64,000 nt of DNA, taken from positions 1 to 64,000 of the forward strand of contig NZ_AUBF01000013.1 in the NCBI RefSeq assembly GCF_000429105.1, read 5' to 3'. The number at the start of each line of letters is the position of its first letter. Positions within the stretch are counted from its first letter, which is position 1. The translations under genes were made by a program, and so were the position numbers. The notes under the pieces were generated by a model. The model did not search any database and was not told the DNA's origin. It saw nothing but the letters and a program-made list of their open reading frames with translations. This document shows positions 1-64,000 of the stretch, piece by piece. This DNA is from Schaalia suimastitidis DSM 15538. GTDB lineage: Bacteria > Actinomycetota > Actinomycetes > Actinomycetales > Actinomycetaceae.

Positions 1-277
1 CAAGCGGATCATCCCCGCGCTGGCGGGGAAAACTATATATAGGATGCGTAAGGGTACTCCCGGCAAGGATCATCCCCGCGCTGGCGGGGAAAACGTCAGC
101 GGTTCGTAGCTTGATGGATGCGGGCCGGGATCATCCCCGCGCTGGCGGGGAAAACCGGCAGGGTCAGTCAATTTTCAGCCCGGAGTCCGGATCATCCCCG
201 CGCTGGCGGGGAAAACGAGGTGCGAACAGCCTCCTCAATCCCGCTGATCGGATCATCCCCGCGCTGGCGGGGAAAAC
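1..277 (-). CRISPR. Type I-E CRISPR array, leader-proximal end (continues beyond base 1)
   Basis: Five identical 28-nt repeats lie at 6-33, 67-94, 128-155, 189-216 and 250-277. They are separated by four unique 33-nt spacers, giving an exact 61-nt period. Bases 1-5 are the end of a further spacer, so the array continues to the left. Read on the minus strand the repeat begins GTTTTCCCC and ends GGGGATGATCC, with a CCCCGC/GCGGGG hairpin typical of type I-E. That orientation matches the adjacent cas operon and makes 250-277 the first, most recently duplicated repeat. The base after the repeat on the transcribed strand is G in three of five cases, so a 28-nt rather than 29-nt repeat is the best description. 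No spacer has an obvious match elsewhere in the window by eye. Confidence 0.98.
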
Positions 278-351
278 ACTTAATAATCAGCAATATTACA
301 TCACACTACGATCGGATCTTGGAAATCCTCGTCGGGCCTGCCGACGTTTTT
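278..351 (-). promoter_or_regulatory. Probable CRISPR leader overlapping the 3' end of cas2
   Basis: Only 18 bases separate the cas2 stop codon (296-298) from the first repeat, so the sequence acting as leader must extend into the cas2 reading frame. The stretch 278-320 is AT-rich, as leaders usually are. At 330-346 there is a 6-bp inverted repeat, CGTCGG/CCGACG with a 5-nt loop, followed on the plus strand by five T (347-351). This could be a leader structure for spacer acquisition, or a plus-strand terminator protecting against antisense transcription. The leader role is inferred from position alone. Confidence 0.55.
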
Positions 352-694
352 CAAAATCACTCGTCCCCCTACGCCTCAGATTCACCGTCTGATTCGGCAC
401 TTGATAGGTGCCTTCTCCTTCAACACCTGGCCGAACGATGAGCGTCAATCCTTCGAAGTCAGTAGGCATCCACGGATCACCCCAGGTGAGGAACTGTAAT
501 CCTTGTTCGTTGCGAGCGCGAAATACCATGACGGCACGCCCCTCACCCATCGTCCTCGTAACTGTTTCCCACAACCGGTCTCTGACACGCGCACTTAGTT
601 GCCCGACGAAGACTCCTGGAGAGATCTCCAACAGCCACCTGGTCACATGTCCGCGCAAACCTTCTGGTACGGAAGACAAAACCAGGACAAGCAT
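296..694 (-). CDS. cas2: CRISPR-associated Cas2, type I-E
   Basis: This is the structural partner of Cas1 in the spacer-integration complex. The N-terminal 95 residues fit the Cas2e family, including LRGHVTRWLLEI, GVFVGQLSARVRDRLWE and the closing GLTLIVRP strand that ends the short E. coli protein. About 35 further residues follow, basic and rich in Arg (LRRRGTSDFEKRRQARRG), which Cas2e does not need. They are encoded by the DNA next to the first repeat and may simply be leader sequence read as protein. It is the last gene of the cas operon, starting 6 bases after the cas1 stop. Confidence 0.93.
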   Translation of the reverse strand: MLVLVLSSVPEGLRGHVTRWLLEISPGVFVGQLSARVRDRLWETVTRTMGEGRAVMVFRARNEQGLQFLTWGDPWMPTDFEGLTLIVRPGVEGEGTYQVPNQTVNLRRRGTSDFEKRRQARRGFPRSDRSVM

Positions 695-700
695 TCGACA

Positions 701-1645
701 CTACCTCTCCTGGTAGGAAACCCTTGCGGCTACTCCGCCCATTTGATCGTCCCATAAAAACAACTCATTGACAGATACGTCTTCATCGCCGTTTTCTTCG
801 TCCTCATCTAGAAGCTCCTTGATATCTCTGACAGCTCGCTCAAGCAGGTTTGCTTCACGTATTGCATCCCGCATGCGAATACGCGCTTCCGATCCAACGC
901 CAATTTCGTTCCCTGCAGCAGCAACGTCGAAGGCTATAGGTATAGAAAGATCAGCTTTATAAAGATCTGCGATATCGTAGACAAAAGAACGGTAATTCCC
1001 ACAGTGAACGAACCCAAGTCCCGGAGAACATCCCAAGGCAACTACCACCGCATGAATCACTCCGTAAAGCGCTGAATTTGCTGCCGACAAAGCTTGATTT
1101 ACCGGCGTTCCCGCATCGAAATTATCCGGATCGAATTCACGCCCATCCCATGAGACACCGGTCCTCCGTGAATGACAACGGTAAAGCCGACGCACTCGAG
1201 CTCCTTCACGCCCTCTCAGCTGTTGGAGACTTAGTTTCGAAACTTCCTCCCCCTCAAATCTCTTAAGATACATTTTTCGGGCGACAGCGAGCCGTAGTGA
1301 CGGTACGCTTACTGCTCGTGCCTGTGCTTCAAGCAAACGTGAGGATCGAGCAGGTGGATTGCCGTGCGCGTAGTATCGTACGCCGTTTTCTCCCACCCAA
1401 ACTGCCGTGGAACCGCTTTCTGCGAGCACGGAGATTGCGCTGTGTGTGATACGCACCCCCGGACCGATGAGTAGCACGGACAACGCCGCTGCGGGCACAT
1501 GGGCAACACCTCGAGAATCGGTAACTGTAATTGCATTGGAGTCACGGTGGATGACGCAACGTTCAACATAAAGAAAGGTCAAGCGATCCCGGACCCGAAC
1601 AAGATCCTTCGGGTCCGGGGGACGTACGCCTGGCAAACCGTTCAT
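701..1645 (-). CDS. cas1: CRISPR-associated integrase Cas1, type I-E
   Basis: Metal-dependent integrase that inserts new spacers at the leader end of the array together with Cas2. The 314-residue length is normal for Cas1e. The catalytic residues are visible: E147 in LRGREGARVRR, H214 in GLGFVHCGNY, and D224 and D227 in FVYDIADLYKAD. They correspond to E141, H208, D218 and D221 of the E. coli protein. The start codon overlaps the cas6e stop by 4 bases, which indicates translational coupling. The acidic C-terminal stretch (DEDEENGDED) is variable in the family. The gene looks intact, so the locus should be able to acquire spacers. Confidence 0.97.
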   Translation of the reverse strand: MNGLPGVRPPDPKDLVRVRDRLTFLYVERCVIHRDSNAITVTDSRGVAHVPAAALSVLLIGPGVRITHSAISVLAESGSTAVWVGENGVRYYAHGNPPARSSRLLEAQARAVSVPSLRLAVARKMYLKRFEGEEVSKLSLQQLRGREGARVRRLYRCHSRRTGVSWDGREFDPDNFDAGTPVNQALSAANSALYGVIHAVVVALGCSPGLGFVHCGNYRSFVYDIADLYKADLSIPIAFDVAAAGNEIGVGSEARIRMRDAIREANLLERAVRDIKELLDEDEENGDEDVSVNELFLWDDQMGGVAARVSYQER

Positions 1646-2415
1646 GCTCTTGCAAGTGTCATGAGACCAGCTCCATACCCTTTTGCTCGGCCTATTCCAT
1701 TAGCTAACGAAGTACGCAAGCGTATAGGATCTGTCACTGTCATCAATCCTTCGAAAGTTGCCATCTGCAGGGTGACCTGACATTTATCCCGGCCATGACC
1801 TCGATCAAAACGCTCAATGCGCCTTGATACCAGATCCACCAGAAGTTGGGAGTCTTTTTCAAGATCTCCGCCTTTATGCATCCACACCGGCCAGTCCCGC
1901 TCAAGCTCACTCCCTTCGAGGATTCGGAACCCATGAGCTTCTGTGCGGTCAAGCAACCACTGACGTTGTTGCTGAACGGTGACGTGCCCAAGTGGTCTCT
2001 TTTTTCCTTGTGCGTTCAGTTGCTCAGCTTTCCGAAACACAGGGTTCACTGTGATCCGAAAACTCCACACCTGTCCCGCGACAAGGTTGTCGAGTAGTCC
2101 ATCGATACGTCGAATCAACACTCCCCCTTCGGTCTCATATCCTGCCTGTTCCGCCAAGGATGCTGGATCAGGGGGCGTTGGACTGGAGATGTAGAGCGTC
2201 AAAGTGGGTGCATCTTCGCGAATTTCAGGCTTTGGATACCTTCGCACATCTAGATTTCGTCTATCGAGGCGCCAAAGAACCCTTCCCTCGCTAGCTGTCT
2301 CCAAAACACCCGGCGGAAAGCTTGCAAGCACCGCTGCATGTAATCGCTGCGGCGATGCCACAAGGTGTCGACACCCCCGTTTGTACGGGTTAAGATACAC
2401 GCGTGTCAGGTACAT
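1642..2415 (-). CDS. cas6e: Cas6e (CasE), crRNA-processing endoribonuclease
   Basis: Cleaves the repeat hairpin to release crRNAs, leaves an 8-nt 5' handle, and stays bound to the 3' hairpin as the head of Cascade. The N-terminal beta strand MYLTRVYLNP is followed by PQRLHAAVL, whose His 26 is the likely equivalent of the general catalytic His in the LH motif of Cas6e. The C-terminus GYGAGLMTLARA is the glycine-rich loop of RAMP proteins. At 257 residues it is somewhat longer than the E. coli protein, as is common in Actinobacteria. It overlaps cas5e by 10 bases and cas1 by 4. It would also be needed to process the mini-CRISPR RNA at 11283-11371. Confidence 0.95.
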   Translation of the reverse strand: MYLTRVYLNPYKRGCRHLVASPQRLHAAVLASFPPGVLETASEGRVLWRLDRRNLDVRRYPKPEIREDAPTLTLYISSPTPPDPASLAEQAGYETEGGVLIRRIDGLLDNLVAGQVWSFRITVNPVFRKAEQLNAQGKKRPLGHVTVQQQRQWLLDRTEAHGFRILEGSELERDWPVWMHKGGDLEKDSQLLVDLVSRRIERFDRGHGRDKCQVTLQMATFEGLMTVTDPIRLRTSLANGIGRAKGYGAGLMTLARA

Positions 2416-3137
2416 GGAATCACCTCCATCGGATCATGTGTGTCGTTAGTTGTAACTGCTAACTCAAGACCCTCCTGATACTCTGGATTATCAACAATGA
2501 TCTGTGTTTCTTCGACCAACCTTTGCCCGTACAAACGACGCTCGGAATCAAAGCTCAAAGGAACGTCTTGCAAGCTGTGCGCCGATTCGACAGCAGGAAT
2601 GACTCCCTGATCAGCGATGAATCGTAGCTCCACGCGCCGTTCGCGTTTGCGTTGACGTTGGTAGAAGCGTGCTGCCTGCCATTGCACCCGTCGCGACACA
2701 TCCCAAATTGTGCCGTCATGTACTTCAAGTACCAACGGCATCACTGGTGGACACGCGCGTCGACCAAGATACAGCGGGAAAACCGGGTTTTGAATTGCCC
2801 CCGCCAGCGTATCGATCAATTCGTTCGGGCCTTCAACCAAAGCGGTAAACACTGCATCAGCAATGTAATACCGTTGAGACAAAGGCATCGGAACGTCGCC
2901 TCGATGTGCCGTGTGAAAGTCACGTAGTAGTTCGCCCGGTTGGTCGACACGAACAGCCATCGTTAAAGAAGCAAGGTCCTCTATCGGATCCGTACGGCGC
3001 CGCCCCTCTGCAGCTGCGAGCAAACCAACTATCCCGCTTTTGGTCGGAAACGCTTCGGTTGTTCGCCTCGAGAAGCGGCTCGCTGCGCCCCAGGATTGCA
3101 TGGGGCCAGCCAAGCGCAACACCAATACTCTTGACAT
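2406..3137 (-). CDS. cas5e: Cas5e (CasD), Cascade subunit
   Basis: RAMP subunit that caps the 5' handle of the crRNA in type I-E Cascade. The N-terminus MSRVLVLRLAGPMQSWGAASRF is the hallmark start of Cas5e, followed by RRTTEAFPTKSGIVGLLAAAEG, which carries the conserved TEAFPTKSG motif. The 243 residues match the family. Its ATG overlaps the cas7e stop by one base (TAATG), consistent with coupled translation. No defects are seen. Confidence 0.96.
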   Translation of the reverse strand: MSRVLVLRLAGPMQSWGAASRFSRRTTEAFPTKSGIVGLLAAAEGRRRTDPIEDLASLTMAVRVDQPGELLRDFHTAHRGDVPMPLSQRYYIADAVFTALVEGPNELIDTLAGAIQNPVFPLYLGRRACPPVMPLVLEVHDGTIWDVSRRVQWQAARFYQRQRKRERRVELRFIADQGVIPAVESAHSLQDVPLSFDSERRLYGQRLVEETQIIVDNPEYQEGLELAVTTNDTHDPMEVIPCT

Positions 3138-4282
3138 TAGGCATCCCGCAGCGCAGAAGCGACTGTGCCGCCGAGTTCGACAAGGGCAACCCGTTCACCA
3201 AGTTCACTGATAGTTGCCGCACGATCAACCGTCCATGCAGTGAATGCCTTTGTTGGCGTCATTCCAGCACCTTCACGTATTCCGCTTTCAAATTGAACGA
3301 AGCGGGTTACTGCCGGCTCAACAAATCCTCTGCGATCTGCAAATACCGGATTCTCGAAGGCTCCAACGAGGTTTATTGGCCGGTCGTCACGGATTTGAAC
3401 GAGTACAGCATCGGGTAGCGTATAGTTTGCAAATGTCGTGATTTTTCCTGTTGGCATAGATCGGCAGAAGGAATCAATGAAGAGTTGGACAGCCTGAAGC
3501 ACGACATCATCATTACCTAGGTTTTCGCGTAGCAACCCAAGGTTTATCGTCGCATACCGGTACAGTGTTGACGAGGAAAATTCGAGCGTACCGATCATTC
3601 CGGCACCTTCATCTGCATCATCATCAGCTGCTTTAGCATCATCAACTGCAGTGTAATAGTCAAATTCTGATTCAACAGGACCCACCCCAAGCGCATGGGC
3701 GACCTGGCAGGCTGCATCCACGTTGAGACTATTTGGTTCAGCGACCATTCGACCAAAGAGTGCAATGTCAATGGAATGATCCGTATCAACAAGGTTCTTT
3801 GGTTTGAGGGCTTTAAACTCCTTTTTCACATCAGAAATATCGGAGTCTATATTTGCCACCGACAAGACTGCTTCGGCAAGATGCTCAATTTGTTTGGCCG
3901 ACAAAAAGACGAGGAAGCCTGCTTCTTTTAGTTGTTCATCACTCATCTCATCCAACTTCTTCCCACGCGGAGAAGAGAGTTTAAATCCAACTTCAAGCAA
4001 TGCCATTTCAGCCAATTCTGTTGCTCGATCAGCGAACGACGCGTTCTTCTCAATAATCGCTTCGCGAACAAGCTCCACGATGCGTTTAGTTCGAACACCC
4101 CGTTCAATGGACGGAAGAACCTCTTCGAACGCTTTTCGAGTAGCCCGTTTGATTGACTGGGACGAGATACGCATTCTTCGCACGCCGCCGTAAGTTGCGC
4201 TCTTCGGCGCACCATTATCATCACGATTTGGATTTGATGGAGGGAGGGTTTGAAGAATGTGGATATCGATAAACTTTGCCAT
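3137..4282 (-). CDS. cas7e: Cas7e (CasC), Cascade backbone subunit
   Basis: Six copies of this protein form the backbone of Cascade and hold the crRNA in 6-nt segments. The backbone thumb flips out every sixth base, which is relevant to the mini-CRISPR at 11283-11371. Family features include MAKFIDIHILQTLPPSNPNRDDNG, GGVRRMRISSQSIKRATRKAFE and the C-terminal TPTKAFTAW region. The length of 381 residues is normal. The segment AKAADDDADEGAGMIGTLEFSSSTLY contains a short acidic insertion and then the conserved strand. It lies 24 bases downstream of cse2. Confidence 0.96.
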   Translation of the reverse strand: MAKFIDIHILQTLPPSNPNRDDNGAPKSATYGGVRRMRISSQSIKRATRKAFEEVLPSIERGVRTKRIVELVREAIIEKNASFADRATELAEMALLEVGFKLSSPRGKKLDEMSDEQLKEAGFLVFLSAKQIEHLAEAVLSVANIDSDISDVKKEFKALKPKNLVDTDHSIDIALFGRMVAEPNSLNVDAACQVAHALGVGPVESEFDYYTAVDDAKAADDDADEGAGMIGTLEFSSSTLYRYATINLGLLRENLGNDDVVLQAVQLFIDSFCRSMPTGKITTFANYTLPDAVLVQIRDDRPINLVGAFENPVFADRRGFVEPAVTRFVQFESGIREGAGMTPTKAFTAWTVDRAATISELGERVALVELGGTVASALRDA

Positions 4283-4306
4283 TGTTATAATCCTTCCGTT
4301 TTCGTG

Positions 4307-4972
4307 TCAGTGTGTGGGTTCAAGTTCGTCGTTGTGTGGAGTTGTTCGAGAAAAATCACGACCCCATTGGCGTAGTACTGCGGGCCGGTAATGCGGCTTT
4401 TGCCATTGGTAAAGGTCCGCAGCAAAGCGCGCATAATCCATTGGAATGGCAGCAGATTTCATCAGGCTTATGAGCCCTCGAGCATGGATTGCAAGTGCCT
4501 CAAATGTTGGCGCAGCAATCATGGCACACAAACGTTTATACGCCGGATGATCCTCCTGAATGTCATGAGTGCCTTGAAGTGCAAGGCTCCGTACGGCACT
4601 TCCAATAGTGCGCGGACGATCCCACTGTCGGTGCATGTCGCTTGCGTGGGAACCTTGGTGCAACGCCCACAAGGTTAGCGCCGTATGAACTGCACGTTCC
4701 CCATGGGTTGCTTCAAGTTGACGCATAGAAGATTCATCGTTTGAGTTCTCGAGCGTGTAGGTCCAGATTTCTGGAATAGAACCGACCTCTTTCCCGATTG
4801 CCGAGCGAAGATATGCCCTAGCGGCACGAGCAGAAGGAGTGCTCCCCCTGAGTCTCCTTGTGATCATCGTATGAACCCGAAATGACACTTCTTTCGCGTT
4901 ACCTAGGTCGCCTCGGGAGCGTTCAACATCTAATTTCTCTTGCGACTGCGAAACTTGACTTGTGTTGATCAT
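4307..4972 (-). CDS. cse2: Cse2 (CasB), Cascade small subunit
   Basis: Two copies of Cse2 form the inner belly of Cascade and stabilise the R-loop. The 221 residues are longer than the E. coli subunit (about 160) but within the actinobacterial range. Support comes from RAARAYLRSAIGKEVGSIPEIW near residue 50, the helical LTLWALHQGS and PRTIGSAVRSL motifs, and the C-terminal YARFAADLYQWQ region. The start overlaps the cse1 stop by 4 bases. The first 30 residues are polar and poorly conserved, so the true start could lie slightly downstream. Confidence 0.92.
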   Translation of the reverse strand: MINTSQVSQSQEKLDVERSRGDLGNAKEVSFRVHTMITRRLRGSTPSARAARAYLRSAIGKEVGSIPEIWTYTLENSNDESSMRQLEATHGERAVHTALTLWALHQGSHASDMHRQWDRPRTIGSAVRSLALQGTHDIQEDHPAYKRLCAMIAAPTFEALAIHARGLISLMKSAAIPMDYARFAADLYQWQKPHYRPAVLRQWGRDFSRTTPHNDELEPTH

Positions 4973-6630
4973 TGTGCTCCTCCTTTCATCTGATCACATA
5001 CGGGCATGATTTTGTTGAGCGCAGCATTGAAGTAGTTTTCAGCAATCGCGCTGCTGATATAGCCGCGATTGGTCTTTCTGCCGCGTATCGCACTAGACGC
5101 TACGCCTTCTATAAGGCTGCTTGCGACCTTCCATGCAATTTGTCTCGCAATTTTCCGCCATTTGGTTTCTTCAGTGATAAGCGTGCTGTGAGTTCCAAGT
5201 GCCGACACCCATTGCCGGAAGGGGTTGTCGATGCGTGCAAAGAACAGTTCACGTGCTCGATCCCTTGACCCGTCTCCCGCGCCATCGCCATCTTCACCCG
5301 CTGCGCGTGCAAGATTTGCCGCAAGGAAACCAACCGCTTGAGCAAGCTCTTCCGTTGCGCGTAGTTGTCTATCGACAAGTCCAACTAGATGTTCACTTGA
5401 CTCTTTGAGAAGTACAGATGGCAAGATCATTTCATCGTGGTAAATATCATTGACCACTGTCTCCTTAGAACGGTAATCCATACCAATGGCTTCAATCTTC
5501 AGTCGCATTGGATACCGCCCTGGTGTAGCAGTGTACCTCGAGTGAAATTGAAGTGTTGCAGACCGCAAAAACCTTTGTTGAGGTTGTTTGGTGAGTCCAT
5601 CGACTGTGTCACTGCTTGGCAAAATACTTGGAAGACTCCTCCAAAATGCACGACCAGGCTCATGCTTGCGAGGCATGTACGTTTCAACTTTATGCTTTTT
5701 GGACTGTGGTAGAGAATAGCGCCACAGGCTCAAAGGCTCGCAGAGATGCATATTTTGTGGGCCAAGTTTGTCACCTTGAGCGAGCAATACACCGGTGACG
5801 CCAGAACGATCTCCGTAAAGACGTACCCGTCGTGAATGCCACGTGAGCAGACGCGGGATACCAATACCACTTGGCTCTGGCTTGCCATCGATCGAATAAT
5901 CTCGCCTATGAGCTGTCTCAGGCTCTTCCGCTTCCCACGTACACGCACTGGCTGAAGAATCTGGCGACGGCCCTCGAAGGTAGCCAAAATCGTGAGGAAT
6001 CAGGTTAAGAACGAGTGTCTCATTGAGCTTTTCGCCTCTTAGCCAAACGGTTCCCGTTTGACCACACCAAGCAGGTCCGATGGGAAACCCTTTCCCTTCC
6101 TTGATGTCACTGTCACCAAGGGCACCAGAACGGATACCTGACGGATCGTATGCGTGCGCGTGGAGCAACCATATTGCAGCTTCATCAGGGGAAATTGAAG
6201 CGATAGCACGCCCGTGTCTAGTTGTGAAAAAGGGTTTCCCGTTAGGCACATCGACGATAATTTTCTCCAGTCCGGAAACAGTTCCCTTTTCTGTACGCAG
6301 ATCGTGTACCTGCATGAAAGGAAACAGCCCGCCAAAGAGGAAAAAGCGATCACGCCAGCGGTCCAAATATTCCAGAATATTGCCGGTTGGAAGTCCCTCT
6401 TCCCACACACGCTCCCATTCTTCGGCATCGCGAACAGCGATCACTCGGTAGCAAATCGCTAATAGCATTCGCTGAACTGCTATCTTTTGCGTGGGTAGTT
6501 CACAGGCGAGGTCCACGATCTGTTTCGACCGCTCAAATATCGCCTTTATTCCAAGTTTCTCTATTGTTCCATCATCAAGAAAAACAGGAATCCAGGGTTC
6601 ATCAAGCAGGTTATAGTCTGGCATGCTCAT
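4969..6630 (-). CDS. cse1: Cse1 (Cas8e/CasA), Cascade large subunit
   Basis: The large Cascade subunit recognises the PAM and recruits Cas3 to a fully formed R-loop. The start, MPDYNLLDEPWIPVFLDDG, is the family signature, followed by a helical N-terminal domain with PTQKIAVQRMLLAICYR. The C-terminal four-helix bundle includes the segment RELFFARIDNPFRQWV. The 553 residues are a usual length. The gene overlaps both cas3 and cse2 by 4 bases. If the mini-CRISPR RNA at 11283-11371 is used, this subunit would read the AAG trinucleotide at 11278-11280. Confidence 0.95.
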   Translation of the reverse strand: MSMPDYNLLDEPWIPVFLDDGTIEKLGIKAIFERSKQIVDLACELPTQKIAVQRMLLAICYRVIAVRDAEEWERVWEEGLPTGNILEYLDRWRDRFFLFGGLFPFMQVHDLRTEKGTVSGLEKIIVDVPNGKPFFTTRHGRAIASISPDEAAIWLLHAHAYDPSGIRSGALGDSDIKEGKGFPIGPAWCGQTGTVWLRGEKLNETLVLNLIPHDFGYLRGPSPDSSASACTWEAEEPETAHRRDYSIDGKPEPSGIGIPRLLTWHSRRVRLYGDRSGVTGVLLAQGDKLGPQNMHLCEPLSLWRYSLPQSKKHKVETYMPRKHEPGRAFWRSLPSILPSSDTVDGLTKQPQQRFLRSATLQFHSRYTATPGRYPMRLKIEAIGMDYRSKETVVNDIYHDEMILPSVLLKESSEHLVGLVDRQLRATEELAQAVGFLAANLARAAGEDGDGAGDGSRDRARELFFARIDNPFRQWVSALGTHSTLITEETKWRKIARQIAWKVASSLIEGVASSAIRGRKTNRGYISSAIAENYFNAALNKIMPVCDQMKGGAQ

Positions 6631-9600
6631 CCTTCCAACACCTCCAATCCTTTCTCAGGTGTGTAAACCAAACGACGTCCATACAACTCTGCCTCCAATC
6701 GTGTTGAAAACTCATCGACGCGGTACATTGGAAGTACTAATTCACCTCGAAGAAGAGGGTGCTCCAAGAACTTCCATGTTCTCGCTATTTCATGGTCCCA
6801 GATAGCACCCACAACTGCGTCCACGCAATCGTCTATCGATTCAACTTTGTTCCTAAACTGCCATGGCGGTAGAGACACACCCCATCGACATATTTCGCGG
6901 ACCAAATCTGCAGGCGGAAATACAGAAGTGTCAAACGGCACCGCGAGTCCGTCATCGTGGCGGCGCCAAGGCGGGTGAATGGCAACGCCTCCACTCGCAG
7001 CATCGACAGGCACAATCAGTACAGGGATTTGGTCCTCACTGTCACGGACCGCTGCCTGAGCTTTCACTCCAGCCTTATTGACTTCACCGTCACCTGTCGC
7101 ATTATTTCCCGCAAATTTGGTGAGCAAGTGGGCACTTGTCCACGTCGGCATACTCACTTCATTCAAACAATGAGAGTTGGCTTTCGCAATCGCCTGCTGC
7201 GTTTTATCTACTAATTCTTGCGCAGCCGCGTCCATCACACCCTGCCATTCGTCAGGTCCTACGCGGCAAGATGAATAGGCCCGTTGTGTGAGCGTCTCGA
7301 AATCAGCGATTTTCTCAACCACGATGCCTTCAGGATTCTCGGAAAGAATTGCGAGGAATCGGAGGACCTTGTGCGCGCCGTACACTGCGTCCGTTCCCCG
7401 GTCGTAGCACCACGGCACAGCATCTGTCTCTGCAAGTATGTAGCACTGAGGTCGTTCGCACCCAATAGGTCTGTTTTTGCGCTGATGACGGTGAAGGCGT
7501 CCGATTCGCTGAAGCACAAGGTCCATCGGGGCTGGATCAGTCACCATGACGTCGAAGTCCACATCAAGACTTTGTTCGATCACCTGGGTAGATACCACCA
7601 CGTGACCATTCGTTGGTCGCGCACCGTCTCTGCCGAATCGTTGGAGCAGATCGAGGTCTTTCGTTACCCGATCGCAAGAAAGGAACCTTGAGTGCATGAG
7701 CGTCACTCGCTCGGTACCCATCCGTTCACACACTGCTGCGTAGGTTTCTTGCGCACTTTTTACAGTATTTCGAATGACTACGGCGCAAGCACCGTTATTG
7801 ACTTTGTCTTCCAAAATATCGACTAGCGACTCCACTGAAGTGCCGCCCGCCAAGCGAATGTACTTAGGAGTGTGCGTTTCAACGCCTGCTGTTTGCTCTG
7901 TCTCCGCAATGCTCCCGTTCTCATGAAGCCATGTAATTGATGGGTATCCGGAAGGCAACTCCGGAGTAGCCTCGGCCGAGGATCCTACGCGACCGCTCTG
8001 ATAAGCAGCGAGCAATTCAACTTTTCGTTCGTGAGGCAGCGTCGCCGACAACAGCACGACCGGCACACGATACATCCCCAACCAAGTGAGCGCACCTTTG
8101 AGGTAGGTCTGCATGTATGTGTCTGCAGCGTGCACCTCATCAATGATGACGACTTTGCCCATGAGGCCCAAGTGCCGAACGAGCACGTGACGAGCCTTTA
8201 GTGAGGTGAGGAGAATTTGATCGATTGTTCCGATAACAACTGGGGATAGGGTTGCACGCCAGCGACCCGCCATCCATGCACTCGCATGGAGACCTTTCTT
8301 ATACTTCACTTCATCTTCGTCGTAGATCTGCACTGGTGAACGACCCGAGTCGAGCAATTTGACGAAGCTTTCATTAAGTAGATTTTTCCCGTGGGCGAGG
8401 TGTAGATCGATCCTCTGCGGTAGCTCGTGAAGCAGCGACGCTAGCCACTTCCTCGAACGTTCATACATCGCGTCAGTAGTTGCTTGAGTTGGCAAAGCGA
8501 CCATTACACCTTGCAAGTGCCTTTGTCGCATGATTTCTTCGGCGACCATAAATGCGAGTTCCGTTTTTCCTGAACCTGGAGGTGCCTCGACGATCATCAT
8601 GTCCGGATTGCACTCGCGAGCGATTTCAACGGCCCTTATCTGTGTGCAGGTTGGTGTGACCTCCTCACCCCAACCAAAACGGTCTCGATACGCCTCCTTG
8701 GCATCTGAAACCTCGGTGACCGGCACTTTTAGTGGCGTCGGCATGTCGGCATATCGCCATCCGGTGGCCACACGTTCTTTTTGTTCAGCGTCCGTTAGCG
8801 GTTGATGTCGTTCATCGCAGGACAGCAGTGGAAACCACGTTTCATTTGATGCGATCCAGTCGGCCATGACGATTGCCGAGGCGTAGGCAGCGGCCGACGC
8901 AATCGGCAGTTTGGGTAAGTCTGTCCCTGAGCACTCGGTTATGGGAAATCCGCTGCGGCAGGCCATCCACCTTACGACCTCCTGACGAGCATTATCCCAA
9001 CGAGGTTCCTGCGTTTTTGAGCCAAAACCAAATGAATACGTGCTGTGAGCAACCGTCATCTGATCGACGTTTGGATAACGTCCATGATGGACCGCTGCTG
9101 TCGCCGCCCATTGTTCAGCGCGAGAAAGATGTCCACCTCCTGCGGTTATAGCCTCAATAATCGCAAAATGGCTTGCATAGCCATGCGGGAGGTCTTTCCG
9201 ATTCGGCAAGTCACGACGCTCAGGCACCTCAATGCCGAGGTCACGTACGAATTGCGCGAGAGGTGAGTGCTGGCAACAGAACTCCAGCGAAATCTTTCCA
9301 ACATCGTGAACACCGGCGAAAAATATCAAGCTTGTTCGAGCTTTTTTCTGATCGCCTTCCCAAGGTAACGCCAATAGATCTCTATGATGTTGAGACAAGT
9401 ATCGATCGAATAGTAACCCTGCAACATCAGAGGCATCCATGAGGTGTTGGTAGACGGGCAGCCATACGTTTTGACCGCTACCGCCACTTTTTGCCCAAAA
9501 TGATTGAGCTAGCGGCGTTAAATCGCTGCCGGTGAGTGCGTCATTCGGGATCGGAAACGTTGGCGCGGGAAGCTGCTGAACGTTTACTCTTGGCGCAATG

Positions 9601-9632
9601 TTCAGCGGGGCATCATTGCTTGCGCGTGCCAT
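6627..9632 (-). CDS. cas3: Cas3, HD nuclease-helicase, type I-E
   Basis: The effector nuclease-helicase degrades DNA after Cascade locates a target. The N-terminal HD domain has H63/D66 and the HD pair H109-D110 in FFAGVHDVGK, with HH at 182-183. The helicase has Walker A APPGSGKT around residues 350-358, DEVH at 498-501, SAT at 528-530, a QSLDVDFD motif and QRIGRLHRH (motif VI). All are intact, so interference should be active. The ATG is preceded by GGGAGGAACAGT, a strong ribosome binding site. It is the first cas gene. I find no convincing promoter in the 81 bases upstream, so read-through from the two genes before it is possible. Confidence 0.97.
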   Translation of the reverse strand: MARASNDAPLNIAPRVNVQQLPAPTFPIPNDALTGSDLTPLAQSFWAKSGGSGQNVWLPVYQHLMDASDVAGLLFDRYLSQHHRDLLALPWEGDQKKARTSLIFFAGVHDVGKISLEFCCQHSPLAQFVRDLGIEVPERRDLPNRKDLPHGYASHFAIIEAITAGGGHLSRAEQWAATAAVHHGRYPNVDQMTVAHSTYSFGFGSKTQEPRWDNARQEVVRWMACRSGFPITECSGTDLPKLPIASAAAYASAIVMADWIASNETWFPLLSCDERHQPLTDAEQKERVATGWRYADMPTPLKVPVTEVSDAKEAYRDRFGWGEEVTPTCTQIRAVEIARECNPDMMIVEAPPGSGKTELAFMVAEEIMRQRHLQGVMVALPTQATTDAMYERSRKWLASLLHELPQRIDLHLAHGKNLLNESFVKLLDSGRSPVQIYDEDEVKYKKGLHASAWMAGRWRATLSPVVIGTIDQILLTSLKARHVLVRHLGLMGKVVIIDEVHAADTYMQTYLKGALTWLGMYRVPVVLLSATLPHERKVELLAAYQSGRVGSSAEATPELPSGYPSITWLHENGSIAETEQTAGVETHTPKYIRLAGGTSVESLVDILEDKVNNGACAVVIRNTVKSAQETYAAVCERMGTERVTLMHSRFLSCDRVTKDLDLLQRFGRDGARPTNGHVVVSTQVIEQSLDVDFDVMVTDPAPMDLVLQRIGRLHRHQRKNRPIGCERPQCYILAETDAVPWCYDRGTDAVYGAHKVLRFLAILSENPEGIVVEKIADFETLTQRAYSSCRVGPDEWQGVMDAAAQELVDKTQQAIAKANSHCLNEVSMPTWTSAHLLTKFAGNNATGDGEVNKAGVKAQAAVRDSEDQIPVLIVPVDAASGGVAIHPPWRRHDDGLAVPFDTSVFPPADLVREICRWGVSLPPWQFRNKVESIDDCVDAVVGAIWDHEIARTWKFLEHPLLRGELVLPMYRVDEFSTRLEAELYGRRLVYTPEKGLEVLEG

Positions 9633-9713
9633 ACTGTTCCTCCCGCCATCGGGTGTGACAACGCACCCATTTTATGGAAGAGTCCTCCCCCAATGTGCGC
9701 AAATGAGGGTTTA

Positions 9714-10760
9714 TTACGTTGGATTAGAATTTCCATCGCTCGCCTTTGATGTGGCAATAATGCTGTAAATATTCTTCGCAAATGCCTCGCTATGCGAACG
9801 ACGAAAAAGTGTTGACGGACCACTTCGCATGAGGTCAAGCAAAAACCGTCGAAGCACCGCATTTAGATACTGACTCTCAAGAAGTTCTGATACCTTTCCC
9901 AACGGAAGTATCACCGTATCCGTGGTACAAAGGTTGTATTGGGCTTGAAAAACCTCCCCACCCAATCGATAAACACGGCGTAGGGCACTCCTGCTTTCTC
10001 GGGTTTTTGAACCAGAACACAATGCTGACGCAGGAAAATTAACGCATGTGTAGTAGGTGTGAATCTCGTTACCACGAACGATCGCAGTATCATATCGTCG
10101 GGGGAAATAAAGAACTTCAAGACAGCCAACGTTTAGTGTTGCGAGACGTCCGCCTGCAGTACCAGGGTAATCACTGAGAGTCCAATATCGCCGTTCGAGG
10201 TTGACCGCCTCCGGAATGAGAGAGACCACTGCCGCTATGTCAGCAAACGTTGCCTCGGCAACCGTGCTATCGGAGGCCTCATGCCAACGCTTTTGTCCAT
10301 GCCGCGATCGAGTTAACTTTAGTTCGGAACTATCGGATCCCTTGCTGGCCAAGGCGAATGTCTCCCAATCGGGGGCACACCCGCCCTGCACCCAATGTTT
10401 CTGCGTCTCTGGAGCTATCCAATGATCGAAGTCACAGGGACCTTCACCGCCGAAGTTCAGCTTCTGATTGCGAAGTTTGTGCCCTGCCGTTACGTGCTGC
10501 AGAATCAAACGTCGCTCAAGTTCATCCAATTCCCGAGCATCACAAACACAAAATGCTAAAGCAACCACATCACGCCATGGTGCGTGGTGTTTACCCCCGT
10601 GCACATGCTGAGCGAAACGTTTTTGGATATCAATACTTTGACCGACATACCAGAATCCATCTTCGAACTCAAGCACATAAACACCACACGTACCCGCCGG
10701 AACAATCGGCGCTACAGTGGGAAGTCCTTGCACTTCGAAGCGAACAAAACGCGATGCCAT
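9714..10760 (-). CDS. GIY-YIG domain protein upstream of cas3
   Basis: Protein of about 348 residues with an N-terminal GIY-YIG nuclease fold. It has GVYVLEFEDGFWYVGQS around residues 25-43, a downstream Arg in KRFAQHVHGG and a Glu-rich helix DARELDELERR that could supply the catalytic Glu. The remaining ~230 residues are not recognised. The start chosen is the ATG beginning MASRF because GGAGAATTAGGA lies just upstream. A TTG start at 10874 would add 38 unconvincing residues. It sits between a small CxxC gene and cas3 on the same strand, so it may be co-transcribed with the cas operon. A role in adaptation, defence or as a regulated toxic nuclease is possible but not shown. Confidence 0.8.
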   Translation of the reverse strand: MASRFVRFEVQGLPTVAPIVPAGTCGVYVLEFEDGFWYVGQSIDIQKRFAQHVHGGKHHAPWRDVVALAFCVCDARELDELERRLILQHVTAGHKLRNQKLNFGGEGPCDFDHWIAPETQKHWVQGGCAPDWETFALASKGSDSSELKLTRSRHGQKRWHEASDSTVAEATFADIAAVVSLIPEAVNLERRYWTLSDYPGTAGGRLATLNVGCLEVLYFPRRYDTAIVRGNEIHTYYTCVNFPASALCSGSKTRESRSALRRVYRLGGEVFQAQYNLCTTDTVILPLGKVSELLESQYLNAVLRRFLLDLMRSGPSTLFRRSHSEAFAKNIYSIIATSKASDGNSNPT

Positions 10761-10880
10761 TCCTAATTCTCCGGCATATAAAAACTGTATTTCGTAGCCT
10801 ATACGTCCATGTAAATCAACGACCCATCGGCATTGCTGTGTTGTTGGCATGCCAGTCCAACGACATGCCAACAACTCCCA

Positions 10881-11084
10881 TTAGCGGGAACAGTAATAAC
10901 AGGGGGTGTACCCCTCTATCTGTGCTTGTCTCTCTGTGTCAGGAATGAAACCAACGAGGTGTCGAGCCTGCGCGATTTCTGGAATCTGACAATTTCGAGT
11001 TTCGTTCGTCATGACGTGGTATTCAGTGGTGTTGCGATTACCCACAAGGGCATGGCCGTCAGTGGATGTGATTGCGTATTCCAT
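10881..11084 (-). CDS. Small 67-residue CxxC protein, unknown function
   Basis: I do not recognise this protein. It starts MEYAITSTDGHALVGNRN and ends GYTPCYYCSR, with a CxxC pair near the C-terminus and one more Cys at NCQIPEIAQ. It has no signal peptide or membrane segment. A good ribosome binding site (AAGAAAGGA, 8 bases before the ATG) supports it as a real gene. It lies upstream of the GIY-YIG gene and downstream of the Cascade-target-like site at 11246-11280. It could therefore be the gene whose expression that site controls, or a small cas-associated accessory protein. Confidence 0.6.
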   Translation of the reverse strand: MEYAITSTDGHALVGNRNTTEYHVMTNETRNCQIPEIAQARHLVGFIPDTERQAQIEGYTPCYYCSR

Positions 11085-11245
11085 GAGCGATTCCTTTCTT
11101 GAGGCATTGAACTTTGCTCAAGGAACCACTAGTCTGTAACCGCTTGAAGAGCGAGGGTCACACAGTGGCTCCTTAGGGCCCGGTGGCTGCAACCACCGGG
11201 CCCTAAACACATTTAATCACACCACTCAGAATTACGCAAGATTTT
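11085..11245 (-). promoter_or_regulatory. Upstream region of the CxxC/GIY-YIG/cas transcription unit
   Basis: No convincing gene lies here. On the minus strand, TTGCGT is followed 17 bases later by TTAAAT (about 11215-11242), a weak promoter-like pair immediately downstream of the Cascade-target-like site. A long hairpin follows at 11174-11206, and then about 90 bases of untranslated sequence run to the ATG at 11084. A bound Cascade at 11246-11280 would lie directly upstream of, or overlap, this candidate promoter. The promoter call is weak. Confidence 0.35.
11174..11206. terminator. Perfect 14-bp hairpin, terminator or attenuator candidate
   Basis: A near-perfect inverted repeat, TTAGGGCCCGGTGG and its complement, has a 6-nt loop. 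No T-run follows on the minus strand. On the plus strand it is followed by ACACATTT. It lies between the candidate regulated promoter and the 67-residue gene. It could end a short RNA starting near 11240, act as an attenuator, or terminate transcripts from either side. Confidence 0.6.
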
Positions 11246-11268
11246 TACCCGCTTTTAAATTCACCCAT
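11245..11268 (-). other. Seven-codon mini-ORF (MGEFKSG) inside the Cascade-target-like site
   Basis: On the minus strand, ATG at 11266-11268 opens a 7-codon frame encoding MGEFKSG that ends with TAA at 11245-11247. It lies entirely within the stretch matching the spacer of the mini-CRISPR RNA. Some known CreT toxins act through mini-ORFs, which is the only reason to list it. No ribosome binding site is visible, and a frame this short can occur by chance. Confidence 0.15.
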
Positions 11269-11280
11269 AGTTACAAACTT
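11246..11280 (-). promoter_or_regulatory. Candidate Cascade binding site: AAG PAM plus partial protospacer
   Basis: Read on the minus strand, AAG (11280-11278) is followed by a protospacer-like segment running from 11277 to 11246. It matches the spacer-like part of the mini-CRISPR RNA (11343 downward) at positions 1-5, 7-10, 13-17 and 19-20. Mismatches are at 6, 11, 12 and 18, and identity ends after position 20. AAG is a canonical type I-E PAM. In type I-E Cascade the bases at 6, 12 and 18 are flipped out and do not pair, so only position 11 is a true mismatch in the first 20. Partial pairing of this kind is expected to allow binding without target destruction. Confidence 0.72.
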
Positions 11281-11282
11281 TA

Positions 11283-11371
11283 TTTTTTACCCCACTCGCG
11301 CGGGGACAACGTCTCTGAAGGACAAATCACCGCTAGTCACAAACGGTTCACCCCCAAAAAATGAGGAAAAC
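11283..11371 (-). ncRNA. CreA/CreR-like crRNA-resembling RNA (degenerate repeat-spacer-repeat)
   Basis: Read on the minus strand, a 27-nt repeat-like unit (11371-11345) begins GTTTTCCTC and ends GGGGGTGAACC. It keeps the 5' end, a CCTCA/TGGGG stem and the 3' handle of the real repeat. A 34-nt spacer-like segment follows (11344-11311). A second repeat-like unit (11310-11283) starts GTTGTCCCCGC and has a CCCCGC/GTGGGG stem with a GCGA loop, but its 3' tail is lost (TAAAAAA). Repeat starts are exactly 61 nt apart, as in the array at 1-277. What is kept, a 5' handle before the spacer and a 3' hairpin after it, is what one mature crRNA needs. It sits 18 nt behind tRNA-Gly and 1.65 kb upstream of cas3. 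CreTA antitoxin RNAs and CreR cas-regulating RNAs have this form; which applies is not settled. Confidence 0.78.
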
Positions 11372-11389
11372 GCACATCAAATTGCGCAG

Positions 11390-11460
11390 AGCGGGCGACG
11401 GGAATCGAACCCGCCTCTGAAGCTTGGGAAGCTTCCATTCTACCGATGAACTACGCCCGC
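11390..11460 (-). tRNA. tRNA-Gly (anticodon CCC)
   Basis: A 71-nt cloverleaf. The acceptor stem is GCGGGCG/CGCCCGC with discriminator U. The D arm contains GTTCATCGGTAGAAT. The anticodon stem GAAGC/GCTTC encloses the loop TTCCCAA, giving anticodon CCC. The T arm contains GGTTCGATTCC. No CCA is encoded. The crRNA-like element begins 18 bases after the 3' end on the same strand, so the two may share a transcript and be separated by tRNA 3' processing. Confidence 0.97.
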
Positions 11461-11877
11461 AGATCACCGCCAGGATTGGCGACGCATTGATCATACCTAC
11501 CTGTTGGTGCTCGCGCCAATCCAAGCGACGAGCTGCTTTAAACATGCGTGAACATCATGACTGTCAACAGTTAACGCCTCAGCGGAAGCCAACATCGGAC
11601 AGGTTAAGCAGTCATCAGACACGATTTCCGTCAAGCGGAGTGCTCAATGAAATTAAGGCCGACGAGTGCTGCCGCCCCAGCTCACCGGCCCCGCCCGCAC
11701 GCATCAAGCGGGTTAACTTTATGGCAGGCTAGACACAAACCAAGGTCAGCCGCCCGCCTGCACCATGCCACACCCGCAAGCACCATGCCGCACCCATAAG
11801 CACCATGCAGCATCTGTAGGCGCCGGGCACCGCCCGCCACACTCCAGCGCCACAGGAATTACCCGTACAATCGCCTC
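11461..11877. repeat. Intergenic region with three 20-bp tandem repeats (11760-11819)
   Basis: About 417 bases without a convincing gene lie between tRNA-Gly and the Nudix gene. Three tandem 20-bp units starting GCACCATGC occupy 11760-11779, 11780-11799 and 11800-11819. The first two differ at few positions and the third is more divergent. They end about 60 bases before the GTG start of the Nudix gene. They could be slippage-prone spacer DNA or regulator sites. I see no protein or RNA gene here. Confidence 0.6.
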
Positions 11878-12612
11878 GTGACGAAACGACCTGTGGTGGC
11901 GGCCGCGATTCTCAATTCCTTTACCAATCCCACTCATCTGTTGTGCGCTGCACGCGCATACCCTCAGGAGCTTCGTGGCCTGTACGAGCTCCCTGGTGGA
12001 AAAATTGAGGACGGCGAGGAACCGTTGTCGGCGCTCACACGCGAAATACGTGAAGAGCTTGCTTGCACCCTCACCTTCGGCCCCGAGTTACCCACCCCCA
12101 AGGGCACGTGGTGGCCTATTCTCGGCGGTCGCGTCATGGGCGTGTGGTTGGCGACCATTTCCGAGGCGCCCGCACCACTCCCCACCGCGCCCGCACCACT
12201 CCCCACCGCGCCCGCACTACTCCCCACCGCGCCCGCACCGCTGTCTGCCGCGCCAGGGAAGTGCGACCGCGAAGTAAGGCCCCACCTCGTCACGCCCACA
12301 CCGCTGTCCCGCGTCGCAACAGCGGACAATCCTATGAATGCACGCCTCACCCAGGTCACAGCGGGGGATGATTATACCGACGTGCGCCTCCCCCGCGTCG
12401 CAGCGGGGGACGATCGTGCGAACGCACACCTCCCCCACATCGCACCAGGCAGTGATCACCTGGATGTGCGCTGGCAACGCTTAGATCACCTTGAGGAACT
12501 GCCGTGGATTAGCGCAAATCTGCCGATCGTACAGGAACTACGCCGCCGCCTCGGAGAGCGACCCAAGTCACCCACCTCTTTGCGACACTTACTTGCAAAT
12601 ATGTCAGAATAA
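11878..12612 (+). CDS. Nudix (MutT-like) hydrolase with a repeat-expanded insertion
   Basis: Hydrolyses nucleoside diphosphate-X substrates, probably as an 8-oxo-dGTP-type sanitising enzyme; the substrate is inferred. The Nudix box is complete: GGKIEDGEEPLSALTREIREEL at residues ~40-61. The start is GTG. After the strand GVWLATIS (around residue 96) come four 7-residue units (APAPLPT type), then four 14-residue units of the form L-x-x-V-x-x-G-D-D-x-x-x-x-R (12304-12471). The fold resumes at VRWQRLDHLEELPW. A normal MutT is about 130-150 residues, so roughly 100 residues are inserted. The following TetR gene starts 4 bases after the stop, so the two may form an operon. Confidence 0.88.
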   Translation: MTKRPVVAAAILNSFTNPTHLLCAARAYPQELRGLYELPGGKIEDGEEPLSALTREIREELACTLTFGPELPTPKGTWWPILGGRVMGVWLATISEAPAPLPTAPAPLPTAPALLPTAPAPLSAAPGKCDREVRPHLVTPTPLSRVATADNPMNARLTQVTAGDDYTDVRLPRVAAGDDRANAHLPHIAPGSDHLDVRWQRLDHLEELPWISANLPIVQELRRRLGERPKSPTSLRHLLANMSE

Positions 12613-12616
12613 CCCT

Positions 12617-13342
12617 ATGCCAAAAATCCTCGGCCAGAGCTTGTCCGCACACCGTGAGCTTACCCGCACGCGCCTCTTTGCCGCGTTGCAGGAGCTCATG
12701 TCTGAAAAGCCCTTCGACGCCATCACCATGTCGATGATTGCCGCACGCGCGAAGGTTGGCCGCACCGCGGTTTACAATCATTTTGCAGATAAAGAGGTGT
12801 TGCTCCTAGCATTTATGGAGCAGACGACAACCGAGTTTACTCAATTCCTCAAGTCAGAACTTGCCGAGTACACTGACCCCGTCGATCAGCTCATGATGTA
12901 TGTGCGCGCTCACCTGGAAATGACTGACCGCTACCACCTGACTGCGGGCATTAACCTACGCGAACACGTGTCCGACAATAATTCGCAACGCCTCCACCAC
13001 CACGCAGACATGGTGGGCGCTATGCTGCGCACGATTGTCACCCAAGGCGTCGATTCAGGTCGCTTGCCGCAGCAGGACGTTAACATGTCAATTCCGCTTG
13101 TTCACGCGGCACTAGCCGGTCAGCGTCTTCCGTCGACACCCTCGGCACGTATGGCAGCCATCCACGCTGTTCAGATCTTTGTTTTACGAGGCCTAGGCGT
13201 CGCTGATGCGGATATCTCGGCAAGTGCCCGCCGCATCCCGCAGCCAACCCTTGTGCCGATAGACAACAGTGCTGCAACGGACGCGCAACACACGATACCG
13301 GACCGCCGTACTGCCTACATGCGCTGCCCTGTTCACCACTGA
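12617..13342 (+). CDS. TetR/AcrR family transcriptional regulator
   Basis: DNA-binding repressor with an N-terminal helix-turn-helix: ITMSMIAARAKVGRTAVYNHFADKEVLLL at residues ~33-61, the classic TetR pattern. The ligand domain that follows is unassigned and ends with a polar tail of about 40 residues. The ATG at 12617 is chosen because the HTH then sits at the usual distance from the N-terminus and the gene begins 4 bases after the Nudix stop. Its target is unknown and could be its own promoter region or the Nudix gene. Confidence 0.88.
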   Translation: MPKILGQSLSAHRELTRTRLFAALQELMSEKPFDAITMSMIAARAKVGRTAVYNHFADKEVLLLAFMEQTTTEFTQFLKSELAEYTDPVDQLMMYVRAHLEMTDRYHLTAGINLREHVSDNNSQRLHHHADMVGAMLRTIVTQGVDSGRLPQQDVNMSIPLVHAALAGQRLPSTPSARMAAIHAVQIFVLRGLGVADADISASARRIPQPTLVPIDNSAATDAQHTIPDRRTAYMRCPVHH

Positions 13343-13498
13343 CTCATACCTTAAGCGTCGACTTTCGTCCTAGAACATGAGACGTATGCCGCCCTCTCCC
13401 GCCGTGCGGGATTGTCTGACATGGTGCATCGTTGAGGTATCAGTAGTTTTTCGTCGATCAGCTACATTGGTCGGCCTTACACAAGAATAGGAGTCACC

Positions 13499-13861
13499 AT
13501 GGCAACTGTGACACTCACTGGCGAAAACTTTGAAAAGACCGTCACCGACAATTCGATCGTTATCGTTGACTTTTGGGCAACATGGTGCGGCCCCTGCCGC
13601 CAATTCGGCCCGATTTTTGAATCAGTTTCCAACAACCACACAGATATTGTCTTCGGCAAGGTCGATACTGACGCTGAGCAGCAGCTTGCTGTGGCCGCGC
13701 AAATTCAATCAATTCCAACGCTGATGGCCTTCCGTGACGGCGTTGCTGTATTCCGCCAGTCAGGCTCTTTGCCCGCCGCAGCCCTGGAAGACCTTATTCA
13801 GCAGATTCGTGACCTTGACATGGATCAGGTCCGCGCCGAAATCGCTGGCACACAGGGCTGA
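13499..13861 (+). CDS. trxA: Thioredoxin
   Basis: Cytoplasmic dithiol reductant. The active site is WCGPC with Cys 30 and Cys 33 in VDFWATWCGPCR. The cis-Pro region SIPTLMAFRDG follows as expected. The 120 residues are slightly more than the usual 105, because of a short C-terminal tail (DQVRAEIAGTQG). The ATG is preceded by AATAGGAGTCACC, a clear ribosome binding site. It is a single gene, followed by a strong terminator at 13907. Confidence 0.96.
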   Translation: MATVTLTGENFEKTVTDNSIVIVDFWATWCGPCRQFGPIFESVSNNHTDIVFGKVDTDAEQQLAVAAQIQSIPTLMAFRDGVAVFRQSGSLPAAALEDLIQQIRDLDMDQVRAEIAGTQG

Positions 13862-13906
13862 TAGTGATCGCTCAAGGTCGTTGATTTCGCCTATTCACGA
13901 GGCACC

Positions 13907-13948
13907 AAACGGCTCCGTTCCACCCGAAGTGGTGGGTCGGAGCCGTTT
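13907..13948. terminator. Bidirectional-type terminator between trxA and asd
   Basis: An 11-bp inverted repeat, AAACGGCTCCG...CGGAGCCGTTT, has a further CCACC/GGTGG stem inside. It lies between the convergent trxA and asd genes and ends in TTT on the plus strand and in AAA/TTT symmetry on the minus strand. It is suited to end both transcripts. Confidence 0.8.
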
Positions 13949-14037
13949 AGCATTACAGCATCCACGTCACGCATATCCGCACCGCATCGGGTCAACAGCA
14001 CGGTCGAATCCCGACGCAGTAAGGCTGACAAGCGTAT

Positions 14038-16430
<2,393 letters not shown>

Positions 16431-16677
16431 AGTTATCCTCTTCCCCGCACAGTGATGCGGACTCTGACCTCAATCCTAAAGATCGGCGCGATTACTGAGC
16501 AGCATGACCGCCATCCGGTCACTTTAGGAACGGTCATATGTCGATTCGCTCCACCTGATGGAAATACTTCACCCAGAATCCACATCAGTTGCATGCTCAT
16601 GTGAAGTGTTCCCTACTCATCTACAGCACCGCATCTCCAGACGATGCAGTACTCACATGGTGCGGTCACCACTGAGG

Positions 16678-17478
16678 TCAGGAACTCTCTGTCTGACATC
16701 CTTGAAGTACATTGACCAGCGTTTTGTATTCCGCTTGTGTCACAGATAATCCCCACGCGTATTTCACACGTATTTGCGTTGTCACGTAGTCGCAGCGAAA
16801 CGACCGATTGGGCGGAAGCCATTGGTCAGCGCTGGCACGACCTTTGTCCTGATTCGTTTGTCCATCCACGGCCAGGAGGTTCGCAGGGTCATTGGCAAAA
16901 CGTTCTCTGGTTGCGCTGTCCCATTGCCATGCGCCCGAATACCAGGCGTCAGCGAGTGCAACGACGTGGTCAATCTGCACCAGGTCCGAGGTGCCGTCAC
17001 CTCGTTGAAATTCGACAATCCGTCCTTGATAGGGTTCTGCGAGCGTACCTGAAAGCACCACGCAGTTATTCGTCCCTTCTTTGAAGGTCGGTCGTGACAG
17101 ATCTCGTGCAAGGATGTCATTGCGCGTATCACAGCCATTACGGTCAGTATCGGCCCATCGTTGCCCGAAAACTTCCCGATCATAGTCAGGAATATTCCCA
17201 GCTTCGTCATTCCCACGCACCGTTAATGCGCGCAGCATCGTCGTCACCTCACTTTGTGCAAGGCCATCGTCGCTGCCATCCCCGCTATTTTCAGGCGTGC
17301 CTTGCCCAACGCTCGCACGAAAGGCCTGCCATATCGCACCAAGATCCGCGCCATGGGTCGACCACACACCAGTGACAGCAATGCACACGATGGCAACGAC
17401 ACCCCATGCAAATAGCGCACCGACGAGGCGCCGTGCACGGCCGCGGCCCTGTCTGCGCCGATACTTCCCCACTGGCAT
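16678..17478 (-). CDS. Secreted or membrane-anchored DUF1524/HNH-type nuclease
   Basis: A protein of 266 residues with a basic N-terminus (GKYRRRQGRGRARR) and one hydrophobic segment (LFAWGVVAIVCIAVTGVW), a signal anchor or uncleaved signal. The C-terminal half belongs to the DUF1524 family (GmrSD C-terminal like). It has the core DLVQIDHVVALADAWYSGAW, then NDPANLLAVDGQTNQDKG, with the His and Asn residues expected for a beta-beta-alpha-metal nuclease. It ends with CDYVTTQIRVKYAWGLSVT. It probably degrades nucleic acid outside the cell; that use is inferred. Confidence 0.85.
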   Translation of the reverse strand: MPVGKYRRRQGRGRARRLVGALFAWGVVAIVCIAVTGVWSTHGADLGAIWQAFRASVGQGTPENSGDGSDDGLAQSEVTTMLRALTVRGNDEAGNIPDYDREVFGQRWADTDRNGCDTRNDILARDLSRPTFKEGTNNCVVLSGTLAEPYQGRIVEFQRGDGTSDLVQIDHVVALADAWYSGAWQWDSATRERFANDPANLLAVDGQTNQDKGRASADQWLPPNRSFRCDYVTTQIRVKYAWGLSVTQAEYKTLVNVLQGCQTESS

Positions 17479-17711
17479 TCACCTCCAATGCTGATATTGT
17501 CGCAGGAGGCTCCCACAGCTGCGTCCGGTCTGTGTTTCACTGTGGATAAGGGCCTCGACCGCTTCACACACCGCCTGACGTGCGCCATGAGCGAATGCGA
17601 TAAACAAGCATCGCCCGTGCCTTCACTTCCTCACCCACTGCTCCGCACTCGGCATAGCCCCACCTTCAACGTTGCGTAACGCTCATCTCAGGCGCGCGGC
17701 GCGGACAGATA

Positions 17712-19199
17712 TCAGTGCGCGAATTGCTTCAACCACCACTGCCGGATAAAGAACAGCGCAATAACAACGACCGTTAAGCCACCCATAGCAAGTAACTGTC
17801 CTCGGCCAGCCTCAGTCGTCGCCATCAACACACCCAAAGCAGCAAGACATACCAACACCACCCAGGGCAGCACGGGCCAGCCCGGCATACGGATTGAAAG
17901 CGCACCTGCCTGCTCAAGCTGCGGACGCAAACGCATCTGTGCAACGATGATGAATACCCACACCACCAGCAGAATCATGCCAATGGCGTTAATAAGGATC
18001 CCCAAAAGCACATCAGGTAGCCACCAGTTCAATGCCACCGATACCAAGGACAAGGCAATTGACACCGACACAGCGCGACGCGGCGTGCGCCCATGCGACA
18101 TGTCACCAGCGGCAGCCTCCCCCGCCACCACAGCACCCAGGCCAGATTCTGCGCTAGAACGCCGCACCACCTCGGGAATAATCGCATCCTTACCCAGCAG
18201 CCAGCGCATACCCATATTGCGCGCAGACAGACTGTAAGCCAGGCGCGACGACGAGTAAATAATTGCTGAAAAAGCGCTCACCAGGGCAATGAAAACGATG
18301 ACTTCCATAATGAGGCCCACATTCGGCACGCCCGCCATGTCCAGAACCGTTGCAAGTGGGGTCCCCCGCATCTGTTCAGAGTTCCACGGCAAGAGACACA
18401 CTAGCAACGCAACCGTGCCGACGTAGAAGATGAGGATGCGCCAAATCACCGACCGGATGGCACGGGATATCGCCGTACGTGCATCTTCTGCCTCTGCGGC
18501 AGCAATGGTGACCACTTCGATACCACCAAAAGAAGTAATTACCGCCAAAATACCCACCGCAATACCGGTCAGCCCATTGGGAATCCAACCCCCATGCCCC
18601 AAAACCGTGTCGGCAATAGGGGCCTCACGTCCAGGAATAATGCCAGTCAGCAAGCCGACGGCAATGACAAGGAAAGCGATAATCGCAAAGACTTTAATCC
18701 CTGCAAGCCACGCCTCAACCTCACCAAAATCGCCGGCCGCAAGGAGGTTAACTCCACCAAAAACCACCACAATAGCTAAAGCCACACTCCACTGTGGAAC
18801 GGCGGGGAACCATTTGACAAAGATTTCTGCCGCGCCCGTGATTTCCATGCCGAGCACCATCATCAGCATGAACCAGTACAGCCATCCGACTGTAAAGCCC
18901 GCCCAGCGGCCAATACCTGCCTGCGCATATGTCGAAAATGAGCCCGTTGATGGCAGGGCCGCGGCCATTTCTGCCAGAGCGTACATGACCGACACAGCGA
19001 TAAAGGCCGCCAAACCGTAGGAAATCAACACAGCTGGGCCCGCCTCGTAAATCGCCTGACCGGTACCCAGGAAGAAGCCTGCACCGATGGCAGTGCCCAA
19101 GGCCATCATCGACAGGTGACGGGTTTTGAATCGACGAGGCGCCAAGTTCTGTTTCTCGTGCGCGGCACCTGCAGGTGCCTCAACGTGACTGGTGCTCAC
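17712..19199 (-). CDS. APC-family amino acid permease
   Basis: Polytopic cytoplasmic-membrane transporter with about 12 predicted helices. The start of the first helix, LSMMALGTAIGAGFFLGTGQAI, is the conserved APC motif, and later segments such as GGIEVVTIAAAEAEDARTAI also fit the family. The GTG at 19199 is chosen because AAGGA lies 8 bases upstream and the following residues (VSTSHVEAPAG) are a plausible cytoplasmic tail. A start at 19301 would add 34 residues that look non-coding. The substrate cannot be told from sequence. Confidence 0.92.
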   Translation of the reverse strand: MSTSHVEAPAGAAHEKQNLAPRRFKTRHLSMMALGTAIGAGFFLGTGQAIYEAGPAVLISYGLAAFIAVSVMYALAEMAAALPSTGSFSTYAQAGIGRWAGFTVGWLYWFMLMMVLGMEITGAAEIFVKWFPAVPQWSVALAIVVVFGGVNLLAAGDFGEVEAWLAGIKVFAIIAFLVIAVGLLTGIIPGREAPIADTVLGHGGWIPNGLTGIAVGILAVITSFGGIEVVTIAAAEAEDARTAISRAIRSVIWRILIFYVGTVALLVCLLPWNSEQMRGTPLATVLDMAGVPNVGLIMEVIVFIALVSAFSAIIYSSSRLAYSLSARNMGMRWLLGKDAIIPEVVRRSSAESGLGAVVAGEAAAGDMSHGRTPRRAVSVSIALSLVSVALNWWLPDVLLGILINAIGMILLVVWVFIIVAQMRLRPQLEQAGALSIRMPGWPVLPWVVLVCLAALGVLMATTEAGRGQLLAMGGLTVVVIALFFIRQWWLKQFAH

Positions 19200-19349
19200 G
19201 AAAATATTCCTTCGAGTATGGGATAGGCCGTAGTACGTGGCAGCGGTGCTATTAAGGCTGCCGACGCATAAGGCTACACCCAGTGGGCACACCGACGGCA
19301 ATTAGTTAATACAGTGAACATTGAGCTTTATCTCTTTGCCCCACTGAGC

Positions 19350-20045
19350 TTATTTACGGCGCTGTTCAAAAAGCCTTTTCATATATTCGGGTGTGAGCTC
19401 CCACCCGGTATGTTTGGGCAGTTGCCAACGCCGCCAATGCGCTAAAACCGTAAAACTTGAACCAACGATAGTGGCAACCAACATCCCGATTGTGGGGAGC
19501 CCAAAATGCCAGAAGGCCACCATCACCAAAGCAGAAACCAAGGCGGGCGTGGCGTATAGGTTATTACCGCCAAAGACCTGCGGCACTGAGCCGGAGGAAA
19601 TATCGCGGATCATGCCACCACCCACGGCAGTCATAATGCCGAGCATAATGGCGGGCATCCACGCAAAACCGGCCTCAAGGGTTTTTACTGCACCTGTTGC
19701 CGCCCAACACCCTAAGACAATGCCATCGGCAAGTATTAAAGCGATGCGCCACGGACGGGAATCTAATTTCCACAGCATCGCGATGGCCGCGCCGATAAGT
19801 GCCGTACCCAGGTAGAACGGGTCGGTGAGTGCCACCGGTGGGCCAACCTGTAAAAGCACGTCACGGACCATGCCGCCAGCTAATGCGGACATAATGGCCA
19901 GCACTGCGAAACCGACCGCGTCAAAACCTTTTACGCGGGCCAGACGTCCACCAAGAATCCCGTTGAGGAGCACACCGACAAGGTCGATCACTCGGAACAG
20001 GTCCGGCAGTGTTTCATTCAGCGTGTTGAGGAGACCGTGCAGCAC
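19350..20045 (-). CDS. UPF0126 (YicG-type) membrane protein, TRIC-related
   Basis: Small integral membrane protein of 231 residues with two similar halves of three helices. Each half carries the family motif: GFAVLAIMSALAGGMVRDVLL in the first and GIMTAVGGGMIRDISSG in the second. Members are TRIC-like trimeric channels, and some have been reported to transport glycine. The start appears to be GTG and has no strong ribosome binding site. It stands alone between the permease and the VIT1-like gene. Confidence 0.9.
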   Translation of the reverse strand: MLHGLLNTLNETLPDLFRVIDLVGVLLNGILGGRLARVKGFDAVGFAVLAIMSALAGGMVRDVLLQVGPPVALTDPFYLGTALIGAAIAMLWKLDSRPWRIALILADGIVLGCWAATGAVKTLEAGFAWMPAIMLGIMTAVGGGMIRDISSGSVPQVFGGNNLYATPALVSALVMVAFWHFGLPTIGMLVATIVGSSFTVLAHWRRWQLPKHTGWELTPEYMKRLFEQRRK

Positions 20046-20127
20046 GGTTCATATTGTCACCCATAGCTGTTGCGTGAGGGAAATAAAGAAAGGCGTGCGG
20101 GAATTAAGCAGCAGCGTGAGGGAAATA

Positions 20128-21297
20128 CTAGGCGGCTTGGACACCAAAAAGGCTACCCAACGCATAGGTCACCAGTGCCGCCCCATAACCAATCGCTAGC
20201 TGCCGCATGGCTCGCGGCAATGGCGCCTGCCCGGACAAGACACCCACGACCCCACCAGTGAACATCAAGGCAATCCCCACGGTGGCAGCCGAGATCCCGA
20301 TGGCCATTAGTCCGCTCACACCAAAGAAATATGGCAGCAGCGGAACGAGGGCTCCTACAGCGAAGAAAAGGAATGACGAGGCCGCGGCCCGCCACGGGGT
20401 GCCGATTTCTTCCGCTGCGCCCTGTGCCCGTTCGCCACCGTCACCGAGTGCGGCTCGTACAGCAATGACACCTGAGTCAGTTGAAGTTGGGGTCATCACG
20501 CGCGCAAATACGGCATCCGCGTGGGCTTGTGCTTCTTGTGGGCTTTCGCCTCGTGCACGGAAAACTAATGCGAGTTCGTTGGCGTTAACGTCGAGATGTG
20601 TCACGCTTCTGTGGGCCTCCGGGTCCGGCACTGAAGCATCGAGCAGTTCACGCTGGCTTTGCACCGACACCCATTCGCCTGCTGCCATTGACAGTGCACC
20701 AGCGAGCAGGCCAGCGATACCGGTAACGAGTACGAGGCGCGTGTCCAGTCCTGTGGCCGCCACACCAAGGACCAGGGCGAGGTTGGAGACAAGACCGTCG
20801 TTGGCACCAAAGACGGCGGCGCGGAAGGTGCCCGCGAGCGCTTGCCGTGATCGTGCGGTAAGGCCTCGTACGACTTCGCCGTGGATATGTTCGTCGGCGG
20901 CCATTTGCGCAGTAGCGTCGTCGTCCGCATCGTAAGTGGAACGTTGTTCTGCGCGTTGCGCCATGGCAAGAATGAAGATCGTGCCAAACGTGCGGGCAAG
21001 CGCTGCCGATAGGCGCGCTCCCAGGGAAGGACGGGGTGCTGGTAGCGCCTTGTCGCCAAGGAGGTTCAGCCAGTGTTCTTCATGGCGCCTCTCAGCTTCA
21101 GCCAACGCCAATAGCACGTCACGTTCTTCACCTACTCGGCGTTCAGCAAGTGCCCGGTAGGTTCGTGCTTCCATGCGTTCTTCAGCGAGGTGGCGTCGCC
21201 ATCGGCGAATTTGTGCAGGCGTTGGGTCTGGACGTGCCTGTTGATGTGGCGCTGATTGGGAAGGCACCGATTGGTGTGGCGCTGACGAGGTATTCAC
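20128..21297 (-). CDS. VIT1/CCC1-family metal transporter with N-terminal ferritin-like domain
   Basis: The C-terminal ~230 residues are a VIT1/CCC1 transporter. They include TFRAAVFGANDGLVSNLALVLGV, SMAAGEWVSVQSQRELLD and hydrophobic segments up to the end, as in iron and manganese exporters. Residues ~25-150 form a rubrerythrin or ferritin-like helical region with repeated Glu/His (EERMEARTYRALAERR, EAERRHEEHW, DEHIHGEVV) that could bind iron. This fusion is a known bacterial architecture for iron detoxification. The 21294-21297 end overlaps the next upstream gene by 4 bases. Confidence 0.92.
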   Translation of the reverse strand: MNTSSAPHQSVPSQSAPHQQARPDPTPAQIRRWRRHLAEERMEARTYRALAERRVGEERDVLLALAEAERRHEEHWLNLLGDKALPAPRPSLGARLSAALARTFGTIFILAMAQRAEQRSTYDADDDATAQMAADEHIHGEVVRGLTARSRQALAGTFRAAVFGANDGLVSNLALVLGVAATGLDTRLVLVTGIAGLLAGALSMAAGEWVSVQSQRELLDASVPDPEAHRSVTHLDVNANELALVFRARGESPQEAQAHADAVFARVMTPTSTDSGVIAVRAALGDGGERAQGAAEEIGTPWRAAASSFLFFAVGALVPLLPYFFGVSGLMAIGISAATVGIALMFTGGVVGVLSGQAPLPRAMRQLAIGYGAALVTYALGSLFGVQAA

Positions 21298-21608
21298 TTG
21301 GCTGTTGGTGGTGTCGGGCGACTGGTCGGCACCTCGTGACTGGTGGCTTCAACGGTCTGTCCCTGCGGTGCGACACCGAAGAGACGTTCTTTGACGGCGT
21401 CAGCCACTTTGTCGGTGACACGTTCACCCTGGTCGCGAACGATTTCGGATATTTTTTCGCCCGCGCGGTCAAGGGGTGCTGCCACTATGGGCACCTGGCG
21501 GAGGCGTGAGGCGCCCTGGCGGATACGTTCGTACTGTTCACGTCCGGCGCGACTTCCCAGGACGTAGCCGATACCCAGGCCAACAATAATTCCGAACTTA
21601 GTGCCCAT
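21294..21608 (-). CDS. YtxH-like small membrane-associated protein
   Basis: Protein of about 104 residues starting MGTKFGIIVGLGIGYVLGSRAG, a short glycine-rich membrane helix followed by REQYERIRQG and an amphipathic region, as in YtxH-type proteins. The function is unknown; stress-related roles are known for some relatives. The ATG at 21608 is chosen for the GGAGGAAAT upstream, rather than the frame start at 21677. It overlaps the VIT1-like gene by 4 bases, so the two are probably translated together. Confidence 0.75.
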   Translation of the reverse strand: MGTKFGIIVGLGIGYVLGSRAGREQYERIRQGASRLRQVPIVAAPLDRAGEKISEIVRDQGERVTDKVADAVKERLFGVAPQGQTVEATSHEVPTSRPTPPTAK

Positions 21609-21761
21609 ATTTCCTCCGCGTCCGCGAAACGGTGCTTTACTGGCCTCTACCTTAGTCGCCTTGGCGCGCCTTGACATCAGGGCCTGACACTTTTCGTGTC
21701 ACATTGCCTCATTGCGCGATTACCACTTTCGCCAAGGTCACCAAGCCGATAGGTTGTATAG

Positions 21762-22532
21762 GTGAGTGACGTACGTATTGTGACACCGCGTGGGGCTACC
21801 CTGTGTGGTTCTTTCGTGAACCCTGTGGATTCGGCAGATGCGGCGGTGCTCTTCTCGCATTCTTTCCTGGCCAACCGTCATTCTGGTGAGCATTTTGCCC
21901 GTCTTGCTGCCGCTTATCGAGGCGCGGGTTACGCGACGCTGGAGTTCGACTATTCGGGGCACGGGTCCAGTGATGATGCGATTATCACGCGTGAGGCGCA
22001 GGTGGAGGATTTGCGTTCTGCGTCTGGATGGCTGGCGGATCAGGGGTTTTCTCGGCAACTGATCCACGGGCATTCTTACGGTGCTCTTGTAGCGTTGGCT
22101 GCGCGGCCTGCTGCTGCGCGGGCAATGGTCTTGTCTTCCCCCGTATTAGGGCCACGTACCTATCAGTGGGAGGAAATTTTCTCTGCAGTCCAGCTTGATG
22201 AGTTGGAGCAACATGGGGTGACTACGGTGCCGGATGATCTTCCGGGCAATCGACAACATTTCACTATCTCCAAGCAGACGCTGATTGATTTGTCGATGGT
22301 TGACGGCAACGCGTTAGTCTCTGGCGTTTCGTGCCCGCTGTTGGTTATCCACGACGCTGACGATGTGGACACGGAGTTAACGCTGGTCACGCAGGATGTT
22401 TTTGCTTCCATGCCGGATGGGTCGCGAGTCGATATCGTCCACGATGCACGTTTTGCTCTTGGAGAAAGTCCCGAGGCGTTGGCTGGCCCAGCATTGACCT
22501 GGGCTAAGCAGTGGGTGCCGGTCCGCCGCTAA
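21762..22532 (+). CDS. Alpha/beta hydrolase
   Basis: Protein of 256 residues with the alpha/beta-hydrolase fold. The oxyanion strand region LFSHSFLANRHSGEHF is followed by LEFDYSGHGSSDD, the nucleophile elbow GHSYGALVAL (Ser) and SPVLGPRTY. The acid residue probably lies in IHDADDVDTEL, and a late His lies in VHDARFAL. The start is GTG. The substrate is not predictable. It converges with the PfkB kinase gene, with only 17 bases between the stops. Confidence 0.88.
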   Translation: MSDVRIVTPRGATLCGSFVNPVDSADAAVLFSHSFLANRHSGEHFARLAAAYRGAGYATLEFDYSGHGSSDDAIITREAQVEDLRSASGWLADQGFSRQLIHGHSYGALVALAARPAAARAMVLSSPVLGPRTYQWEEIFSAVQLDELEQHGVTTVPDDLPGNRQHFTISKQTLIDLSMVDGNALVSGVSCPLLVIHDADDVDTELTLVTQDVFASMPDGSRVDIVHDARFALGESPEALAGPALTWAKQWVPVRR

Positions 22533-22549
22533 GACACGGTCGCTGGTTT

Positions 22550-23644
22550 TCAATTCTCGGCACCTGACTGCAACCAGTGGCGAACAGCCTGCCGCACCTG
22601 TTCATTATTACGCCATGATCGTGTGCCAAATTCAGTTGTTGACGCGGCGGCGACCTCGCTGGCAAAACGAATAACCTCCGTTGGGTCTTCCAGGTGCAAA
22701 GATGCCGATCCGAGGCGTGCCATTGCCCAGGCGAATGCGCCGTGGAAAACGTCGCCTGCACCCAAAGTCGAAACGGCGTTCACCTGGGGCACGTTGACCT
22801 CACCGCTGTCCTGATTCCACCACCACTGCACCGGCTGAGAGCCGCGCGTTCTTACGCCTCGTGTAATGCCGAAACCCCGCAGAAAGGCTGCCACGGCCTC
22901 GGCACTGGCCTGGGGAAGGATCGGTGGGCAAAAATCAGCGGAAACAACTGCGACATCAACAAAACCAAGCAACGGACTCAGCCATGGTTTCCATGATCCG
23001 CCGTCCAATATACGCAGATGAGAAGGTTTCATTTCAAGCGCATCGAATGGGGATTGCTCTGTTTCAGGAGTCTGGGGCACCCCTAAACGCAATGCCATGT
23101 CGGCAAGAGCTGGGTTATGGCCATCAATAAGAACCACCCCAACATCACCTTCATCGCGCGTCAGTGTGGCCAGATACTCGTTGGCCAGTGCAGTGTCAAC
23201 GTCGAGGCGGGCATTCGTTGAGGCCACCATTCGCCCCTCGGGGTGCTCAATAATTGAGGACACGGCAGGTTCGGCATGATCAGTGTCCACAGGCGTCGCA
23301 TCAAGTAGCGTAACACCACATTCATGCAGATCACGAGCAATAAGGGAGGAGGAAACGCCGGTGCCAATCGCGCTGAGCAGCGCGATAGTATCGTTACTGG
23401 CATCTGATGAAACAGCTGCATCACGGTGGGTCTGTTGCGCACTGCTGGTGTCTGCGGAAGTATCAAGTTGCTCTGCGATACGTGCCAGGGTGGCGATGGT
23501 GACCGCAGCATTCGTTGCGGGACCTCCAGCTGCCATGAGATGCGCTGTGGAAGTCACTTTGATCGTAGGGTCTGGGACATGGTCAAGGGCGTGCAGTACG
23601 TCCAGCGTGGTCAATCCGGCACACAGTGCAAACATGGGTCCCAT
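22550..23644 (-). CDS. PfkB-family carbohydrate kinase
   Basis: Sugar or nucleoside kinase of the ribokinase family, about 364 residues. It has the N-terminal substrate-binding region MAAGGPATNAAVTIATLA (the GG motif) and the C-terminal signature VNAVSTLGAGDVFHGAFAWA with the catalytic Asp. The ATG at 23644 is chosen because the family strand (MFALCAGLTTLDVLHALD) follows at once; the extra 51 upstream residues are Arg-rich and overlap hrpA. It is divergent from hrpA with a gap of about 60 bases. Confidence 0.87.
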   Translation of the reverse strand: MGPMFALCAGLTTLDVLHALDHVPDPTIKVTSTAHLMAAGGPATNAAVTIATLARIAEQLDTSADTSSAQQTHRDAAVSSDASNDTIALLSAIGTGVSSSLIARDLHECGVTLLDATPVDTDHAEPAVSSIIEHPEGRMVASTNARLDVDTALANEYLATLTRDEGDVGVVLIDGHNPALADMALRLGVPQTPETEQSPFDALEMKPSHLRILDGGSWKPWLSPLLGFVDVAVVSADFCPPILPQASAEAVAAFLRGFGITRGVRTRGSQPVQWWWNQDSGEVNVPQVNAVSTLGAGDVFHGAFAWAMARLGSASLHLEDPTEVIRFASEVAAASTTEFGTRSWRNNEQVRQAVRHWLQSGAEN

Positions 23645-23705
23645 TGTGCCGTCCCACGCCCAATTTCGCTGCACCACGCGCGCACCACGTGGGTAGGATT
23701 GGGGA

Positions 23706-26700
23706 GTGCCACAGGACCCCAAGCGTTTCCAGCCGCGCCACTCACGGCGGCGGCAGCCTCGTGGCACCCGCACCACACGCAAGCAACGCCGTCCCATTGA
23801 CGAGCGCCTGAGTGCCTTTCGACCCTATTCTGCTGATGAGCTTGCGGCCCGTGTCGCGGCCATACCGGTCATTACATTCCCTGACCTTCCGGTATCCGCG
23901 CGTCGCGACGAAATAGCCGAAGCCATCCGCACCCATCAGGTTGTCATCGTTTCGGGTGAAACAGGTTCGGGTAAAACTACTCAGTTACCAAAAATCTGCC
24001 TGCAGCTTGGCCGTGGGGTTTCAGGGATGATTGGGCACACCCAACCTCGGCGTATTGCTGCCCGGTCTGTCGCTGATCGAATTGCTTCCGAGTTGGGACA
24101 AAAAGTGGGTCGCGAGTCGGGGCAAATTGTTGGCTACCAGGTGCGTTTCACCGACGAGGTCGGTCCCACCACAATGGTGAAGCTGATGACGGACGGTATT
24201 TTGTTGGCCGAAATCCAGTCTGATCCACTCCTGCAACGCTACGACACGCTGATTATCGACGAGGCGCATGAACGTAGCCTCAATATTGACTTCATTTTGG
24301 GCTATTTGGCGCGGCTACTGCCGATGCGTCGCGACCTCAAAGTCATTATCACCTCAGCCACCATTGACTCTGCACGTTTTGCCACACATTTTGGCACCTG
24401 GGAAGGTCAGGCAGGTCAAGGTCGTTTAATTGAAGCAGCACCTGTTATTGAGGTGTCGGGCCGAACCTATCCGGTGGAGATCCGCTACCGTCCGCTCAGT
24501 GCAGAGGTGCCCTCGACTTTCACCAGCGCAAGTGGCCTAGGCGGTCGCGCTGGTAGCGCGGCCACCTCGACGCACGACGACACCGACCTTCCCACCAACC
24601 CCAACCGCAACAATGCAAGTGTCAACACCACCCACACCGACACTAACGCCAGCACCGTGCTGGGCACCACTCAGCTTGTTCTTGAAGACCCGGACGACGA
24701 CCTGCCGACACTGGGCTACGGTGCTGGCGACGATATTGACGTCGAAACAGCGATCTGTAGTGCCGTCGACGAATTATGTGCCGAAGGCGACGGCGATATC
24801 CTCGTCTTTCTGCCAGGTGAACGCGATATCCGCGACGTAGAGCAAGCGTTGTGCGAGCACCTTGGCGAACGTGCTTACCGCACCAGTGCTGGCGAAAAAC
24901 CGAGGGCAGCGCGCGCCTCGGATATCGAAATCGTGCCCCTGTACGCACGTCTGAGCGCCGCCGAACAGCAGCGTGTCTTCGAGGATCACCAACTGCGCCG
25001 CATCGTACTGGCAACAAATGTTGCCGAAACATCCCTGACTGTTCCCGGTATCCGCTACGTTATCGATCCGGGTTTTGCTCGCATTTCGCGGTATTCGAAT
25101 CGTACGAAAGTTCAGCGTCTCCCCATTGAACAGGTTTCTCAGGCCAGCGCGAATCAACGCTCGGGCCGTTGCGGACGTGTGGCTGATGGTATCGCCATTC
25201 GTTTGTATTCTCAGCGTAATTTCGAAACCCGTCCGGCCTACACTGAACCAGAAATCCTGCGCACCTCATTGGCCAGTGTCATTTTGCAAATGCTTGCCTT
25301 GGGCCTTGGGTCAGTGGAGCATTTCCCCTTCTTGGACCCTCCTAATACAAAAGCGGTGCGCGACGGTATGCAGCTTCTGACGGAAATTGGGGCTGTTTCC
25401 GCTGCCGATCAACGCATCACACCACTGGGCCGAGACCTCGCACGTCTTCCCATCGACCCTCGACTAGGCCGGATGCTTCTTGAAGCTGATGCCAATGGCT
25501 GCGCATCGGAAGTACTTGTCATCGTGGCGGCACTATCCATTCAGGATGTGCGTGAAAGGCCCTTGGAACATCAGGATGCGGCCGACCGGGCACATGAACG
25601 CTTTATTGACCGCCATTCTGATTTCATTACCTACCTCAATCTGTGGCGCTACCTGCATGTGCAGTATCGTGACCTGTCTGGCTCGGCGTTTCGGCGTATG
25701 TGTCGCGCTGAGTTCCTGCACTATCTGCGCTTTCGTGAGTGGCGTGATGTGGTGATGCAGTTGCGGCAAATGGCACGTCCTCTTGACCTCACATTGGATC
25801 CCATCGGTATTCCGTCTCCAAACGACGTTATTGCCGAGGCCGAGGCGCGCGGTCTTGCCGATGCGGCAGCGCGCGCTGCGGTGTCCTACACCCTGTCAGC
25901 AAATGCGGCTGATGCCGGGCAAATCCATCGTTCGTTGCTTGTCGGATTGTTGTCGAACCTGGGTAATTGGGACGAGGCAAAGCGCGATTATCAGGGAGCA
26001 CGCGACACTCATTTCACCATTTGGCCTGGCTCGGGCTTGTCTCGGTCCCACCCAGCGTGGGTGATGGCAGCTGAGCTTGTGGAAACCTCTCGCCTTTTTG
26101 CGCGGACAGTGTCACGTATTGAACCTGAATGGGTAGAACCTGCAGCCAAGCACCTGGTCAGGCGCATCTACTCTGAACCATACTGGTCTTCCGCCAAGGG
26201 AGCAGCCATGGTGAAAGAGAAGGTTGTGTTGTACGGGATGACGCTGGTTGCCGACCGACCTGTATTGCTGGGCCGCCTGGGTGATCGACCACTGGGAAGT
26301 GGCAGCGCCTCGGCAATATCACTGCCGAAAGCAGGGTCTTTGGCGGCACTTGCTCAGGGCTTGGTTGGGGGTTTGGAGAGTCGCGGCACTAATGTTGTGC
26401 CGCGCCCTGTGGCCGATGTACCACCGACGGTGCCAACGACACCACCCGACAAGGCGGAAGATGCGGACGCATCGACGCTCACGGCACGTCAGCTGGCCAG
26501 AGAAATGTTGATCCGGCATGGGCTTGTGCGTGGCGAATGGCGTGAGCGTCATCGTTTCCAAAGTCGTAACGACGAGCTAGTGGAGCAGGCCCGTGAAGTT
26601 GAGCGGCGCAGTCGTACCCACGGCTTAGTTGCGGATGAAGAGTCTCTGGTGGCTTTCTTTGATGATGTGCTCCCTGACTCCATTACTAGTGCTGCACATT

Positions 26701-28973
26701 TCAATCAGTGGTGGAAGCAAGCTCGACGCCAGACACCTGAGTTGCTCAACTATACGCAGGCGCTGCTGCTACCTCGAGGCACCGGCTCTGATCCTGATGC
26801 ATTCCCGGATCACTGGGTGTGTGCAGATATGAAACTGCCGTTGTCGTACCAATTCACGCCGGGATCCGCGCGTGATGGCGTCACGATGACAATCCCTCTT
26901 GAAGTGCTGGGTCGTGTCAGTGATGTTGGTACGGATTGGCTCGTTCCGGGGATGCGTGCCGAGTTGGCCACCGAAGCGATTCGGGCATTGCCTAAGGCGA
27001 AGCGACGTCTATTGGCCCCGGCACCCGAAGTTGGGCAGCGTGTCGCACAGTGGATGCGAAACGCGCGTGACGAGGCGACCTCTGCTTTCGGGGAAAGCTC
27101 TGCTACTCGCGTGGATAATCACGCTCACAGCGCGGGTATTACCAGAGAGAAAAGTACCGCTGGCGGGAATCGTGCTGGCGACGCTAACGCAGACGGGGAT
27201 AGTGCCGCCCGCAAGAAAAGTACCGCTGGCGGGGACGGCGGTACTGTGAAGGATATCTCCGCCGTGACGGCTGCTCCAACGCATGGGAATACAGCTCAAA
27301 CTTGCCCTACTTCTGATGTGCATTCGCTACCGGATGATGACCCTATGTCACTGTCGGCTGCTCTTGGTCGTCTGGCTGCTTGGGGTGAGCGTACCGGTAA
27401 GGCCCGGAGGAGTCATACAAGGTCGTCTGATGCCTCACAGCCTGCGGCAACATCTGGGAACGCTTTATCCGCGCCGAACCCAACATCAGCACCTGGCCCG
27501 TCCGCGCCAAACACTGTATCAACGCAAGCACCTGACCCATCGGCAGCCAACGACGCCTCGGCACCTGACCCATCGATACCCGACCGCATATTAAGCCCCA
27601 AAGCGGCCACGCACCTCACGATGGAGCAGCGCCCATTTGCTGAGGTTTTCGCTGATGCCATTCGCGCTATCCGCGGTGTTGACCTTGACAGCGCCGATAT
27701 GGCGTATATGCACGACCATTTGCCTGCACATTTGCATATGACCTTCGTCGTCACCGACCGCAGCGGCAAAGAAGTCGGAGCAGGCACCGACCTGCTGTAT
27801 TTGCAAAAGACCCTGGCTCAACAAGCAAATGACGCGGTGCAAGATGCGGTGAGGACGGCGGTCGCCGAAGCAATGGACAGCGCACGTCGCAGCAATCGAC
27901 GTCGCAGCGTCACCCAAACGACAGACATTGCTCATGCACCAAAGGATGGAGGCACTAAATCCAACGCCACCAGCGTCACCCACGCCTCGACAATCACCAG
28001 TGCACCTGCACCCATTGACCATCCCTCAGGGGCGGCACCCAGCAACGATTTCCACACGACCGACAGCCTTCACCGCGACGGACTCACCACATTCCCACCG
28101 ATACCGTTACCGCGCGTTGTTGAACAGCGTGCCGACATGCTTTTACGAGGCTACCCAGCCCTGGTCCCTCAAGGCGATGCCCAGCAGCCACGTGTAGGTG
28201 TGAGACTAATGGCCTCCCCAGCGGACGCCGATCGCCACCACCGCGAAGCTTTGGCATTGCTGCTGCTTGGGCGCCTTCGCCTCGCGACGAAACGTGTCAC
28301 CACTCGCTGGAGTGGACGCGAAGCCTTGATGCTTACTGCCACGCCCTACGGTGATACTGCTGCTCTGGTTGATCACGCGCAATGGGCGAGTTGCTTGTCG
28401 CTTCTCGATGACCTTTGCGGTGTAGATGCGGCAAATATCCGCGATGCTGAGGCATTTGAGGACCTTGTCGCACGTGCTCGGGACCTCCATGAGGATCGTG
28501 TCTACGAACTACTGGGCTATGTGGTGCGCGCGATGGAGGCACAGGCTGATCTTGATCAGGCACTTCGCACATACACTGGAGAATCGTTAACTGAGGTCAG
28601 GCGCGATATTGCACAGACGGTAGCGCGTCTACTTCATAACAATTTCGTGCTGGAAACACCCTTTTCTCAGATGCCACATCTGGCGCGTTATATTCGTGCA
28701 GGTGCACTGCGTTTACAGCGTGTATCGCAGTCAGCAGCAGCCTTGAGTCGCGATAGTGAAGATGCGGCACGGATTCACACGCTTGAAGCGGAGTTATCTC
28801 GCTGCCACGAAATGGCGGCGCAACGCCCCTTTGATACCAACCGACACAGCGAATTAGAACAGGCCCGGTGGATGTTGGAGGAACTGCGTGTCTCCCTGTT
28901 CGCCCAGCAATTGGGGACGCCTATGAAGGTGTCAGCCAAACGCGTACTTGGTTTACTGACACGCGAAAGCTAG
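23706..28973 (+). CDS. hrpA: HrpA-type DEAH-box ATP-dependent RNA helicase, expanded
   Basis: Large RNA helicase with Walker A GETGSGKTTQLPK (near residue 83), DEAH in IIDEAHERS (near 183), SAT in ITSATIDSARF, and motif VI NQRSGRCGRVADG. OB-fold and DUF3418-type C-terminal regions follow. At 1755 residues it is much longer than E. coli HrpA (about 1300). The extra length is in disordered segments. One lies inside the helicase core (around residues 260-350, Thr/Asn/Asp-rich). A longer one lies around residues 1130-1300, Ser/Ala/Pro/Thr-rich, with a repeated KSTAGG motif. The start is GTG. It probably acts on stalled translation or mRNA, as HrpA does. Confidence 0.93.
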   Translation: MPQDPKRFQPRHSRRRQPRGTRTTRKQRRPIDERLSAFRPYSADELAARVAAIPVITFPDLPVSARRDEIAEAIRTHQVVIVSGETGSGKTTQLPKICLQLGRGVSGMIGHTQPRRIAARSVADRIASELGQKVGRESGQIVGYQVRFTDEVGPTTMVKLMTDGILLAEIQSDPLLQRYDTLIIDEAHERSLNIDFILGYLARLLPMRRDLKVIITSATIDSARFATHFGTWEGQAGQGRLIEAAPVIEVSGRTYPVEIRYRPLSAEVPSTFTSASGLGGRAGSAATSTHDDTDLPTNPNRNNASVNTTHTDTNASTVLGTTQLVLEDPDDDLPTLGYGAGDDIDVETAICSAVDELCAEGDGDILVFLPGERDIRDVEQALCEHLGERAYRTSAGEKPRAARASDIEIVPLYARLSAAEQQRVFEDHQLRRIVLATNVAETSLTVPGIRYVIDPGFARISRYSNRTKVQRLPIEQVSQASANQRSGRCGRVADGIAIRLYSQRNFETRPAYTEPEILRTSLASVILQMLALGLGSVEHFPFLDPPNTKAVRDGMQLLTEIGAVSAADQRITPLGRDLARLPIDPRLGRMLLEADANGCASEVLVIVAALSIQDVRERPLEHQDAADRAHERFIDRHSDFITYLNLWRYLHVQYRDLSGSAFRRMCRAEFLHYLRFREWRDVVMQLRQMARPLDLTLDPIGIPSPNDVIAEAEARGLADAAARAAVSYTLSANAADAGQIHRSLLVGLLSNLGNWDEAKRDYQGARDTHFTIWPGSGLSRSHPAWVMAAELVETSRLFARTVSRIEPEWVEPAAKHLVRRIYSEPYWSSAKGAAMVKEKVVLYGMTLVADRPVLLGRLGDRPLGSGSASAISLPKAGSLAALAQGLVGGLESRGTNVVPRPVADVPPTVPTTPPDKAEDADASTLTARQLAREMLIRHGLVRGEWRERHRFQSRNDELVEQAREVERRSRTHGLVADEESLVAFFDDVLPDSITSAAHFNQWWKQARRQTPELLNYTQALLLPRGTGSDPDAFPDHWVCADMKLPLSYQFTPGSARDGVTMTIPLEVLGRVSDVGTDWLVPGMRAELATEAIRALPKAKRRLLAPAPEVGQRVAQWMRNARDEATSAFGESSATRVDNHAHSAGITREKSTAGGNRAGDANADGDSAARKKSTAGGDGGTVKDISAVTAAPTHGNTAQTCPTSDVHSLPDDDPMSLSAALGRLAAWGERTGKARRSHTRSSDASQPAATSGNALSAPNPTSAPGPSAPNTVSTQAPDPSAANDASAPDPSIPDRILSPKAATHLTMEQRPFAEVFADAIRAIRGVDLDSADMAYMHDHLPAHLHMTFVVTDRSGKEVGAGTDLLYLQKTLAQQANDAVQDAVRTAVAEAMDSARRSNRRRSVTQTTDIAHAPKDGGTKSNATSVTHASTITSAPAPIDHPSGAAPSNDFHTTDSLHRDGLTTFPPIPLPRVVEQRADMLLRGYPALVPQGDAQQPRVGVRLMASPADADRHHREALALLLLGRLRLATKRVTTRWSGREALMLTATPYGDTAALVDHAQWASCLSLLDDLCGVDAANIRDAEAFEDLVARARDLHEDRVYELLGYVVRAMEAQADLDQALRTYTGESLTEVRRDIAQTVARLLHNNFVLETPFSQMPHLARYIRAGALRLQRVSQSAAALSRDSEDAARIHTLEAELSRCHEMAAQRPFDTNRHSELEQARWMLEELRVSLFAQQLGTPMKVSAKRVLGLLTRES

Positions 28974-28984
28974 GGCAATCGCTG

Positions 28985-29509
28985 ATGGAACTCACTGATG
29001 CGTCGCAGCTTGCCACATCGCTAATGAGTCTGCATGGGTTGTCTGAATGGACCTTTGCCTTTGACCGCGGGCGGCGCAGGGCAGGCGCCTGCCACCACGC
29101 CAAGCGGACCATCACTTTGTCGGCGGCGTTGACCCGCTTATACGACGAGGCCACGGTCCGCGACGTTGTTCTTCACGAAATCGCTCACGCTCTTGTGGGT
29201 GCGCGCCATGGGCATGACCGCGTGTGGCGCGAGGCGGCCTGCCGTATCGGGGCGCGTCCTCAGGCACGCTTGTCCAACGATTTGCCATCCGTACAAGCGC
29301 CGTGGGTTGGCACCTGCCCGGGGTGCGGAGCGACGAAAGAGCTCTACCGTTCACCGCAGCGTGTAACTTCATGCGGAAAATGCTCACCAACATTTTGCGC
29401 TGACTTTATCCTCCAATGGACACGTCGTGGCAAGAAACACGCACTTGGCCGTCTTTACCAGCGCGAATATGTCGCACTGCAACGAAAAGGACTTATTCCC
29501 CGGGCGTAA
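28985..29509 (+). CDS. SprT-like zinc metalloprotease-family protein
   Basis: About 174 residues. The SprT-like core has HEIAHALVGARHGHD, an HExxH zinc motif with a third His, preceded by KRTITLSAALTRL. A zinc-ribbon-like C-terminal part follows (CPGCGATKEL ... CGKCSP), and the end is basic. Bacterial members are of unclear function; the eukaryotic relative SPRTN cleaves DNA-protein crosslinks. The ATG at 28985 lies just after the hrpA stop. An earlier start at 28868 would overlap hrpA by about 100 bases and add residues unlike the family. Confidence 0.85.
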   Translation: MELTDASQLATSLMSLHGLSEWTFAFDRGRRRAGACHHAKRTITLSAALTRLYDEATVRDVVLHEIAHALVGARHGHDRVWREAACRIGARPQARLSNDLPSVQAPWVGTCPGCGATKELYRSPQRVTSCGKCSPTFCADFILQWTRRGKKHALGRLYQREYVALQRKGLIPRA

Positions 29510-29767
29510 TGAAGGCAAATACTTAGCCTTTACCTGGCAAAGTATTGTCGTGCCGGATATCGGCATATCTGACAACCCCAACCGGACGGTTAAGAAAATC
29601 GTGACCTTGTCGAATAACGTGCGAGGAAAATAGGTCTTTTTCTACAAGTTTCTACCTCAAAAACCTGAAAATAGGCTGAGCGTTTTGTATATAATTCCAG
29701 GGTAATTGCGCATAAAAATGCTGTTGTCCGACAGCTTGAGCTGCGCAGAACACCACAGGAGAGCAAA
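29510..29767 (+). promoter_or_regulatory. Promoter region of the LAKTG surface-protein gene
   Basis: A gene-free stretch of 258 bases. A good -10 element, TATAAT, lies at 29690-29695 with TTTTG just upstream. The -35 is weak (CTGAAA near 29665-29670, 19 bases away). The transcript would carry a leader of about 65 bases before the ATG at 29768, which has AGGAGAGCAAA in front of it. The sequence is AT-rich compared with its neighbours. Confidence 0.5.
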
Positions 29768-32047
29768 ATGAGACTGCGAAAACTCGGCGCAATGACGGCC
29801 ACCTTCGCCGTTGCGCTTGGGGCCTTTAGCCTCGCGACACCCGCCCTGGCTGACGACCCACAGGAAATACCCGCGGCAACCGAAGCCGCATCGACAACTG
29901 AAACCGCTGCACCAGCGCAGACGGCACCAGCTGATAATGCCGTGCCAACTCCCACGCCTTCAGCACCGGCAGCACCGGCTGAAACACCCGCTGCAAGCAC
30001 CGAAGCACCTGCGCCACAGGCACCGGCTGAAACGCCTGCTGCCAGCAACGAAGCAACCCCAGCAAATACGCCAGTTGAATCGGCTCCGTCACCGGCTGAA
30101 TCGGCTCCGGCTGTGACCACCCCGGCAGCATCGACTCCCGCGCCTTCAACGCCAAGCCCGGCACCTGCACCAACTGTGGCAGGACCGAAGGTTCCCACAC
30201 TCACACTCACGGGCGCAACCTGTGAACGCAAAGAAAACACTGTCACACTGGGAGCACTGGACGACGTTGCCAAAGACACCGCTTCGGGCGGATACCGCTT
30301 CGTCGTTATTGTGGACGGTCGCGCCGTAAAGCAACTCAACGGTAGCGAACGCTCGGCTCTTTACGCCGGCACCATCAGCGCAGAACGCCTGATTGACCCC
30401 TCGATGCTGAATATGCTCTACGGCAAGACCGTGACAATCAAGGCATACTGGTTCGACAAGGCGAATGTCTACTTCACCAGCAGTGACCAGCGCAAGAATG
30501 GCACACCCGAACACCTTACCCGTGGCACTGTCGCCCTTATGTCCGGCTCCTTGACCAAGGCCATTGAACTCACCACGTCAAATACCATCACCCTGGTGAA
30601 TCCAACGACCTTAGACTGCACGCCCACTGTCACCGAACAGCCTGCCACGCCCGCCGACCCGGCCACATCCGAGGATCCTGCACTACCAGCACCAACCCTG
30701 CCGGATGCACCGTCGATTGCTCTGACGCCAGCCCAATGTGTTGACAATGAAGCCCAGCTCAACCTGATCACCCTTGACCCCGCCCAAAAGCAGGACAACT
30801 ACCGTTTCGTTGTCTCCATGGGCGGGCAATCCGTGCAGCTCAAGACTGCCATTCGCGATGCGCTGTGGACTGAAGGCACCTTGTCGCTGGAGGAACTCGT
30901 CGAGGCCTTCGCCCCCGCGGACACCTCAATTCCCTACGGCAGCGAAGTCAGTGTTCAGGCATACTGGTTCGACAAGGCAGGTGTCTACCCATCCTCGACA
31001 TATGACACGACCCTGCAGTTGACCGCAGGCAACTCCGATCGTTTCGTCAAGTTGGGCCAAGCTCACAAAGCCACCATCGTTGACCCCGACTCTTTGAAGT
31101 GTGCACCAACGACGCCCTCCGCACCAGATACGCCGACTCACCCATCAAATCCCGCAACCCCAGCTCTGCCCCAAGCTCCTGCATTTACCCTGGCCTCCGC
31201 CTCGTGCGCAGCAAAGGGTAACGTCCTGAGCGTCACCCCGGGTTCGCTGACCAACGGACACCGTTTCGTCGTGTCCTACGGCAACTATGCCATCTCGTTA
31301 AAGGAGAGCATCCGCACAGCACTGAATCACACAGGAAGCCTGTCATTGGAAGAAGCACTCAAAACCTTCTACCCGCTCAATACGACTCCTATCCCCTACG
31401 GTGAACAGGTGAGCGTGCAGGCATACTGGTTCGACCAAGCGAAAGAATATCCCGCATCCGCCTACGACACCACACTAAAGCTCACTGTGGGCAAATCGGA
31501 CCAATTCATTAAGCTCGGTGAATCCAAGTCCGCCACCCTGGTGGATCCTGCCACCGTGTGCGACGACGACGCCAACCTCACCCTGTCAGTTCCAGAAACA
31601 GAACACGACGGATGGGTCACCTTCACCGCAACGGGCTTTAAACCCTTCGAAGATGTCACCTTTGAAGTACACTCTGACCCGATCACCGTCGGCACCGTCA
31701 AGGCTGATGCCAATGGCGTTGCCACAATCCGTTGGCAAGCTTCCGCTGACACGGTGGACGCAGGAAAGCACACTGTCTACGCCAAGGGTAAGGAGAGTGG
31801 CACTGTTGTCAGCGCTCCACTTGAGGTCAAAGCCAAGGTCAGTGATCAGGCCACTACCCTGGTGAGCGCTCCCACAGGCAAGGATGCGCCCACAGGCACC
31901 GCGAATGCTGCCCGTTCGGCCAAGCCTGGCGCCACTAAATCAGGTCTTGCCAAGACCGGTGTTGATAGCAATGCCCTGCTGATCGGCATATTAGTTGCGG
32001 TAGGTGCTGTCGCAACGACCATTTCACGTCGCCGCACCAGCAACTAA
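29768..32047 (+). CDS. LPXTG-type cell-wall-anchored protein with three AYWFDKA repeats
   Basis: A 759-residue surface protein. The signal peptide is MRLRKLGAMTATFAVALG, ending ATPALA. A Pro/Ala/Thr-rich stalk covers residues ~30-140. Three homologous domains of about 130 residues start near PTLTLTGATCERK, PSIALTPAQCVDN and PAFTLASASCAAK. Each contains RFVV near the start, YG.(T/Q)V(T/S) then AYWFD(K/Q)A, and a closing Cys. The Cys pairs suggest one disulfide per domain. An Ig-like domain follows (TFTATGFKPFEDVTFEV). The sorting signal LAKTG is at 727-731, with a hydrophobic segment and RRR tail. I do not recognise the repeat; adhesion is a guess. Confidence 0.85.
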   Translation: MRLRKLGAMTATFAVALGAFSLATPALADDPQEIPAATEAASTTETAAPAQTAPADNAVPTPTPSAPAAPAETPAASTEAPAPQAPAETPAASNEATPANTPVESAPSPAESAPAVTTPAASTPAPSTPSPAPAPTVAGPKVPTLTLTGATCERKENTVTLGALDDVAKDTASGGYRFVVIVDGRAVKQLNGSERSALYAGTISAERLIDPSMLNMLYGKTVTIKAYWFDKANVYFTSSDQRKNGTPEHLTRGTVALMSGSLTKAIELTTSNTITLVNPTTLDCTPTVTEQPATPADPATSEDPALPAPTLPDAPSIALTPAQCVDNEAQLNLITLDPAQKQDNYRFVVSMGGQSVQLKTAIRDALWTEGTLSLEELVEAFAPADTSIPYGSEVSVQAYWFDKAGVYPSSTYDTTLQLTAGNSDRFVKLGQAHKATIVDPDSLKCAPTTPSAPDTPTHPSNPATPALPQAPAFTLASASCAAKGNVLSVTPGSLTNGHRFVVSYGNYAISLKESIRTALNHTGSLSLEEALKTFYPLNTTPIPYGEQVSVQAYWFDQAKEYPASAYDTTLKLTVGKSDQFIKLGESKSATLVDPATVCDDDANLTLSVPETEHDGWVTFTATGFKPFEDVTFEVHSDPITVGTVKADANGVATIRWQASADTVDAGKHTVYAKGKESGTVVSAPLEVKAKVSDQATTLVSAPTGKDAPTGTANAARSAKPGATKSGLAKTGVDSNALLIGILVAVGAVATTISRRRTSN

Positions 32048-32064
32048 GCATCCACTCACACACT

Positions 32065-32100
32065 CATGGGAGGGTGAAGCGCTTGCTTCACCCTCCCATG
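32065..32100 (+). terminator. 16-bp perfect hairpin terminator
   Basis: CATGGGAGGGTGAAGC, a GCTT loop and the exact complement lie 18 bases after the surface-protein stop. No T-run follows. The stem is long enough to act as an intrinsic terminator of the GC-rich type used in Actinobacteria. Confidence 0.8.
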
Positions 32101-32426
32101 ATATTGCGCAGCTTAAAAAGTTCCCTTAGTTTGCAGAATAGTCTGCGTATGTCACTCATCGACACCTGTCCCTCATCTACCTGTTCTGCTCATCTACTGG
32201 GAACAGCATGGGAAGTATCTACACGATATGCGCCGACTGCGCCAACCGCATGCGTTCCCTTATTCAGGTCACTGCTCCTCACTCACAAGCGGATGACTCA
32301 TGCGACAAGGTCTGCCGAGGCAAAGCACAAACGAAATATCCTGACTGGATGCCGACGCCTCAATTCGTCGGATGGGAAGTGCGCTACTTAAATACAGACG
32401 CCTCGCTTTGCGGGATAAAAACCGCA
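32101..32426 (+). other. Intergenic region with a doubtful 76-codon Cys-rich frame (32208-32438)
   Basis: No recognised gene lies here. A plus-strand frame from ATG 32208 to 32438 would encode MGSIYTICADCANRMRSLI and on, with CxxC and a second Cys pair (SCDKVC). GGGA lies 6 bases before the ATG. It overlaps the end of the sortase gene by 12 bases. The protein resembles nothing I know. It could be a small zinc-binding protein or chance. Confidence 0.25.
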
Positions 32427-33428
32427 CTAGTCAGTTGAAGTCTCTCGATCCTGGTTAGTCATCGGACTTTCTTCCTGTCCTAGATCACTGCACGTCCCTA
32501 TGCGAGCGACACTCCGCTTTTTTCGCGATGCCACGAATAGCGTCAAAGTGATAGCAGTCGCGGCGACAACGATAATGCCCACAGCGACGAGGATCGCAAT
32601 TTGCCAGGTTTGCATGGGCGCAGGCATCGCTTCCTCTTGCTCCATTGCCGCAGCAATTGGATCGATAGCAACCCGCTCACCAGTAACCAGTAGGCGGTGG
32701 GAATTCACCCCATAGGGAGTGCAGGTGATAAGGGTGACAAAGTCTCGTCCAGCCTGTTTCTTGAGGCTCTCTGTTTGTTCAGGTAATACAACCTGAATGT
32801 CAATCACTTCGTATTTTAGGCTTTGCCCCAACGCGTTAATGTAGAAAACATCACCTTTTTTCAGGTCAATGAGGTTGTCAAAGAGTGTTGCTGAACCTAG
32901 GCCAGTGTGACCCGTCAATACCGCGTGGGTAGAGGAGCCACCTATGGGCAAGCTTGTTCCAAATAAGTGTCCGACCCCTTGTTCGAGGGTTTTCGTCTCC
33001 GTGCCGTGATATACGGGTAGGCTCACATGAATACTGGGGATAACAATATTCGCCATTACTTCATCCAGATTAAGCTGGCCTAAATAGTCCTGGTATCGCG
33101 GTGTGTCAGGACGTTGAGATTCCAACCAGGGGTCAAGGATCGGTTCAGATTCAAGTGTGGCGTTATAGTGTTCGGCGCGCGCACGCTGCTCGGCGACGAC
33201 ATTGGGACCTGCAGATTCAACGGTCGCACTAAAAGCTTCGGCGATACGCTGTTGCTCAGCGTTATTGTGCTGGGTTGCTAGCACTGGGTATAGCAGGACT
33301 AAAACACCTGTGAGGACAAGTAAAAGGGGTGCCACTGCTTGCAGCACCATATTTCGCTTCGGCGACGGGATTAGTACATCCTTCGTCGCTCTGTGACGAG
33401 CAGCGCGTGTCTTCTCAAAACCACGCAT
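32427..33428 (-). CDS. Class C (pilus-polymerising) sortase
   Basis: Transpeptidase that links pilin subunits through isopeptide bonds. A first membrane helix lies near residues 29-50 (AVAPLLLVLTGVLVLLY). The lid motif DPW at 99-101 is typical of class C. Catalytic residues are H174 (LTGHTG), C236 in TLITCTPYG and R245. A C-terminal helix (WQIAILVAVGIIVVAATA) and basic tail anchor it. The ATG has AGGAGGACACGTAC upstream. It is the last gene of the pilus operon, behind the major pilin. Confidence 0.95.
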   Translation of the reverse strand: MRGFEKTRAARHRATKDVLIPSPKRNMVLQAVAPLLLVLTGVLVLLYPVLATQHNNAEQQRIAEAFSATVESAGPNVVAEQRARAEHYNATLESEPILDPWLESQRPDTPRYQDYLGQLNLDEVMANIVIPSIHVSLPVYHGTETKTLEQGVGHLFGTSLPIGGSSTHAVLTGHTGLGSATLFDNLIDLKKGDVFYINALGQSLKYEVIDIQVVLPEQTESLKKQAGRDFVTLITCTPYGVNSHRLLVTGERVAIDPIAAAMEQEEAMPAPMQTWQIAILVAVGIIVVAATAITLTLFVASRKKRSVARIGTCSDLGQEESPMTNQDRETSTD

Positions 33429-33453
33429 GTACGTGTCCTCCTACAGTATGTGG

Positions 33454-33488
33454 TCCTGTGGGCAGACTCGTGTAGTCTGCCCACAGGA
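33454..33488 (-). terminator. Hairpin between pilin and sortase genes
   Basis: A near-perfect 15-bp stem, TCCTGTGGGCAGACT and its complement, has a 5-nt loop. It lies in the 129-base gap between the pilin stop and the sortase start. It probably lets most transcripts stop after the pilin so that less sortase than pilin is made. No U tract follows, so it could instead be an mRNA-stabilising end. Confidence 0.65.
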
Positions 33489-33557
33489 CTCCGGTTGACG
33501 CTATCAGCGTCTCAGGATCTCAACGAAGGTGAAACCCTATTTGTTTTGCCGACAATG

Positions 33558-35267
33558 TCAGGCATGACGCTTACGACGGTTCACGAAGAACAGCGCGCCG
33601 CCGCCCGCAACAAGAAGGCCACCGGCGATGGTCATCACAATGACACCATTTGCACCAGTCAGCGGCAGGCGGAAGCCAGCGTTTGATGGCACGTCGGTGA
33701 CAGTGACACCGAGTTTGAAGGCATTTACGTCGGAAGCATTGGTCTGCAGTACCTGGAAGGGAATAGGGTTGGCTTGCAACTCATACCCCGTCGGTGCTTT
33801 GGTTTCCACAAGGCAGTACCAGTCGGAGTTGCTCAGAGGGTTTTTTTCTTTGCCGTCGACCCAGTCGTTGTTGCGCAGTCCATTGATAGTGACTGTGCCA
33901 TCATCGCCTGTAGTGAATGTCGTCTTTCCGTCAACGGTCAGCGGTTGCGTGCCATCTGCTGCAGTGTCAGCATCAACCAGGGTGGCTCCCTTCGCAGGGG
34001 TCCCTTGCTGTGCACCATCGGGCACAGTGCAGCGGTAAACCTGGAACTCGGCGCCTTTGTAGGTGATCGGCGTCTTACTGTCAGTACCCGTCTTTGTGAT
34101 AGTCACCTTGCCGAATTTCGACACGATAGGAGGGGTCGGTTTTCCGGGCACCTGAGGGGTTGGGTTTTCTGGATCCCATGGAGTATTCGGAGTCGGGTTA
34201 TCTGGGTTTTGTGGGTCAAAGTTCCATGTGCCGCTGGGGTCGTTCGGAATAAGGTAAGCCGTGTTTTGAATGACACCTGACCCGTTTTCTGGCTGAGCAA
34301 CAATGGTAGGAGTAATGGTCACAACCACCTTGGTGCTGGTGTCGCCGTTTGCGCGAGCTTGGGCGATCTTGTCCAATCCTGGCGTCAGGAAGTGCACGGT
34401 AACGTAGGTTTTTCCATCAACTTCTTTAGCGACAACCTTGTAGTCCGTGTCGCGCGTAAGCGTAACAGCGCCGGTACCTTCCATGACAACTGTGACTTCG
34501 TTGGTGCCGTCAGTCAACTTCAGGCGGGCATCGAGCGGATCGACGATCTGATAATTCTTCAGGCGCGCACCACCGGCATAGTCAATCTTAGGAATGTCGT
34601 TTTTGATGGTGTAGGTCATCTTGTGACCAACCGCCGGGGTTTCAGCGTCGGACACAGTCTTTTCTGCCTTGGTCACAGCATTCTTCGGGTAGACATGGAC
34701 GTCGTACAGCCACTTTGCTGTGGTGTTGGCATCTGGGTTGGTCAGTGGCAGGGTGACCACAAAGGGTTCCGCTGGTGTGACGTCAATGGGGGTTTTAGTT
34801 TCGGTGACCAAGTAGGCACCAACGGGCATGGCATCAAATTTCGCTAGGCCAGCAGCATTGGTGACAACCTTCTTCGCAGTGAAGGTCGCATCGAGGTTTT
34901 TTGCTGCTTCGGTTGCACTGCCGTTCAGTGCGGCAAGCTCTTGCCATCCCTGTTGGGTGGTGAGATCGTATTTCAGTTTCTGCGCGGTGAATTCGACACC
35001 CTGGATAGGTGCACCTTCCACATCGTTCTTTTCGAGGCCGTCGGCTGCAACCTGTCCGTTACTCTCGGTCTGGGTGTGCTTATGCACATTCAGAACCGAA
35101 GTAGCAGTCGGGTTAATCAGCGTCAGGTCAGGGTTTGCTGGGTCGGCTGCGACCACACCAGGGCCTGCGGGTAGCGCCAACGCCGCTGAGGGCAGTGTCA
35201 CCATACCCGCGGCGAGTGCTGCGGCGACGAGAATGCCGAGGCTGCGCCGCATCATTGTTGTACTCAT
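33558..35267 (-). CDS. Major pilin subunit (SpaH/EbpB type)
   Basis: A 569-residue precursor of the pilus shaft. The signal peptide runs to about residue 31 (MMRRSLGILVAAALAAG ... ALA). The pilin motif VYPKNAV, with the Lys used by the sortase, is near residue 190. CnaB-like and isopeptide-type domains follow, with an E-box YCLVETKAPTGYEL near residue 490. The sorting signal LPLTG, a hydrophobic stretch and RRKRHA close the protein. It sits between the giant adhesin and the class C sortase, a standard SpaA-type pilus operon as in fimbriae of Actinomyces. Confidence 0.95.
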   Translation of the reverse strand: MSTTMMRRSLGILVAAALAAGMVTLPSAALALPAGPGVVAADPANPDLTLINPTATSVLNVHKHTQTESNGQVAADGLEKNDVEGAPIQGVEFTAQKLKYDLTTQQGWQELAALNGSATEAAKNLDATFTAKKVVTNAAGLAKFDAMPVGAYLVTETKTPIDVTPAEPFVVTLPLTNPDANTTAKWLYDVHVYPKNAVTKAEKTVSDAETPAVGHKMTYTIKNDIPKIDYAGGARLKNYQIVDPLDARLKLTDGTNEVTVVMEGTGAVTLTRDTDYKVVAKEVDGKTYVTVHFLTPGLDKIAQARANGDTSTKVVVTITPTIVAQPENGSGVIQNTAYLIPNDPSGTWNFDPQNPDNPTPNTPWDPENPTPQVPGKPTPPIVSKFGKVTITKTGTDSKTPITYKGAEFQVYRCTVPDGAQQGTPAKGATLVDADTAADGTQPLTVDGKTTFTTGDDGTVTINGLRNNDWVDGKEKNPLSNSDWYCLVETKAPTGYELQANPIPFQVLQTNASDVNAFKLGVTVTDVPSNAGFRLPLTGANGVIVMTIAGGLLVAGGGALFFVNRRKRHA

Positions 35268-35336
35268 TACTTCTCCTGTGTCGATGAGTGTTCTTTTCGT
35301 TGTGTATTTGATTGCCTGCGTATTAACGCGGCACTC

Positions 35337-38300
35337 TCACTGGTGCGGCTTGTGGTCGCGACGTCGTGAGGGAGCGAGGAATAATCCTGCAGCAGCGGCG
35401 AACAGTAGTGCCGCCGTGAGGATGTAGAGGATGACACCACTGCCGCCTGTGAGAGGAAGTGCACCGACTTCCACGTCTTTCACAGTGATGGTGTCCTCAG
35501 TTGCACCGCCTTTAGAAACGGTGATCATATCGACGCCAAGTTGTGTATCGTTCAGCGTGATTGTGTCGACTGTGAGGTGGAACTTCACGGCACGTGGCAT
35601 GAGTTGATGTCCCAGAGGTGCGCGCGTTTCAACGAGCCAATAGTCCCTGTTGATGTCAAGGGCAACGGTGGTGAAACGGGAACCGTCCGCTGGGTCAACG
35701 ACAACGCCGTTTGCGATAGGTTGAGCACCCGCAATCGTCGGATCGGAGGGGTAGATATCGAAGGTGGCGCCTTCAAGGAATCCTTGGCTACCCGTTTTGC
35801 GGATTGTCAGCGGGCGTTTACCTGAGTCCGGGGAGACTGGCCCACAGGCCGTGTTATTTGCTGAACCATCGTGGTCCTTAGCGGCATCCACGGTGATGGC
35901 GTTGAATAGGCCTCGACCATTCTGGTAAGAACCATCTTCCTGAGTTGCACATGACAGAAGGTCTTCTGAATAGTGTGCCGCTGAAGGGTCAAGTGTTGTG
36001 CGAATACGCAGGAAGAAGACGTGCGTTTCTGCTGGCGCAACTACGGTTCCATTGGTAATGGTGTAGCCGTTGGGCAAGATCGCCACGATACTGGCGTCCC
36101 TTTCCAATGCGTCTTCGGTGGTGGCGACACGCACCTGGTCAACGCTCAGACCGGTAGCAAAGTCAGGCATGTCAGTGATGACGCCCGTATTTTGCGCAAT
36201 TTCACCTTCATTTGTGACGGTGATCCGGTAGTTCGCGTTGAAGGTAGGCTTACCTGGCGCAGCATCCGAACTCACGAATTCTTTTTGTATTTTCAAGCGC
36301 GGAGTGAGTTCCTGGCACGCGGTGTTATTGCTATCGCCGTCAGTGTCACCCACCATAGATGCGGTATTGAGAACACCGGCAGAGTAAGTCCCTTGAGGTG
36401 TCCGTTGACACATGTAGGCGGTCTCATCGAAGTTCGCATGCGCACTGTTGATAGTGAAGGACATGCTTACCGTAAAGACTCGTGTGCCGCCACCGGTAAT
36501 GGTCCCGTCAGTCTGTTGCTGTCCGCCCGCAAGCGCTTCACCCGTGCCTGCACGTGCCAGCACCAGTGGCCTGTCAAGTTTTCCACCAGTAATGGTGGGA
36601 ATGAGAGCGTCGGTGACTTCCTGTCCTTTTTCCATCACCTTAATTCCGGTTAGTGATGCACTCTCCGGCAGGCTTGGAATATCGGTAACGTCAGCAATAA
36701 TTGGACTTGTGGCGCGCGAAGTATTTTGTACGGTCACAAGGTACGTAGCGGTATATGTTTCGCCTTGACGAGACACATCCACCTTGTCTTTTTTCACTGA
36801 GAACTTCGGGTTAATGGGGACATTTCCACAGTCGCGAGCCTCGTGTGTTACTCCACTAGAGGTGACAGCTGCCTGATTGTGGACGGCTGTCCCATCCTGC
36901 GCTGCCTGTGCACCACAGGCATCATCGGCTACGCCTGGCACACCGGTATCGGGGGCACTCACGTTGAGAATCACCGTATAGGTGTGAATGCCTGTGCCAG
37001 AGCCAGTATTTGCTGGTAGCACAATGTCACGTGCCACCTCAATAGGTGAGCCACTAGTTGGCGTTGTAATAGTTGTCGTTTGTCCTCCGTGCGGGGTGAC
37101 TGACACAGAGTTCAATGTCGTTCCTGCGGGAACGGTAGGCGTGTCTGTCAGCGTATAGGTCAATGGCGCAACCGCCGACGGGTTGGAGACCGTGAGGAGG
37201 TACTCCATATCCCAGGTTTCTCCTGTCCATGCACCGTTGGCATCCAGGTGTTTCCTTGTGTCAATAAACTCTTTGTTGACACCAGCGTGGGGAACAATAT
37301 CGTTGATGACGTTAACGGAGACACCGGTACTGTCGGCAGGCAGCGTGAAGGTCGCGGTGCCTGTATGCAGCGTGGGCGCTGTTGTTCCGTTAACGGTGTA
37401 CGACACGGGGTTGGTCCACGTGTAGGAGCCGTTCGCGGGGACAGTCAGATCACTGTCATTGCGCCCGCTTTCGCTGAGTGTGCATGTCGCACCGGTGGGC
37501 ACTCCGCTAATATGCGTCGGCGTTGCACCGTCAGTGACACTAATCGTGCCGTTGTAGGTGTCCACACCAGCGGTGCAGGAGTAATCCACTGCGTAGGTCC
37601 GTTTACTCGTGCCGTCGGTAGCACCAGTAATCGTTTTACTTGCAGTGAAATGGGTGGCAATACGACGATCAGCACTGTTCGTCACTGATGCCGTTGAAGT
37701 ACGATCCTTGTCGATTTCTGCCGCCTGCACCACGGTGCCGTAATTCGCATCCTGCTGAGGATCAACCCAGATGTAAGAGACGTCATTAGACACAGGTGAT
37801 GTCGGGCGCGTATTTTCCACGACGGTACATGTGGAGCCGACAAGGATTTGTTGGTAATTTGAGCCTGCCTCTGAAGTCATTTCAGCAGTGCCCGCTCCGT
37901 TAATGCGCCAGCTTCCGTGATTGACAGTGCTATCTTCGGCGGTGCAGGACCAGGTTCCTCCATACGTATTGGTAGATGCCGCTGCCACACCGTCAAGGCC
38001 TTCAACATATTTCATAATGTTCAGCGCACCGTAGATACGTGTTGTTGCGTTGGTGACTTTCACGGTTGGCGTTGCGTTCTGCGTGGTACTTACCACGCGT
38101 GCCGTATTTTCTACGAATGTGGTGCCATCGGTTGCCGAGGCATAAGCGGGCGATAGCCATTCATAGGATTTGTCCGTCAGCAAGTCACGTGTCAGTGTGT
38201 CCTCAGTGACGGTACAGGTGGCCCCTGCCAAGAGGGTGGAACCGCGGTCGTCACCATGGCTAACCGTGACGCGTCCACCGGTTGCGGGTAGTGTCCAGCG

Positions 38301-41300
38301 TCCGCCGACCTTACTACCATCTGCTTGGGTGCAACTCCATGCACCATTCACTTCGGCGTTATTGACGAGCGCACCACTTAGCCCGCTGTATTCCTTGATG
38401 ATTGTCAGAGGCTGCTCAACACGCTCGACATCGTTGGTCACAGTAATCGTGTTGGCAACACCGTTCACGATGGTGACATCAGAACTCACCTGCGGAGATT
38501 TCCATCGATAGGAGATATCACGCAGCTGTAGTTGCGTAGGCACATTTTCAGTGGCCGAACAGATACTTCCAACTGGCACACCTTGTGCAGGTAGTCCGCT
38601 GACCGTTGCTTGGCCTTGACCATTGATGCTCCACGTGCCGTTCCAGCTACCCGTCGTACCTTGTTGGTCGTCATAGCGACAAGTCACGGCACCGGCAAAA
38701 GCGTCGTTGATGACGATGCTCGGATCTTGCGCAAGCATTTGCCCGTAGACCTTGTTCACCGTCACCTGCGCGTTTACACGGGCGATCGTGTTGGTTGCCG
38801 TTATCTCAACGTTCTTACCTTTTTCAATTACGACTGTCTCGGGAGCAATGCGGGTGCTGCTCCAGGTGTAGGACTGGTCTTTCAGTTGGTCGTGTGTTGG
38901 CGTTGTTTCGGAGAAACGGCATTGCCATCCTGCGGGGATTGCTTTGTCGAAGGCCACACCCTTTTGGCCGGCAGTGACTGTTGCTGTGGCAGTCAGGTCA
39001 CCTGTCACTCCGGGTGCCGTACAGGTCGCATTCAAGGTGAAGGTGCGCGCCGAGGCATCATCCTTCAGACCATTGTTTTCACCAGCAATGATCTTGGCTC
39101 CACTGAGGGTCCCTTCGTCGCGCACAACGGTGTTGGTGACCGTCATTACGCCACTTCCATCAGGCAGGACAGTGGCCTTTTCCACTGTCGGGCTGCCCCA
39201 TGAATAGGAGGGATCAACATCGGGGGCATTCGAGGCATTGAGGTTTTCTGTGGGGGTGCATTCTGAATCGACATAGGGGGCGAGACCGCCGTCGTAGGCG
39301 ATTGTGGCCCTGCCTGATCCAGCCGCTACAGACCATGTACCTGTCACATCTGCGTCGCCTGCGTGAGTGCAGGTGAATGTACCGCTGTAGGGGTTGTCGA
39401 CACCAAAAGTGGTGGCCAGTTCACCTGAAAGGTTCTTAGTCAGGCCTATATCGGCACGTACGCGGGTAATTTTATTGGTGATAGTCAGAGTTCCCGAGGG
39501 GCGCTCACCTTCGGTTGTCACCGTGACAGGCGTCGAATATTCGGGCATTCCCCATACGTAAGAACCGTCGGTTAGACCGGTGGTGACAGTACCTTCCGTA
39601 ACCGAGCATTGACGTCCTAGTGGAATACCTGTGAGGACTGCTGACTCGCCGTCTGCAAGCATGACGTCCTTACGTAGGTCACCACAGGTAAGCGTGATGG
39701 GAAAGATCTTGTTGCTACCTCCAGTAAAGCCATTGGCTTTGTTGTCGGCAGCAACGACCTTAGTCACTGTCACCGCTCCGTACCGCATAGTGTTTTTGTT
39801 AGTTGCCGTGACTGCTACACCAGGGTTTTGACCACCGGGCATATCGAAGGTGACAGCGTTTACATTACGCGTGGTCGTGGCATTTCCTTGAGATGGGACG
39901 GTATTCCACGTTGTTTCAGCACTATTCCACCGGTAGGGGTCTATTGGTGTGGGCAGTGCATCAGTCACTTCAGCAATGGTGCATGTAGCACCTTCAGGAA
40001 TACCGGTGATCGTTTGGGCTGATTGTCCTGCTTGAGTGGTAACACGTCCAGTGATGGTTGTGCCACTCTTGGGCGTACAGGTGTAGGTGAATGTAAAGGC
40101 GGTGTCGGCAAATCCAATGCCTGCGGCGGCGCCATCCACCTGTTTGGTAATTGTGATACCACCTGTGGTGCGGCTAACCGTATTGCCAATCATTACGTCA
40201 GCATTGGGGGATGCCGTCGCAGCAACCCCGTTACCTGCGCCTTTAACACTGAAAATATAGGACGGGTCTACATCATTGGGGCGACCAGGATCACCCTCAG
40301 TTGCGCTACAGGCCGAGCCAAAGAGGATCTTGTCGGTAGGTCCTTCAAGACGTGCTTGACCATTGCCGCTGACTCGCCATGTGCCTGTCACATCGGCATC
40401 GCCCGCGTGCTGGCAGATCCACGTGCCCGTATAGGTGTTGTCGGCTCCTTGCCCGTCAAGGTCAGTAAGGTCTTTCGTGATGGTGAGCGAGCCATAAACG
40501 CGTTTCCAGGTATTCGTGACGGTCACAGCGCGAATGTCGGCACCAGGAACAGTTACCTGTTGCTCATTCGGCTGCCCATCCCATGCGTATGAACCGTCTT
40601 TGAGGTGCTCTGAACCACTTGGGGCCGCTTCAGAAACAGTGCAGGCGGCACCTGCGGGAAGATAGGAGGTTGTTCCCACTTGCCCTGCAGCAAGATTAAA
40701 TACCTGAGAATAAGGGGCGGTTCCACCTTGGGCATTGCGATCACAGGTGACGGTAATGGGGAAGGTGGTGCCTTGATTGACGGGGGTTGTATCGGGCATC
40801 ACTGATTTGGTGACGGATATTTTGCCCCAGGCAGCGACGGTCTTGTTAGTGACGGTCACTGTCTTGCCACCATTGGCGGCATTGACGCGTGTGGGGTCAC
40901 CTGCAGCGTCTAATCCCGTGTATGTCTCTGTCTTCCAGTCATAGGCTGCATCCAGAAGAGTTTCATTTTTGGCACTCGCCTGTTCAACAACTCTGCACAG
41001 TGAATTGCGTGGGACTTGTACCGTTTGCGTTTGACCGTTCGCGACTTGAAGGGTACCGCGCACGCCCGTTGAACATTCGTAATCAATGGCGAAGGGGGTA
41101 GAGCCACCCATGAAACCTGCGCCCTCAATATTTTTAGCAACCGTGAGGTCAACGAAGACACGCCTGTAAGTATTGGTGACCGTCGTGTCCTTCACCCGGT
41201 CTTTGACGACTGTAACTGTTTGTGGGCTGAAGGCCCCCGGCCCGGTCCATTCATAAGAAGTGTCGACAAAGTCCGCGGCTTGGGTAACAGGTGCAGTCTC

Positions 41301-43640
41301 CGTGAATGAACATACGGCGCCTGCTGGGAGGTTAGGGATTTGCACGCCTGTCGCATTGGCGGGAACAGACACGGTACCGGTGACTGTTTGAGGTGAATTG
41401 GGAACTCGGCAGCTATAGGCAACGTCGAAGCTGCGCGTCATTCCGCCGGTGTATCCATTCTCAGCCCCACTTTCGGGCTGAATCTGCTTTTTCACTACTA
41501 CCGTACCGGTGTCTTGCGTCACAGTGTTCGTCAGTCTGACCTGTGCGGCGGTGGGGCCTACCGGTACACGTGGTGCGCTGCGGTCAAAGGACCCAACCCA
41601 ACGATAGGAGGAATCTTTTAGACCGCCTGTAGGTTGGTGCTCAGCTAAGTGGCAGTCACTACCTGCGGGAAGACCCGAAATGGTCGTGCTTGAACCAGCC
41701 CTCACACTCCAATTGCCTCTGAACGCTTTGTTGTTCACGACACCGCAGTCGTAGGTTCCGGTGAATTCTTTCTGCGTGTCTGTCACGGCTTGGAAAGGGT
41801 CTACCACCTGTTTGGTGATAGTGATCGCACCTGTCTGGAAGGTATTGGTCACGGTACACACAACATCAGCTTTATCTGTGAGTGTGACCGACCCATTGGT
41901 CACTGGGACTTGTACATTATTTGCCGCCCGGTTCACGCAGCGCCATGATCCTGTCTGTGTAAAGCCAGTCACACCTGGTGCGACGGTTTCCTGTAAGGAA
42001 TAGGTCCCAGCTGGCACAGTTACTCCCGTAACCGCGGTCGCGCCTGAGATGCCTGAGATAGTTTTCTTTGGCGAGGTTGCCGAGAGCGTCCAGTTACCAG
42101 TCCCGACCGCATTTTCTAAGGGACCACCTTGTACGACCTTGACAAGTGTGAGTTTCGCATCGGGCAGATATTCGTTGACGTAAGTACAGGTCACGCGAAC
42201 AGCGTCAGCGAATGTCTCTGGTTCAACACCCGACACAGTGATGGTTGCGCCAGATGTTGAGATACCCGAGACTGCTTGTCCGCGTCCATCAACACATTTG
42301 AGTTCTTTCAGGCGCCACTTCGGGTCATTGACAGAGGTTTCAGTAATACTGAAGCGCGACAATGGGGTGAGAACATCCTCGGTTCTTGATGCTTGGGTTG
42401 TCGCTGTGGGACGAAGAGTGAAATCGTCCTCCCATTCTTCGACACCTGCGGGCGAATTTGCAGTCGTATTGAAGGCAAAATTCGGTATTGTTGTCCCCGC
42501 TTCTGCACCTTCAACCTTCTTCACAATTGTGAGTGGACGCACCTGCTCTAGTGTGGCGTAGAGACAGCCCGTGCTCACTCGCCGTTCAACGGTTGTGAAG
42601 GTAATTTGTCCCCCCTGTACGCCGGAGGTGCCGGACGACAGAGTCGTCGGACATGTATTTGATGTATGTCTGAAGTCATTAAGCACAAGCCTGTAATCGA
42701 CACCGTCAACTGTGACTTTTCGGTTCGCCACTACCTTCGTCATCTTTAGTTGATCGTCACAACCTGGGAAAGCACATGGACGGTTATCTGTCTCGTTAAA
42801 GAGCCACGGAAAGTCGATTTGTTGTCCGAGAAATTTTACAGACAGTGCCCCTGAGTACAGCTGCCCGTAGTCACTGATATAGACGGCGACGTTATAGTGT
42901 TTGAGCGTTCCCAAAAGGAATGGCTGTCCAACTTTTACGCTATTGACGGCGCTTGGTTTGAAACCGAAACCACTCTGTTTTTCTCGCAGGTTCTGCGGAT
43001 TACTCGGATTAATCTCCGAGCAATACGGTGCTCGCATATACCCATCGCTAGCAGGGGCATTTGGGTCATAAACGATTTTGGCGCTTGTTCGCCCGTGGGC
43101 CGTGATCGCTTCACTTGTCGAATCAACCCACGTACCAACTGTTTCACCCGTTGCCGTTTGTTGGACACGGACCCACCATGCTCGCTCAGTTCCATAGGCA
43201 CTGTTCCAACGCCCCGTTGACATGCTAACGGGTTGCACGGTTTGGGTAGTTGGGATCCTATAGCCATCGGCATCCATCCAATACCCCCGTTGTCCAGAGG
43301 CATATGCGTCACCACGGACCAGCGTGGATGTTTCCGGAATGGTATTACCGTATTCATCCACCCACGTATTCGATGAAAGCTGAGCGTAGGGACTGTATTG
43401 GATGCACTCCTCACCTTTGGCCCACGCAGTGAGAGTCTTCGGTTGATAAGTAGTCTTATCTAGCACTCGATGGTCGGAAACCTTGGCTTCTACCTTGCCA
43501 AGGTTGACGACAACATTACTCGCATGCGCATTAGAAGGTGAGGGCAGGATAAAAAACAGTCCTGCTACCAAGGTCGCAACTAAGACCGCGGCGACAAATA
43601 TGCGCATTCGCCATGCCATTGTCATGACATCGCCCATCAT
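35337..43640 (-). CDS. Giant pilus tip/adhesin protein with about 15 DUF5979-like repeats
   Basis: A 2767-residue secreted protein, probably the minor or tip pilin. A signal segment lies at residues 1-40. A unique N-terminal region of about 325 residues has several Cys (CIQYSPYA, APYCSEIN, CAFPGCDD). From about 367 to 2110 I count 15 repeats of about 115 residues, each opening with a (I/V)TK-type strand and ending near VTNT, as DUF5979 domains do. Three DUF11-like domains follow (about 2118-2590). The end is a SpaA/CnaB domain with the E-box-like LVETRAPLGHQLMP, and LPLTG with a membrane segment. Lys and Asn at domain ends suggest intramolecular isopeptide bonds. The ligand is unknown. Confidence 0.9.
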   Translation of the reverse strand: MMGDVMTMAWRMRIFVAAVLVATLVAGLFFILPSPSNAHASNVVVNLGKVEAKVSDHRVLDKTTYQPKTLTAWAKGEECIQYSPYAQLSSNTWVDEYGNTIPETSTLVRGDAYASGQRGYWMDADGYRIPTTQTVQPVSMSTGRWNSAYGTERAWWVRVQQTATGETVGTWVDSTSEAITAHGRTSAKIVYDPNAPASDGYMRAPYCSEINPSNPQNLREKQSGFGFKPSAVNSVKVGQPFLLGTLKHYNVAVYISDYGQLYSGALSVKFLGQQIDFPWLFNETDNRPCAFPGCDDQLKMTKVVANRKVTVDGVDYRLVLNDFRHTSNTCPTTLSSGTSGVQGGQITFTTVERRVSTGCLYATLEQVRPLTIVKKVEGAEAGTTIPNFAFNTTANSPAGVEEWEDDFTLRPTATTQASRTEDVLTPLSRFSITETSVNDPKWRLKELKCVDGRGQAVSGISTSGATITVSGVEPETFADAVRVTCTYVNEYLPDAKLTLVKVVQGGPLENAVGTGNWTLSATSPKKTISGISGATAVTGVTVPAGTYSLQETVAPGVTGFTQTGSWRCVNRAANNVQVPVTNGSVTLTDKADVVCTVTNTFQTGAITITKQVVDPFQAVTDTQKEFTGTYDCGVVNNKAFRGNWSVRAGSSTTISGLPAGSDCHLAEHQPTGGLKDSSYRWVGSFDRSAPRVPVGPTAAQVRLTNTVTQDTGTVVVKKQIQPESGAENGYTGGMTRSFDVAYSCRVPNSPQTVTGTVSVPANATGVQIPNLPAGAVCSFTETAPVTQAADFVDTSYEWTGPGAFSPQTVTVVKDRVKDTTVTNTYRRVFVDLTVAKNIEGAGFMGGSTPFAIDYECSTGVRGTLQVANGQTQTVQVPRNSLCRVVEQASAKNETLLDAAYDWKTETYTGLDAAGDPTRVNAANGGKTVTVTNKTVAAWGKISVTKSVMPDTTPVNQGTTFPITVTCDRNAQGGTAPYSQVFNLAAGQVGTTSYLPAGAACTVSEAAPSGSEHLKDGSYAWDGQPNEQQVTVPGADIRAVTVTNTWKRVYGSLTITKDLTDLDGQGADNTYTGTWICQHAGDADVTGTWRVSGNGQARLEGPTDKILFGSACSATEGDPGRPNDVDPSYIFSVKGAGNGVAATASPNADVMIGNTVSRTTGGITITKQVDGAAAGIGFADTAFTFTYTCTPKSGTTITGRVTTQAGQSAQTITGIPEGATCTIAEVTDALPTPIDPYRWNSAETTWNTVPSQGNATTTRNVNAVTFDMPGGQNPGVAVTATNKNTMRYGAVTVTKVVAADNKANGFTGGSNKIFPITLTCGDLRKDVMLADGESAVLTGIPLGRQCSVTEGTVTTGLTDGSYVWGMPEYSTPVTVTTEGERPSGTLTITNKITRVRADIGLTKNLSGELATTFGVDNPYSGTFTCTHAGDADVTGTWSVAAGSGRATIAYDGGLAPYVDSECTPTENLNASNAPDVDPSYSWGSPTVEKATVLPDGSGVMTVTNTVVRDEGTLSGAKIIAGENNGLKDDASARTFTLNATCTAPGVTGDLTATATVTAGQKGVAFDKAIPAGWQCRFSETTPTHDQLKDQSYTWSSTRIAPETVVIEKGKNVEITATNTIARVNAQVTVNKVYGQMLAQDPSIVINDAFAGAVTCRYDDQQGTTGSWNGTWSINGQGQATVSGLPAQGVPVGSICSATENVPTQLQLRDISYRWKSPQVSSDVTIVNGVANTITVTNDVERVEQPLTIIKEYSGLSGALVNNAEVNGAWSCTQADGSKVGGRWTLPATGGRVTVSHGDDRGSTLLAGATCTVTEDTLTRDLLTDKSYEWLSPAYASATDGTTFVENTARVVSTTQNATPTVKVTNATTRIYGALNIMKYVEGLDGVAAASTNTYGGTWSCTAEDSTVNHGSWRINGAGTAEMTSEAGSNYQQILVGSTCTVVENTRPTSPVSNDVSYIWVDPQQDANYGTVVQAAEIDKDRTSTASVTNSADRRIATHFTASKTITGATDGTSKRTYAVDYSCTAGVDTYNGTISVTDGATPTHISGVPTGATCTLSESGRNDSDLTVPANGSYTWTNPVSYTVNGTTAPTLHTGTATFTLPADSTGVSVNVINDIVPHAGVNKEFIDTRKHLDANGAWTGETWDMEYLLTVSNPSAVAPLTYTLTDTPTVPAGTTLNSVSVTPHGGQTTTITTPTSGSPIEVARDIVLPANTGSGTGIHTYTVILNVSAPDTGVPGVADDACGAQAAQDGTAVHNQAAVTSSGVTHEARDCGNVPINPKFSVKKDKVDVSRQGETYTATYLVTVQNTSRATSPIIADVTDIPSLPESASLTGIKVMEKGQEVTDALIPTITGGKLDRPLVLARAGTGEALAGGQQQTDGTITGGGTRVFTVSMSFTINSAHANFDETAYMCQRTPQGTYSAGVLNTASMVGDTDGDSNNTACQELTPRLKIQKEFVSSDAAPGKPTFNANYRITVTNEGEIAQNTGVITDMPDFATGLSVDQVRVATTEDALERDASIVAILPNGYTITNGTVVAPAETHVFFLRIRTTLDPSAAHYSEDLLSCATQEDGSYQNGRGLFNAITVDAAKDHDGSANNTACGPVSPDSGKRPLTIRKTGSQGFLEGATFDIYPSDPTIAGAQPIANGVVVDPADGSRFTTVALDINRDYWLVETRAPLGHQLMPRAVKFHLTVDTITLNDTQLGVDMITVSKGGATEDTITVKDVEVGALPLTGGSGVILYILTAALLFAAAAGLFLAPSRRRDHKPHQ

Positions 43641-44219
43641 TCCATGTTCCCTTATGCCTACTGCTCATCGCTGAGTGAGAGTCATGCCACGGAAAGGCAG
43701 CACATGCATCACCCAGGATCAAAACTTATAATTTGGTAAGACGATTTACCTATCGGTAATTAATCGCCCTACCAAATTCAGTGGACTCTCACCACTGCCT
43801 CATACTTAGGAAATGCTATAGAGCAGTTTCAGTCTGCGCAATGCGTTAAATAATGATAGAGCGCACACTTTTTCAAAAAGCCTTACCGCATCACCCTCAG
43901 TGCATATTTTTACCATTCGTCAATATAATGCTACTTGTTACGTTTTATTGTCTCACTATTTTCCACGGGTTCACCTTGAAAAGGCACTGAGTAACGTAAA
44001 CTATTCCCTTCTTCCGCTCCTCTGGAAGAAAAAGGCTTCCCCTTTAAATAGGACACAGCGGCCAAGGATATCCCTTTTGACAAGCAACTATAGTCAAGCT
44101 TCACACCAAAACACACCACAATAACTGCGGAACAACGGCCTGCGAATCAGGCGCCTACCAGATGGAATTAGTTCAAAATATTCATAATATCTGCAGGTGG
44201 TGCTACATTTCGCTGAGGT
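43641..44219 (-). promoter_or_regulatory. AT-rich upstream region of the pilus operon with nested inverted repeats
   Basis: 579 bases with no convincing gene. An outer inverted repeat, AATTTGGTA at 43730-43738 and TACCAAATT at 43770-43778, encloses TTACC-TATC-GGTAA at 43746-43759. A third, CAGTGG...CCACTG, lies at 43779-43797. On the minus strand TTGAAA (43876-43871) and TATTTA (43852-43847) are 18 bases apart, a fair promoter. A transcript from it would have a leader of about 200 bases containing all three repeats before the adhesin start. They could be operators or RNA hairpins controlling pilus expression. No regulator gene is beside them. Confidence 0.45.
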
Positions 44220-47090
44220 TTAGGGACCGCTACTTAGGCGCCCAATCGATACGGGCCAGATGCTCGCCACCAAACGATCTGTACGACTCGCACGGTCCCA
44301 CAATGTCAACAACACCGTTTCCACGTCGTGCGACTCAACAACAACCGCGTTCAATGACGCTGCCTGCCCTGCTACCAACTGATAGTGAACCTGAGGACCC
44401 GCGCGCCTGTATTCCACCTGCTCAGCCCCAGCCTCGTCAATACGAGCCAACACTGTGCCGCCACTGTGCACCACCGATGCCTGCACGGGCATCGGCCCAA
44501 CACGTGGCGAATAGCGTGCACGCGAAACCTGATAGGCAAGCCTGCGCAAACGCTCCACTTTCCTGCCGGTGATAACACCCGTATCGACAAGGTATTCGCA
44601 TAGCGCTTCAGGTGTCTGAGAACGCAATACCACCGTTTTGCCCCTGCGCGGCAGGTATCCCAAATCTACGACAGTGTCAGCAATTTCTTGCCACGCACTC
44701 TCAGCGTCAAGGACCAGTCGACGTTGACGTGTGCTCGAACGCAAGTGCGTTGCGCGCCTATTTTCCTGACACACCTGATCTACACCAGCGGCGGGCCCTT
44801 GTTCTACGTGTACGCCGCGGAGGCGCTCGCTCCGACGATGGCGACGCACCACGGCGGGCGTGATTGCGCCAAGTACCACCAAGGATAGAAAGAAGGCGGC
44901 CAGTAAAACGCCATCATTGACAGGTATAGCAGGCAGTGCGACTCCGGTGTCTGCTACCTCAGAGGTGTCCGGCGTGTGCTGGGGTGTCTGCGCGTTGGTA
45001 CTGCTCGGCGTCGGTACGGCCTGTTCGGATGATTCGGGGGCGGACGCTATCAGCGCCTCGCGCCCCTCAGCCCGCCAAGCAGAACCACCCGGAGTGGGTT
45101 CATACGCAACCCAACCCACCCCATCAACATGTATTTCAGGCCATGCATGCAGATCGCGGCTAGCAACGTTGGTCGCCCCCAGCTGGGCACGCGACACATA
45201 ACCCACCGCGACTCGGCTGGGAACCCCCAAGGTGCGCATCATTACCGCAAAGGTTGACGCGTAGTGAACACAGTATCCGCTGCGCCGCTCCAGCAACGCT
45301 TCCATCACCGCGTATGGATTATCCGGCATGGTCTGCTCGGTGTAAGGCGCATTCTCGTCGTAAAAGAATGCCCCCGAGGTAAACCACTGTTGCAGGGCAA
45401 GCGCCTGGGCTTGCGCTCCCTGAGCGCCAGCAACGGCCTCGGCAGCCGTCTGCGACAACAAGGCGGGCACGCCGTCAGGTAAGGCCAAATAGCGTTCCAT
45501 CTGCGGCTGATACGGGCCAAAGTCATCAAAAACGGCGTACTCGCTCGCCGTCTCCAGTGCCTGTGATGCGCCGTATGTGGAGACGTCGTCGCCCTGGGTT
45601 GTCCATCCGCCGATGGCGTAGGTTTGCCCGCGTTTAGTCATATCAGCGCTGGCACGAACCGTATCGGTACCCGGCACCCAGCCCCAATTTCCGACAGTGA
45701 ATGTCTCCCCATCAACAAGGCTGCCAGCGATGCGTTCGACGAATGCCGTTGACTGCAGTACCGGCAGCCATGTGCTGTTCAGTTCCTTCACCGTCACCAC
45801 AATTGTGCGGCTAGTGTAATAGGAGCGACCTGTGGCTATCCCCAAGCTCCGTAACTGTTCAACAGCACCAGCGTATTGGCCGCTGACCATATCGGGCATG
45901 GCAATTTCGGCCTCGTCCACTTCCCGCAGGCGAATGAGTTGAGAGTCGTCGGCATCGACGGGCTGCCACACGCCCTGAGTAAAATCAGCCAGCGTTGCCA
46001 AGACGAAGCGTGAAGTGAGTCCCTCAGGTACCCCTTGATAAGTGAAAACAGTGGCTGTAGATCCGCGGCGCAGGGCAGCGCCCAGGTCAACGGTGACATC
46101 AGGAGTGCTCGCGCCGATGGGTTGTTCGCTGCCGACACCTCCGCCTGCACTAGTGCTGGGGAGGTCAAAGGCCTCAATAATCATGCGTGGCGTCAATTCG
46201 GGGGCGGCATAAACAACGCCGCAGGACAGCGCAACGACAATGAGAGCTGCCCATGCTCTCCACATTCCGTGCCGAATGCGCGCGGTGATGCTACCAATTG
46301 CCGAGGCGTCGCCGCCCAAAGCCGCAACACGGACCTGAGCATGATGCGGCCACGAGGCATCGTCTCGCAACGCAGGTGCCACAAAACGTGGCGACGAGGC
46401 GAATAGGAGCACTGCCCACAGCACAACAAAAGGCACGACCTCACCGAAGTTGACGGGACGTTCAAAAACCTGCGGCACAATGAGGACAGGCGCTATGCTG
46501 GCTGCGCCCAGGATCAGCGGCAATTCAGCTGCGACAAGTACATATGCACACAATATGCCAACGCATAGCCCCGCAAACATGACAGTGTCATTGGCTACGT
46601 GAGTCATCACCATAGGTGCCTGCGACGAGGCGGCCAACACAGCAAATTCGCTGATCTTCACAGCTGGGGTGCTCACCCACTCGCCAAGTCGACCACCGGA
46701 ATACAGAAGGTAGGCGCTGTACCACAAGGCAGCGCAGGTGGACAAGGTTGCTGCCCGAATACGCCACCGGGGAAGGAGCATGCGCACTAATGCCGCACCG
46801 ATTAATGCGATGCTGAGTGCCATCCATGCCTCGACGCGCCACCGCCCAGTGCCAAAGATTGCCTCAAAAGCATCAAAATGCAGGCTCCACATGACCCACA
46901 CGATGACGGCAGCAAGGAAGTATCCCCGCCGAGACGTACCAGGCCAGCCTGCACTGCTTTTACTCACTAGATCCTCACCATCGACAGCGCCTAGTTGGCA
47001 CCCGCGGGTGCGCGCACTCTGCACCGCCTCGTGACGCCACTTCCGTCGAAACCTTCGGCGCCACACGTCACGGATATTTGCCGACATCAC
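44220..47090 (-). CDS. TgpA-type transglutaminase-like membrane protein (DUF3488)
   Basis: A 956-residue membrane protein. An N-terminal block of helices (around residues 55-300, including VIVWVMWSLHFDAF) is the DUF3488 part. An extracytoplasmic transglutaminase core follows, with RRSGYCVHYASTFAVMM (Cys) and ASRDLHAWPEIHVDGVGW (His, and Asp downstream). A further helix (GVLLAAFFLSLVVLG) leads to a cytoplasmic tail of about 200 residues. It is the third gene after moxR and DUF58 and overlaps DUF58 by 4 bases. This trio is conserved in Actinobacteria. The substrate is unknown. Confidence 0.93.
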   Translation of the reverse strand: MMSANIRDVWRRRFRRKWRHEAVQSARTRGCQLGAVDGEDLVSKSSAGWPGTSRRGYFLAAVIVWVMWSLHFDAFEAIFGTGRWRVEAWMALSIALIGAALVRMLLPRWRIRAATLSTCAALWYSAYLLYSGGRLGEWVSTPAVKISEFAVLAASSQAPMVMTHVANDTVMFAGLCVGILCAYVLVAAELPLILGAASIAPVLIVPQVFERPVNFGEVVPFVVLWAVLLFASSPRFVAPALRDDASWPHHAQVRVAALGGDASAIGSITARIRHGMWRAWAALIVVALSCGVVYAAPELTPRMIIEAFDLPSTSAGGGVGSEQPIGASTPDVTVDLGAALRRGSTATVFTYQGVPEGLTSRFVLATLADFTQGVWQPVDADDSQLIRLREVDEAEIAMPDMVSGQYAGAVEQLRSLGIATGRSYYTSRTIVVTVKELNSTWLPVLQSTAFVERIAGSLVDGETFTVGNWGWVPGTDTVRASADMTKRGQTYAIGGWTTQGDDVSTYGASQALETASEYAVFDDFGPYQPQMERYLALPDGVPALLSQTAAEAVAGAQGAQAQALALQQWFTSGAFFYDENAPYTEQTMPDNPYAVMEALLERRSGYCVHYASTFAVMMRTLGVPSRVAVGYVSRAQLGATNVASRDLHAWPEIHVDGVGWVAYEPTPGGSAWRAEGREALIASAPESSEQAVPTPSSTNAQTPQHTPDTSEVADTGVALPAIPVNDGVLLAAFFLSLVVLGAITPAVVRRHRRSERLRGVHVEQGPAAGVDQVCQENRRATHLRSSTRQRRLVLDAESAWQEIADTVVDLGYLPRRGKTVVLRSQTPEALCEYLVDTGVITGRKVERLRRLAYQVSRARYSPRVGPMPVQASVVHSGGTVLARIDEAGAEQVEYRRAGPQVHYQLVAGQAASLNAVVVESHDVETVLLTLWDRASRTDRLVASIWPVSIGRLSSGP

Positions 47091-48235
47091 GAAGCCTCCA
47101 CCCGCACCGTAGAATCGGCGCTCACCCGCAAGGTCACCCCTGTTTGCACACCAAAGTGGCTTGCGTCGTTAGTCGCGCCGGTAATGACGGTCGCCCCCTG
47201 CTGGCGCGCATAATCAATAGGTGCGGCATCGACACTCAGGGTTGCAACAGCCAGGGCACGTAAAACGGCACTGTGAGAGGCGCCCACAGGCAGGTAATAA
47301 AGTCCGCTGCCCACCTGAGCTTCAATATCGTGGGCACGCCAACGATCCAACAAGGCAACTGCCACCGATATGCCGCAGTCAAAATGACCCTGATCATCCC
47401 ACGAATCATGCCGAGTATCGACAACCAGTGTCTTCAGCGGCAGCGCCGCACCTTCACGTGTCTTGACCAGCAGGTCGTGGTGCCGTGCGCTGTGTTTCCA
47501 ATGGACGGCGCGCGGTGGATCCCCACGCCGGTATTGGCGAATCATCAACGCTTCGGCGTCACTATCATTATCCAGGCGATTTGACCTGCGTCCCTCCAGC
47601 CAAGCGTCTGCGATGGGCAGAGGATGTGGCACCGGTAGCACGACGACCTCGTTAACAACGGGCCGGTACATGCGGATACGTGCCAAACCAAGAGGTTCTC
47701 GCCACTTCAAGGTGACGCCACCAACGGTGACCACACCGCGCGCCGCAGCACGCACTGTGAATACCAGGGGCGTAGCAGCGCTGCCGGAGCACTCGTGATG
47801 CACGTAGTGTGTGCCTTCTGCGTCAGTGACCCGCGTGTCGAGGCTCAGATGCGCATTCATGTGATGGCGCGGTGCGAGCGTCATGAGGATGTGCACTTCC
47901 TGCCCGACGTATGGTGTGGGGGTCGAGGTGCGCACTGCAACATGGGGACGCAGCCACAGGCGGCTCGTCAGCGCCCACACGAGGCTCAGTATCACTGTGC
48001 TGACAAGGAAGATGGCCGCAACATAGAGTTCACGCAGCTGCGTCACCCACCATATGCCCGAAGCGACAATTCCCAGCGTAAGGAGGCCCCAGCCTCGTAA
48101 CGTCAACGCCACCATCAGCCCACTGACACGCCACCGATACGCGGTCTTGCCTGCGACCAGCGTTGGTGCCTGCGCCGCGTCGCCGGTTCCCCCATCCTGT
48201 GGTGCCTGCGGGCCGTGGCGCTTATGCCATGTCAT
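47087..48235 (-). CDS. DUF58 domain-containing protein
   Basis: A 382-residue protein with two N-terminal membrane helices (LRGWGLLTLGIVASGIWWV, YVAAIFLVSTVILSLVWAL) and then a DUF58 domain with the signature DPPRAVHWKHSARHHDLLVKTREG. The family contains a von Willebrand A-like fold. It usually works with MoxR ATPases as in this operon, possibly as a chaperone-type complex for surface or periplasmic proteins. It overlaps moxR and tgpA by 4 bases each. Confidence 0.93.
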   Translation of the reverse strand: MTWHKRHGPQAPQDGGTGDAAQAPTLVAGKTAYRWRVSGLMVALTLRGWGLLTLGIVASGIWWVTQLRELYVAAIFLVSTVILSLVWALTSRLWLRPHVAVRTSTPTPYVGQEVHILMTLAPRHHMNAHLSLDTRVTDAEGTHYVHHECSGSAATPLVFTVRAAARGVVTVGGVTLKWREPLGLARIRMYRPVVNEVVVLPVPHPLPIADAWLEGRRSNRLDNDSDAEALMIRQYRRGDPPRAVHWKHSARHHDLLVKTREGAALPLKTLVVDTRHDSWDDQGHFDCGISVAVALLDRWRAHDIEAQVGSGLYYLPVGASHSAVLRALAVATLSVDAAPIDYARQQGATVITGATNDASHFGVQTGVTLRVSADSTVRVEAS

Positions 48236-49179
48236 CCGCGCACCGGTGTTGTCGCAACGATACGTTCCACGACTGTGGAAGCTGCCTCATGTGCTGCTCC
48301 TGCCGAAGGGAAGTGCCCTTGAGGGATAATGCGGTGGGTCAGCACAAGGGGCGCACAACGGGCAACGTCGTCAGCTGTGGCGTAGGGACGCCCCTCGGTC
48401 GCTGCACGCGCACGGGCAAGGGCAGCCAAGTGGAGGGTGGCCCGCGGGGAGGCACCTAAACGTAGGCTCGGATCAGTGCGGGTGGCCGCCGTGATGGCCA
48501 CACAGTAGCGAATCACGCGCTCATCCATATGAAGTGCCGACACGATCTGTCGGACCTGGTTCAGCGTGTCACTATCGGCAACTTGAGGCAATGTTTCCAG
48601 TGGGTCCTGCCCAAGGCGAGCAGCGACAAGGGCGGTCTCAGCCTCAGCGTTGGGATATCCCATGGTTATGCGAGCCATGAAGCGATCGCGCTGCGCTTCC
48701 GGCAGCAGGAAGGTGCCTTCCATGTCGATAGGATTTTGTGTCGCCAACACGATGAAAGGTTCTGGCAGCGTATAGGTGTGGCCATCAACTGTCACGCGGC
48801 CCTCACCCATGGCTTCAAGAAGAGCCGACTGGGTTTTGGGGGTGGCTCGGTTAATTTCGTCGGCAAGTACGACACCAGAAAAGACAGGGCCTGGGTGGAA
48901 TCGGAAGTGCTGTGTCGACTGGTCGTAGATGGATACACCGGTGACATCGGTGGGGAGCATATCGGAAGTAAATTGGATGCGTTGAGCACTGATCCCACTG
49001 ACCGTGGCTAGCGCCATTGCCAGACTTGTTTTTCCTACCCCTGGGACGTCTTCGATCAGTAGGTGTCCGCTGGCAAATAACACGCGAATCGCAGTGGTGA
49101 TCTGCCGGTCTTTACCTGATATTGCGCGACTAATTGAACGTCGCATTGCATCGGCCAGTTGTGCAATATCAGTGGTCAT
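48232..49179 (-). CDS. moxR: MoxR-family AAA ATPase
   Basis: A 315-residue AAA+ ATPase, probably a chaperone. Walker A is VPGVGKTSLA with Lys 50, Walker B is VVLADEINRATPKTQSALLEAM, and the sensor is LATQNPIDMEGTFLLPEAQRDRF. The C-terminal lid is LRLGASPRATLHLAALARA. It is the first gene of the moxR-DUF58-tgpA operon. All motifs are intact. Confidence 0.96.
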   Translation of the reverse strand: MTTDIAQLADAMRRSISRAISGKDRQITTAIRVLFASGHLLIEDVPGVGKTSLAMALATVSGISAQRIQFTSDMLPTDVTGVSIYDQSTQHFRFHPGPVFSGVVLADEINRATPKTQSALLEAMGEGRVTVDGHTYTLPEPFIVLATQNPIDMEGTFLLPEAQRDRFMARITMGYPNAEAETALVAARLGQDPLETLPQVADSDTLNQVRQIVSALHMDERVIRYCVAITAATRTDPSLRLGASPRATLHLAALARARAATEGRPYATADDVARCAPLVLTHRIIPQGHFPSAGAAHEAASTVVERIVATTPVRG

Positions 49180-49298
49180 CGCTGGCTCCTACCGCGTCGT
49201 CGACGTATGTGGCACGGTGTAATACTCCCACACCGGCTCTGCCTTTGAGCGATAACTGGCGCAGCGGTCACGTGGCAAAAATCGCATAGGATTACGGG

Positions 49299-49880
49299 GT
49301 GAGTACCCTACGCCCTTTTGATGACACCACAGCTGATAGCTCCGCCACCCTTTCAGCCTCTGAGGCCGAACGCGAAGTGTTGACGTGGCAAGGTTTTGGC
49401 GAGGCCACACGTGCTTTAGCGCACAGCATCGTCAATTCGGGGTGGATGCCTGAGCTCATTGTGGCCATTGCACGAGGCGGACTACTGCCTGCAGGTGCCC
49501 TGTCCTATGCGATGGGGGTCAAAGCGATCGGCACGATGAATGTCGAGTTTTACACGGGCATTGAGCAAACCCTTGACGAACCGTTGCTTTTGCCGCCACT
49601 GATGGACACCTCGGCACTGTCGGGACAGCGGGTCCTTGTTGTTGATGATGTGGCTGACTCCGGGAAAACGCTGGCAATGGTGATGGACCTGATTGGCCGT
49701 GAAGGTTTGAGTCTTGATGGTGCGACAACCGTACCTGTTGATGCACGTTGCGCTGTCCTGTACCAAAAACCACATTCGATTTTTGTCCCTGACTATGTGT
49801 GGAAAGGAACCGATCGTTGGATCAACTTTCCATGGTCAACGCTGCCACCGGTCACGCCGGACATTGAGGCACTGCGCTAA
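49299..49880 (+). CDS. Phosphoribosyltransferase (purine salvage type)
   Basis: A 193-residue type I phosphoribosyltransferase. The PRPP-binding signature is RVLVVDDVADSGKTLAMV, with the earlier strand ELIVAIARGGLLPAG. Such proteins transfer ribose 5-phosphate to xanthine, guanine or hypoxanthine; the base used here cannot be told. The start is GTG with GGGGTGA around it. It is divergent from moxR and convergent with the LacI gene. Confidence 0.88.
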   Translation: MSTLRPFDDTTADSSATLSASEAEREVLTWQGFGEATRALAHSIVNSGWMPELIVAIARGGLLPAGALSYAMGVKAIGTMNVEFYTGIEQTLDEPLLLPPLMDTSALSGQRVLVVDDVADSGKTLAMVMDLIGREGLSLDGATTVPVDARCAVLYQKPHSIFVPDYVWKGTDRWINFPWSTLPPVTPDIEALR

Positions 49881-50029
49881 CGGGGTAGACGAGAAATAAC
49901 TGTCGGTACGAAGTCACTGAGCAGGCGTGTTGCGGGCGTGACCGGCGACGCGCTGCATGAATGAACAAGCTCCGCTGGGGGCGTGCGTGAACAAGTTGCA
50001 CCGGATGAATGCAGACGCGGCGGATTCCC

Positions 50030-51076
50030 CTAGCTGGCCTCATTTGTGCGGCTAGTGGATTGGCGTCGAACGATCCTGTGTTCGACGATCACGTCATCCA
50101 ATCTCGCTTCCCGGCCTTCCACAAGGTTAAGGAGTGCGCACAACGCACCCTGCACAATGGCTTCTTTTCCGGGGGACACGGTGGTGATCGTCGGAATGGC
50201 GTAGCGCGCCAACCCAATGTCGTCCCACCCGGTGAATAGTATATCGCCGGGTACATTGATACCCCGGTCGGACAAGGCTCGGATCCCTCCGAAGGCCAGT
50301 AGGTCATTCATTGCGAAGACGGCATCGGGGAGTGCATCCCTTCTCACCACTCGCATTGCTCGGTAGCCTTCTTCGAGGGTCCATGGCGATGCCGGACATT
50401 TCAGTATCGCCGACTCGTCCAAGCCCCATGCGGCCAGTTCTTCCATGAAGCCGCGTAGCCGCAGCCCACCTGCGGCCTGAGTGACTGGAGTGTCAGTAGA
50501 ACCGAGCACAATAAATGACCGTGCACCTTGCTCAAGTAGGTGACGAGCCATTTCCCGTGCTGCTTCCACATTATTGATCGAAAAATGTGCGCGTTCCGCG
50601 TCGTGGATTCTTTCGCCAAGCAGAACCGTGGGAAGGGGGATGTCGAGTTCGTCCAGCTGTTTGGCGTCCATCTCAATCGTGGACAGAATCAACCCTTCTG
50701 CCATCCTTGCATCATATTGGGACAGGGCCACCCCTTCGCCGCCATGACCGGCATGGGTTTCAATGACTGCCACCGAGTAGTTGTGCCGTTCGGCTTCCGC
50801 GCGTACAAGGTGCGCGATTTCAGCAAAATACGGCCATGTCAGGTCAGGGATTGCCAGTGCAATGACACGACTGCGTCCTTGGCGCAGGCTGCGCGCGGCC
50901 GCATTGGGTCGATATTCCAGTGTCTTAATTGCGTGGAGGACTCGTTCTCGTGTCCGAGATGACACGTGCGCGTAGTTGTTGACGACATTGGACACTGTCC
51001 GTTGGGATACGCCCGCTACGCGCGCCACGTCGTGCATCGTCGGGACTCTATGTTCCCGCGGGGGCGTGGTGCTCAT
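50030..51076 (-). CDS. LacI-family transcriptional regulator
   Basis: A 348-residue repressor. The helix-turn-helix is TMHDVARVAGVSQRTVSNVVNN near residues 13-34, with the hinge helix PNAAARSLRQGRSRVIALA. The C-terminal periplasmic-binding-like domain includes FTGWDDIGLARYAIPTITTV, typical of sugar-responsive members. Its target is unknown. Nearby candidates are its own promoter or the glycerate kinase/GntP region 5 kb away, but no operator was identified. Confidence 0.94.
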   Translation of the reverse strand: MSTTPPREHRVPTMHDVARVAGVSQRTVSNVVNNYAHVSSRTRERVLHAIKTLEYRPNAAARSLRQGRSRVIALAIPDLTWPYFAEIAHLVRAEAERHNYSVAVIETHAGHGGEGVALSQYDARMAEGLILSTIEMDAKQLDELDIPLPTVLLGERIHDAERAHFSINNVEAAREMARHLLEQGARSFIVLGSTDTPVTQAAGGLRLRGFMEELAAWGLDESAILKCPASPWTLEEGYRAMRVVRRDALPDAVFAMNDLLAFGGIRALSDRGINVPGDILFTGWDDIGLARYAIPTITTVSPGKEAIVQGALCALLNLVEGREARLDDVIVEHRIVRRQSTSRTNEAS

Positions 51077-51154
51077 GAAATAATGTTACGGGTACTGAAA
51101 CCGTTTCGAACCATGATTGTTATATCAAAACTCTGAAATAAACGACGTAACGAT

Positions 51155-51709
51155 TCACTGCGGCCTGGGGATATTGTCACGCAGATACTCGATAAGCGCA
51201 GGCATTGACCGCTCAATTACTTCCAAGGTATCGACAAAGTCCTGATGCCCGCCGTACCACGGATCAGGAAGGTCTCGGTCGCCGCCGCGCGAATGTGGAT
51301 CAAACTCTCGGAACATTCGAATCTGTGGACCATTTTCGCCACCGGATCTCTGGTATTGCCGACCTGACGGCCCTTGCCTACCTGCCTGGTCATTCCTGTA
51401 GCCTGCCCGATCGCGAAGACGATGAAGACTCCTGAGGTGATACTCGGTCATTGCCAAAATCAGATCCCAGTCCCCAATTTCGCTCATCTGCACCTGACGG
51501 GCACGATGATCGGGCACGCCATAACCGTTTTCACGTAAGACGCGGGCTGCACGCCGATCAATAGGGTTACCTCGTTCTTCGTCAGAGATACCCGCTGAGT
51601 CCACGACGATATCAAGACCCTGTGCGTGCGCATATTCCTCCAATACCTGGTGAGCCATCGTGGAACGGCAAATATTGCCGGTGCACACCATGAGGACGCG
51701 CAGCGTCAT
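51155..51709 (-). CDS. Low-molecular-weight protein-tyrosine phosphatase
   Basis: A 184-residue phosphatase. The active-site loop VCTGNICRST has Cys 9 and Arg 15 in a CX5R motif near the N-terminus. The general acid lies in DLPDPWYGG. The middle carries an unusual Gly/Arg/Gln-rich stretch (around residues 95-130: YRNDQAGRQGPSGRQYQRSG) that most members lack. Its start overlaps the mtn stop by 4 bases, linking it to the luxS-mtn transcript. The substrate is unknown. Confidence 0.92.
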   Translation of the reverse strand: MTLRVLMVCTGNICRSTMAHQVLEEYAHAQGLDIVVDSAGISDEERGNPIDRRAARVLRENGYGVPDHRARQVQMSEIGDWDLILAMTEYHLRSLHRLRDRAGYRNDQAGRQGPSGRQYQRSGGENGPQIRMFREFDPHSRGGDRDLPDPWYGGHQDFVDTLEVIERSMPALIEYLRDNIPRPQ

Positions 51710-52554
51710 TGAGCCTCCCGAGCAGCCTCAACGAAAAGTGGAAGGTAAGCACGCACCGCGTCAACACTGCAGGCTGCTGCTTCGGCACCATCAATATGGA
51801 AGTCCTGACCGGCAACGGGACCACATAAGTCCGACACGGCGCGCAGCGAAATCCAGTCAGTACCCATCGACCACGCTATTTGAGCCATCGCTGTGGTCTC
51901 CATGTCGGTCGCGATCGCTTCAGGGAAGGCTTCCCGGATTGGCGTGACAATATCAGCGGTGATGAAGGAATCGCCTGACACCACCTGACCGTGGATAACA
52001 CGGTGGGCGATCGCAACAGGCAAGCGTTGCGCTGCCACGGTCGCCGCAACACCGGCAGCGTAGATGTGCGGCATACTGGGTATTTGTCCACGTTCATAGC
52101 CAAAGGCAGTGGCGTCGGCATTGTGGTAGACGGCGCTCACGCCAATCGCGATATCACCGACACGGCTGTCAATATGCAGTCCACCTGTGGTGCCCGCGGC
52201 GATTACCACTGCAGGATGGGCAAGCATGAGGGCACGTGCCGTAGCCGAAGCAGCGTTGGCAATACCGACGCCACTGGTCACCACCAGCACGCGGTGTCCT
52301 TCGAAGTTGCCGAAGACGAAACTTTGCTGGTGTCCAGCGTCTTCGCCGATGAGGAGCGCTTCACGGCTATCGGCTGTCATCGCCGCCAAAAAAGGAGCAG
52401 CTTCCATATCCATTGCGCATTGAATAACGGCAACGACATCTGTGCGCGGTAGCCACAATGGTGTGGCTGTTGCGGCAGCGAAGGTGCCGGTATTGGGAGC
52501 GAGTTCCTCGCTGGTACCTGCGGTGGTTAACGCACTTACCGATGAGCTTTTCAC
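51706..52554 (-). CDS. mtn: 5'-methylthioadenosine/S-adenosylhomocysteine nucleosidase
   Basis: Removes adenine from methylthioadenosine and S-adenosylhomocysteine, giving the substrate of LuxS. Family motifs: [17 protein letters not shown] near the start (with the conserved Glu), [16 protein letters not shown], and [16 protein letters not shown] with the Met-Glu pair that contacts ribose. The GTG at 52554 overlaps the luxS stop in a GTGA junction and has GAGG 8 bases upstream, so it is preferred over a start 30 bases earlier. It works directly with the upstream luxS. Confidence 0.93.
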
Positions 52555-53024
52555 TTCACGTCCTCTTTCATGACAATCTGCCACTGGTCGCGGGCTTCAA
52601 GGAATGAACGCACAGCCGCCTGCGCGTCCTCAAGACTATGGTTTGCGCCCCACCCACACTGGATTTCATTGGCGGCTGGGACTTCGGTTGCGGTCAGGAT
52701 GTCTTCGAAGGAGGCGCGAAGGATCGGCAGAAATTCGTCGATGTCAACGCCCAGAAGCATCGCGTAGAAACCTGTCTGGCAGCCCATTGGACCAAAGTCA
52801 ATGAGGCGGTCAGTGTGGTTTCGCATGAGTTCAGCGGTGAGGTGTTCAATGCTATGAACAGCGGGCATGTCGAGGTGCTCAACATTGGGTTGAGTGAAAC
52901 GCACATCGTATTTGACTAACACATCGCCGCCAGGCAGTTCTTTACGGTCAGCAATACGAACATAAGGGGCCAGCACCTTGCGATGGTCAAGGTTGAAGGA
53001 TTCCACATTCATGCGTTCAGTCAT
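52551..53024 (-). CDS. luxS: S-ribosylhomocysteine lyase (AI-2 synthase)
   Basis: Cleaves S-ribosylhomocysteine to homocysteine and DPD, the precursor of autoinducer-2. The metal site HSIEH is at 57-61, the third ligand region is [11 protein letters not shown], and the catalytic Cys 82 lies in [10 protein letters not shown]. The 157 residues are normal. It is the first gene of luxS-mtn-phosphatase, all overlapping by 4 bases. The sdaA gene diverges from it. Confidence 0.97.
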
Positions 53025-53132
53025 GACACAAGTCTATGCGTAGTGCGGCCCCCAGCGAAGAGCCATTTCGCTTCCTGTCGACCACCTCAAGGTACGCCAC
53101 ACAGCAGGCGACACTGCGACTACACTCATTGC

Positions 53133-54746
53133 ATGACTTTTCCAACGACGGCACACAAAACAGCATCGCCAACAGTCACAAGACCTCTGTCAGTCGTTGA
53201 AATATTCCGCATTGGCATTGGCCCCTCGTCGTCACATACGGTCGGTCCCATGCGGGCCGGTCACGCATTCGCAGCGGAATTAGTCGGGTTTGAAACGCCT
53301 GCGCGCATCACCATCGACCTTTTTGGTTCCCTTGGTGCCACTGGTCGAGGCCACAACACAGACCGCGCTGTTCTCCTTGGCCTAGCAGGTTACACACCCG
53401 AAACAGTCACCACCAGCGAAGTCGAATCCTTATTGCCCAGCATTGCCCAAAGTCATGTCCTCCCCGTCGCATCGTGCGGTGACATACCCTTTGATCTTGC
53501 ACGCGATCTGCGTTTTCTTGCCTCAACGGTCCTGCCGTACCACGTCAACGCGTTGACACTTACCGCACACCAAGCCAACCCCAGCGCCGCACCAATCTTG
53601 CAGCGGACCTACTACTCGGTGGGTGGCGGTTTCGTCATGGCACAAGTTGGTCCGTCGCCTCACGATGCTGGGGATCACCACTGCCCCACTGTCATACCCC
53701 TTGACGCAGACGGTGCTGAACCAGACACGAACGCCTCGGCAATCCCCTACCCATTCAGGACCGCAGCCGAACTCTTATCCCACTGCGAACGAAGCGGCGC
53801 ATCTATCGCGCAACTCGTGCGCGCTAATGAGGAAAGCCAGCATGGCGCCGCCGCCCTTGAGGCGCACCTTGATTTGGTCGCCAATACGATGTTTGACTGC
53901 GTCGACGCGGGGATGAGTACGCGCGGGATTTTGCCGGGCGGCCTTGACGTGCCACGGCGCGCCCACTCCCTATCCGTCAAATTACATGAACGCGCAACGT
54001 TGCGCCCTGAAACGGCAGTGGGGGCTACACGGTGGGCATCTACACCAGATGACCCTATGCGTGCAATGGACTGGGTGAATCTATACGCTCTTGCAGTCAA
54101 TGAGGAAAATGCTGCTGGCCACCGGGTGGTAACGGCGCCAACGAATGGGGCTGCTGGGGTCATCCCTGCCGTCATCGGCTACCTCACCGCCTACTGTCCC
54201 GAGGCGGGCGTTCCATTTGGCGCCTTCGCCCCCACCTCCGCCGACCGACTCACACCCTTTCGACTCTCACCTGCATGTATGGAAGGCGAGGCTTCGGCGC
54301 GCCGCCGCAGAGCGGTCCACGATTTCCTACTCGCCGCCACCGCTATCGGCGCACTCATAAAAACCAATGCGTCAATCGCGGGCGCCGAAGTGGGATGCCA
54401 AGGAGAGGTTGGCTCAGCCTCGGCTATGGCCGCCGCAGGCTTGGCACAGGCTTTGGGGGGCACACCCGCGCAGGTGGAGAATGCTGCCGAAATTGCGATG
54501 GAGCATTCCCTTGGCCTTACCTGCGACCCGGTAGCAGGTTTGGTGCAAATCCCATGTATTGAACGCAACGCCATTGCGGCAGTCAAAGCCATCAACGCCG
54601 CACGTATGGCGCTGTGGGGCGATGGGCGCCATACGGTGTCCCTTGACGCAGTCATTGAAACAATGCGTCAAACGGGTGCCGATATGCTGTCGAAATACAA
54701 GGAAACATCAGCAGGTGGTCTTGCCGTCAACGTCGTGGAATGCTGA
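53133..54746 (+). CDS. sdaA: L-serine ammonia-lyase, iron-sulfur dependent
   Basis: Deaminates serine to pyruvate and ammonia. It is a single-chain enzyme of about 537 residues. The beta domain opens SVVEIFRIGIGPSSSHTVGPMRAG. The alpha domain contains APTNGAAGVIPAVI, VGCQGEVGSASAMAAAGLAQ, LTCDPVAGLVQIPCIERNAI and related motifs whose Cys residues bind the 4Fe-4S cluster. The ATG at 53133 is preferred over one at 52983 because the family sequence begins shortly after it and the earlier start would overlap luxS. The 3' end overlaps the glycerate kinase gene by 39 bases on the opposite strand. Confidence 0.95.
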   Translation: MTFPTTAHKTASPTVTRPLSVVEIFRIGIGPSSSHTVGPMRAGHAFAAELVGFETPARITIDLFGSLGATGRGHNTDRAVLLGLAGYTPETVTTSEVESLLPSIAQSHVLPVASCGDIPFDLARDLRFLASTVLPYHVNALTLTAHQANPSAAPILQRTYYSVGGGFVMAQVGPSPHDAGDHHCPTVIPLDADGAEPDTNASAIPYPFRTAAELLSHCERSGASIAQLVRANEESQHGAAALEAHLDLVANTMFDCVDAGMSTRGILPGGLDVPRRAHSLSVKLHERATLRPETAVGATRWASTPDDPMRAMDWVNLYALAVNEENAAGHRVVTAPTNGAAGVIPAVIGYLTAYCPEAGVPFGAFAPTSADRLTPFRLSPACMEGEASARRRRAVHDFLLAATAIGALIKTNASIAGAEVGCQGEVGSASAMAAAGLAQALGGTPAQVENAAEIAMEHSLGLTCDPVAGLVQIPCIERNAIAAVKAINAARMALWGDGRHTVSLDAVIETMRQTGADMLSKYKETSAGGLAVNVVEC

Positions 54747-55865
54747 CTCGGGACCTACACCCATTGCGAGGCGCGCAGCCACAGCGCGTCGAAGGTTGGT
54801 GGTGCCACTGGCCAGCGCCTCGGCACGTACTTGCTCGGGTGGGGTGATGCAGACGACGTCGTGTACGCCGCCGCCTTCGATCTCCGCCAGATCATCGCTG
54901 ACCTTGCCTGCGAAGACAATGAGTGGCACACGATAACGCTGCGCGAGCGCCGCAATACCTGACAGAGTCTTCCCATCAAGCGTCTGCGCATCGACCGCGC
55001 CTTCACCTGAGAGAACAAGGTCCGCGCCGGCTATCGCCTTGTCCAGCCCTATCGCGTCAGCAACAAGATGCACTCCGCTGGTCAGCTCTGCGCCAAGCAA
55101 AGCATGGAAGGCAAAACCTAAGCCCCCTGCCGCACCGGCACCCGGCGTATCAGCAAGGTGGCCGCAACCGGTCGCGTTCGCGAAGCTCGCTAGGGCCGCG
55201 TCGAAGACTGCAATATCGGCGTCAGCTACACCTTTTTGTGGGCCAAAAATTGCGGCAGCACCTGTGGGACCAACAAGCGGGTTAGTGACATCGCAGGCCA
55301 CACGTATCCGCGAGCGCAGTATCCGCTGGTCAAGGCCGGTCATATCGACTGTGCGTACGCGATCAAGCTCCAGGGGGTAGGGGTCCACCCTCACTCCGTC
55401 AGAATCGACGAGGCGTACCCCCAGTTCCGTGAGCATTCCCACTCCGGCGTCGGTGGTAGCTGTGCCGCCAATCCCGATGACGAAATCTCGCACCCCGGCG
55501 TCGAGCGCGTGACGAATCACGATGCCAAGGCCTCGACTATTCGATGCGGCAACGTTGCGTTGTTCAGCCTCGATCAGTTCAAGTCCGATGACCGAGGCAG
55601 CGTCAAGGACTGCGCGCGCCTGGGCGCGACCATAGGTCGCACAGATGCTGCGTCCCAACGCATCGAGGGCCTCCACGGTGACGAGAGTGGCATTCCACGC
55701 TGGTGCAATCGTCGCAACGAAACCTTCGCCACCATCAGACATTGGCAGCAACACGCAGTGTGCTTGAGGCCAAGTGTCGAGGACACCGGCTCGCATGGCT
55801 TGAGCTGCTTCGATGGCACTCATACTTTCTTTAAAGGAATCAGGCGCAATAACAACGGTGGGCAT
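54708..55865 (-). CDS. Glycerate kinase
   Basis: Phosphorylates D-glycerate, probably at the 2- or 3-position, for entry into glycolysis. It is about 385 residues with MPTVVIAPDSFKESMSAIEAAQAM at the start, LPMSDGGEGFV, and FVIGIGGTATTDAGVGML, all family signatures. The ATG at 55865 has AAAGGAACAGT upstream. The permease gene next to it, which would import the substrate, is decayed (56058-56749). The 3' end is antisense to the end of sdaA. Confidence 0.93.
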   Translation of the reverse strand: MPTVVIAPDSFKESMSAIEAAQAMRAGVLDTWPQAHCVLLPMSDGGEGFVATIAPAWNATLVTVEALDALGRSICATYGRAQARAVLDAASVIGLELIEAEQRNVAASNSRGLGIVIRHALDAGVRDFVIGIGGTATTDAGVGMLTELGVRLVDSDGVRVDPYPLELDRVRTVDMTGLDQRILRSRIRVACDVTNPLVGPTGAAAIFGPQKGVADADIAVFDAALASFANATGCGHLADTPGAGAAGGLGFAFHALLGAELTSGVHLVADAIGLDKAIAGADLVLSGEGAVDAQTLDGKTLSGIAALAQRYRVPLIVFAGKVSDDLAEIEGGGVHDVVCITPPEQVRAEALASGTTNLRRAVAARLAMGVGPESAFHDVDGKTTC

Positions 55866-56057
55866 ACTGTTCCTTTCATCTTGTGGCAGCCAGGCACGTT
55901 CGTTGGGCAAATTAATGCGGCAGTGTCGTGGCAGGTGAGCAAAACAGGTCCGGCACAGTGCTGTCACCGCGCAGCCGCCTCAAAGCCGGGGCGGTGGGCC
56001 AACGAGTCCCGTGTAGGTGCCACGCTCAATTGGCCCACCACCATTGTCTGCCTTCGG

Positions 56058-56749
56058 TTACACCATCGGCAGCACGTAGGAGCCGATAATGACGAACACG
56101 ATGGTAAATACCGAGGCGATGAATTGCGGCAAGGTATAAACCTTCAGGCCACCAGTGACGGAGAATCCTGGAATCTTCGCGGTTACCCAGAAGCCAGAGT
56201 CGTTGATAATGCCGATTGACAGCGCCCCCGCCAAACATGCGGCAGCGACCCACACAGGGTGTATGCCAATGGCTGGCGCAAGTGAGGCGAAAATCGTCAT
56301 CGTCGTCAATGACGCCACGGTACCCGAACCGACCGCAACTCGGAATGCCATACCAACGAAATAGCAGGCTAAAAGCGCAACGAGGTGTCCGCCGCCTCGG
56401 CAATCATGTCGGAGATGCCACCAGCCTTGATGATCGCACCGAAGGAACCGCCCGCACCGGTGATCAACAAAACGATACCGGCTGACTGAATTGCCGTATT
56501 CGCTGACGTTTCCATTTCGGTGCGACTCATATTGGTGGCCGCCACAAGGTAGGCGACCAGCGTACCGATCAGCAGCGCAATGGTCTTGTTACCGATGACT
56601 GAGACAACGAGTGGTACATCTTCACTGTAGGCACCCCATACGGTGGAGGACAGAATCAGGATCAGCGGCGTAAGTTTCTTGGCTTCGCGTGCGCCTCCCA
56701 TTGATGCTCTTCCTATTGACACTCTCCCGTTGAAATAAGACCCAAGCAC
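56058..56749 (-). pseudogene. GntP-family gluconate/glycerate permease, truncated and frameshifted
   Basis: Two adjacent frames together make the C-terminal half of a GntP-type permease. The upstream piece (56369-56749) reads KKLTPLILILSSTVWGAYSEDVPLVVS ... GSFGAIIKAGGISDMIAEAA and then leaves the family in DTSLRF. The downstream piece continues HLVALLACYFVGMAFRVAVGSGTVASL ... VIIGSYVLPMV. The shift lies near 56385-56395 in a GCGGCGG run. The N-terminal 200 or so residues of the ~450-residue family are missing, so the gene is both 5'-truncated and frameshifted. It lies about 190 bases upstream of the glycerate kinase, on the same strand. Confidence 0.88.
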
Positions 56750-56899
56750 CTATTGCGCAAAGGCCATGTGTCCTATGTCGCACCCCGCACACACTGTTGT
56801 CCACATTTACACCGCACAAAAACCGCATAAATCCACCACAAAACAACGATGCTTCTCTGAGTGCGCCCCACCTTCAGTGCTACGTCGTAGTCTGCCCCT

Positions 56900-57493
56900 A
56901 TGGTCGAAGTGAGAATCCACGGTCGAGGAGGACAAGGGGTTGTGACGGCGTCCGATCTGCTCGCAATGGCAGCATTCACTGACGGACACCATGCACAAGC
57001 ATTTCCCTCCTTCGGTTCCGAACGTACAGGTGCCCCTGTCGTATCGTTTTGCCGCATCACCGACACGGAAATTCGCACCCGCGAGCCCGTCCTTGAACCT
57101 GACGTGGTCGTCGTCCAAGACCCCACTCTCCTACCGGTGATGGACGTCTTTGCTGGCCTGAAAGCCAACGGCTATGCGCTGGTCAACTCCACAAAAAGCC
57201 TTGATGAACTAGGACAAGGACACATTGTCCAGGCTCACCCTCACGGCCACGTGCTCACCCTGCCCGCCTTCGACATTGCCCGCAAACACCTGGGCAGGCC
57301 CGTACCCAATGTCGTCATGCTTGGCGGAGTTGCCGCACTAACGGGCCTTATTCGCCTCGACTCAATGGCCGAGGCGATTCGCCGCCGCTTCCCTGGGCGC
57401 CTCGGTGAAGCAAATGTTGCTGCCGCCACCGAGGCCTTCGACACCATCAACACCCAAATTGGCATTCACACCTCTAAGGAGCCTCATGCGTGA
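56900..57493 (+). CDS. porG: 2-oxoacid:ferredoxin oxidoreductase, gamma subunit
   Basis: Smallest subunit of a pyruvate or 2-oxoacid:acceptor oxidoreductase. The 197 residues have MVEVRIHGRGGQGVVTASDLLA at the start, then HAQAFPSFGSERTGAPVVSF, the family signature. It is the first gene of a four-gene operon and overlaps the alpha gene by 8 bases. The exact 2-oxoacid cannot be told, though pyruvate is the commonest substrate. Confidence 0.93.
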   Translation: MVEVRIHGRGGQGVVTASDLLAMAAFTDGHHAQAFPSFGSERTGAPVVSFCRITDTEIRTREPVLEPDVVVVQDPTLLPVMDVFAGLKANGYALVNSTKSLDELGQGHIVQAHPHGHVLTLPAFDIARKHLGRPVPNVVMLGGVAALTGLIRLDSMAEAIRRRFPGRLGEANVAAATEAFDTINTQIGIHTSKEPHA

Positions 57494-58757
57494 ACAAATC
57501 GAAGGCTCTCAAGCAGTTGCCCGCGCAGTCGCCACCTGCCGACCCGAAGTCATTGCCGCATACCCCATTAGCCCACAAACCCACATTGTCGAGGCCCTTT
57601 CCGCCCTGGTGAAGAAAGGCGAGCTTGCGTCCTGCGAGTACCTCAATGTGGAGTCTGAGTTTGGTGCGATGTCCGCGTGTATTGGTGCCTCCGCGGTTGG
57701 TGCACGCACATATACGGCCACAGCCTCCCAAGGCTTGCTCTTTATGGTTGAGGCCGTCTACAACGCCTCCGGCCTCGGGCTGCCCATCGTCATGACGGTG
57801 GCAAACAGAGCCATTGGCGCACCCATCAATATTTGGAACGACCACACCGACGCAATGAGTCAGCGCGATAGCGGATGGTTGCAGCTCTACGCCGAAACCA
57901 ACCAGGAGGCTGTCGACCTGCATATCCAAGCATTCCGCATAGCAGAAGAACTGTCCCTGCCCGTCATGGTGTGTATGGACGGTTTTATCCTCACCCACGC
58001 CATGGAAATCGTTGACCTCCCCAGTCCAACGGACGTTGACCGTTTCCTACCACCCTACGAACCTCGCCAAGTCCTCGACCCGGCCAGACCCGTGTCTATA
58101 GGTGCGATGGTCGGTCCTGAGGCCTATACGGAAGTCCGCTATCTGGCGCACCACCGGCAACAACAAGCACTGGAACTTATCCCTCAAGTCCAACACGAAT
58201 TCGCTGAAATATTCGGGCGCGATTCTGGTGGGCTGGTACGTCCTTACCGGCTTGACGATGCTGAAACCGTCATCGTGTCGATGGGCTCAGTCCTTGGCAC
58301 CCTCAAAGACGTCGTTGACGAGCGACGCGGACGTGGCGAAAAGATTGGGGTCCTCGGCATCACCAGCTTCCGTCCCTTCCCCTTCGAGGCAGTGCGTGAC
58401 GCCTTGGCTCACTGCTCACGGTACGTCAACCTCGAAAAGGCATTCCAAGTGGGGATCGGCGGCATCGTCTCGTCCCATTGCCGTAGCGCAATGCGCGGCC
58501 ATAACGCAGCCAATTACGAGGTTTTTGCTGGCCTTGGTGGACGACCCATTACGAAAGCCTCACTGCACGCCATGCTCGATGAACTCGCTGCGGATACCCT
58601 CCCCTTCCAAACCTTCCTTGACCTAGACACCGACCTTGTGAACGCTGAACTTTCACGAGAGGCAGCCACGCGACGAAGCGGCCCTGTGGCAGAAAACCTC
58701 GTTCGTGACTCACAGGCCCGCACCGACGCCGTGCTGAAAACGGAGGATATGCGATGA
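57486..58757 (+). CDS. porA: 2-oxoacid:ferredoxin oxidoreductase, alpha subunit
   Basis: A 423-residue subunit from ATG 57486. The N-terminus GSQAVARAVATCRPEVIAAYPISPQTHIVEAL is the pyrimidine-binding (domain I) start of the alpha subunit. SQGLLFMVEAVYNASGLGLPIVMTVANR follows and fits the same family. The ATG overlaps the gamma stop and is preferred to the longer frame from 57405. It pairs with the beta subunit to bind thiamine diphosphate and coenzyme A. Confidence 0.93.
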   Translation: MREQIEGSQAVARAVATCRPEVIAAYPISPQTHIVEALSALVKKGELASCEYLNVESEFGAMSACIGASAVGARTYTATASQGLLFMVEAVYNASGLGLPIVMTVANRAIGAPINIWNDHTDAMSQRDSGWLQLYAETNQEAVDLHIQAFRIAEELSLPVMVCMDGFILTHAMEIVDLPSPTDVDRFLPPYEPRQVLDPARPVSIGAMVGPEAYTEVRYLAHHRQQQALELIPQVQHEFAEIFGRDSGGLVRPYRLDDAETVIVSMGSVLGTLKDVVDERRGRGEKIGVLGITSFRPFPFEAVRDALAHCSRYVNLEKAFQVGIGGIVSSHCRSAMRGHNAANYEVFAGLGGRPITKASLHAMLDELAADTLPFQTFLDLDTDLVNAELSREAATRRSGPVAENLVRDSQARTDAVLKTEDMR

Positions 58758-60040
58758 GTGACATCGTTGAATTGGGAATCCCCCAGCTACGCGAAACCTC
58801 CATTCCTGCGCGTGAGCAGGTGAAGTTCTACCAGGTGGGTTCCTATGCTGTGGGTAACCGCCTGGCCGAAGAAGGGCAACGTTCCGTCCAATCCGACCCT
58901 GACCGTTTTAACTCTCTGACCTCTGGACATCGCGCTTGCCAAGGGTGCGGCGAAGCCCTCGGGGCGCGCTACGCCCTCGACAGTGCAATGGCCGCCACCA
59001 ATGGGGACCTTGTCGCGGTTAATGCCACCGGATGCCTCGAAGTATTCTCTACCCCTTACCCTGAGTCGGCGTGGACCGTGCCCTGGCTGCACTCCCTATT
59101 CGGCAACGCCCCAGCGGTGGCTGCAGGTGCGGCCGCAGGGCTGCGCGCGAAAGGCAAAGCAACACGTGTTGTTGCCCAAGGCGGTGACGGAGGCACCGTG
59201 GACATCGGCATGGGATGCTTGTCAGGCATGTTTGAGCGTAACGACGATGTGCTGTACATCTGTTACGACAATGAGGCGTATATGAATACGGGTGTGCAAC
59301 GATCAGGTGCCACTCCAGCCACGGCGCGCACAGCCACCACTCAGCCCGTTGGGGAGCGTCCCGGCAACGAGTTTGGCCAAGGAAAAGATATGGCACGTAT
59401 TGCCATGGCCCATGAAATCCCCTACGTGGCAACTGCAACGGTAGCTGATTTACGTGACCTCGAATACAAGGTCAATAAGGCCATGCAGATTCGTGGCGCC
59501 CGCTATATTCATGTCCTTGTTCCATGTCCGCTGGGGTGGGGATCTGCCTCGAATCTCACCATTAAGCTTGCGCGCCTCGCCACCCAAACGGGCTTGTTCC
59601 CCGTTTTTGAAGCTGAAGGTGGTGAAATCACGTCGGTCACCAAAATCCGTAGGCCCGCTCCCGTCGAAGAATACCTGCGCCCACAGCGACGTTTTGCCCA
59701 CCTATTTAAAGGGGAGGGCGACGCCGCCACGATTGCACGCCTTCAGGCCATTGCTGATCGCAATATTCGACGCTACGGCCTCATTGAGGAATCGCAGCTC
59801 GACGATGACGTGTTAGCGCGAGTCTTGGCTGCCCCAGAAGACCCGGAGGGCCGCTATTGCGCATTAATCCACGCCGCCTCGGAAACCAAACAGGGACGTG
59901 CCGCAGCCGAAGCTGCCACGTCAACGCGCCTCGATGCCACCGACGACGTTACCTTCACCACGATTCGCCCCAAAGCTGCGCCTCGTACGGCGCACCTTGC
60001 TCCGCCCGATGCCACCCACAACAGTGCAGAGAAGGAATAA
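58754..60040 (+). CDS. porB: 2-oxoacid:ferredoxin oxidoreductase, beta subunit
   Basis: A 428-residue thiamine-diphosphate-binding subunit. SGHRACQGCGEALGARYAL provides the Cys pair of a 4Fe-4S cluster, with GGDGGTVDIGMGCLSGM and DVLYICYDNEAYMNTG for thiamine diphosphate and metal (GDG...N motif). The C-terminal ~60 residues are polar and not part of the core. It overlaps the alpha gene by 4 bases and is followed 2 bases later by the Fe-S/NAD(P)H subunit. Confidence 0.94.
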   Translation: MSDIVELGIPQLRETSIPAREQVKFYQVGSYAVGNRLAEEGQRSVQSDPDRFNSLTSGHRACQGCGEALGARYALDSAMAATNGDLVAVNATGCLEVFSTPYPESAWTVPWLHSLFGNAPAVAAGAAAGLRAKGKATRVVAQGGDGGTVDIGMGCLSGMFERNDDVLYICYDNEAYMNTGVQRSGATPATARTATTQPVGERPGNEFGQGKDMARIAMAHEIPYVATATVADLRDLEYKVNKAMQIRGARYIHVLVPCPLGWGSASNLTIKLARLATQTGLFPVFEAEGGEITSVTKIRRPAPVEEYLRPQRRFAHLFKGEGDAATIARLQAIADRNIRRYGLIEESQLDDDVLARVLAAPEDPEGRYCALIHAASETKQGRAAAEAATSTRLDATDDVTFTTIRPKAAPRTAHLAPPDATHNSAEKE

Positions 60041-60042
60041 CG

Positions 60043-61668
60043 ATGACTCTGGAAACGCAACCCTTTGCCATCACCCTTGGCGTCGGCTCTTCCCTCGCGA
60101 ATGAAACCGGGTCGTGGCGTTCAGAAATGCCGATCTACGTCGACTTATTGCCGCCGTGCAATAAGGCCTGCCCGTCGGGGGAAAATATTCAACAGTGGCT
60201 CTTTCACGCCGAAGAAGGCAACTACGAAGCCGCGTGGCGCCAAATTATGCGCGACAACCCTCTGCCAGCCTGTATGGGCCGTGTGTGCTATCACCCTTGT
60301 CAGAGCGCATGTAACCGCGTTCAGGTGGACGAGGCTGTCGGTATTAACGCTATTGAACGTTTCCTTGGTGACAAAGCCATCGAGGCGGGGTGGACGGTGC
60401 CAGTGACAGCACCCGATACAGGTCAACGTGTGTTGATCGTCGGAGCGGGCCCATCAGGACTGTCGGCCGCCTACCATCTGCGGCTGGCTGGGCACAGCGT
60501 CCATATTAAGGAAGCTGGCCCCATGGCCGGTGGCATGATGCGTTTCGGTATACCTGCATACCGGTTGCCGCGCGGCATATTAGATGCCGAGGTGCGCCGC
60601 ATTGAGGCGATGGGGGTGACCTTTGAATACAACTGCAAAGTTGACGACGTTGCCGCCGAAGCAACGCAGTGGGACGCGGTTTTCCTCGCGGTGGGTGCCC
60701 ATATCGGGCGGCGTGCCTATATCCCAGCGGGAGAATCAGCCAAAGTGATGGATGCTGTGTCGGTCCTCGGTGGTGTTGAAACAGGTGAAAAACCCCTCTT
60801 AGGTCGACGCGTCGTGGTTTACGGTGGCGGTAATACCGCCATTGACATGGCCCGTACAGCGAAGCGTTTGGGTGCAGAAGAGGCTGTCATCGTCTACCGG
60901 CGTACACGCGACCGGATGCCCGCTCATGACTCTGAGGTTGTTGAGGCCGAAGAGGAAGGCATTATGATGCGGTGGTTATCCACCATTAAACATGTGGATG
61001 GACAGTCGCTCACTATTGAAAAAATGGAATTGGATGAGCAGGGGTTCCCTCAACCTACCGGCGAATATGAGGAATTGGGTGCTGATTCGCTCATTATGGC
61101 TTTGGGGCAAGAAGCCGACCTGTCGCTGATTGAGAATGCCCCCGGTGTGGAAATCAACGATGGTGTTGTGGTGGTCAATGATCAGATGATGACCGGCATA
61201 CATGGTGTTTTTGCTGGCGGTGACATGGTGCCCTCTGAGCGCACAGTGACTGTGGCGATAGGTCACGGGAAGAAGGCCTCCAGGTATATTGATGCGTTCT
61301 TGCGCGGGACCACCTACACGCCACCAATAAAGCCTGGCGACGCAACCTTTGACCGTATGACACCGTGGTATTACGCCGACGCCCCCCAGCAGGTGCGTGA
61401 AAAACTTGAGGGTGCGCGTCGCGCGTCAACATTTGACGAGGTGGTGCGTGGCCTTGACGAAGAATCTGCACTTTTTGAGGCACGGCGCTGCATGTCATGT
61501 GGGAATTGTTTTGGGTGCGACAACTGCTTTGGGGTCTGTCCCGACAATGCCATTACGAAGATTAAGCCCGGGGAATACGAGTTCAAATACGACTACTGCA
61601 AGGGCTGTGGCGTCTGCGCTGAGGAATGTCCGTGCGGTGCCATTTCGATGGTGCCTGAACACATTTAG
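60043..61668 (+). CDS. NAD(P)H-linked Fe-S oxidoreductase subunit (GltD-like plus ferredoxin)
   Basis: A 541-residue flavoprotein. An N-terminal GltD-like Fe-S region (PPCNKACPSGENIQQWL, GRVCYHPCQSACNR) is followed by two dinucleotide-binding motifs (VLIVGAGPSGLSAAYHL and VVVYGGGNTAIDMART). The C-terminus carries two ferredoxin-type clusters, CMSCGNCFGCDNCFGVCP and CKGCGVCAEECP. It fills the place of a delta subunit and probably moves electrons between the oxidoreductase and NAD(P)H. The ATG at 60043 lies 2 bases after porB. It closes the operon. Confidence 0.92.
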   Translation: MTLETQPFAITLGVGSSLANETGSWRSEMPIYVDLLPPCNKACPSGENIQQWLFHAEEGNYEAAWRQIMRDNPLPACMGRVCYHPCQSACNRVQVDEAVGINAIERFLGDKAIEAGWTVPVTAPDTGQRVLIVGAGPSGLSAAYHLRLAGHSVHIKEAGPMAGGMMRFGIPAYRLPRGILDAEVRRIEAMGVTFEYNCKVDDVAAEATQWDAVFLAVGAHIGRRAYIPAGESAKVMDAVSVLGGVETGEKPLLGRRVVVYGGGNTAIDMARTAKRLGAEEAVIVYRRTRDRMPAHDSEVVEAEEEGIMMRWLSTIKHVDGQSLTIEKMELDEQGFPQPTGEYEELGADSLIMALGQEADLSLIENAPGVEINDGVVVVNDQMMTGIHGVFAGGDMVPSERTVTVAIGHGKKASRYIDAFLRGTTYTPPIKPGDATFDRMTPWYYADAPQQVREKLEGARRASTFDEVVRGLDEESALFEARRCMSCGNCFGCDNCFGVCPDNAITKIKPGEYEFKYDYCKGCGVCAEECPCGAISMVPEHI

Positions 61669-61842
61669 CTCGTGGTGGTAGAAGAGGGGAACCTTTCGGT
61701 ACCTACGTGGGCCGATCAGGCTTAGCGCAGGTATGAACTGTAGCCACCGGTTCCAAGAGGCGAAGTGCCCGATACTCCGGCATGATGATGCCATAACACG
61801 TGAGTGTGACTGTGATTGGCATACACATAGGAGGCTCCCCTA

Positions 61843-62370
61843 ATGGCGACACTACGGACGATTACCTTTGGCGGCGGCTGTTTCTGGGGTGCGCAGCGCC
61901 TTTTCCAACTTGTCCGCGGCGTTGTTGCCAGCGAGGTTGGTTATGCCAACGGACCGGTTGGTCCAGGCGGTGAGTATTGGTCCCGGCCAGTTACCTACGC
62001 TGAGGTCTGTGCATCCTCTGGTCACGTTGAGGCAGTTCGTGTCACCTATGACGCAGACGAGCGGAGCCTGCGTGATCTTCTTGACCTTTTCCTTGACACT
62101 ATTGATCCTTTTGCGATCAACGCACAGGGGCCCGACCACGGCGTGCAGTATCGCTCCGGTATTTATTGGTCTGACGAGGCTGATCGTGCACTTATTGCCG
62201 AGGCCGTGGCCAACTGCGAGGCCCGCCTCGGGTCCGCAATCGCCACTGAAGTAGAGCAACTCCGTGATTTTTGGCCTGCCGAGGAGCATCACCAGGATTA
62301 CTTGCTGAAGAATCCAGCGGGATACTGCCATATTGGTCCTGTTGCCTTCGCCAAAGCACAAGCCTTGTAG
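61843..62370 (+). CDS. msrA: Peptide methionine sulfoxide reductase A
   Basis: Reduces methionine-S-sulfoxide in proteins and free Met sulfoxide. The active site GGGCFWGAQR has Cys 13 near the N-terminus, followed by ASEVGYANGPVG and AEVCASSGHVEAVRVTYD. HGVQYRSGIYW and EEHHQDYL are also family features. The 175 residues are a normal length. AGGAGGCTCCCCTA precedes the ATG. It is a single gene. Confidence 0.96.
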   Translation: MATLRTITFGGGCFWGAQRLFQLVRGVVASEVGYANGPVGPGGEYWSRPVTYAEVCASSGHVEAVRVTYDADERSLRDLLDLFLDTIDPFAINAQGPDHGVQYRSGIYWSDEADRALIAEAVANCEARLGSAIATEVEQLRDFWPAEEHHQDYLLKNPAGYCHIGPVAFAKAQAL

Positions 62371-62405
62371 AGCAAGACCCCCGTTACCCGTTTTCCTGCA
62401 CGGTC

Positions 62406-62498
62406 AGGCTGCACAACGAGCGCATGTATGTGATGAGTGTGCTTTGCGGAGCCGACGCCTCAAGGCTGCGCAGCGGGCGCATGTGTGGGCTGAGTGTG
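62406..62498. repeat. Two imperfect 36-bp direct repeats, period 57
   Basis: Copies at 62406-62441 and 62463-62498 begin AGGCTGC and end GAGTGTG, identical at about 30 of 36 positions. They lie in the 190-base gap between msrA and the convergent DUF6301-like gene. No recognised element. They may be a remnant of a duplicated coding fragment or a small repeat family. Confidence 0.5.
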
Positions 62499-62560
62499 GT
62501 GCAGCGTTTAAATCCATATACACACTCAATGGATGAACATGGAGATAGCGTCCGGTGTGT

Positions 62561-63067
62561 TCAGAAGTCCATTTCGTCAGAATTCGGGTCTGCGGCAGCA
62601 TTAGCAAGTAGAGCGGTACGCGCTGGCGAGTTGATGGTGGCAGTGAAGAAACGTGGGGAGCGATCAAGGTCGATGGTGACACCAGAGCCAAGAGTCCATG
62701 TTGCACTATTGAATCGTCCATCGTTTGAGAGTGTGGGCTTACCATAGTGCGCCTGTAAGGCCTCAACCACGTTGTGGAACAGCTCAAGATTCAAAGGACC
62801 AGCTTGTGCTTCCTGATCTTTTGCCACACGTGTAACCAGAGGGAAATCCACGGAACCAACCTGTCCTTGAAGGCTGGTCACAAAGCTGTCACCTTCGTCG
62901 GCGGCAAGGTCGCCCCCGAAAAGCAATGCTTTTCCTTCAATGGGACGCCACCCAAGACCTAAAGCAATAGTGTGAGCCTGATCTGTCGTCAAAGGCCAGG
63001 GTGCCCTCGCCCAGGTATTAATTATTTCCAGGCAACGCTGGAGAGGAATGATTCGAAATCCACTCAT
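62561..63067 (-). CDS. DUF6301-like hypothetical protein
   Basis: About 168 residues, starting MSGFRIIPLQRCLEIINTW. WPLTTDQAHTIALGLGW lies near residue 27, and a C-terminal beta region contains TWTLGSGVTIDLDRSPRF. This fits a small family (DUF6301) common in Actinomyces and relatives, of unknown function. The ATG at 63067 has GAGG upstream; a GTG at 63121 would add 18 residues. No membrane segment or signal is seen. Confidence 0.65.
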   Translation of the reverse strand: MSGFRIIPLQRCLEIINTWARAPWPLTTDQAHTIALGLGWRPIEGKALLFGGDLAADEGDSFVTSLQGQVGSVDFPLVTRVAKDQEAQAGPLNLELFHNVVEALQAHYGKPTLSNDGRFNSATWTLGSGVTIDLDRSPRFFTATINSPARTALLANAAADPNSDEMDF

Positions 63068-63121
63068 GATGGTGGCCTCGCTCTCACGGTCGTCATTGAT
63101 TGAATACACGTGGAACTTCAC

Positions 63122-63381
63122 CCGTGATCGTCACGGTCGACGATGGCCTGGTCCGTCACGAAGGGTGAAGCCTCTGGGTTATGTGTCACATGAAACTCTA
63201 GCAACTTCCTCACATAGCGTGCACCAGATCACATCTTTACCAAACCGTAACCATTGTTATACGTTTGCAACCATCAGATGATGGACATGTAAAGCCGCAA
63301 TCCTTTGAGTCAACTAGGCTTTATCGGGCAATGGAGTTTCTCGATACCGAGAAATCTCTACCTGAACACAGGAGGCATCCC
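63122..63381 (+). promoter_or_regulatory. Upstream region of the peptide-binding lipoprotein gene
   Basis: A 260-base gene-free gap that should hold divergent promoters for the DUF6301-like gene and the lipoprotein gene. TATACG at 63258-63263 with CTTTAC 17 bases upstream is the best plus-strand candidate and is weak. GGAGG at 63371-63375 is the ribosome binding site for the ATG at 63382. Confidence 0.35.
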
Positions 63382-64000
63382 ATGAACCTCAAGAGGACTT
63401 GGCTGGCAGCCCCCGCTGCCCTTGCCCTGGCACTCTCGGCTTGCGCAGGTGACGCAAGCACTTCCAGCGACACTGCAACAGAGACCACAAGCACCACCGC
63501 CTCGACTGGCATCGTGATGGTGAACGGCTCAGAACCAGCAAACCCACTCATCCCCGCAAACACCAACGAAGTTGGCGGCGGCAAGATCATCGACCTCGTG
63601 ATGGCTGGCCTGGTCTACTACGACGCTGAAGGCAAGACCGTCCTCGATGGTGCAGAATCCATCGAAACCGAGGACGATATCACCTGGACCGTCAAGCTCA
63701 AGCAGGACCGCAAGTTCTCCGACGGTACCTCCGTTAAAGCCAAGAACTACGTCGAAGCCTGGAAGATGGGCGCCAAGGAAGCCATGCTTTCCGCATACTT
63801 CTATCATGACATCGTTGGCGCCGACGACGAGGGCGTAGGCGACCTCACCGGCCTCGAAGTTGTTGATGACTACACCTTCACCATCACCCTTAAGCAGCCT
63901 GCTGCTGACTGGGCCGACCGCCTCGGCTACTCCGCATACTACCCGCTGGCTGACTCCACCCTGGCTGACCCTGCAGCCGGTGGCGAAAACCCCGTGGGCA
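63382..64000 (+). CDS. Peptide ABC transporter substrate-binding lipoprotein (partial)
   Basis: The first 206 codons; the gene continues past the window. It begins MNLKRTWLAAPAALALAL with the lipobox LSAC, so the mature protein is lipid-anchored at Cys 19. A Thr/Ser-rich linker follows. The family part reads NPLIPANTNEVGGGKIIDLVM, TWTVKLKQDRKFSDGTSV and DLTGLEVVDDYTFTITLKQP, as in OppA-type (solute-binding family 5) proteins. It probably binds oligopeptides. GGAGG lies 6 bases before the ATG. Confidence 0.93.
   Translation, partial: MNLKRTWLAAPAALALALSACAGDASTSSDTATETTSTTASTGIVMVNGSEPANPLIPANTNEVGGGKIIDLVMAGLVYYDAEGKTVLDGAESIETEDDITWTVKLKQDRKFSDGTSVKAKNYVEAWKMGAKEAMLSAYFYHDIVGADDEGVGDLTGLEVVDDYTFTITLKQPAADWADRLGYSAYYPLADSTLADPAAGGENPVG

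Follow-up and report, generated by a model that had tools for sequence, protein, structure and literature searches.

The window, i.e., the whole stretch of 64,000 nucleotides that was analysed, carries a complete type I-E operon composed of cas3, cas8e, cse2, cas7, cas5, cas6, cas1, and cas2 (Table 1). The repeat of the CRISPR array at the end of the contig is GTTTTCCCCGCCAGCGCGGGGATGATCC. The contig of the window (6-277) and contig G000:C4 (175941-176392) both terminate in copies of one CRISPR repeat, i.e., 5 and 7 copies when up to three mismatches were allowed, and the assembly may have been broken there inside a single array.

Two genes precede cas3. The smaller one, an ORF of 67 aa, hit a Pfam zinc domain at E 0.016, which is below the cut-off, and PHROG 28292, a family of unknown function, at E 4.7e-5. 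No match to it was found in phage records. A toxin family was searched for in NCBIfam and PADLOC, which gave no hit, and in Pfam, which gave only the weak zinc domain. The structure prediction for this ORF had a mean pLDDT of 44 and was disregarded. The second gene encodes a GIY-YIG domain protein, and 20 of the 213 genomes of the family, counting the own one, have homologues. A crRNA-like element, i.e., two degenerate repeats (psiR1 and psiR2) with a spacer-like guide between them, lies farther upstream, next to a tRNA-Gly gene. In the whole window, the tRNA was the sole report of Rfam at the gathering threshold.

Table 1. Features of the locus, given as positions of the window
Feature	Position	Strand	Remarks
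CRISPR array, five repeats within the window	6-277	-	period 61
cas1 and cas2 (type I-E)	296-1645	-	
Cascade genes cas8e, cse2, cas7, cas5, cas6 (type I-E)	1642-6630	-	
cas3	6627-9632	-	
GIY-YIG domain protein, 386 aa	9714-10874	-	Pfam PF01541, E 6.2e-6, above cut-off
67-aa ORF	10881-11084	-	weakly Ada-zinc-domain-like
Strong hairpin, presumed 5' end of operon mRNA	11172-11207	-	-32.9 kcal/mol, z -6.1, 0/200 shuffles
Promoter-like TTGCGT-17-TTAAAT, TGn before second hexamer	11211-11239	-	own scoring, best of region
PAM AAG (11280-11278) and guide target (11277-11258)	11258-11280	-	mismatches at guide positions 6, 11, 12, 18
psiR2, second degenerate repeat	11290-11310	-	5' part and 6-bp stem kept, handle gone
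Guide, spacer-like, 33 nt	11311-11343	-	
psiR1, first degenerate repeat	11344-11371	-	5/7 handle bases shared with array
Weak terminator-like hairpin after tRNA	11371-11388	-	-6 kcal/mol; T tail is GTTTT of psiR1
tRNA-Gly (anticodon CCC)	11389-11460	-	ARAGORN; Rfam tRNA 11390-11460
Promoter-like site of tRNA-Gly	11490-11519	-	promoter scan

Degenerate repeats, guide, and the adjoining tRNA gene

The first-pass annotation, made from the sequence alone, had described two repeat-like units on the minus strand with starts 61 nt apart. The coordinates agree, and the distance from psiR1 to psiR2 is exactly 61 nt, i.e., the period of the array at 277-1. Read from 11371 on the minus strand, psiR1 is GTTTTCCTCATTTTTTGGGGGTGAACC(G). 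It retains GTTTT and GGGG of the array repeat and ends in the handle GTGAACCG (11351-11344), so that both conserved ends claimed for this unit were found. The guide is TTTGTGACTAGCGGTGATTT. Read from 11310 on the same strand, psiR2 is GTTGTCCCCGCGCGAGTGGGG, and its 6-bp stem, which includes one G-U pair, was likewise confirmed together with the loss of the 3' handle, of which one of seven array bases is left. The folding energy was -14.3 kcal/mol for the array repeat, -11.6 for psiR2 (equalled by 2/200 shuffles), and -7.9 for psiR1 (13/200). A working CRISPR array was rejected, as psiR2 has that single handle base and 9 of the 21 non-handle bases of psiR1 are array-like, a figure from an ungapped comparison in which a one-base deletion lowers the count.

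The annotation had also placed the element upstream of cas3. This holds with a qualification, as approximately 1.65 kb and two ORFs (10881-11084 and 9714-10874) intervene.

The gap between the tRNA-Gly gene and psiR1 is 17 nt, and the weak tRNA terminator-like hairpin extends into psiR1. The guide transcript is probably a read-through product from tRNA-Gly, as suggested by this arrangement. A match to this tRNA-Gly was found in 35/35 genus genomes. No tRNA adjoining the guide was detected in 18 other loci scanned with ARAGORN, and in seven relatives the tRNA-Gly is on the cas3 contig, 19-24 kb away. By eye, the hairpin after the tRNA looks stronger in several relatives. Four loci (L052, L053, L054, and L055) showed, 5' of cas3, the psiR2 stem and then four or five T. 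Because of this T run, the stem may be a site for Cas6 and at the same time end the guide transcript as a terminator.

Target site and its co-variation with the guide

The first-pass annotation did not search for a target, and a PAM-flanked site is present on the promoter side of the element. The target, TTTGTAACTATGGGTGAATT, is on the same strand as the guide, 66 nt downstream, behind AAG. If positions 6, 12, and 18 alone are masked, it differs from the guide by one mismatch and is the best other match in the 2.29-Mb genome, where no site has two mismatches and two sites have three. Taken by itself, the window gives a weak result in a simpler test of 10 positions over 1.7 kb, in which 37/400 shuffled regions equal it.

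The target would be located at about -73 to -41 relative to the candidate promoter, i.e., upstream of the -35 box and not over it. The standard promoter scan left this operon promoter (11239-11211) below its cut-off and did not report it. No promoter-like site was found 5' of cas3 at 9600-9860, and the candidate promoter would reach cas3 through two other genes. Hairpin-like leaders before cas3 were also seen by eye in several relatives.

The Cas3 search covered 35 genus genomes including the own one and gave matches in 19. Apart from the own, ten of these were 52-56% identical. These close relatives include Schaalia georgiae (G007), Pauljensenia hongkongensis (G008), Schaalia cardiffensis (G003), Actinomyces sp. 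B33 (G030), and Actinomyces sp. HPA0247 (G020). psiR1 and a guide were found 5' of cas3 in 10/10 relatives, with guides that differ. The psiR2 stem is also present in 9/10, and G020 has no recognisable second repeat. All 11 genomes have the psiR1 handle, at 5-7 of its 7 bases, and 10/11 have the psiR2 stem. Loss of the element in close relatives, which the annotation had set against its own reading, was thus not observed, although psiR2 and the target have decayed in G020. The element is beyond chance, as the best other match of its guide genome-wide is only 66 nt off and the layout recurs 5' of cas3 in the relatives.

In 9/10 relatives, a same-strand downstream site at the genome's own promoter agrees with the guide at 9 or 10 of the 10 positions scored, and 0 to 6 of 400 shuffled regions equal these nine. 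In G020, the guide score is 7, which is equalled by 353/400 shuffles. The PAM in the ten intact pairs, window included, was AAC in seven, AAG in two, and TAC in one (G030). The start of the -35 box lies 39 bases into the target in the window, 6-7 in five relatives, and 17, 26, 30, and 42 in the other four. Earlier target searches, which demanded PAMs with an A/T-G end and covered first 5 kb and then a narrower region, gave mostly noise and were rejected. Only the window and G009 stood out in them, because most relatives use AAC.

S. georgiae has two candidate sites of similar quality, and the 10-position score chooses the one at cas3 -491, whereas the 18-position score chooses that 68 nt behind the guide start. 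Five loci (L050, L051, L052, L054, and L055) have guides of only approximately 20-22 nt from handle to psiR2, against the usual 32-33.

The co-variation test was made with 11 guides and 11 regions of 260 nt, and a PAM of AAN was required. The guides scored 9, 10, 10, 4, 9, 10, 10, 10, 9, 9, and 4 in their own regions. The two 4s belong to G030, which has PAM TAC and scores 9/10 without the PAM demand, and to the decayed G020. The 90 between-lineage swaps, made among seven guide clusters that were drawn by eye, scored 3-8, with one 8 and six 7s. As judged by sequence comparison, guide and promoter co-vary across lineages and swapped guides fail to match. The element, its target, and its PAM are established at the same level.

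Pairs beyond the genus and the pairing pattern

The strict detector required a TGANCC handle after GGG with a stem next, no true array, PAM AAC or AAG, and a match of at least 9/10. Of 108 loci, six with less than 300 bases of flank were removed, which left 102. L064-L068 were omitted as duplicates, i.e., the named records of G008, G007, G020, G030, and G003. The 102 loci gave 49 candidate repeats, 17 with a target, and these totals are lower bounds due to one-sided scanning, i.e., one cas3 side for each of L158-L172, which were in contig orientation, and the 5' side only for the other loci. Absence from a locus is weak evidence for the same reason. The shuffled-guide control gave 6 hits in 4900 trials, i.e., 0.06 expected against 17 observed. 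A looser detector was dropped because of many chance hits and true arrays, and only the strict version was counted.

The PAM in the 17 strict pairs was AAC in 15 and AAG in two. Nine pairs come from the window and the close relatives; G030 (PAM TAC) and G020 (decayed) are missed by the strict rules. The other eight were from Propionibacterium cyclohexanicum, a Prevotellaceae MAG, a Bacillota MAG, and five other family genomes. Four of these five have the guide in the cas3-cas8e gap, as the C-terminus of cas3 and the start of cas8e, both located by eye, showed. The pairs of the Actinomycetaceae loci L163, L164, L168, and L171 are in this gap, and guide and target are on opposite strands in the first three. 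The pairs of the Prevotellaceae (L125) and Bacillota (L130) MAGs are CreR-like, have PAM AAC, and are far outside Actinomycetota. The genus has seven further, more distant type I-E loci (L057-L063), and the strict 5'-side scan detected no element in them. In L069 ([Pseudopropionibacterium] massiliense), whose Cas3 is 56% identical, no clear element was found by eye or by the detector.

Cascade leaves every sixth guide base unread. The mismatches of the pairs concentrate at guide positions 6, 12, and 18, i.e., in a 6-base period. For an unbiased site choice, 18 positions were given equal weight and the top-scoring site of each of the ten intact genomes was taken with no PAM demand. The matches were then 10 at position 5, 3 at 6, 10 at 7, 5 at 9, 9 at 11, 1 at 12, 9 at 13, 6 at 17, and 1 at 18. 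Fisher's test of positions 6/12/18 against 5/7/11/13/17 gave 1.6e-10, a value to be read with the rows not independent because four genomes share one guide lineage. The eight outside pairs matched once at position 12, never at 18, eight times at 13, and seven times at 17, and none of these four positions was used for selection.

In 18 pairs, i.e., the 17 and G030, position 13 matched in 17, position 14 in 13, position 15 in 11, position 16 in 6, position 17 in 12, position 18 in 1, and positions 19-22 in 5 to 7. From this drop over positions 13-22, pairing fades by about position 17. The base 29 of the array was C in 222, G in 210, T in 62, and A in 8 of 502 repeats of 11 genomes. C or G at this base in 432/502 repeats fits the PAM AAC/AAG.

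Interpretation and comparison with known systems

It is reasonable to consider the element as a CreR-type, i.e., cas-regulating, guide RNA of the type I-E system, with a probability of roughly 0.7 on the present sequence evidence. The CreA/CreR-like reading of the first-pass annotation thus gained a PAM-flanked, partly complementary promoter site that co-varies in the relatives. CreR is favoured over CreA, with the two genes between the target promoter and cas3 as a caveat. Because the guide matches the control region of its own cas genes, the immune complex probably turns itself down. The points against a CreR are the promoter below the cut-off, the target 5' of the -35 box, the two non-cas genes before cas3, the PAM TAC of G030, and the lack of the element in L069.

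From these features we infer transcription, processing, binding, and repression as follows. Cas6 would cut the transcript, most likely a read-through of tRNA-Gly(CCC), at psiR2. The product would retain the psiR1 handle GTGAACCG and, as a crRNA-like RNA of approximately 62 nt, load into Cascade. The guide would take Cascade to the AAG-flanked site 66 nt downstream, where pairing in five-base blocks, supported by the mismatch pattern, would run to about position 17-20. This partial pairing would cover the upstream promoter part and repress the cas operon together with the two genes ahead of it (small ORF and GIY-YIG), and the incompleteness of the pairing would prevent cutting by Cas3. The promoter would be released when little Cascade is present, when ordinary crRNAs occupy it, or when an anti-CRISPR blocks it.

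The strongest alternative is a CreTA/CrePA-like system, in which the guide acts in the first place as an antitoxin RNA, keeping down a toxin-like or effector ORF that heads the operon, and cas control is secondary. Cells would then depend on Cascade, or respond when an anti-CRISPR blocks it. The 67-aa ORF fits this role, as it was found in 2/213 family genomes, own included, the other being P. hongkongensis with the ORF in the same place, and both copies sit directly behind the target promoter. In S. georgiae (G007, L047), the stretch between target promoter and cas3 holds an unrelated hydrophobic ORF of 30 aa (G007:C2:295287-295376, minus strand) that has a ribosome-site-like motif, is absent from all others of the 35 genus genomes, and is possibly a small toxin controlled by the guide. 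In addition, Citrobacter rodentium has a toxin ORF of 96 bp whose UP element is the target of a type I-E guide, according to the available part of PMC12055562, and the target here is likewise 5' of the -35 box. However, none of the small ORFs that follow the target (in the window, G008, and G007) matched a toxin family. The other seven intact relatives showed no convincing ORF between target and cas3 in a scan that required a ribosome-site-like motif, which leaves cas as the only gene to control. Since two extra genes lie between target and cas3 in the window, this alternative keeps some weight, and it is considered unlikely rather than negligible.

A combination of CreR, CreTA, and CrePA is a similarly doubtful proposal. 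Here, a tRNA-coupled guide would repress one promoter that drives first a lineage-specific small protein, then, in this genome, the GIY-YIG protein, and then the whole cas operon. The small protein is zinc-domain-like in this genome and in P. hongkongensis, and in S. georgiae it is the hydrophobic peptide of 30 aa. The pairing length of approximately 17 positions, i.e., three five-base blocks, would have been selected for binding without cutting by Cas3. If this is true, an attack on Cascade would free both extra Cascade and a cargo effector.

A functionless remnant of an old CRISPR array would explain why both repeats are degenerate and why the array repeat differs in its handle. It is very improbable, and was rejected on the co-variation of guide and promoter and on the kept psiR1 handle and psiR2 stem. 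Even less credible are two copies of a protein operator with a chance likeness of guide and target: two similar 20-nt sites do stand 66 nt apart before the promoter, but the motif changes completely between lineages while its identity within each genome stays, one copy is behind a repeat handle and the other behind a PAM, and the mismatches have a 6-base period.

The CreR-type reading has a meaning beyond this locus. Every close relative examined in this lineage retains a guide 5' of cas3 while the guide sequence turns over. Such loci would be a natural record of the guide positions and the pairing length that Cascade requires in order to occupy a promoter while the genome of its cell stays uncut. 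The interposed genes are candidate effectors that would be freed when Cascade is disabled. Self-control of this kind is already described as a regulatory principle, and the unusual features here are the tRNA-adjoining position (17 nt) and the two interposed genes.

In the open-licence library searched, no paper on CreR or degenerate repeats of type I-E in Schaalia or Actinomyces was found. CreRs are reported to mediate autorepression in types I-B, I-E, and V-A via partial promoter complementarity (PMC13131331, in the portion available, citing Liu et al. 2023, Cell Host Microbe), and their feedback logic is set out in the accessible text of PMC12737573. The element of the window resembles these in being a crRNA-like element at a cas locus, partly complementary to a promoter before cas genes. 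Unlike the CreRs of these texts, it starts behind a tRNA gene, two non-cas genes stand before cas3, and its repression is a predicted one.

In the repeats of CreTA, psiR1 keeps the Cas5-binding handle and psiR2 loses it, as described in the part of PMC9458426 at hand. The present element is similar, with two degenerate repeats, the handle kept in psiR1 and lost in psiR2, and a guide to a nearby promoter. It differs from the CreTA known from that text in that no toxin family was matched and the operon also holds cas genes. For geometry, the guide of C. rodentium over the UP element (PMC12055562, same part) is the closest precedent among the sources available.

Similar to CrePA, as the accessible text of PMC12737573 presents it, a guide-loaded effector would repress a protein gene and could thus sense anti-CRISPRs, with the 67-aa and GIY-YIG proteins known here from sequence. 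The RNA anti-CRISPRs (Racr) share a repeat-like RNA element outside an array, in the available portion of PMC10651486. That portion describes solitary repeats in viral genomes, whereas the present element lies at a host cas locus and has a guide matching a promoter.
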